Below are positions 1-25,985 of a stretch of DNA of 25,985 nucleotides, piece by piece. Under the pieces are notes generated by a model that saw only the letters and a program-made list of their open reading frames with translations, did no database searches and had not been told where the DNA came from. The stretch spans positions 1 to 25,985 of IMG/VR virus record IMGVR_UViG_3300038961_000046. One strand, written 5' to 3'. Position 1 is the stretch's first letter, and each line of letters begins with the position of its first letter. Origin of the DNA: a virus. Position numbers and translations under genes: made by a program.

Positions 1-889
1 GCGAAGAGGGAGAAGGCGAAGAAGGAGTCTGAGAAGAAGAAGCAGAAGGAACAGAAGGAGTCTCAGGAGAAGAAAGATTAAGTTGTGGTAAATCGTGTGA
101 ATGAGGTAATATCTTACCAGGAGGTGTTACAACGACAACATCAGCACATATAGAAGCATAAGGACTTTTGGGATGAAACATTATTCCCTGTTTCATAAGT
201 TCACCACAGTTCTTCAAACGGGCTATCTCAAAGTCTAATCGCTTGTTAGCAGTTAATTGACGCTGTTGCTCTATTTGAGTAGTTGCAGCCAATTTACATA
301 ATCTCTGCAATTTCTTATCAAGTGGTAATGATAAAGTAGCAGACAAACCAATATTAAAGTTATTATTAGCAACCATATTAGTCCTAACTGGTTTTTCCCA
401 AATTACCTCTCCAGGATTATCTGGAATACCATCAGGTCCATCTACTTCAACCTCAATCGGCATATCAGCGCCGTCTTCATATGCTCTTACAGTTTCACCA
501 TCTGAATTCGTATAAGTCCTATCGTCATACCAATCTTCCCAAGGATAATTCTTAACCGTTACTGTTTGAGTAGTAGTACGTCCTGTAAAGTCTGTATTAT
601 CGTACTGTGGTTCGTTATATGTCCTCTCAAATGGATCTTTCCATGAATTACTATATTGAATATATGGCGTGAAATTAGCAGTAGGACCCTGACAACTGAT
701 CGCATTACCATATGTGTTGGTAATGTAGGGGCCTTGGAGCACCTGAATTGCTTGATTGGTCACCGAGCCAGAACTATTAGCTATCGGATTGGCAGTAGCT
801 GATACTCCACCTACACTTTCTGCTAATGCAACACCTGGATTAATTACACCTAAAAAAGTTGCTACTATTGCGTAAACGTACTTGTTACG
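1..889 (-). CDS. Exported protein of unknown function, 3' end outside window; start unclear
   Basis: The minus-strand frame is open from about 889 to the window edge, roughly 296 codons without a stop. It begins with a convincing signal peptide: a basic RRNK, a hydrophobic stretch (YVYAIVATFLGVINPG) and an ALA cleavage site. An Asn/Thr/Tyr-rich domain follows, then a conserved-looking segment of charged residues with two Cys (around 270-540), and finally a Ser/Pro-rich tail (SSPETPSVPSASSSQTPSS) at the edge. No ATG, GTG or TTG lies in frame before the signal peptide; the frame is open far upstream, inside the preceding gene, in the -1 phase. The start could be a non-standard codon, a frameshift from the upstream gene, or a sequencing error. 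It is the third consecutive exported protein here. Function not recognised; start placed at the Arg codon only for convenience. Confidence 0.6.
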
Positions 890-1338
890 TCTGTCACGGA
901 CTGGACAGTGGTTACTCTTTGTATGATCGTCTGATTCGTCATTCCGGGTCCAGAATAACTCTGGGTAAACTGAAAACTGCCTCCAGGATTTGATATCGTG
1001 AAGGTTCCTGCGTTCTGTAAATTTAATGAATCGAAGGAACTTGTCATTCCTCCTGTTACTCCGTCTGTTGCTCCTGTCGATCCAACTGAAGGAGTTATCG
1101 TCACCGTTGTTGAGTTGACACCAGGATTCAACGCTGCTCCGTCGTTCTCGACACCTACGCCTGTCACTGTGTATTCCCATCCTGTCCTATAATCAATGGA
1201 ATTAATAGTTTCCGTTACTGTAGATTCAGTTTCGGTATGGCTCGTCATTGAGCCCTGCTGAAAATTTGGAACCACGGGGACCGCCCTAGCAGCAGTCCCT
1301 ACACCAAAAAGCAAGATTAAAGGTATTAACCTTTTCAT
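865..1338 (-). CDS. Exported beta-rich protein, unknown function (157 aa)
   Basis: The protein starts MKRLIPLILLFGVGTAARA, a typical signal peptide with cleavage after ARA, followed by a Thr/Ser/Gly/Val-rich mature part with almost no Lys, as in secreted beta proteins. It resembles the preceding 163-aa protein: both have GT(I/F) followed by a PG-x-SF-x-F block, and both carry a Met-Thr-Ser run near the mature N-terminus. They are probably diverged tandem paralogues. It sits 5 bp after that gene and its last codons overlap the start region of the next exported protein. Function unknown; a role on the virion surface or at the host envelope is inference only. Confidence 0.75.
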   Translation of the reverse strand: MKRLIPLILLFGVGTAARAVPVVPNFQQGSMTSHTETESTVTETINSIDYRTGWEYTVTGVGVENDGAALNPGVNSTTVTITPSVGSTGATDGVTGGMTSSFDSLNLQNAGTFTISNPGGSFQFTQSYSGPGMTNQTIIQRVTTVQSVTDVTSTFTQ

Positions 1339-1343
1339 TGTTC

Positions 1344-1835
1344 TTAGTTGACTTCTAACTCTGTTACAAACTGTCCGGTAGCTGTTGTGCCAGCACCTCC
1401 GGCCGTCACTGTCAATAAACCCTGAGTGGTAACGGTACCAGCTAATGAGCCAGCAGATCCGGCCGCAGTAGACAACTGATTAGAGTATGGTGAGATATCA
1501 CCTACAGCAGGTCCAGTTGTATCAATCGCATCACCTTGAGTAAATGCAGTTGCAAAGCTGAATGACTCACCAGGGTCATCTTGTGTCACAGAAATAGTTC
1601 CAGGACCATAGACACCACTACTAATAGCACCAGCACTAACTGTGTTAGCAGTGGTTCCATCAGTTGTATCTACATTGTTTCCTGAGATACTATACGAGTT
1701 TCCAACTCTCTGCATCGATGTTGCCGCAGCATTAACTGTCAGCTGAACACTAGACGTCATTCGCGACGTAATATCAGCACGGGCTGATGTCGCTCCAAAG
1801 AATAATAATGAAGTAATTAGAAATAATTTCTTCAT
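1344..1835 (-). CDS. Exported beta-rich protein, unknown function (163 aa)
   Basis: The N-terminus MKKLFLITSLLFFGATSARA is a clear signal peptide, with cleavage after ARA. The mature protein is Ser/Thr/Gly/Ala-rich with very few basic residues and contains the motif GTISVTQDDPGESFSF, which parallels GTFTISNPGGSFQF in the next gene. It is the first of three consecutive genes for exported proteins. No Shine-Dalgarno sequence is visible before the ATG, and only weak AT-rich promoter-like sequence lies upstream. The family was not recognised; I describe it as a secreted phage protein with a partner paralogue. Confidence 0.75.
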   Translation of the reverse strand: MKKLFLITSLLFFGATSARADITSRMTSSVQLTVNAAATSMQRVGNSYSISGNNVDTTDGTTANTVSAGAISSGVYGPGTISVTQDDPGESFSFATAFTQGDAIDTTGPAVGDISPYSNQLSTAAGSAGSLAGTVTTQGLLTVTAGGAGTTATGQFVTELEVN

Positions 1836-1888
1836 TCTGATAGAATATTGTTCTTAATATATAGGTACTTTTTCTTGTTAAATGAACA

Positions 1889-2047
1889 TTAAGGACGAAA
1901 TCCCCGATTTTTCCATTTACCAAAATACTCAAATTCCGGTATTTTAGGTTTTTTGATAAATTTACCGTTTTCCACCTTATACCCATAATACTCCAGAACC
2001 TCACTATAGATTTCTGGGGTTAAAACGAATTTATCGTCTTTTTTCAT
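1889..2047 (-). CDS. Small hypothetical protein (52 aa)
   Basis: A 53-codon frame from ATG to TAA reads MKKDDKFVLTPEIYSEVLEY and continues as a Lys/Tyr-rich protein ending RGFRP. It has no membrane segment. It begins 24 bp after the stop of another micro-gene and ends 53 bp before the exported-protein gene, filling an otherwise empty stretch. The composition is protein-like, with acidic and aromatic residues in a plausible amphipathic pattern, and the frame is better than the competing 76-aa frame over the same bases. No family recognised. Confidence 0.55.
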   Translation of the reverse strand: MKKDDKFVLTPEIYSEVLEYYGYKVENGKFIKKPKIPEFEYFGKWKNRGFRP

Positions 2048-2071
2048 ATTTCTAAAAAAGTAATAGAATGC

Positions 2072-2212
2072 CTACGTGTTTTTACTTGCCCAATCCTCGT
2101 ACTCTTTTATTTGCTCTTCTGTCCAGTCTTTCATATAATATTTTCTTAGTGATCCACGCAATAAAGCAACACTAATACCATTAAATGATTTAACTGGTTT
2201 TGGTTTTTTCAT
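2072..2212 (-). CDS. Small hypothetical protein (46 aa)
   Basis: A 47-codon frame begins ATG-AAA-AAA with a good ribosome site (GGGAAG, about 8 bases upstream) directly behind the tRNA gene. The protein is basic at the start (MKKPKPVKSF) and ends with an acidic, Trp-containing helix (MKDWTEEQIKEYEDWASKNT). It lies between the tRNA and the 52-aa gene on the same strand and is probably on the same transcript. Function unknown. Confidence 0.55.
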   Translation of the reverse strand: MKKPKPVKSFNGISVALLRGSLRKYYMKDWTEEQIKEYEDWASKNT

Positions 2213-2233
2213 TTAATTACTTCCCATACGAGA

Positions 2234-2307
2234 TGCCATCTATAGGACTTGAACCTACGACCTGAGCGTTACTAATGCCCTGCTCTACCAATCTGAGCTA
2301 AGATGGC
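2234..2307 (-). tRNA. tRNA, probably Thr with anticodon AGT
   Basis: A 74-base cloverleaf reads on the minus strand. The acceptor stem GCCATCT/AGATGGC is seven perfect pairs with discriminator A. The D stem is GCTC/GAGC with a GG-containing loop. The T arm is GTAGG-TTCAAGT-CCTAT. The anticodon loop is TTAGTAA, giving anticodon AGT (Thr, codon ACT); the loop and the variable region AGGTC match the layout of bacterial tRNA-Thr. The anticodon stem GGGCA/CGCTC has one G-T pair and an A-C mismatch next to the loop. The 3' CCA is not encoded. A34 is unusual for a bacterial Thr tRNA, so the isotype is less certain than the presence of a tRNA. Confidence 0.88.
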
Positions 2308-2315
2308 AGGTGCAA

Positions 2316-2762
2316 TTAACCTCCGTCAACTGCACACCCTAACATAGCACCACCTACGATACCAGTAGGAATTGCCCACCATCTGTCCTTACCACGTGAA
2401 CCAAATCCTGCTAGTCCTCCACCAAGTAATCCACCTGCAATAGTTCCTTCAGAACAATCATTAGTATCTACATCTTCATAAACAGTAACATGTCTACGAT
2501 AAGAAGGATGATGTGGCCTATTAGGATGTCTATGTCCTACATCAGGATTAATGTCAAATTGTGGAGTAGTTTCACAAGGAACCTCAACAGTATCCTTATA
2601 AGACTTTACATACCCAGGGTTATCTTCTGTGCCAGGTACATACTCTTCACGATACTCACTCTTAAAACAAGTACGTTCTTCTGACCAACCAGGTTGGTAA
2701 TCGCCTGCCACTGCTGGAGTGCAGGTACTAAGAGCAACAAGAGCAGCAAGTGCTATTTTCAT
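2316..2762 (-). CDS. Exported glycine-zipper protein (148 aa)
   Basis: The protein begins with a short signal peptide (MKIALAALVALSTCTPAVAG). A hydrophilic middle part contains Cys residues and a His/Arg/Pro-rich stretch (about residues 76-90). It ends with two Gly-rich hydrophobic segments, SEGTIAGGLLGGGLAGFGS and IPTGIVGGAMLGC, which look like the glycine-zipper two-helix hairpin of outer-membrane-associated small proteins. Such a protein would act in the periplasm or envelope of the infected cell. Its start overlaps the previous gene by four bases (ATGA), so the two are translationally coupled. The exact role is unknown; an effect on the host envelope is inference from the domain type. Confidence 0.75.
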   Translation of the reverse strand: MKIALAALVALSTCTPAVAGDYQPGWSEERTCFKSEYREEYVPGTEDNPGYVKSYKDTVEVPCETTPQFDINPDVGHRHPNRPHHPSYRRHVTVYEDVDTNDCSEGTIAGGLLGGGLAGFGSRGKDRWWAIPTGIVGGAMLGCAVDGG

Positions 2763-2965
2763 GACTTTACAGCGGGTTCAGAGTATACAAGGAGGTCTTC
2801 ATCAATTTCATCCAAGACCTCACGGCAGAGTTTCAGAACATCCATAAACTGCTCAGGAGTTTCGCAAGTCACTACCTTTTCTGTACCATCACTACTGTAG
2901 AGATGATAAGTACGTGAAGTGGTGTCCACTACACAACGAGTAAGATAAGCGTCGTCCTCAGGCAT
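2759..2965 (-). CDS. Conserved-looking hypothetical protein (68 aa)
   Basis: A small acidic protein with no signal peptide or membrane segment. The first half is beta-like (RTYHLYSSDGTEKVVTCET) and the second half is a helix (PEQFMDVLKLCREVLDEIDE). It starts at an ATG preceded by AGAAAGAAG and lies just downstream of a good sigma70-type promoter. It overlaps the exported glycine-zipper gene by ATGA, making a two-gene early-type unit. Function not recognised. Confidence 0.65.
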   Translation of the reverse strand: MPEDDAYLTRCVVDTTSRTYHLYSSDGTEKVVTCETPEQFMDVLKLCREVLDEIDEDLLVYSEPAVKS

Positions 2966-2988
2966 AAATGTCTTCTTTCTACTCTTAT

Positions 2989-3017
2989 ATATTACGGCAC
3001 TATGAGAAATCTGTCAA
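2989..3017 (-). promoter_or_regulatory. Sigma70-type promoter for the 68-aa/glycine-zipper gene pair
   Basis: On the minus strand a perfect -35 TTGACA (3012-3017) is followed 17 bases later by TAATAT (2989-2994). Transcription would start about 17 bases before the ATG at 2965. This is a host-polymerase promoter type, expected to be active early in infection. Confidence 0.6.
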
Positions 3018-3035
3018 TTACCCATGTGACAGTTA

Positions 3036-3257
3036 TTATTTTGGTTCAACCTCTATGGTGTAAAAGCAATTAATGTTAGTACCTGACTGAGATCGAATCT
3101 CCACCCAATATCCATAATCAATTGTCTTTACAAATAAATCCTGTGCTACACCAAAGGGTGTCAGATGAACCACCATAGTTTCAGGGTTAATCTTACCAAA
3201 CCATTCGCCAGGAAGGGTAATCTTAGATTGTCCCTCTAACTTTCCGCTAATTTTCAT
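3036..3257 (-). CDS. Free-standing copy of a phage structural C-terminal beta domain (73 aa)
   Basis: This 73-residue protein aligns along its whole length with the C-terminal part (about residues 187-255) of the adjacent 299-aa structural protein. Shared positions include G-x-L, I-x-LP-x-x-W, V-x-L-x-P-x-G, QD-hydrophobic-hydrophobic-VK, S-x-(S/G)G and a closing I-(N/D)-CFY. It has no signal peptide and no other domain. Unlike its relative it sits behind its own host-type promoter and after a 45-bp gap. It may be a duplicated, trimmed domain that assembles with or chaperones its parent, or an independent small protein using the same fold. Function inferred only from the similarity. Confidence 0.7.
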   Translation of the reverse strand: MKISGKLEGQSKITLPGEWFGKINPETMVVHLTPFGVAQDLFVKTIDYGYWVEIRSQSGTNINCFYTIEVEPK

Positions 3258-3278
3258 TACAGTTACACAGATAGAATA

Positions 3279-3306
3279 ATTATATCACAGAATGAAAAGA
3301 AGTCAA
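3279..3306 (-). promoter_or_regulatory. Sigma70-type promoter for the 73-aa gene
   Basis: Minus strand: -35 TTGACT (3301-3306), a 16-base spacer and a perfect -10 TATAAT (3279-3284). The start point would be about 15 bases before the ATG at 3257. The -35 overlaps the last codons of the upstream structural gene, so the 73-aa gene can be expressed independently of the late tail operon. Confidence 0.62.
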
Positions 3307-4202
3307 GCAGTAAATGTATTACGGGGACCTTTATACTGAGGATCGTTATAGTTACCAGTAGTATTTGCATGATTTGGATCTGGATAATCCATCCAACTAC
3401 TACCATCATATTCTACATAAAGTGGATTAACATCCTTTCTCTCTGCATACACATGATAAAAACAATCAATAGGTAACCCACCATTAGACTGAAGATATAT
3501 CTTCTCCTTATCCCATCTCTTCACAATAATATCCTGATGTGAACCAATAGGTTGCAATTGAACTGAAATACTATCTTCATACACTAAATCTTTCCAATAA
3601 TAAGGCAAAACAATCTCTTTCTTATTCCTCAATCTTCCTCTGAAATATACACCAATCTCAGGGCCCTCTATACAAGCATGAACTAATCTATGTCCCTCCC
3701 CTAAGGTAGGGTGCTCCATATTAAATGTCTTACCCTTAGCATCTGCTGTACTAAATCTTATATTCAAATCACCAATGTTTGGATGATCAAAGAAAGCATT
3801 ACCTCCAACATAAAGAACATGTGCTGAAGTACCAGGTGGTACACCAGCATCAGTTGCACTTGGATTTACAGGAGCCTTTACCTTCGGTAAACCATTTGCA
3901 GTATTAGGATTGTCTACATCTACAGTTTGTCCAGCAGAATTAGTTAGCGAAACGCTACCGCCTGCTGGAAGAATAGCTGCGCAACCTTTAACTTTTAATG
4001 CTCTATCTCCCTTTTGTTTTACACTTGTCTCCACCATTAAGGTTGCTTCACCATAACCAAATCCCTCACCACCAATATTAACTACACCATGAGCACCTAT
4101 ACACCCTTGGATTGCATTATTTCCTGCTCCAATAGGTCCTTGTTGATGACAACCAATGATAAGTTGTTTATGAATAAACTGATTACTAAAAGCGTAAGTC
4201 AT
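3303..4202 (-). CDS. Virion structural protein, tail fibre/baseplate type (299 aa)
   Basis: The N-terminal half is Gly-rich and beta-like. The middle contains HPNIGDLNIRFSTADAKGKTF. The C-terminal half holds a recognisable phage structural module: HP-T-L-GEGHRLVHACIEGPE, then VYFRGRL, LPYYW, V-x-L-x-PIG and IDCFYHVYAERKD. In other phages this HP/EGPE/RG/LP/PIG pattern occurs in C-terminal parts of fibre-like and baseplate-attached proteins. The start overlaps the stop of the 202-aa spike-like gene by ATGA, and this is the last gene of the gp5 late operon. I infer a virion component attached at or near the spike or baseplate; whether it binds the receptor cannot be told. Confidence 0.65.
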   Translation of the reverse strand: MTYAFSNQFIHKQLIIGCHQQGPIGAGNNAIQGCIGAHGVVNIGGEGFGYGEATLMVETSVKQKGDRALKVKGCAAILPAGGSVSLTNSAGQTVDVDNPNTANGLPKVKAPVNPSATDAGVPPGTSAHVLYVGGNAFFDHPNIGDLNIRFSTADAKGKTFNMEHPTLGEGHRLVHACIEGPEIGVYFRGRLRNKKEIVLPYYWKDLVYEDSISVQLQPIGSHQDIIVKRWDKEKIYLQSNGGLPIDCFYHVYAERKDVNPLYVEYDGSSWMDYPDPNHANTTGNYNDPQYKGPRNTFTA

Positions 4203-4807
4203 GATATACCTCCAACAGATTGATCATCGTTTCCAAATCCTTTACACTCTGATGGTGCTCCACGTCTATCATCATAAGAAATCATGTTGCAAATCCCTGC
4301 AATAAAATCAACTTCTTTATCTCCCATTAATTTTAACACATTATTACACACAACTTCAACTTTCTTTGGAGAAAATAATTCTACAGTCTCACCTGCCTCA
4401 AAACGAATCTTATTATTAGTTACCAATGTGAAGTTACCTTTATCATCATCTTTATCTGCACATTTAATATTCATATTTCTACATCTTATATCTATATCCC
4501 CATTCTGTACATCAATAACAAGATTACCATTCTCAACCTGCATATTAACTGCACCCTTTTCTAGGTCACAATCCTGTCCTGCTTTAAAATGAAATCCACA
4601 GGGTGCTTCCATAGTGGTTCTACCTTTACGGTGACCACTAGCATCCATAGTAATATAATGACGTGGATCATAATTGTTCTCTAAAAGAACAGCATGTCTT
4701 ACATTATCCTCTGCTACTCCACCAAAAGAAATCCTACCATCAACACTGGATTTACTCCAAGAGAAGACAGTATTCAATCCATATAATCCACAAAAAGGCT
4801 TTCCCAT
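4199..4807 (-). CDS. Spike-like beta-helix structural protein (202 aa)
   Basis: The core (about residues 80-165) consists of short alternating beta strands with regularly placed V/I and N/D/G turns: MQVENGNLVIDVQNGDIDI, then IKCADKDDDKGNFTLVTNN, then IRFEAGETVELFSPKKVEVV. This resembles the triple-stranded beta-helix at the C-terminus of T4 gp5 and of VgrG proteins. The ATG directly abuts the stop of the gp5-like gene, so it is probably a separately encoded extension or partner of the central spike. It has eight Cys, many for a spike. Spike identity is inference from repeat pattern and position. Confidence 0.6.
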   Translation of the reverse strand: MGKPFCGLYGLNTVFSWSKSSVDGRISFGGVAEDNVRHAVLLENNYDPRHYITMDASGHRKGRTTMEAPCGFHFKAGQDCDLEKGAVNMQVENGNLVIDVQNGDIDIRCRNMNIKCADKDDDKGNFTLVTNNKIRFEAGETVELFSPKKVEVVCNNVLKLMGDKEVDFIAGICNMISYDDRRGAPSECKGFGNDDQSVGGIS

Positions 4808-7800
4808 TTAATTTTCTTTAATAAAGATATTCTTACCGACACAATCAATAACCTCAACCATTTTAAGAGGTAAAAGATCCTCATCTGTTGGAAGAGTAAT
4901 ATCCCCATCTGTTGGAAGAGGAAGTACTTCTAATATCGTTTCGATGTCTGCGCCAGCACCGTATTGAGTATTTATTATGACGGGTGGATAATCATCAACT
5001 ATAATATTTGGAACACCAACCTTCACGATTCTACCCTCAGGATCAACTTCAAAGGGAACATCTTCACCACCAATACTAATGTTATCAGTATCTGGATCGT
5101 ATCCAGAACCAGTAGAATTTATAACTGTCTGTTTAGGTTTAACAATCTTAGTATCTGATGTAACAACTGGTTCTGTAGGAGTTTCAGATGGAGCAGTTAT
5201 CTCTCCACCACAAGGAAGATCATATCCTATAGTAGTTGTAGGTCTGAAAGCTGTACGTACCTCATCTACATACTCTCTAGCCCAATCACAATAAGTTGTT
5301 TCTTTCCATATCATTCCTTCATCATCAAAGCGCTCCTCCGCTTCTTCATATATGAACTTCTTCACACATGCCCAAGCTCTAGGTTCTGGTTTCTGATTTA
5401 AATCATACCTATATTTTTTATAGTCCTCTTCAGATAAAGGAACAGTAGTCTTAGGTACTCTCTTCTTCTTAGGTGGTCCACCAACAGGTGCAGCATCTAA
5501 TCTAACAAACTTACCAAGACTAGTCATCAATCCAAAAGCACTATAATTTGGAGAAGAAGACGGTACTATCTCAGGTGGAACCGCTGCTTTCGCTACCTCA
5601 CCCACAGCATCCACAGTACCAGTCATAAAAAATGGTGTATCCGGTGCTGCTTCTTCAAGCATCACAATAGAAGAAGGACCTTTTCCTACCCAAGGAGTGG
5701 GATCCCACATATTTGATGTTCCAGCTGCTGCTTGTGCTGCAGCTATAATTCCAGGGAATAACTTTTCAGTACCTGCCCAGACACCTGCAGCAGTAGAAGA
5801 AGTAATAGGTCCATAAATTCTACCACCTAAAATATCATTGACTACCATAGAAGTACTAGGGGGAACGCTAAATCCAATTGGTATACCAAATATTGGATCT
5901 CTTTGAACACCTAAATCCCATAACCATAATCCTTCCTCTGATATAGTTGCAATTCCTGGAATATCAAGTTTATGATGTGTAAGAGAGGAATCTACTACTT
6001 CTCTAAACTGAATAGTTTGTAGTCCAGTCACTCCCCTCAAATCTAAGTAAACACCAGGTCCATTAAACCCTGGTACTGTTTGAGGAACTATAGTTTCATC
6101 ATGATCACAAGTCTGTCCTAACTTAAGTTTATCAAGCCACTTAAAGTAATCATTAATCCACTTATGAAGTCCAGGTCTATCAACATACATCCTTCCTTGC
6201 TTACCACTCTCACCATACTTGTATGCCCATTCTCTTTCCTTATCACCAAAAGAATTATAAATTTTAACAATCTGTCTCACTAGTTCATTCCTTTCACTGC
6301 CTGGCATATGTCCCCAGTCTTCACCATACTTATCTCCTTTCTCATCTGGTATACCACCTTTAATATCCTCACGATACCATCTTACTTTTTGATAGTCAGC
6401 ATACTCATCCTTAATAATCTCTGGATTACAAGGAAGAGGAGTTCTTATAATCTCTTGAACCTCAGAATTAGTTGCTAGTCCACCACCAATAGCCTGTGCT
6501 TGTTCATCATCATAAGTACAAACTGTAATATACATTTCATATAATCTTCCTGCCTTATCACGACACCTCTTATTAACAGTCTCTCCATTAAACCAATCTT
6601 CAGTACCAGTTACAAATTTAATGCCAATAAGTTTATACCACTTAGTCTTAACTGGATCAGTTTCACCTGCAGCATATGAATAACCCTGTGCAGTACTATA
6701 AACCTCTACCTCATAATCATATATGAAATACCTATAATTATTCTTCTGTAAATTATATGGATCTGCTAATTGCTCAGCATTCAATACAGTATTATGATTG
6801 TAACATCCCCTAAATGTTAAACGAGTTCCATCAGGAATATCTGCTCTCCATGGATCCAAAGTCCTATACTTCTCTCCATTAATATTATATCTCTGCCCTC
6901 CACCACTAACATCAGTATCAGCACCTACTTTTTGTCTAGTCTGTTCCCATGATCTAATTCCAGCAGTACCAAACTTACCAAATTCTTCAATGGGTGTACC
7001 ATTAATAGCACGAAGTTCTTGGTCTCTAAAGAGTTGTAGTATATCTGTATTGCCTTCTAAATTTGCATTCTGATTCAACCAATTACCTGTCTGAAACTCA
7101 AGAATATTACTAATCTTTCTATCAGTAACAGCATCACGTAAACTAAGAATAGGACCAGCACCAAGACGTGAACCATCTGTTACCTTTGCAAATCCTTTAT
7201 ACCCTTTCTTTATATTAACTTGTATTGACTTAATCTTTCCTGGTTTTTTACCAGCACTATTCATTACAGGAAGTTGTCCCCACGTAGGATCATCCAGTAA
7301 CTTCTGCATGTTCTGGCCAATCGCACCGTTCATACGGCTCAGAAAATAACTTTGCTGTCCCCTAGCAGGATCACCCTCAAGGAAGAATCTAATATCAGCA
7401 TCACTATATCCCTGTTCCTTCGCTAACTTATAATCATTTCCCTTACCAAATCCAGGTTTACCAGTACCTTCTGCTCCTTGAGGGCCAGGTATAATTTTCC
7501 CAACACTAGTATCAAAATCATGCATCATTCTAAGTGCTGCATAATTAACAATGTTACTACCTTTAGTATCAGCTAATGGTTCTCCATTAGTTTTAACTGC
7601 ATTGGTAGGAAGCATAGCTGTAGTACCAGCAGGAAAATACACAGTTGAACCTGGTGGCACTTTAATACCAGTACCTGGTTCAAATGAATAGTAATTTCCT
7701 TCCCTATCTTTTACAGTAGTATTACCTTTCTCTGCAAATGTGAATCCATTGCCACCCACACTTCCATCTGGTCTACTCATGTAACCTGTGCCAGGTTCAA

Positions 7801-9910
7801 TAACATCAATAGATTTAATTGGATAACTTCTTATATACTTAGTCAGTGCAATTCCAGTGGCTGCAACTGTTCCACCAGTAAGTACTGTATCAACAATTTC
7901 CTGAGCATAATCTAAGATAACCTTTACAACTGCTCCCTTACCCTTTCCACTTGGGTCAGATACTACAGCAAAAGGAGGTGAAGTAAAACCTTTACCAGGT
8001 CTTGTTAATTCTACAGCAAGTAGATTTCCCATTGGTCCAATAACAGCATTGGCAGTAGCACCATTACCATTACCACCAAATATCTTTATCTGTGGTGGTC
8101 CATTAAGAGTTGGACCTGTCTCATCACAACTACCACCACCAGCAACTCTTTGTCCTTCTGTTTGATTCTGGAACGCAGTCTTTATAAAATCTCCACCTCC
8201 AGGGAATAACTTTTCAGCACCAACGACAGCAGCATCTAATGTATTTCCTTCCTCTAAATATGTCTTCGCTAAGTTAAGTATAGAATCTCCAGTTGTTCCA
8301 GGAAAATTACCATAACCAGATAGGTTCTTTGCCTTACTTAAAGTATCAGTAATACCTCCCAATCCACCAAGACTATCCATACTAAAATTATCAGCACTAA
8401 ACGCTGTACTGAAAAGACTATTCTTATTCAGAAAGTTACTTGAACCTGCCACCAATGCAGGATTACCAGGTACTGCAGCAGCAACATTCTCTAGAACATT
8501 ACCCATCTTTATCTGTGATGGTCCTTCTCCATGTCCACCATCCCAAATATTAAAACACTTTATCTTCGGAGGTGGTATACTCTTCTCTCCTTTCATCAAC
8601 TTCTTATAAGAAGAAGTGAAACTAGCAATACCATCCATATCAATACTTATTCCACCAAAAGCATTCAATCCACCTGTAAGTAATCCATTAATAGTATTAC
8701 CTATATCAGGAGGAAAATCTCCAGAGGTAGCCATTGATAACATATCATTAACAGGTCCCATCATCTTATTCATTGCTCCATCAATAGCAGCAATATTCTG
8801 ACCCATTGCAGCACCAGTATAAGATTCAATAACGCAAGGTGGTTGACTGATAAGTTTATTTGAACTGTTTTTAACAAAATCAGCAGCGCTAATAGGTAAT
8901 TGTGATGCTATACCATTAAACTGCCCTATCATACTCTGGGTTGCTTTAGCATTTGACATTTTGGCTTTACCCATGTCCATCAACTTGCCAAATGTAGAGA
9001 AGTTAGACATCATCTTTGAAGATGCCTCTTGCACTGCTGCTTGCATCTTATTCAGATGAGTCTTCTGAGCAACAGCCATATCAAATGATGCTTTCTTCTC
9101 CTCCTTCTCAAGTAAACCCTCAGCCAACTTATTCATACTACCATCAATTTCTATACCATTATGTTCCTTAATCCACGTCTTTATCATGGACAACCTTTTC
9201 ATAGCTCTATCTGCTATTTCAAAGGGATCATTAGTAGGAGAGTTATCTGCTGAACACATCCCACCAGTTGCTTTTCCATTATCATACCGTGTCTTCTCTG
9301 CCTTAGGACGAACGTCTCCCTTAGCACCCTGTTCTAACTGAACAGCTTCTTCAGGTTTAGTTCTTGTTCTTTGGACTCCCGTATTTCCTTCCTTTACATT
9401 AGCACCTCCAACATTTTTTCTTTTAACAGTAGCATCCTTCTTCATGTCAGTAAGAGGTGCTACCCTATGATTAGTAAAACCACTGAATGGTTTATACCTC
9501 TCATGTTTTGGTACAGAAGTTCTAAAATCTTCTTGTGTTGACTTATCTAATACTCCTATAATAATTGGTTGCTGTCCGTCCTCTCCATCTAAGAAGAATC
9601 CAAACACCCATTCACCACCAGTTAAGTTAAGTGATTCAGATGAACCACCTCCACCTCCACCAGCAGTGACTGGGAGCAGACAATATGCCCATGGCAATTC
9701 GTGATTCTTTAGTTCATTCTTATCACTAGTATGCCAACCAAGGATTGATACTTTGACACGCCTCTTAAACCCAGGTAAATCATCAAGATAATCAACTGGC
9801 ATACATGGATAATTATCCGCCCACGTCTCTGCTTCACATACCTGGCCAAGCCACCATGAGAAACCATCCTTACCGATGTTATAATTCTTTAATAGTGAAT
9901 CGTCAATCAT
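4808..9910 (-). CDS. 5: Giant gp5-like baseplate central spike/hub protein (1700 aa)
   Basis: Residues about 15-150 match the layout of the N-terminal OB domain of T4 gp5: FSWWLGQV, RVKVSILGWH, LPWAYCLLPVTAGG, WVFGFFLDGE, PIIIGVLDK and a closing FSGFTNH. T4 gp5 is 575 aa; this one is 1700 aa. I see no T4-type lysozyme domain after the OB part. Instead there are a helical Met/Ala/Lys-rich stretch (about 230-400), Gly-rich regions with fibre-like modules (GPPQIKIFGGNGNGATA, then PGKGFTSPPFAVV, about 600-670; a related GSGYDPD module near the C-terminus), and long unique segments. A short near-repeat LPTDGDI/LPTDEDL lies at the end, visible as two 15-bp DNA copies about 24 bp apart near 4880-4920. 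The start overlaps the CP12-like gene by ATGA. Role: the spike on the hub that pierces the outer membrane; the extra domains are unassigned. Confidence 0.8.
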   Translation of the reverse strand: MIDDSLLKNYNIGKDGFSWWLGQVCEAETWADNYPCMPVDYLDDLPGFKRRVKVSILGWHTSDKNELKNHELPWAYCLLPVTAGGGGGGSSESLNLTGGEWVFGFFLDGEDGQQPIIIGVLDKSTQEDFRTSVPKHERYKPFSGFTNHRVAPLTDMKKDATVKRKNVGGANVKEGNTGVQRTRTKPEEAVQLEQGAKGDVRPKAEKTRYDNGKATGGMCSADNSPTNDPFEIADRAMKRLSMIKTWIKEHNGIEIDGSMNKLAEGLLEKEEKKASFDMAVAQKTHLNKMQAAVQEASSKMMSNFSTFGKLMDMGKAKMSNAKATQSMIGQFNGIASQLPISAADFVKNSSNKLISQPPCVIESYTGAAMGQNIAAIDGAMNKMMGPVNDMLSMATSGDFPPDIGNTINGLLTGGLNAFGGISIDMDGIASFTSSYKKLMKGEKSIPPPKIKCFNIWDGGHGEGPSQIKMGNVLENVAAAVPGNPALVAGSSNFLNKNSLFSTAFSADNFSMDSLGGLGGITDTLSKAKNLSGYGNFPGTTGDSILNLAKTYLEEGNTLDAAVVGAEKLFPGGGDFIKTAFQNQTEGQRVAGGGSCDETGPTLNGPPQIKIFGGNGNGATANAVIGPMGNLLAVELTRPGKGFTSPPFAVVSDPSGKGKGAVVKVILDYAQEIVDTVLTGGTVAATGIALTKYIRSYPIKSIDVIEPGTGYMSRPDGSVGGNGFTFAEKGNTTVKDREGNYYSFEPGTGIKVPPGSTVYFPAGTTAMLPTNAVKTNGEPLADTKGSNIVNYAALRMMHDFDTSVGKIIPGPQGAEGTGKPGFGKGNDYKLAKEQGYSDADIRFFLEGDPARGQQSYFLSRMNGAIGQNMQKLLDDPTWGQLPVMNSAGKKPGKIKSIQVNIKKGYKGFAKVTDGSRLGAGPILSLRDAVTDRKISNILEFQTGNWLNQNANLEGNTDILQLFRDQELRAINGTPIEEFGKFGTAGIRSWEQTRQKVGADTDVSGGGQRYNINGEKYRTLDPWRADIPDGTRLTFRGCYNHNTVLNAEQLADPYNLQKNNYRYFIYDYEVEVYSTAQGYSYAAGETDPVKTKWYKLIGIKFVTGTEDWFNGETVNKRCRDKAGRLYEMYITVCTYDDEQAQAIGGGLATNSEVQEIIRTPLPCNPEIIKDEYADYQKVRWYREDIKGGIPDEKGDKYGEDWGHMPGSERNELVRQIVKIYNSFGDKEREWAYKYGESGKQGRMYVDRPGLHKWINDYFKWLDKLKLGQTCDHDETIVPQTVPGFNGPGVYLDLRGVTGLQTIQFREVVDSSLTHHKLDIPGIATISEEGLWLWDLGVQRDPIFGIPIGFSVPPSTSMVVNDILGGRIYGPITSSTAAGVWAGTEKLFPGIIAAAQAAAGTSNMWDPTPWVGKGPSSIVMLEEAAPDTPFFMTGTVDAVGEVAKAAVPPEIVPSSSPNYSAFGLMTSLGKFVRLDAAPVGGPPKKKRVPKTTVPLSEEDYKKYRYDLNQKPEPRAWACVKKFIYEEAEERFDDEGMIWKETTYCDWAREYVDEVRTAFRPTTTIGYDLPCGGEITAPSETPTEPVVTSDTKIVKPKQTVINSTGSGYDPDTDNISIGGEDVPFEVDPEGRIVKVGVPNIIVDDYPPVIINTQYGAGADIETILEVLPLPTDGDITLPTDEDLLPLKMVEVIDCVGKNIFIKEN

Positions 9911-10164
9911 TCGTCGTAGACTCTACACTCCTCTGCATCTGGATGATTATCACAATAGACTTCAAGTTTCTTGTCTTGATGTCTTATATGCCAATCATTA
10001 ATACCAGTCTCTGGTTCATCACCTTTATGGTACTCATCATAATAGGCATGAGCAGATTCTAAATCTGCCTTAGTATATTCCATTTTACCATGGTTAATAT
10101 GCTCCTTGCCATCTTTAGGGTCAAGGTAAACTTCATGGTCTAAATCGTGTTTGATTTCTGACAT
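9907..10164 (-). CDS. CP12-like small protein (85 aa) inside the tail operon
   Basis: The last 19 residues, LEVYCDNHPDAEECRVYDE, match the C-terminal signature of CP12, the redox-switched linker that binds glyceraldehyde-3-phosphate dehydrogenase and phosphoribulokinase in the Calvin cycle. The Cys pair is spaced as in CP12 (C-x8-C). The N-terminal Cys pair and the AWD-x-VEEL core are absent; instead there is an unrelated acidic, His/Tyr-rich part (YTKADLESAHAYYDEYHKGD). It is therefore a C-terminal-half CP12 variant, not the usual phage cp12. A good ribosome site (AAGGAA) and a late promoter motif lie upstream, and its stop overlaps the gp5 start (ATGA). Expression should be late and coupled to the spike. 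Whether it binds GAPDH or is a virion part is unknown. Confidence 0.72.
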   Translation of the reverse strand: MSEIKHDLDHEVYLDPKDGKEHINHGKMEYTKADLESAHAYYDEYHKGDEPETGINDWHIRHQDKKLEVYCDNHPDAEECRVYDE

Positions 10165-10184
10165 AGTTTAGTTCCTTACTTTGA

Positions 10185-10191
10185 TATTTAG
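10185..10191 (-). promoter_or_regulatory. T4-type late promoter motif before the CP12-like/gp5 operon
   Basis: CTAAATA reads on the minus strand 20 bases upstream of the CP12-like start, within the only sizeable gap (113 bp, very AT-rich) of the tail block. It matches the -10-like late promoter element of T4-like phages (consensus TATAAATA, often CTAAATA in cyanophages). No factor-independent terminator is visible in the gap, so read-through from the hub gene is likely. Confidence 0.5.
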
Positions 10192-10276
10192 AAGGGATTT
10201 TTAAAAAAGTAATAGAGCAAAAAATTACCGCGATTTTTTTTCCGGCTTTTTTATAATTAAAAGCTGAAATAATATA

Positions 10277-11725
10277 TCAACGTCCTCGTTTATCAAAATC
10301 AAATTTGTTAAACGTTACCGCATCAGCAATTCCAGTCACTGCTCTCATCATACCCACAGGTTTCTCAGGTTCAGATGATGAATTAGAAGGTGGTGCTGGT
10401 TTTAATTGAAATGAATCACGAATAAGATTCATTGTAGAATAACTTTCAGATGCCGTAACTTTATGGCACACACTTGCTATCACATAGAGTCCTTTAGTCT
10501 GTGGGTTAGGCTTACCACCTGGTTCGGTGTACGTACAAGATATCATATCACCTGCTTTGAATTTAAAGTTACCTTTTATCATGATATCAACACTAATAGT
10601 AAAAAGTTGATTGTATCTACTGATTGCCTGTGTCGTTCTATCAATTATTCTATCATTAGTTTCGTCTTTCTTCTTCTTCCAAGTATGCAATTGCTGCCGT
10701 CCCTCACTACCAGAAGGTAAACATCCAACATCCAGAACACCACTTACACCTCTAGTAGAAATCTTTAAAAAGTCTTCAGCAACAAAGTTAAGTTGTTTTC
10801 CTGCACTCTTAACCTCACCAACTTGATCATTCTGTAATGAAAAAGGCTTTGTCTTAACTTCAAATGTATGTGGATTAAAGAACGTGAACGTGGTATTATA
10901 AGCACCCATTGCGAGTTTGGATTGAACATCAATGTTTTGATTGATATTCCATTGAATTATCTTACCATCATGTCCCTCTGTAAGTTTATCTACTTCATTA
11001 TACTCATACTTAGGAGCATCCTTTGAATCAGCACTACCACCACCTTTTGTTGGTCCAAGTAATGTTTCAATGGATTTGTATTGAAATCCATCTCTTGTTT
11101 GATAGAAAAAGAAACCCGCTGTCTTTCCATAAGCACCATCTGCTGGAATAGATTTAGATGCTAACCAAGTCACCATATAAAATGGTTTCTTCATATTACC
11201 AATAAAATTATATGAATTAGATGTCTCTTCTACATCTAATGGTGTAGTAGTTTCTAATACATCCTTTAATATCTTATTAACACTCTCAGATATCTTTCCA
11301 CTATATCTCTTAACAACTCTTGTTTGTTCGTTAGCAAGATATTCTTTAGTACATAAATCTAAAGTAAAAATACTTCGAGTGGTATCTGTCAATACATTTC
11401 TAACTTTATTAACATACAATGCATTCTCACCAACAAAACTTATCTCATTACCTTGTGGATCAATAGCACGTATCCTCACAGGTTCACCACCTCTCACTGG
11501 TAATCCATCTAATACATTCTTCACCTTACCACCAACTTTAACAGAATAACCAGTCTCTCCAATAATTACCTCAGCAGTTATATGATTAGATAAAATACTT
11601 TCATATAACCTAAAGTCAATAAGACCACCTCTCAAATCAACAGCATACCCCGTCTCAGGATTGCTGATTGAAAGTTCATGGAATACCGTTTGTTCTCCGT
11701 CTTTAGATGTATTGTCTCCTGGCAT
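10277..11725 (-). CDS. Baseplate hub protein, gp27-like (482 aa)
   Basis: The protein has the layout of gp27/VgrG-N hub proteins: beta-rich opening (GYAVDLRGGLIDFRLYESI), a second beta domain with VRIRAIDPQGNEISF, a helix-containing middle (SGKISESVNKILKDVLETT, YMVTWLASKSI) with the FFFYQTRDGFQYKSIE strand pair, and a C-terminal half with FKAGDMISCTY and GLYVIASVCHKV, the usual closing barrel of hub proteins. T4 gp27 is 391 aa. The gene lies one step upstream of the spike gene with only the CP12-like gene between, as expected for the hub that carries the spike. Its start overlaps the upstream stop as TAATG. Sequence similarity to T4 gp27 is low, so the call rests on architecture and synteny. 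Confidence 0.65.
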   Translation of the reverse strand: MPGDNTSKDGEQTVFHELSISNPETGYAVDLRGGLIDFRLYESILSNHITAEVIIGETGYSVKVGGKVKNVLDGLPVRGGEPVRIRAIDPQGNEISFVGENALYVNKVRNVLTDTTRSIFTLDLCTKEYLANEQTRVVKRYSGKISESVNKILKDVLETTTPLDVEETSNSYNFIGNMKKPFYMVTWLASKSIPADGAYGKTAGFFFYQTRDGFQYKSIETLLGPTKGGGSADSKDAPKYEYNEVDKLTEGHDGKIIQWNINQNIDVQSKLAMGAYNTTFTFFNPHTFEVKTKPFSLQNDQVGEVKSAGKQLNFVAEDFLKISTRGVSGVLDVGCLPSGSEGRQQLHTWKKKKDETNDRIIDRTTQAISRYNQLFTISVDIMIKGNFKFKAGDMISCTYTEPGGKPNPQTKGLYVIASVCHKVTASESYSTMNLIRDSFQLKPAPPSNSSSEPEKPVGMMRAVTGIADAVTFNKFDFDKRGR

Positions 11726-13920
11726 TATCCGTTAGCATAAAGTTTAGATTGTGTTCTAAGGTTTTGACCCGCATTAGCAGACTTAAGTTTATTTAACCCC
11801 CCAGTTGTAATAGTAGTTTTGGATCCTCCACTACTACCACCACCGTCACCTTGCATCTGATCAACAGGGACAGGAGTTATACTACCTGTACCATGTTCAC
11901 CTTTCTTATCATATGATGCTGACTCACTAATCTGTGAGGCATCATTAGACTTCTCACCATTACCCTTTACTTTAAGATCACCCTTAGACTTCTCACCATT
12001 ACCCTTTACTTTAAGATCACCCTTTGATTCATCTTTCTTATCACCCTCTGATTCATCTTTCTTATCACCACCAGTTATCATCTTAGCAATCTCACCAAAA
12101 CTTGGTAATTTTGAGAATATATTATCAATACTTTTCTTAAATCCTGATAATCCTAAGTTGTTAACAACTGCTTCTTCTCCCTCTTGCATTTGTGGAACAA
12201 AATCTCTAGCAAACATATATCCATCCAAAAGCATAGATATTGGTGACATACCAGTAAAATCTAATATTCCCGAAACACCTTCAATCAATCCACCTATTGA
12301 ATCTCCCTTTTCAAGTCGATCATAAGCAAATCCCATATTAACAACACCACCAATAATAGGTATTGCTTTAGGTCCAAGTTTTTTCCTTAAACCTTCACTA
12401 CCTGCTCCACCAAATTTTTGTAAAACTTTTGTTATTTTATCAAATCCAGGAATCCCACTCAAAGCTTTATAAATTTGTCCACCAATAGATGCTACTTGTT
12501 TTTTTATAGGTTCCAAATATTTCATTACAGGTTCTAAAACCTTCTCCATTATCTTCTGTTGAGCACCTGCTTTCATATTATTAAAAGCATTTCCAGCACC
12601 CTTTAATGCATTATCATATTTTGATTTTAATGATTTACCAATATCAACAACATTATCATATCTTTTCTGAGCAAATTTAGATAAAGCATTATATGAATCT
12701 GTTAAAGCACCTCCTAATTGTTTTCCAAGTTTATTAAAATCAGGTAGTGAATTTAATACACCCTTACCCGCTTTTAATGCAAGATCACCAGCTCCTCGAA
12801 GAAGTCTTCCTCCTTTTCCTGCAAGATCTGTAACTCCTCCTCTAAGACTTTTAAACCATTTTGATTTACCAATACTTTGTGGTCTTATAGAGTCTAAAGT
12901 CTTAGTTGCTTTTTTCCCAATATCAGTTTTTTGTAAATTTTTTAAAGCTTTTTTAGGATCTTTAATTGCCTCACTTATTTTTTTAGTAGTTTGTGTAATA
13001 GGTCTTGTTACTCTCTTCCTAATTGCCCTACGCATCCCTGGCGTAGTAATCCTTCTGTATATTTTTCTTCTTAAAACTCTAGTCTTTCTCCACACCCTAG
13101 ATTGTCTTCTAAATTCATTAAATCCTTCCACCAACGATGCAATAGCCATAACAGCATCACTAATAATGAATACTGCAAATGCTTTCTCAATGAGGCCCGT
13201 CTTCTTCTGTATATCTGCTATGTTTCCTAATAAAGTTTTATTATCTGCTTCATCAGGATCAGTACCAAGTAATTTAGATATTAAAGCAGTACCTTTAGTA
13301 CTTATCCATATGAATGCATCCCAAACAGGAGTAATAATAGGTGTTAAAAATTTACCTACAGTACTAATACCATCTACAATTGTCTTAGCAAATCCTAATA
13401 TCTGAGGAAGGTATCTAGATAACCACCCTATCATAATATAACTAAATGCCTTTATGATATCACCCCACAAATTAGTGATAGGTTTTGCTGCTTTCGCTGC
13501 CGTACCCATCACTGCTTTACCAGCACCTGCTCCCATTTCAGAGAGTCTTTCTCTCAATCCTCTCTTCTTCTTTTTAGCATTTCTTAACTTATTCTTTGCT
13601 CTCTTCTTCTTTGCTTTCTGTTCATTTCTTAATGCCTTCTGTATATCAATAGTTCTCTGATAGATTATTGATACCTCACGAATAAGTGGATCTCCAATCT
13701 CACCTTTAATTTTCTTCTCTGAATCTACTTTTACATCTACAACCTTAACAATTGAACCACCAGGTGAAGGAACTAAAGCTCCTGCAGGTTTAGAATCAAC
13801 AGACTTCTCTTTAGTTTCTTTGACATCATCAAAGAACTTCTTAGTATTAACCTTAGGTTTTTTAATGATGTTCTTTGCAACTCCCTTTGCAAGTCCACCA
13901 GCCAATGCCATTAATGCCAT
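11725..13920 (-). CDS. Large tail protein, tape-measure/hub related (731 aa)
   Basis: Residues about 80-130 are a strongly basic coiled coil (KAKKKRAKNKLRNAKKKKRG). A module at about 134-175, AAKAAKPITNLWGDIIKAF followed by a hydrophobic IMIGWLSRYL, matches a module in the preceding 707-aa protein. Hydrophobic and amphipathic helices, another basic patch and Gly-rich hydrophobic regions follow. Near the C-terminus are two perfect 13-residue repeats (SKGDLKVKGNGEK type) and two eight-residue GDKKDES repeats. By synteny with T4 (26-51-27-28-29) it occupies the place of gp28/gp29, hub and tail-length proteins. I infer an internal tail or hub component; no exact T4 counterpart can be assigned. 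Confidence 0.55.
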   Translation of the reverse strand: MALMALAGGLAKGVAKNIIKKPKVNTKKFFDDVKETKEKSVDSKPAGALVPSPGGSIVKVVDVKVDSEKKIKGEIGDPLIREVSIIYQRTIDIQKALRNEQKAKKKRAKNKLRNAKKKKRGLRERLSEMGAGAGKAVMGTAAKAAKPITNLWGDIIKAFSYIMIGWLSRYLPQILGFAKTIVDGISTVGKFLTPIITPVWDAFIWISTKGTALISKLLGTDPDEADNKTLLGNIADIQKKTGLIEKAFAVFIISDAVMAIASLVEGFNEFRRQSRVWRKTRVLRRKIYRRITTPGMRRAIRKRVTRPITQTTKKISEAIKDPKKALKNLQKTDIGKKATKTLDSIRPQSIGKSKWFKSLRGGVTDLAGKGGRLLRGAGDLALKAGKGVLNSLPDFNKLGKQLGGALTDSYNALSKFAQKRYDNVVDIGKSLKSKYDNALKGAGNAFNNMKAGAQQKIMEKVLEPVMKYLEPIKKQVASIGGQIYKALSGIPGFDKITKVLQKFGGAGSEGLRKKLGPKAIPIIGGVVNMGFAYDRLEKGDSIGGLIEGVSGILDFTGMSPISMLLDGYMFARDFVPQMQEGEEAVVNNLGLSGFKKSIDNIFSKLPSFGEIAKMITGGDKKDESEGDKKDESKGDLKVKGNGEKSKGDLKVKGNGEKSNDASQISESASYDKKGEHGTGSITPVPVDQMQGDGGGSSGGSKTTITTGGLNKLKSANAGQNLRTQSKLYANG
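11945..12022 (-). repeat. Two perfect 39-bp tandem copies inside a tail gene
   Basis: Bases 11945-11983 and 11984-12022 are identical. They encode a 13-residue unit rich in Lys and Gly. The in-frame length (39 bp) keeps the reading frame, so copy number can change without breaking the gene. Confidence 0.9.
12023..12070 (-). repeat. Two near-perfect 24-bp tandem copies
   Basis: Bases 12023-12046 and 12047-12070 differ at only two or three positions and encode GDKKDES-type units. They directly adjoin the 39-bp tandem repeat, making a hydrophilic, low-complexity linker of variable length in the tail protein. Confidence 0.8.
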
Positions 13921-16043
13921 TATTCGAAGATGTTATACATGGACTTGGTTATCAAGCTAGAAAAATTCTCTTGATCTACCGGACTAAAGAATGGTTGTTC
14001 CGGTGCTGCTGATGATGGTGAAGGACCAGGAACTGTTGTTGGTTTCTTTGTGATAGGTACAGGTATAATCGTACCTTTACCACCAGCACTAGGAGGACTG
14101 CTTACTAATTGATTAGCGTCAGCAGACTTCCCTCCTCCTTTCAAGAATTGTTTTACTGAACTAGCAGCACTTCCAACTGCACCCCTAACTCTATCAAAAA
14201 TACTTGGCTTATTAACTGTCTTAGATGTACTCCATCCATCAGCCAGACCACCACCTCTTGCATAAATCATTGGAACCCTTCCACCACCTCTAGCATATAC
14301 TTTCTGAGTAATCTTTGGTTTATTTGTTCCACCAGCAGCAGCATTCATATTTTCTAAAGTATTAATACCCCACTTATTAACTGCTCCTCTGCTCATAACA
14401 AACTCACCAGGAGTTAGCATTGCAGGTACAGTATCAGTACCTTCTGCCTCTGGACTAGTCTTTCCTCCTTGATTTTTAACACGTCCACCACGTTTAAAGT
14501 GTTGAACAAGACCGCCACCATTAAACTCTTTATTAAACCAACTATGACCTTTTACAGTGTTATCAGGATTTATTAAATTAGTATCTTGCATCATTTGCAT
14601 AGTTCTAGCACGTTCTTTAGCACTAGAAGCTGCCTGTGCATCACTGCTCTTAAGTATGGGAAAAAGAACTTGAGGGTCAATACCAGATGTTCCCCTAACA
14701 ATACTTTCTATAGTTGTTCCTTCAGGTAATTGAGAAAGAATTTGATCTTGATTCGCATAGAGATCTTCAAGTTGGATAGCACCTTGAGTTTTTTCTCTAG
14801 TCTTAGTTCTTTCTACTTCATCTCCCCTTGCTATTTTTCTCGTAGTAAATTTCCTTAGACTATAAACAAATTCCTCACCACCAGGTTGATCTAGGGTTCC
14901 AGGTTGTCCGTCACCGCCTGGTGTACCTGGAGTTCCACCCATAAGATTAGGTATCAATCCACCACCAGACGCTTTAACATTAGTCTCAGTCTTTGGTGGT
15001 ATCTTACCTTTATTAACTTTCTCTTCTACGTCTAGTGCTTCATCCTCCTTTTTACCAGGTTGTGTACCTTCCTTAAGATCATCAGCACCCTTCTTGGCCA
15101 TATGGGTAATAGCAATACCAGTCATAGCACCAAGTCCAAGCGCCAATGCCAAGCTTTTATTCTTCCATGCCAACTTGCCAAGATTAATAGCCATCTTGCC
15201 AAGGAATATTAATAACTTAGCAGCACCAGCAACAAGTCCTGCTGTAAATTTAATTAAATTTTTAACAAGATTGTATCCCACTACAGCAAGTATGCCTTTA
15301 AGGATAGCAGGAACAGCAACTGCTACAAAATCTTTAAAATCATCTACTGCTTGCTTATTATCTGGATTCTGCAACCACTTAATAAACTTATCTAATCCCC
15401 ACCCAATAAGAAGTGCTCCAATCGTTTTAATAATCTTATCCCAAAGATTAGTGACTGGTTCAGCCATCTTCTGTATTGGTCCAAGAAGTTTCTTACCAAT
15501 ACCAGCTTTCTTCTCTGCACCTGCTTCCTTGGCCGCTCTAGTATCTTTCTCTGCCTCCTGTGATTCCTCTTGAGCAGCTTCCTCTTCTACGTCTGCTCTC
15601 TTATCTAATATTCTAAGAATACCACCTACTCTATTGTTAATCTGCTTAACAAAGGTAAGTAAACTCTTCTCTCTCTTCTGCTTATCCTCTGGTTTAATGT
15701 CTGATGTCTCTGCTTCTGGTGAAGATACACTACCTGGTAATAACTTTTGACCAGGTGTGCCAACAGAATTGCCAGGAAGAATATTTGTACCTCCACCACC
15801 ACTCTTCTTCGCTAAAACATTCTCAACAAATACCTTAAACTGAACTGGATCCTCTGACTTCTTAAACCCCTCCTTCCTTTCTGTAGGAGTTACTTGCTGT
15901 CCTTTTATAGTTCCTTCTGTCCTTAATTCTTGTGCAATATTAAAGAACTTCTCACTACTAATCTTTTTCTTATGACCAGCAACATCCTTTGGAGATAATA
16001 TCTCACCTTCTCGTACTGATTTCAGCAAGTCATCCAGATTCAT
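13920..16043 (-). CDS. Tape-measure-like tail protein (707 aa)
   Basis: Residues about 125-180 form an acidic/basic coiled coil. Residues about 184-224 hold the module GPIQKMAEPVTNLWDKIIK plus LLIGWGLDKF, shared with the next protein. Residues about 240-320 are strongly hydrophobic (several possible membrane-spanning helices), as in tape measure proteins. Residues about 537-550, DTVPAMLTPGEFVMSRGAV, match the C-terminal motif common in tape measure proteins of many tailed phages, and YARGGG occurs twice after it. The start overlaps the gp51 gene by 14 bases and the stop overlaps the next start (TAATG). A role in fixing tail length or in DNA passage is inferred. Confidence 0.65.
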   Translation of the reverse strand: MNLDDLLKSVREGEILSPKDVAGHKKKISSEKFFNIAQELRTEGTIKGQQVTPTERKEGFKKSEDPVQFKVFVENVLAKKSGGGGTNILPGNSVGTPGQKLLPGSVSSPEAETSDIKPEDKQKREKSLLTFVKQINNRVGGILRILDKRADVEEEAAQEESQEAEKDTRAAKEAGAEKKAGIGKKLLGPIQKMAEPVTNLWDKIIKTIGALLIGWGLDKFIKWLQNPDNKQAVDDFKDFVAVAVPAILKGILAVVGYNLVKNLIKFTAGLVAGAAKLLIFLGKMAINLGKLAWKNKSLALALGLGAMTGIAITHMAKKGADDLKEGTQPGKKEDEALDVEEKVNKGKIPPKTETNVKASGGGLIPNLMGGTPGTPGGDGQPGTLDQPGGEEFVYSLRKFTTRKIARGDEVERTKTREKTQGAIQLEDLYANQDQILSQLPEGTTIESIVRGTSGIDPQVLFPILKSSDAQAASSAKERARTMQMMQDTNLINPDNTVKGHSWFNKEFNGGGLVQHFKRGGRVKNQGGKTSPEAEGTDTVPAMLTPGEFVMSRGAVNKWGINTLENMNAAAGGTNKPKITQKVYARGGGRVPMIYARGGGLADGWSTSKTVNKPSIFDRVRGAVGSAASSVKQFLKGGGKSADANQLVSSPPSAGGKGTIIPVPITKKPTTVPGPSPSSAAPEQPFFSPVDQENFSSLITKSMYNIFE

Positions 16044-16200
16044 TTGCTTTTTGTTTCTCCCTCTCTTCCTCTAGGTGTTGTTTGAGGAGTTCAACGTATA
16101 TATCACGCTCCCAAGGGATCATGCTTTCAATCTCCGTTAAGCTGTATTTATGGTACTGCATCAATGCGAAATTGATCCTGAAGTAAGACTCCAGATTCAT
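16030..16200 (-). CDS. 51: Baseplate hub assembly catalyst gp51 (56 aa)
   Basis: A short frame lies between gp26 and the tape-measure-like gene. It reads MNLESYFRINFALMQYHKYS, then LTEIESMIPWERDIYVELLK and a charged helical tail. This matches the gp51 pattern of T4-like cyanophages, in which a small helical protein with IPWERDIY assists hub assembly, and gene 51 follows gene 26 in T4. A second in-frame ATG lies nine bases upstream (16209). I prefer MNLES because it gives the usual N-terminus. The end overlaps the next gene by 14 bases. Confidence 0.75.
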   Translation of the reverse strand: MNLESYFRINFALMQYHKYSLTEIESMIPWERDIYVELLKQHLEEEREKQKANESG

Positions 16201-16211
16201 ATAACACATTG

Positions 16212-16934
16212 CTACGCGAAAAAACTTGACAATCCCTCCAAAGTAACAGTACTTTTCTTCTTAGTCTTAGGATTAGTTACGTTAACATCATAAGAAAGTT
16301 TAGGCATTGTCTCAAAGAACTGCTCAATCTCTTGGAACTGATTAGAACTCAACTGCTCTAGGAACTCTTGCAATTCTTTCTTACTAGACTCAGAAGCAGG
16401 CCATGCTTCCTCTTCGCTGTAGATAGTATCAATACAAGATGCAATTAAATCAAATGATTGTTCAAGTTGAGAACCCTTAGTCTCATCAATATCAAAATTA
16501 CTTTGAATGAACTGATCAAGAGAAGGATACTTCATCTTCATCGATAGTTCATCATCCAACTTAATAGTATTATAATGATCTTTATTCTTCTCTACTTGTA
16601 TATCATCAATAGGAATTTTAAGTTCAACAGTAGTCCTCTCATCATCAGGACAAGTAACAGTAACATCAACTTCCTCACCAACAGACTTACCTCTGATATT
16701 AAGGAACAAATATTCTATATCAAATGTAGGAAGTTTCGCTACATTAATCTTTGTTTTAATACAAGACTTAAGAACTTCTTTGATTGCTCTGGTGATACTC
16801 TTAGTATCATCACTCTCCATTGCAAGTACAAGGAGTTTCTCTTCTCTAACAAGAAAAGGTCTATACTCTATTGTCTCTCCTGTTGATGGCAATTCCAACT
16901 CATATGTTGGCGTAGCAATTTTTGGTAAAGGCAT
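16212..16934 (-). CDS. 26: Baseplate hub subunit gp26 (240 aa)
   Basis: The protein opens MPLPKIATPTYELELPSTGE and continues with IEYRPFLVREEKLLVLAME, the hallmark of the T4 gp26 family (T4 baseplate protein), followed by a small beta domain with VTVTCPDDERTTVELKI and a helical C-terminus ending in YDVNVTNPKTKKKSTVTLEGL. T4 gp26 is 208 aa. It contributes to hub assembly with gp51, encoded 12 bases downstream. A perfect T4 late promoter lies 22 bases upstream of the ATG, so this gene probably begins a late operon running through gp5. No Shine-Dalgarno is visible. Confidence 0.85.
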   Translation of the reverse strand: MPLPKIATPTYELELPSTGETIEYRPFLVREEKLLVLAMESDDTKSITRAIKEVLKSCIKTKINVAKLPTFDIEYLFLNIRGKSVGEEVDVTVTCPDDERTTVELKIPIDDIQVEKNKDHYNTIKLDDELSMKMKYPSLDQFIQSNFDIDETKGSQLEQSFDLIASCIDTIYSEEEAWPASESSKKELQEFLEQLSSNQFQEIEQFFETMPKLSYDVNVTNPKTKKKSTVTLEGLSSFFA

Positions 16935-16955
16935 TACAAAAATAATATTGTGTTT

Positions 16956-16963
16956 TATTTATA
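16956..16963 (-). promoter_or_regulatory. Perfect T4 late promoter (TATAAATA) for the gp26 operon
   Basis: TATAAATA reads on the minus strand in the 34-bp gap between gp54 and gp26, 22 bases before the gp26 ATG. It is the exact T4 late consensus, recognised by the phage sigma factor gp55 with gp33 (encoded in this window). Confidence 0.75.
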
Positions 16964-16968
16964 GAGAT

Positions 16969-17964
16969 TTATAGAGGTAATTCTGATTGAGTACCTGATG
17001 ATCTTGCTCGTAATCGTTGTGCATTTAAATCAGCAAGATCAGTAGATTTTCCACCACCACTTAAGGCAGAAGGATTATAGTCACCACCACCCATAGTTGC
17101 TTGAGATGGTAGTACAGGTTCTCCAGTTGGTTGATTAAACATCTGACTAATTCCTTTAGCTCTTTTGGAGCTAAAGCCTTGAGCTCTACCCATACGATCA
17201 GAAGCCAAAAGAGCACCATCACTTAGAACACCAGGAATAATACCATTATCACTTGGATTAACAGATGGATTATCTCTTCCAACATCTTTCAATGGTTCCC
17301 CACCACCAAGAACAGGGGGCCCACCACCAGTACCACCAGCTCCACCTCCTACAGTAGATGTTCTATCAGTGATATACCTATCGTATGCAAATGTCACAGT
17401 GAACTCAAGATTTTGTGAAGAATCATAAGAAACTTGAGTTGAAGATATATTCTGAGGGAATGCATTAACAAATGTATAAGTTATTCCAGCAGTTTCTGAA
17501 TACGGTGCGTAATGTATCCTGTCATTTTTATTAAACTTCCCAATATAAAGATTAGTACGATAATCTTCTGGATAATTTGCTTTATAATAATTATTAATAC
17601 TCATTACATTATCACCTTTCATAGGCATAATAAATTCCATCCATGCCTCAAAGTTATATAACATTTCATATTGACTATCGATATAAAATGTTAAATCAAT
17701 CGTGTTATCAAACTGCCTTTTATAAACACTCTTCTGTGTAATTCCATAAAAATCATGAGCAACATCATGAGTAGCAAGAGATGAACCTGGTAAAGAGGTT
17801 GCTTTACATAAAACACTTCCCTCATTCCACACAAGTCCAGGACGACTCCCCATCTTAGAAGGCCAACCCCAATGTGCTCGATACTGACTGCTCTGAGCAA
17901 TGTTTCCAAACTTACTCAGAAAAGATGACGTAGTATATTTCGTTCCTGGTATGTTGCCAGCCAT
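16969..17964 (-). CDS. 54: Baseplate tail tube initiator gp54 (331 aa)
   Basis: The first 200 residues have the tail-tube fold layout shared by T4 gp54 and gp19: SSFLSKFGNIAQSSQYRAHW, then LCKATSLPGSSLATHDVAHDF, an RQFDNTIDLTFYIDSQYEML strand-helix, FEAWMEFI and a closing VTFAYDRYITDR. T4 gp54 (320 aa) has the corresponding TFDVTFAYRVM. The C-terminal 120 residues are Gly/Ser/Pro-rich and look disordered. It starts the tail tube on the baseplate on top of gp48. The ATG is divergent from gp4 with a 33-bp gap, and no ribosome site is visible. Confidence 0.82.
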   Translation of the reverse strand: MAGNIPGTKYTTSSFLSKFGNIAQSSQYRAHWGWPSKMGSRPGLVWNEGSVLCKATSLPGSSLATHDVAHDFYGITQKSVYKRQFDNTIDLTFYIDSQYEMLYNFEAWMEFIMPMKGDNVMSINNYYKANYPEDYRTNLYIGKFNKNDRIHYAPYSETAGITYTFVNAFPQNISSTQVSYDSSQNLEFTVTFAYDRYITDRTSTVGGGAGGTGGGPPVLGGGEPLKDVGRDNPSVNPSDNGIIPGVLSDGALLASDRMGRAQGFSSKRAKGISQMFNQPTGEPVLPSQATMGGGDYNPSALSGGGKSTDLADLNAQRLRARSSGTQSELPL

Positions 17965-17971
17965 CTAAATA
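17965..17971 (+). promoter_or_regulatory. Late promoter motif for the gp4-gp48-gp53 island
   Basis: CTAAATA on the plus strand sits 26 bases before the gp4 ATG in the 33-bp divergent gap. It directly abuts the gp54 start codon on the other strand. Confidence 0.6.
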
Positions 17972-17997
17972 CGATATGGTGTTTCTATATACTATGT

Positions 17998-18432
17998 ATG
18001 TCTTATAAAGGTAGATTTATACCAACTAAACCAAATAAGTACAAAGGAGACATAAGAAACATTATTTATAGGTCCCTTTGGGAACTAAAATTTATGAAAT
18101 GGTGCGATCGTAATGTAAATATACTTGAATGGGGAAGCGAAGAGTTCTTTATACCTTACAAATCTCCTATAGATAATAGAGTTCACCGTTACTTCCCTGA
18201 CTTCTATATGAAAGTTCAAGAAAGTAATGGTAAATTGAAAAGATATGTGATTGAAGTTAAACCAAAAAGACAATGCTCTCCTCCTGTAAAAGGAAGGAAA
18301 CAAAAAAGAACCTTCATCCGTGAAGTAGCAGAGTATGCTAAGAACCAAGCGAAGTGGAAAGCAGCAAAGTCTTTCTGTGAAGATAGACAACTCACCTTTA
18401 AGGTAGTCACTGAAAAAGAACTAGGTCTATGA
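17998..18432 (+). CDS. 4: Head completion protein gp4 (144 aa)
   Basis: The sequence parallels T4 gp4 (150 aa) throughout: MSYKGRFIPTKPNKYKGD, then IIYRSLWELKFMKWCDRN, ILEWGSEEFFIPY, a YFPDFYMKVQESNG strand, YVIEVKPKRQCSPP, and WKAAKSFCEDRQLTFKVVTE. The D...EVKPK arrangement is a PD-(D/E)XK nuclease-like core, as in other gp4 proteins. It acts at the end of DNA packaging, before tail joining. It is the first gene of the plus-strand island and its stop overlaps the next start (ATGA). Confidence 0.88.
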   Translation: MSYKGRFIPTKPNKYKGDIRNIIYRSLWELKFMKWCDRNVNILEWGSEEFFIPYKSPIDNRVHRYFPDFYMKVQESNGKLKRYVIEVKPKRQCSPPVKGRKQKRTFIREVAEYAKNQAKWKAAKSFCEDRQLTFKVVTEKELGL

Positions 18433-18806
18433 CTAATAGTTTAATCAAACCATATACCAATAGAGTAGCTGGACTATTAGAAACTCTAATAGGAACAGAG
18501 GAACCTGATGATATGATGCTAGAAATTATGGATCGTCTAAGTGATACTGTAACACCTATACCTGACCTAGGAAACTATTATACATTTGTCTATCAAGCAA
18601 TTACTCCTAACGAAACATATGATGTCCATCCTTTGATTGCTGCTACAGAGTACCATCAATTTGGATTCAAAGGATTCAGTTATCATTGGAATAGAATGAG
18701 AAACTACAACTTCAGTGGGGTAGTAGGACAATTATATCTGGTAACTCCAGATGAAATAGATGAATTAAGAACTATTCCTTATCAAAAATTTGTTCTAAAT
18801 AACTAA
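18429..18806 (+). CDS. Conserved-looking T4-type phage protein, unknown role (125 aa)
   Basis: A compact protein with a helical N-terminus and a striking aromatic core: YYTFVYQAITP, then YDVHPLIAATEYHQFGFKGF, SYHWNRMRNYNF, GQLYLVTPDEIDELRTIPYQK. The Tyr/Trp/His-rich pattern suggests a strongly conserved fold. It is translationally coupled to gp4 (ATGA) and ends 12 bases before gp48, so a part in head completion or tail assembly is likely by position. I know no characterised counterpart in T4 and assign no function. Confidence 0.7.
   Translation: MTNSLIKPYTNRVAGLLETLIGTEEPDDMMLEIMDRLSDTVTPIPDLGNYYTFVYQAITPNETYDVHPLIAATEYHQFGFKGFSYHWNRMRNYNFSGVVGQLYLVTPDEIDELRTIPYQKFVLNN
18795..18801 (+). promoter_or_regulatory. 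Possible late promoter before gp48
   Basis: CTAAATA on the plus strand lies 17 bases before the GTG start of gp48. It overlaps the last codons of the 125-aa gene (Leu-Asn-Asn), so the match could be coding chance. Confidence 0.35.
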
Positions 18807-18818
18807 AAAGATATTATA

Positions 18819-20087
18819 GTGGCAGAAACTACAAGCAGTTTACTACTTAATAGGGATAGTAAAAGGACCACTAGAGGTAAAGTAGTCTTTGATCCTGAGA
18901 ATCCTAATGCGCCTGTAACATTAACTGTAACAGATACAGTTCCTAAGGTAGGTAGTAAGGGCATGGGACAAAGTACTGTCACTACCTATACTCAAGGTAG
19001 TGATGGATTATTCAGAGATAGTAGTGGAGAAACGTGGATAGGTGATTATAGTGGTGAAGGTGGTAAAGTCAGAGCAGAAATGGGGAAGAAGATAAATGAG
19101 AGTAACGCAGATAATCAAACAAAAGAAGACTGGGGAACTAATGCAACTGGAATAGATAAACAAGATGAAGGAGACGCTGGTGGTGCTGATGGAAACGATA
19201 AAGGCCTTCCGACAGTAGACAAATTTGGCATTCCAACATCAGCTGCATCAAGGAATTTTGGTAGCCGAAGATATCCAAAACAACGACTAGATGGACAGGA
19301 TTATTGTAAGATTACTCAATACAAATACGTTCCTGGTCAATTCAAAACAGGAAAGGCAGGACGTCCTAGTGAGAGAATGTCACAATCAATGGGGAATGTT
19401 ATCCTTCCTATTCCACCAGGACTATCAGATGGTAACCAAGTATCCTGGGCTAATCATGACATGAACAACCTGCAAATGGCAGGTGGAACTAAAGCAATGG
19501 AATTAATGAGTAGTAATAACATAGCAGATAAATCAGGTGAAGCACTAAAAGAACTGATTGATGAAGCGAAGAATACTCCTGGACTTGCCAATTTGGCAAA
19601 AGTATGGGCAATGAGTAACCTACCAGGATTAGGTGGTGCTAGTGTGAATCAACTACTTGCTCGTGGTTCAGGAGCAATAATCAATCCTAATTCAGAACTA
19701 CTATTTGGTGGTCCACAAATTCGTTCATTCAACTACTCATTTAGAATGACACCTCGTAATAAGGAGGAATCAACAGAATGCCAAGAGATAATCAGATTCT
19801 TTAAGCAGGGAATGGCAGTTCAAGAATCAACTGGTGGTGGTACGTTCTTAGTCTCACCAAATGTTTTCCATGTTCAGTTTTTTAATGATAAAGGTGCAGA
19901 ACATCCATTCATAGGTAAATTAAAGAAAGCAGCATGTACTGGATTTACTGTTAACTATGTACCAGATGGAACTTATATGACATTACCTGATAGTTCTATG
20001 ACTGCATATGAAATTGGAATAAGTCTAATGGAACTCGAACCAATTTACGAATCAGATTATGACGAAGCAAGTACCGTAGGATTCTAA
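18819..20087 (+). CDS. 48: Baseplate tail tube cap gp48-like (422 aa)
   Basis: The N-terminal 130 residues are hydrophilic and Gly/Asp-rich. The conserved part begins at GSRRYPKQRLDGQDYCKITQY, continues with a helical middle, then NPNSELLFGGPQIRSFNYSF, RMTPRNKEESTECQEIIRFF, FLVSPNVFHVQFF and a C-terminal VNYVPDGTYMTLPDSSMTAY with IGISLMELEPI. This tube-fold pattern (LF-GP-x-x-R-x-F-x-Y-x-F, TPR, IIRFFK) is what I associate with the cyanophage tail tube cap, gp48 in T4. T4 gp54, the other tube-fold cap, is already assigned at 16969-17964, which supports the gp48 call. Start is GTG, 12 bases after the previous stop, without a clear ribosome site. Confidence 0.72.
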   Translation: MAETTSSLLLNRDSKRTTRGKVVFDPENPNAPVTLTVTDTVPKVGSKGMGQSTVTTYTQGSDGLFRDSSGETWIGDYSGEGGKVRAEMGKKINESNADNQTKEDWGTNATGIDKQDEGDAGGADGNDKGLPTVDKFGIPTSAASRNFGSRRYPKQRLDGQDYCKITQYKYVPGQFKTGKAGRPSERMSQSMGNVILPIPPGLSDGNQVSWANHDMNNLQMAGGTKAMELMSSNNIADKSGEALKELIDEAKNTPGLANLAKVWAMSNLPGLGGASVNQLLARGSGAIINPNSELLFGGPQIRSFNYSFRMTPRNKEESTECQEIIRFFKQGMAVQESTGGGTFLVSPNVFHVQFFNDKGAEHPFIGKLKKAACTGFTVNYVPDGTYMTLPDSSMTAYEIGISLMELEPIYESDYDEASTVGF

Positions 20088-20088
20088 C

Positions 20089-20748
20089 ATGTCAAATTAT
20101 TTCCGCACCCTACCCAACTTTGAATACATCTCTCGTATTAATGAGAGAAAATCTAATAGTGACTATCTTACTGTCAAGAATCTTTTCCGCCGTGCAATCA
20201 TACGTGAAGATATCTTTACTGACTTCATGGCATTCACCAAATATAAAATTATAGGTGATCAACGTCCAGATGAAGTTGCATTTAATGTATATGGTGACTC
20301 AGATTTAGACTGGGTAGTTCTTGCTGCAAATAATATTGTGCATGTAAGAGACGAATGGCCTCTAACACAAAATGATTTTCACAACTATCTTATAGACAAG
20401 TATGGTTCAGAAACAGCATATTATGAAATAAAACATTACGAGACGGAAGAAATAAAAGATTCAAAGGGTAAAATTTTTGTGCCAAAAGGTATGATTGTGG
20501 ACTCCACTTTCAAAACATCATTCTTGGATAGTGGTACCAATAGATATATTGAAGTAAGTCCCGTTAACGGTATAACTTATCTTAAATATGAAGAAAGACT
20601 GCAAGATGATAAAAGAAATATCAACATCTTGCAGTCTAAGTATCTTCCGATGATTTTAGATGAATTCGAATCCGTACTCAACTATGAACGTTCAACGGAA
20701 TATATTAATACAAAATTAAAGAGAGGAAGTAATCCTAATCTAGGTTAA
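20089..20748 (+). CDS. 53: Baseplate wedge protein gp53 (219 aa)
   Basis: The protein contains the gp53 core: TVKNLFRRAIIREDIFTDF, a YKIIGDQRPDEVAFNVYGDS stretch and DLDWVVLAANNIV, equivalent to T4 gp53's Y-x-IKG-x-PRPEELA-x-A-x-YG-x-P-x-L-x-WV-x-L. T4 gp53 is 196 aa. It belongs to the baseplate wedge and helps wedges assemble around the hub. It ends the plus-strand island; its TAA shares the palindrome TTAA with the gp32 stop on the other strand, and no terminator separates them. Confidence 0.85.
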   Translation: MSNYFRTLPNFEYISRINERKSNSDYLTVKNLFRRAIIREDIFTDFMAFTKYKIIGDQRPDEVAFNVYGDSDLDWVVLAANNIVHVRDEWPLTQNDFHNYLIDKYGSETAYYEIKHYETEEIKDSKGKIFVPKGMIVDSTFKTSFLDSGTNRYIEVSPVNGITYLKYEERLQDDKRNINILQSKYLPMILDEFESVLNYERSTEYINTKLKRGSNPNLG

Positions 20749-21629
20749 CTCTCAGCAAGTTTCTGAAAGTAACTAAGAGCATCATCTTCATCAGCATCAA
20801 CTGTAGTTGCTTCTGCAACTTGTTTTACTGCGGCACCACGGCCTTCACTCTCGTCCTCTAGTTCTTCATCGAACCTAGGAGCTTGTGCTTTTTTCTGTCC
20901 AAGCACGGACTTAAGACGCCTTTCTAGGTCGTCATAACTTTTGAAGTTAGATTGGGCAGTAAAGTCTGCCAATGAGTATTCTTTTTTCCAGACTGCTTCG
21001 AGAGCGTCGTCATCATCAAGCAGAGGTGCAGGAGCATCAAACTCTGACTTGTCATAATTCCAGTAACCATCCACCTTGCGTATCTTAAGCTTGAAGTTTG
21101 CTCCTTGCCAGAAATCAAAGGGATTAATGGGTGTTTCATCTTCAAACTCCGGTTGCATTGCGGCGGTTAACTTATCGAAAATCTTCTTCCCGAACTTGAA
21201 CAGGAAGACTCCTCCTTCATTGTGGGGATTAACTGGATCCTTTACGACATAGATGTTACTGTAGTAAGAAAGCTTACGCTTCTGTCTACGTACAACATCC
21301 TTGTCAGAATCGTTACCACTATTCCACAACTCACGATTGTACTCAGACACTGGGTCCTTGCCACCAATCGTGGTAAGAGAGTTCTCGATGTACCATCCTC
21401 CAGGACCTTGGAAAGCATGTGAATATACTTTTGCCCAAGGTAAATCCTCACCGTCAGGTGCAGGAAGGAACCGGACTACTGCGTAACCATTACCGGTTTT
21501 ATCCAGCTCTGGTTTCCAGAGACGCTCATCAGCACCACCTCTGGTGGTACTTGTCTTCTCAATCTCCTTAACTAATTTGGAAGTGAGCGAACCAAGAGAA
21601 GACTGTTTCTTTAGACTTGAAAAGGACAT
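20745..21629 (-). CDS. 32: Single-stranded DNA-binding protein gp32 (294 aa)
   Basis: Matches T4 gp32 (301 aa) in order: a short N-terminal helix with SLTSKLVKEIEKTSTTRGG (self-association and LAST-type region), the OB core with AVVRFLPAPDGEDLPWAKVY, GGWYIENSLTTIGGKDPVSE, KRKLSYYSNIYVVKDPVNP, GGVFLFKFGKKIFDKL, NPFDFWQGANFKLKIRKVDG, and an acidic C-terminal tail ending DADEDDALSYFQKLAES for partner binding. There is no Cys at all, so the zinc site of T4 gp32 (His plus three Cys) is missing. It binds ssDNA in replication and recombination and works with gp59. It has its own consensus promoter. Confidence 0.9.
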   Translation of the reverse strand: MSFSSLKKQSSLGSLTSKLVKEIEKTSTTRGGADERLWKPELDKTGNGYAVVRFLPAPDGEDLPWAKVYSHAFQGPGGWYIENSLTTIGGKDPVSEYNRELWNSGNDSDKDVVRRQKRKLSYYSNIYVVKDPVNPHNEGGVFLFKFGKKIFDKLTAAMQPEFEDETPINPFDFWQGANFKLKIRKVDGYWNYDKSEFDAPAPLLDDDDALEAVWKKEYSLADFTAQSNFKSYDDLERRLKSVLGQKKAQAPRFDEELEDESEGRGAAVKQVAEATTVDADEDDALSYFQKLAES

Positions 21630-21657
21630 AGATTTGGCCTGTTTGTTTAGATTTGGC
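21629..21657 (-). promoter_or_regulatory. Duplicated 10-mer in the gp32 leader, possible autoregulatory site
   Basis: On the minus strand GCCAAATCTA occurs at 21657-21648 and again at 21638-21629, 19 bases apart; the final A of the second copy is the A of the gp32 ATG. The spacer AACAAACAG is unstructured. T4 gp32 represses its own translation by binding its leader, so this repeat is a candidate operator. This is inference from position only. Confidence 0.4.
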
Positions 21658-21673
21658 TTGTGTGTACCTGTTA

Positions 21674-21702
21674 ATTATAATATCAACGAGAACGATTGTC
21701 AA
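21674..21702 (-). promoter_or_regulatory. Perfect sigma70 consensus promoter of gp32
   Basis: On the minus strand a perfect TTGACA (21697-21702) and a perfect TATAAT (21674-21679) are separated by exactly 17 bases. Transcription would start near 21667, giving a leader of about 38 bases. The -35 and spacer lie inside the 3' end of the upstream gene. Confidence 0.8.
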
Positions 21703-22021
21703 CCTGCTGTCGCATAACGTCAATCATCTTCTCCATATTTTTGAAGACGGTTGCCATATCAACATCTTTGGGCATGCCCATCATCACAGCAGACTGTTGA
21801 ATGTTCTCCTTCATCTGTTTTGCTTGAGGATCATCTGATAAACTCATACGAGTATAGAGAACCCTCTGCTTATCAAGAAGTTCTAAAAGTGCTTCAATAT
21901 GGTCTGCTTGTTCTTCTGCGTCCATTTGAGGGAAATTAAAGACGCTTCCATAAATCTCCTCTTGGAGTTCTTGGATGTCTGTCATCTCCTTACGAACAAC
22001 TTCTGAATCAAAGAAACTCAT
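21683..22021 (-). CDS. DUF1825-like small helical protein (112 aa)
   Basis: The start MSFFDSEVVRKEMTDIQELQ resembles the opening of the DUF1825 family known from cyanobacteria. The rest is nearly all helix (ADHIEALLELLDKQRVLYTR, MSLSDDPQAKQMKENIQQSA, ATVFKNMEKMIDVMRQQVD). No enzyme motif is present. It overlaps gp59 upstream by ATGA and carries the gp32 promoter in its 3' end, so it sits between two replication proteins that act together. Function unknown; a link to replication is inferred from position, and the family name is from memory. Confidence 0.65.
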   Translation of the reverse strand: MSFFDSEVVRKEMTDIQELQEEIYGSVFNFPQMDAEEQADHIEALLELLDKQRVLYTRMSLSDDPQAKQMKENIQQSAVMMGMPKDVDMATVFKNMEKMIDVMRQQVDNRSR

Positions 22022-22599
22022 AGTACAATTTCCTTAAGAACTTTTTTATAACGTGGTACATTAATATTTAGGAAGGGTGTGTACTTTTTTATCCGTCTGC
22101 TGACGGTTTGCCACACTGGATCCTGCAACTTCTTATCAAAGTTTTTAACGTACCCAAATATTCTATCACATATTACCAAAGTTTCCAAGGTAGTGTATCC
22201 ACCCAAGTAACTTCTTAATATATGAGGATGTCCCTTACTACAATCAAACACCTCATCAACCTTCCTATCAAAGAGTTTATCTACATCTTCCTTAAAAACA
22301 TAAGACAATGACTGTACCTTCTTCTGCCACTGTGTATAGTTCTTATCTCCTTCCTGTATTATCTCTCCTATCCATAATGTCTCTGGATCTTTACACGTTA
22401 CAAAGTTTGCTAGGAAGTAATCCTCTATCTCTTTATCTGGACGTTGGCGAGACATCTTCTCAAAGAAGTACCTATCCTTACGCTTATGAAATGCACTTAA
22501 GGTAGCACGAGAACGACCACAGTACTTGTGGTAATCATACTTATCCTTGGTGAAGTGTTGCTTCATAGCCAGATAAGTCGTATAACAATTGAATGGCAT
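22018..22599 (-). CDS. 59: DNA helicase loader gp59 (193 aa)
   Basis: All-helical protein with the gp59 pattern: Y-x-x-YLAMKQHFTKDKYDYHKY, FHKRKDRYFFEKMSRQ, DYFLANFVTCKDPETLWIGE, then SLSYVFKEDVDKLF, HILRSYLGGYTTLETLVICD and a basic C-terminus (RRIKKYTPFLNINVPRYKK). T4 gp59 (217 aa) has matching Y-x-x-YLMIKQHMNGKYDVIKY and KRRDKYFFQKLS. It loads the gp41 helicase onto gp32-coated forked DNA. The ATG shares its A with the TGA of the 58-aa gene (TGATG); an in-frame GTG lies one codon earlier. Confidence 0.88.
   Translation of the reverse strand: MPFNCYTTYLAMKQHFTKDKYDYHKYCGRSRATLSAFHKRKDRYFFEKMSRQRPDKEIEDYFLANFVTCKDPETLWIGEIIQEGDKNYTQWQKKVQSLSYVFKEDVDKLFDRKVDEVFDCSKGHPHILRSYLGGYTTLETLVICDRIFGYVKNFDKKLQDPVWQTVSRRIKKYTPFLNINVPRYKKVLKEIVL
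22065..22071 (-). promoter_or_regulatory. Possible late promoter inside the end of gp59
   Basis: CTAAATA on the minus strand, 44 bases before the DUF1825-like start. It codes for Leu-Asn-Ile in gp59, so chance cannot be excluded. Confidence 0.3.
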
Positions 22600-22775
22600 C
22601 ACCTGCCTTCTCTGGATTTGTTTCTAATTGTAATGTGGTTTCCTTCTATTGCAATCTGTAAGTAATCTCTATGGTCCCAATCAAGTTCTTCATATAATGC
22701 ATCAAGTTTCTTCATGTCATCCCACAAATCTGTTGGAGTTGGTTCACCCCAGAAAGGATTTTCGTCAGGGTTCAT
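22599..22775 (-). CDS. Small acidic hypothetical protein (58 aa)
   Basis: A 59-codon frame between gp33 and gp59: MNPDENPFWGEPTPTDLWDD, then MKKLDALYEELDWDHRDYLQ and IAIEGNHITIRNKSREGR. It overlaps gp33 by ATGA and gp59 by a single base (TGATG), a perfect fit in the operon, which argues that it is real. It looks like an acidic helix followed by a beta hairpin. Function unknown. Confidence 0.72.
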   Translation of the reverse strand: MNPDENPFWGEPTPTDLWDDMKKLDALYEELDWDHRDYLQIAIEGNHITIRNKSREGR

Positions 22776-23029
22776 AGTGGTAACTTTGCTCTTGAGGTTC
22801 TCTTTAAAAAGTTTAATTCCTGTGCGTTGTACTTTAATTTCTCCTTAAGGGGCTTTGATAATAATTTAGGTACAGATTCAAGTTCAATACTATTTTCTTC
22901 ACAATACACAATGATTGCTTCAATATAATTTAGTTCATTATTCTCATGCACAATCTTTTCTATATCCTGTGCAAATTTGGATGGACAAAGAAACTTCTTC
23001 TCCAACACTTCGTTTAGTTCTTTATCCAT
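22772..23029 (-). CDS. 33: Late transcription coactivator gp33 (85 aa)
   Basis: The C-terminus LNFLKRTSRAKLPL with the preceding SKPLKEKLKYNAQE, and the middle EKIVHENNELNYIEAIIVYC, match the gp33 pattern of T4-like cyanophages. T4 gp33 (112 aa) bridges the RNA polymerase beta flap and the sliding clamp and activates late promoters with gp55. I start at ATG 23029, which overlaps the nuclease gene by 8 bases (ATGGATAA); an ATG at 23035 is also possible. The late promoters in this window would be its targets. Confidence 0.7.
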   Translation of the reverse strand: MDKELNEVLEKKFLCPSKFAQDIEKIVHENNELNYIEAIIVYCEENSIELESVPKLLSKPLKEKLKYNAQELNFLKRTSRAKLPL

Positions 23030-23705
23030 TACCATTAGATTTGAGATTAGAGGAGACAAATTTCTTTATATACCTTACTAATAACTTAATATACTCGTCT
23101 TTGTTCCTTTTGTCAAATACCTTTACGTCTCCACCTGGAGTTACCATTAATGTTATAAGTTTTTTAACAGGGATACCAGTCAATTCATAGTACATACATG
23201 CGTATGCAGTTTCCTGTACAAAGTAGTTCTCTAACCACTTCTCTGGTTTGATTTTCTCAGAAGTCTTGAAGTCTATTACTGCAAGTTCTCCCTCATACTC
23301 AGCAATGCAATCAACACGACCAGCAAGGCCAAGATACTCTGAGTAGAGAGTCCTTTCGATTGCATGAACATTCTGAATCTGGTTGAGATAAGGTTTAACA
23401 TGATGAAACATAAATTGAGTAGCAGGAAGGAAGTTATTCCAATCCAGTTCTTTATTCTCTAGGTAGGCTTGCGCCGCTTCGTGAAAATCAGTACCACGTG
23501 TCGTTGCCTTTTTGGTAATGCGGTTCGCTTCCTCATCTCCAATCTTCTTCCTCCAGTCAAGGAAAATTTGTCGATTATAGAAACTAGTAACGCTAGTGAT
23601 TGAAGGAACCCAATCGCCATTTGGGCATTGATAGAGTCTACAACCTGGCGTCTCACGTTTTTCAAGTTCAATGTCACCGAGGAAATTATGATGAATAAAT
23701 GTCAT
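23022..23705 (-). CDS. PD-(D/E)XK exonuclease, RecB/Cas4-like (227 aa)
   Basis: The nuclease core is visible: TRGTDFHEAAQAYLEN (helix with the motif-I His-Glu), GLAGRVDCIAEYEGELAVID with the metal-binding Asp, FKTS with the catalytic Lys (D-x15-DFKT layout), and a downstream VQETAYACMYYEL helix with the Gln-x3-Tyr motif of the RecB nuclease family. No Cys cluster of Cas4 type is seen. T4-like cyanophages commonly carry such a gene near phoH. It probably degrades host DNA or acts in recombination. The start overlaps phoH by ATGA. Confidence 0.78.
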   Translation of the reverse strand: MTFIHHNFLGDIELEKRETPGCRLYQCPNGDWVPSITSVTSFYNRQIFLDWRKKIGDEEANRITKKATTRGTDFHEAAQAYLENKELDWNNFLPATQFMFHHVKPYLNQIQNVHAIERTLYSEYLGLAGRVDCIAEYEGELAVIDFKTSEKIKPEKWLENYFVQETAYACMYYELTGIPVKKLITLMVTPGGDVKVFDKRNKDEYIKLLVRYIKKFVSSNLKSNGNG

Positions 23706-24457
23706 AGCATGCCTAATGAATGCTTGGCAAGGATGTATTCCTTAACCAATCCAGAACGAACGATGTCATCAATAGTAAACTCGATTGACTCAAATGATTC
23801 CATCATAGAAATCACTTTCATAAAGTCACCAAGTCCAGCACGTTCGGAGGTGTTGCGAAGATCAGTTTGAACTCCGTCACCACAGAAGATAATCTTTGAA
23901 TTATCTCCTACTCTTGTTATTATACTATCTAACTCATGAAAATTCAAGTTCTGACATTCATCAACTATAACAATTGCATTGTCAAGGGTAGTACCACGTA
24001 TGAATGAAGTGCTCCAGAAAGAAATAGTTTCCTGTTCCTTTAACTTACCATACAATAATTCAAAGTCAGTGTCCGTTGGCATCTCGAACATGTACTTCAC
24101 CATCTTCTTGTATGGTACCTGAAAAAGATAAGACTTATCCTCATGGTCTCCTGGAAGAAAACCAATCTCACGTGTAGAAACAAGAGAACGAACGATATAA
24201 ATCTTTTCGTATGGTGTTTCTAAATCAAGTACTTCTTTAAGTGCTTTGTATAATGCAATGAATGTTTTACCTGTACCGGCACATCCAAAGGCAAGCAAAT
24301 GTTTACCTTCATCATAAGCTTTGTAAAACTTCTCCTGATTATCAGTAAGAGGATCTATGTCTACAAGGAGATCTGAATTGATAGGTTTCTTCCGTCTCAT
24401 TTGTTTTGCCGTCAGTCCTACTCCAATTGGATCGTCAGTCTTTTTCTTACGTGGCAT
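23702..24457 (-). CDS. phoH: PhoH-like P-loop ATPase (251 aa)
   Basis: Walker A is GCAGTGKT (in LLAFGCAGTGKTFIALYKAL), Walker B is NAIVIVDECQNLNFHE, and a sensor-like IIFCGDGVQTDLRN follows, the standard PhoH order. An N-terminal basic tail (MPRKKKTDDP) precedes the ATPase domain. PhoH is nearly universal in marine T4-like phages, and its role is not settled despite the phosphate-starvation name. It starts three bases after the 84-aa gene and is coupled to the nuclease. Confidence 0.92.
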   Translation of the reverse strand: MPRKKKTDDPIGVGLTAKQMRRKKPINSDLLVDIDPLTDNQEKFYKAYDEGKHLLAFGCAGTGKTFIALYKALKEVLDLETPYEKIYIVRSLVSTREIGFLPGDHEDKSYLFQVPYKKMVKYMFEMPTDTDFELLYGKLKEQETISFWSTSFIRGTTLDNAIVIVDECQNLNFHELDSIITRVGDNSKIIFCGDGVQTDLRNTSERAGLGDFMKVISMMESFESIEFTIDDIVRSGLVKEYILAKHSLGML

Positions 24458-24459
24458 AC

Positions 24460-24714
24460 TTAACTATAGTCTCGGTTTTTACGAACAGTAGCACCAGGTT
24501 GTCTGGAAGCTCTATCTAGTATCTCATTCCATCCACTAGAATTTGCTTCTCCTTTCATATGCATTTCACCAACCTCACCGACTCCAGCAACACCTGCTGC
24601 CCAGTCTTTATCCCAATCGGGATTTTCTTTTCTCCATTGGTCATATGCAATCATAGACATAGAAAGTTCTTTTTTCTCTCCAGTCTCTTTGTGTTTTACA
24701 GGATAAGTTGGCAT
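24460..24714 (-). CDS. Small FmdB-like opening, conserved-looking phage protein (84 aa)
   Basis: The protein opens MPTYPVKHKETGEKKELSMS, like the FmdB-type zinc ribbon opening MPTY but without Cys, then YDQWRKENPDWDKDWAAGVA and a Gly/Met-rich end (GEVGEMHMKGEANSSGWNEI) before a basic C-terminus. A longer upstream extension overlapping thyX is possible, but MPTY is the natural start and has a late promoter just upstream. Function unknown. Confidence 0.7.
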   Translation of the reverse strand: MPTYPVKHKETGEKKELSMSMIAYDQWRKENPDWDKDWAAGVAGVGEVGEMHMKGEANSSGWNEILDRASRQPGATVRKNRDYS

Positions 24715-24734
24715 GATAAGATAATGTGTAGTTT

Positions 24735-24741
24735 TATTTAG
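24735..24741 (-). promoter_or_regulatory. Late promoter motif for the 84-aa gene and possibly phoH
   Basis: TCTAAATA with an AAA extension reads on the minus strand, 20 bases before the MPTY start. It overlaps the stop codon of thyX. Confidence 0.55.
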
Positions 24742-25370
24742 ACCCAAGCAAGTGCTTCTGCCACTACTGGGAACTGTTCTGAGAAGATTCTCTTGCATTC
24801 ATTGGCAATATCCATATGTTCTTTCTGGGTTCCATGCCCAGAACGAAGTTGAATATAATGTATCCAAGAACGACATGAACCTGTCATATAAAGTCTTGTG
24901 GGTGTAGCAAGTGGGAGTACGAAACGGGCGCACTCTTTTGCAATACCATCTGCTAGCATTTCTTCATATATCTTTGTTGCTTCCTCAAAATGACTCATCA
25001 TCTTGACGTAATACTTAGTCCTTAAAGGAGCCTCTAAATCATCAGTACTGTTCTGTCTATTCTTAGTATCCTGACGACGCAAAGCAGGTATAGGAATGAT
25101 TCCCAATTGAGTGCTATCTGCATACCTCTGTGAGAACTCCTGGTAAGTGAATGAACGATGTCTTAATATCTGTGCTGCTAATCCTCTGGTAGTTTCAATC
25201 TCCAGAGTCATATGTGCCTGCTCAAATACGGACCAATGCCCGTGCTTTATGCAGTAACCTAACAAACCACTTACCTTTGGATTGTCTTGGTTCTTGGGAT
25301 TGCTCACTCTCGCTACGTACCCCATCAGTTTCTCTGCTTCCGGAGTCGAGCTTACCAACTTCACGTTCAT
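24738..25370 (-). CDS. thyX: Flavin-dependent thymidylate synthase ThyX (210 aa)
   Basis: The ThyX signature RHRSFTYQEFSQRYAD is present (RHR-x-x-S/T-x-Q-E-x-S-x-R), preceded by HWSVFEQAHMTLEIETTRG and followed by the substrate-binding region with CARFVLPLATPTRLYMTG and SCRSWIHYIQLRSGHGTQKE. It converts dUMP to dTMP with FAD, NADPH and methylene-tetrahydrofolate, raising thymidine supply for phage DNA synthesis. Length fits the family (about 210-230 aa). I start at ATG 25370 (MNVKLVSS); a TTG five codons earlier is less likely. The upstream small gene overlaps its start region. Confidence 0.93.
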   Translation of the reverse strand: MNVKLVSSTPEAEKLMGYVARVSNPKNQDNPKVSGLLGYCIKHGHWSVFEQAHMTLEIETTRGLAAQILRHRSFTYQEFSQRYADSTQLGIIPIPALRRQDTKNRQNSTDDLEAPLRTKYYVKMMSHFEEATKIYEEMLADGIAKECARFVLPLATPTRLYMTGSCRSWIHYIQLRSGHGTQKEHMDIANECKRIFSEQFPVVAEALAWV

Positions 25371-25497
25371 GCTGTTTCTTTTCAAGTTTGAGTCGTTTTT
25401 TAACTATTTTAGCATACTTTATCTCCTGATCTGTATACCATTCAGGATGTTTTTTTGCCCTCTTTATTATAAGTTTTGCTGCTTTCTTGTCCTTCAT
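25222..25497 (-). CDS. Basic small protein overlapping thyX (91 aa)
   Basis: The first 45 residues (MKDKKAAKLIIKRAKKHPEW, then YTDQEIKYAKIVKKRLKLEK) look like a real basic helical phage protein. The rest is Ser/Glu/Arg-rich and lies entirely over thyX in another frame, so the true or ancestral product may be only the N-terminal part. It also overlaps the preceding 74-aa gene by 56 bases. No ribosome site is obvious. Function unknown. Confidence 0.5.
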   Translation of the reverse strand: MKDKKAAKLIIKRAKKHPEWYTDQEIKYAKIVKKRLKLEKKQHEREVGKLDSGSRETDGVRSESEQSQEPRQSKGKWFVRLLHKARALVRI

Positions 25498-25666
25498 CAA
25501 TAAGTCTGTTCCCGTAATACGCTTTAAAATACGAGACTAAACCAGAAGTAGTTACCTGTTTTTCACACCAATCTTCCGCACATTCATAGATGGCTCTAGG
25601 CGAATGAGTTCTTCCAAAATTTTTAAGTAGAATGCCTAATGTCTGTTCCCTAATCGGGGTATCCAT
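25442..25666 (-). CDS. Small hypothetical protein (74 aa)
   Basis: A frame starting MDTPIREQTLGILLKNFGRT and continuing YECAEDWCEKQVTTSGLVSY. It has two Cys and a helical first half; the C-terminal end (ESSKTYNKEGKKTS) is hydrophilic and lies over the next gene. An upstream extension of 23 codons would run across the 56-aa gene, so I use the internal ATG overlapping that gene's stop by 17 bases. Function unknown. Confidence 0.55.
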   Translation of the reverse strand: MDTPIREQTLGILLKNFGRTHSPRAIYECAEDWCEKQVTTSGLVSYFKAYYGNRLIDEGQESSKTYNKEGKKTS

Positions 25667-25820
25667 CGTCGTCATCCCATGCTTCATCATAGTCTTTAGG
25701 TGGTGCGGAGAATGCATCTGAGTTGCGATAAGCATCTACGTCAGAGTACACCTCTACCTCTAGTGCCTCCACTAGAGATTTCATATTCCTGACTATTAGT
25801 TTTAGTCTCTCTCTGTCCAT
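25650..25820 (-). CDS. Small acidic hypothetical protein (56 aa)
   Basis: A 57-codon frame: MDRERLKLIVRNMKSLVEAL, EVEVYSDVDAYRNSDAFSAP and a very acidic end (DYDEAWDDDDGYPD). It follows a terminator and a late-promoter-like GATAAATA lies only five bases before the ATG. That spacing is too short for an ordinary leader, so either the motif is chance or the transcript is nearly leaderless. Function unknown. Confidence 0.55.
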   Translation of the reverse strand: MDRERLKLIVRNMKSLVEALEVEVYSDVDAYRNSDAFSAPPKDYDEAWDDDDGYPD

Positions 25821-25824
25821 AGAG

Positions 25825-25832
25825 TATTTATC
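25825..25832 (-). promoter_or_regulatory. Possible late promoter (GATAAATA)
   Basis: GATAAATA on the minus strand (seven of eight late-consensus bases), downstream of a terminator and at the head of the small-gene/thyX cluster. Its closeness to the 56-aa start lowers confidence. Confidence 0.4.
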
Positions 25833-25851
25833 ACTGACTAATCATAGCATG

Positions 25852-25876
25852 AAAAAGGAGGGGAATCAACCCCTCC
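25852..25876 (-). terminator. Factor-independent terminator
   Basis: Minus strand: GGAGGGG, loop TTGATT, CCCCTCC, then TTTTT. The stem has seven perfect GC-rich pairs followed by a T run, 27 bases after the stop of the partial gene at the right edge. It is the clearest terminator in the window and separates that gene from the thyX cluster. Confidence 0.88.
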
Positions 25877-25902
25877 TAATTACGTATCTGTAAGTCAATC
25901 AC

Positions 25903-25985
25903 TTACCTTGCACATACAGTTTTCTCTTCTGTATGCTTAATGCCTCTGTAGGTTAGTTCAGAGACTTGCTTCTGACAGGACTTGC
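25903..25985 (-). CDS. C-terminal end of an unknown small protein (partial)
   Basis: An open frame from the window edge to TAA encodes KSCQKQVSELTYRGIKHTEE and ends KTVCAR. It is followed by the terminator, which supports its being the true end of a gene. The Cys near each end of the visible part suggest a small disulfide or metal-binding protein. Too little is visible to identify it. Confidence 0.55.
   Translation of the reverse strand, partial: KSCQKQVSELTYRGIKHTEEKTVCAR

Follow-up and report, generated by a model that had tools for sequence, protein, structure and literature searches.

A divergent viral CP12 gene between a tail gene and gp5 in a T4-like virus genome fragment

Introduction

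That cyanophages control the carbon fixation of their hosts is well established, and cp12 is among the main genes involved. In Synechocystis CP12, the C-terminal Cys pair docks GapDH2 and the N-terminal pair docks PRK; mutants of the N-terminal pair are nearly wild type, whereas mutants of the C-terminal pair are not (PMC9623430). CP12-like tails carried by other proteins, GapB and adenylate kinase 3, bind GAPDH as well (PMC9406205). The CP12 of cyanophages is believed to put a brake on the Calvin cycle, in favour of the pentose phosphate pathway (PMC5082946). With regard to genomic position, Sullivan et al. 2010 reported that cp12 may be near gp5 and that variable genes concentrate in hot spots, namely around gp5 and in the gp46-gp25 interval; the same work filed the cluster T4-GC63 (P-SSM2_066, Syn1_235; the P-SSM2 gene is 267 bp) as CP12 (PMC3037559).

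Here we analyse a cp12-like gene in a 25,985-base stretch of viral DNA, hereafter the window. A sequence-only reading had offered three roles for its product, namely a late-made GAPDH-binding peptide, a protein packaged or injected with the tail, and a baseplate part that reuses the motif. The gene is a genuine virus version of CP12; it belongs to a divergent subfamily of a known metabolic gene family and is probably not a tail part. It is already known through the P-SSM2 homologue listed in 2010, to which the window gene adds another member.

Results

A CP12-type tail joined to a His-rich N-terminal half

Besides the genes below, the window carries T4-like genes for a tail tube protein, a ssDNA-binding protein, thymidylate synthase, a late-promoter regulator and a PhoH-like protein. 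The features relevant to this study are as follows.

9907..10164, minus strand: cp12-like gene (PHROG_2603 / T4-GC63 subfamily), 85 aa, assigned by Pfam and PHROG profiles and alignment
9910..9984, minus strand: CP12-type C-terminal tail, residues 61-85, with Cys71 and Cys80 and Pro75 between them; PF02672 positions 47-70
9985..10164, minus strand: His-rich N-terminal half, residues 1-60, strongly conserved in the family
10185..10192, minus strand: late-promoter-like box TCTAAATA, 28 nt upstream of the cp12-like start codon
9907..9910, minus strand: ATGA overlap of the cp12-like stop codon and the gp5 start codon
4808..9910, minus strand: gp5-type baseplate hub/tail lysozyme gene (phrog_1922, E 2.9e-64), downstream of the cp12-like gene
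10277..11725, minus strand: tail protein gene (phrog_350, E 2.2e-83), upstream of the cp12-like gene
16212-16934: baseplate hub gene (phrog_150), further upstream than the phrog_350 tail gene

The ATGA shared with gp5 is thus as the sequence-only reading had described it. Its placement of the gene between tail hub and spike is right for gp5 downstream, but the direct upstream neighbour is the phrog_350 tail protein, with the hub further upstream. With 1700 aa, the gp5-type product is unusually large for its profile: the phrog_1922 match covers about the first 410 residues only, and most of the remainder has no assignment. Elsewhere in the window, a 73-aa ORF (3036-3257, minus strand) and the adjacent 299-aa gene (3303-4202, minus strand) both match PHROG 17490; the ORF matches interior positions of that profile, like a partial duplicate beside the larger gene.

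The 85-aa product ends in LEVYCDNHPDAEECRVYDE, which contains the only two Cys residues of the protein. The Pfam CP12 profile (PF02672) scores 33.3 bits against it (E 8.3e-8; curated cut-off 22.7), the match being restricted to residues 61-84, which correspond to profile positions 47-70 of 70 and make up 24 of the 85 residues. The CP12-like C-terminus with paired Cys, as first described, is therefore confirmed, and the profile search suggested at that time returns a significant match. In addition, the PHROG_2603 profile is matched end to end (1-76 of 76, E 1.2e-20), P-SSM2_066 is 67% identical over residues 1-85, and the solved structures nearest in sequence are CP12 chains from GAPDH complexes, with 3zdf and 6gfo leading. 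A search of NCBIfam with the window protein gave no match, and for residues 1-60 no known-domain match was found in Pfam, PHROG, NCBIfam or solved-structure searches. In PHROGs v4, PHROG_2603 and PHROG_627 are both labelled "unknown function", despite members that match Pfam CP12 and carry a CP12 annotation in several genomes.

Conservation of the family

A scan of IMG/VR gave 112 relatives, 80 of which underlie the locus counts given here for this family; further relatives came from P-SSM2 and from six marine single-cell virus records of the AG-345 series that carry no annotation. Both C-terminal Cys residues are invariant in all 90 aligned sequences (the window and 89 relatives), so the Cys pair is kept throughout, as the sequence-only reading had proposed to check. 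His74, Pro75, Val82 and Asp84 are likewise invariant, with either Tyr or Phe at position 83. The N-terminal half is strongly conserved in the family as well, in the blocks HDLxHEVYxDPKDxKEHxNHG and INDWHxRHxD. When relatives are compared with the window, synonymous differences are large and non-synonymous ones few (dN/dS mostly 0.03-0.17), which indicates that the protein is under purifying selection. Shorter relatives of 65-76 aa have a different and reduced N-terminal part, and the Pfam CP12 score of such short members (ACG-2014f, Syn1 and others) lies slightly under the cut-off. An AlphaFold model of the whole protein, built on an alignment of the window and IMG/VR sequences, is of low confidence (mean pLDDT 57) and shows no folded domain.

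A search of bacterial genomes for a cellular source did not find one and gave three matches only, all in MAGs labelled with implausible hosts (Actinomycetota, Gammaproteobacteria and Flavobacteriales). On these contigs the gene adjoins phage tail and gp5 genes, and they look like misbinned cyanophage contigs. The relatives in the AG-345 marine single-cell records and in Prochlorococcus and Synechococcus phages point to a cyanobacterial host.

Two forms of phage CP12

The sequence-only reading was correct that the AWD_VEEL core and the N-terminal Cys pair are absent, yet their absence is not distinctive. Specifically, the accepted CP12 proteins of P-HM2, S-SM2, S-RIM2, S-H38 and P-TIM68 have the C-terminal Cys pair alone and no AWD_VEEL core, and all 57 distinct sequences of this accepted form carry just the C-terminal pair. 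The Pfam CP12 match of the accepted form is nearly full length (3-70). In hhalign, the two phage groups align via the C-terminus with a probability of 95.7%, whereas the first 63 residues of the window family give a probability of 0.1% against the accepted group; this comparison thus failed to relate the N-terminal half to the CP12 N-terminus. Because the Pfam match is partial and residues 1-63 show no relation to the accepted group, the window protein is, at the level of sequence, the more divergent of two phage CP12 forms.

Exactly one CP12 match is present in each of eight isolate records with the window form (P-SSM2, P-SSM5, ACG-2014f, RB11-B, Syn1, S-CAM1, S-B43 and Sf-CH3), and one in the window's own record, a 26 kb fragment. 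Each of five accepted-form records likewise has one PHROG_2603-type match, located at the accepted cp12 gene itself. The single CP12 per record, together with the slots that both forms share, suggests that one phage CP12 form stands in for the other.

The slot before gp5 is an ordinary cp12 location

In 40 of 80 IMG/VR loci, the window-family gene is immediately flanked by the phrog_350 tail gene and gp5, and spacing to gp5 is comparably tight to the window's ATGA overlap in 40 IMG/VR loci. The survey of cyanophage loci that the sequence-only reading had called for shows that the gene is not confined to this slot: it precedes gp25-gp6 in eight loci, sits in a cluster of small accessory genes in P-SSM2 and similar loci, and is downstream of gp5 in a few. 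The accepted form occupies much the same places. In S-SM2, the annotated CP12 gene is all that separates the same tail gene from gp5, which it overlaps by one base; in S-RIM2 and S-H38, cp12 follows the tail gene, with other genes intervening before gp5; and in P-TIM68 it is positioned before gp25-gp6. Relatives of the S-SM2 protein fill the strict tail gene-gp5 slot in 52 of 80 IMG/VR loci, a sample that favours close S-SM2 relatives. For a cyanomyovirus cp12, this slot is a frequent and ordinary location, and the position in the structural operon, first taken as unusual, is not so.

A positioned late-type box that does not date expression

The box [ACGT][ACT]TAAATA is found upstream of the gene in 23 of 48 loci of the tail gene-gp5 slot. 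In 22 of these it falls within -28 to -33, against about 0.06 expected from its density. The late-type box is a real, positioned element, and this part of the earlier late-promoter claim stands. The late-made reading attached to it lacks support. The box also precedes the accepted cp12 genes of P-HM2, S-RIM2 and S-H38, and P-HM2 cp12 was measured in the middle expression cluster (PMC5082946); its presence is hence no evidence of late synthesis and cannot be used to date expression. A variant box, (G/T)TAAATA, lies about 30 nt before the start codon in the eight loci that precede gp25-gp6, and also precedes the accepted CP12 gene of P-TIM68.

Divergence is partly independent of the tail genes

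Pairwise protein identities were compared across 33 loci. Tail and hub proteins correlate at 0.80, versus rho 0.25 for cp12 and the tail protein and 0.21 for cp12 and the hub. As a control, hub segments cut to the length of cp12 were compared with the tail protein and gave 0.73-0.79. The weak cp12-tail correlation despite this control indicates that cp12 and the tail have in part evolved independently. A baseplate or virion protein was expected to show fixed association and co-divergence with tail genes; the gene instead occurs in several contexts, with rho 0.25.

Discussion

We propose, with a probability of about 0.8, that the gene is the phage's cp12 and acts on host Gap2 via its C-terminal tail. 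Its product would be small, soluble and synthesised in the infected cell, and its C-terminal loop (Cys71-Cys80), once oxidised, would dock, like that of CP12, at the active site of Gap2, the photosynthetic GAPDH of the host. Such docking may slow Calvin-cycle NADPH use and thereby spare reducing power, together with pentoses, for making phage nucleotides, and the slot between the tail gene and gp5 would serve expression rather than assembly. As the C-terminal tail is kept, we infer an action on GAPDH, comprising binding, inhibition and redox control by the window protein. Given the lost resemblance of the N-terminal half to CP12, PRK recruitment is probably absent or achieved via other contacts. 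Two observations weigh against this proposal: only 24 of 85 residues match CP12 while the N-terminal half is also conserved, and the short relatives fall just below the Pfam cut-off.

The same observations bear on the other explanations. The restriction of the match to 24 residues might reflect chance resemblance, or reuse of a CP12-derived motif for a purpose unrelated to GAPDH, but an E of 8.3e-8 over the curated cut-off, a motif fixed in 90 sequences and one CP12 per isolate genome tested make either highly improbable. Tight coupling to gp5 in 40 of 80 loci and a late-type box of its own in roughly half of the slot loci would suit a virion component, either a baseplate part or a tail-carried, injected peptide that uses its CP12-type tail on GAPDH at the start of infection. 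This, too, is very unlikely, although slightly less so than chance: the gene is away from gp5 in P-SSM2, in the accessory cluster and before gp25-gp6, its divergence does not follow that of the tail protein as short hub segments do, and an accepted cp12, treated as metabolic, occupies the same slot. The packaged or injected and the baseplate-part readings thus lose support, and GAPDH binding appears the best of the three roles first offered, the CP12 homology holding at the sequence level.

What the N-terminal half does is a separate matter. The block formed by residues 1-60 is rich in His and strongly conserved (HDLxHEVYxDPKDxKEHxNHG, DWHxRHxD), evolves under purifying selection and has no detected relation to the CP12 N-terminus, and CP12-like tails of other proteins are known to bind GAPDH (PMC9406205). 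The tail may accordingly tether a separate N-terminal module to GAPDH and bring in a second activity or partner. Under this tentative idea, which we consider rather unlikely, a widespread marine cyanophage family would have swapped the CP12 N-terminal half for a new conserved His-rich module, giving a GAPDH-directed adaptor that inhibits or retargets the enzyme without PRK, possibly by binding a metal or a further partner from the host. The low-confidence AlphaFold model, the missing known-domain match and the different, shorter N-terminal part of the 65-76 aa relatives argue against it.

For the phage-cp12 proposal, the window form is an experiment of nature on whether host carbon metabolism can be redirected by the C-terminal tail by itself. 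Moreover, the CP12 form found in many uncultivated viruses of the ocean is labelled "unknown function", so that label-based surveys would undercount the gene.

Comparison with known systems places the window protein closest to the T4-GC63 / PHROG_2603 CP12 proteins (P-SSM2_066, Syn1_235), which share the C-terminal Cys pair and a full-length match; the P-SSM2 and Syn1 genes differ in being in accessory regions away from gp5, and Syn1-type members have a shorter N-terminus. The T4-GC337 / PHROG_627 CP12 proteins (P-HM2, S-SM2, S-RIM2, P-TIM68) are alike in having only the C-terminal pair and no AWD_VEEL, and the S-SM2 copy is in the same slot before gp5, but their Pfam match is nearly full length rather than 47-70 only and their N-terminal half shows no relation to that of the window protein. 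Canonical CP12 of cyanobacteria and plants has the same C-terminal CxxxPxxxxC tail, which docks GAPDH in the canonical protein, whereas the window protein lacks the N-terminal Cys pair and the AWD_VEEL core and has no recognisable PRK-side N-terminal half. Finally, the GapB C-terminal extension and the adenylate kinase 3 tail resemble the window protein in joining a CP12-type tail to a different N-terminal part, which is an enzyme in those two proteins and about 60 residues in the window protein.
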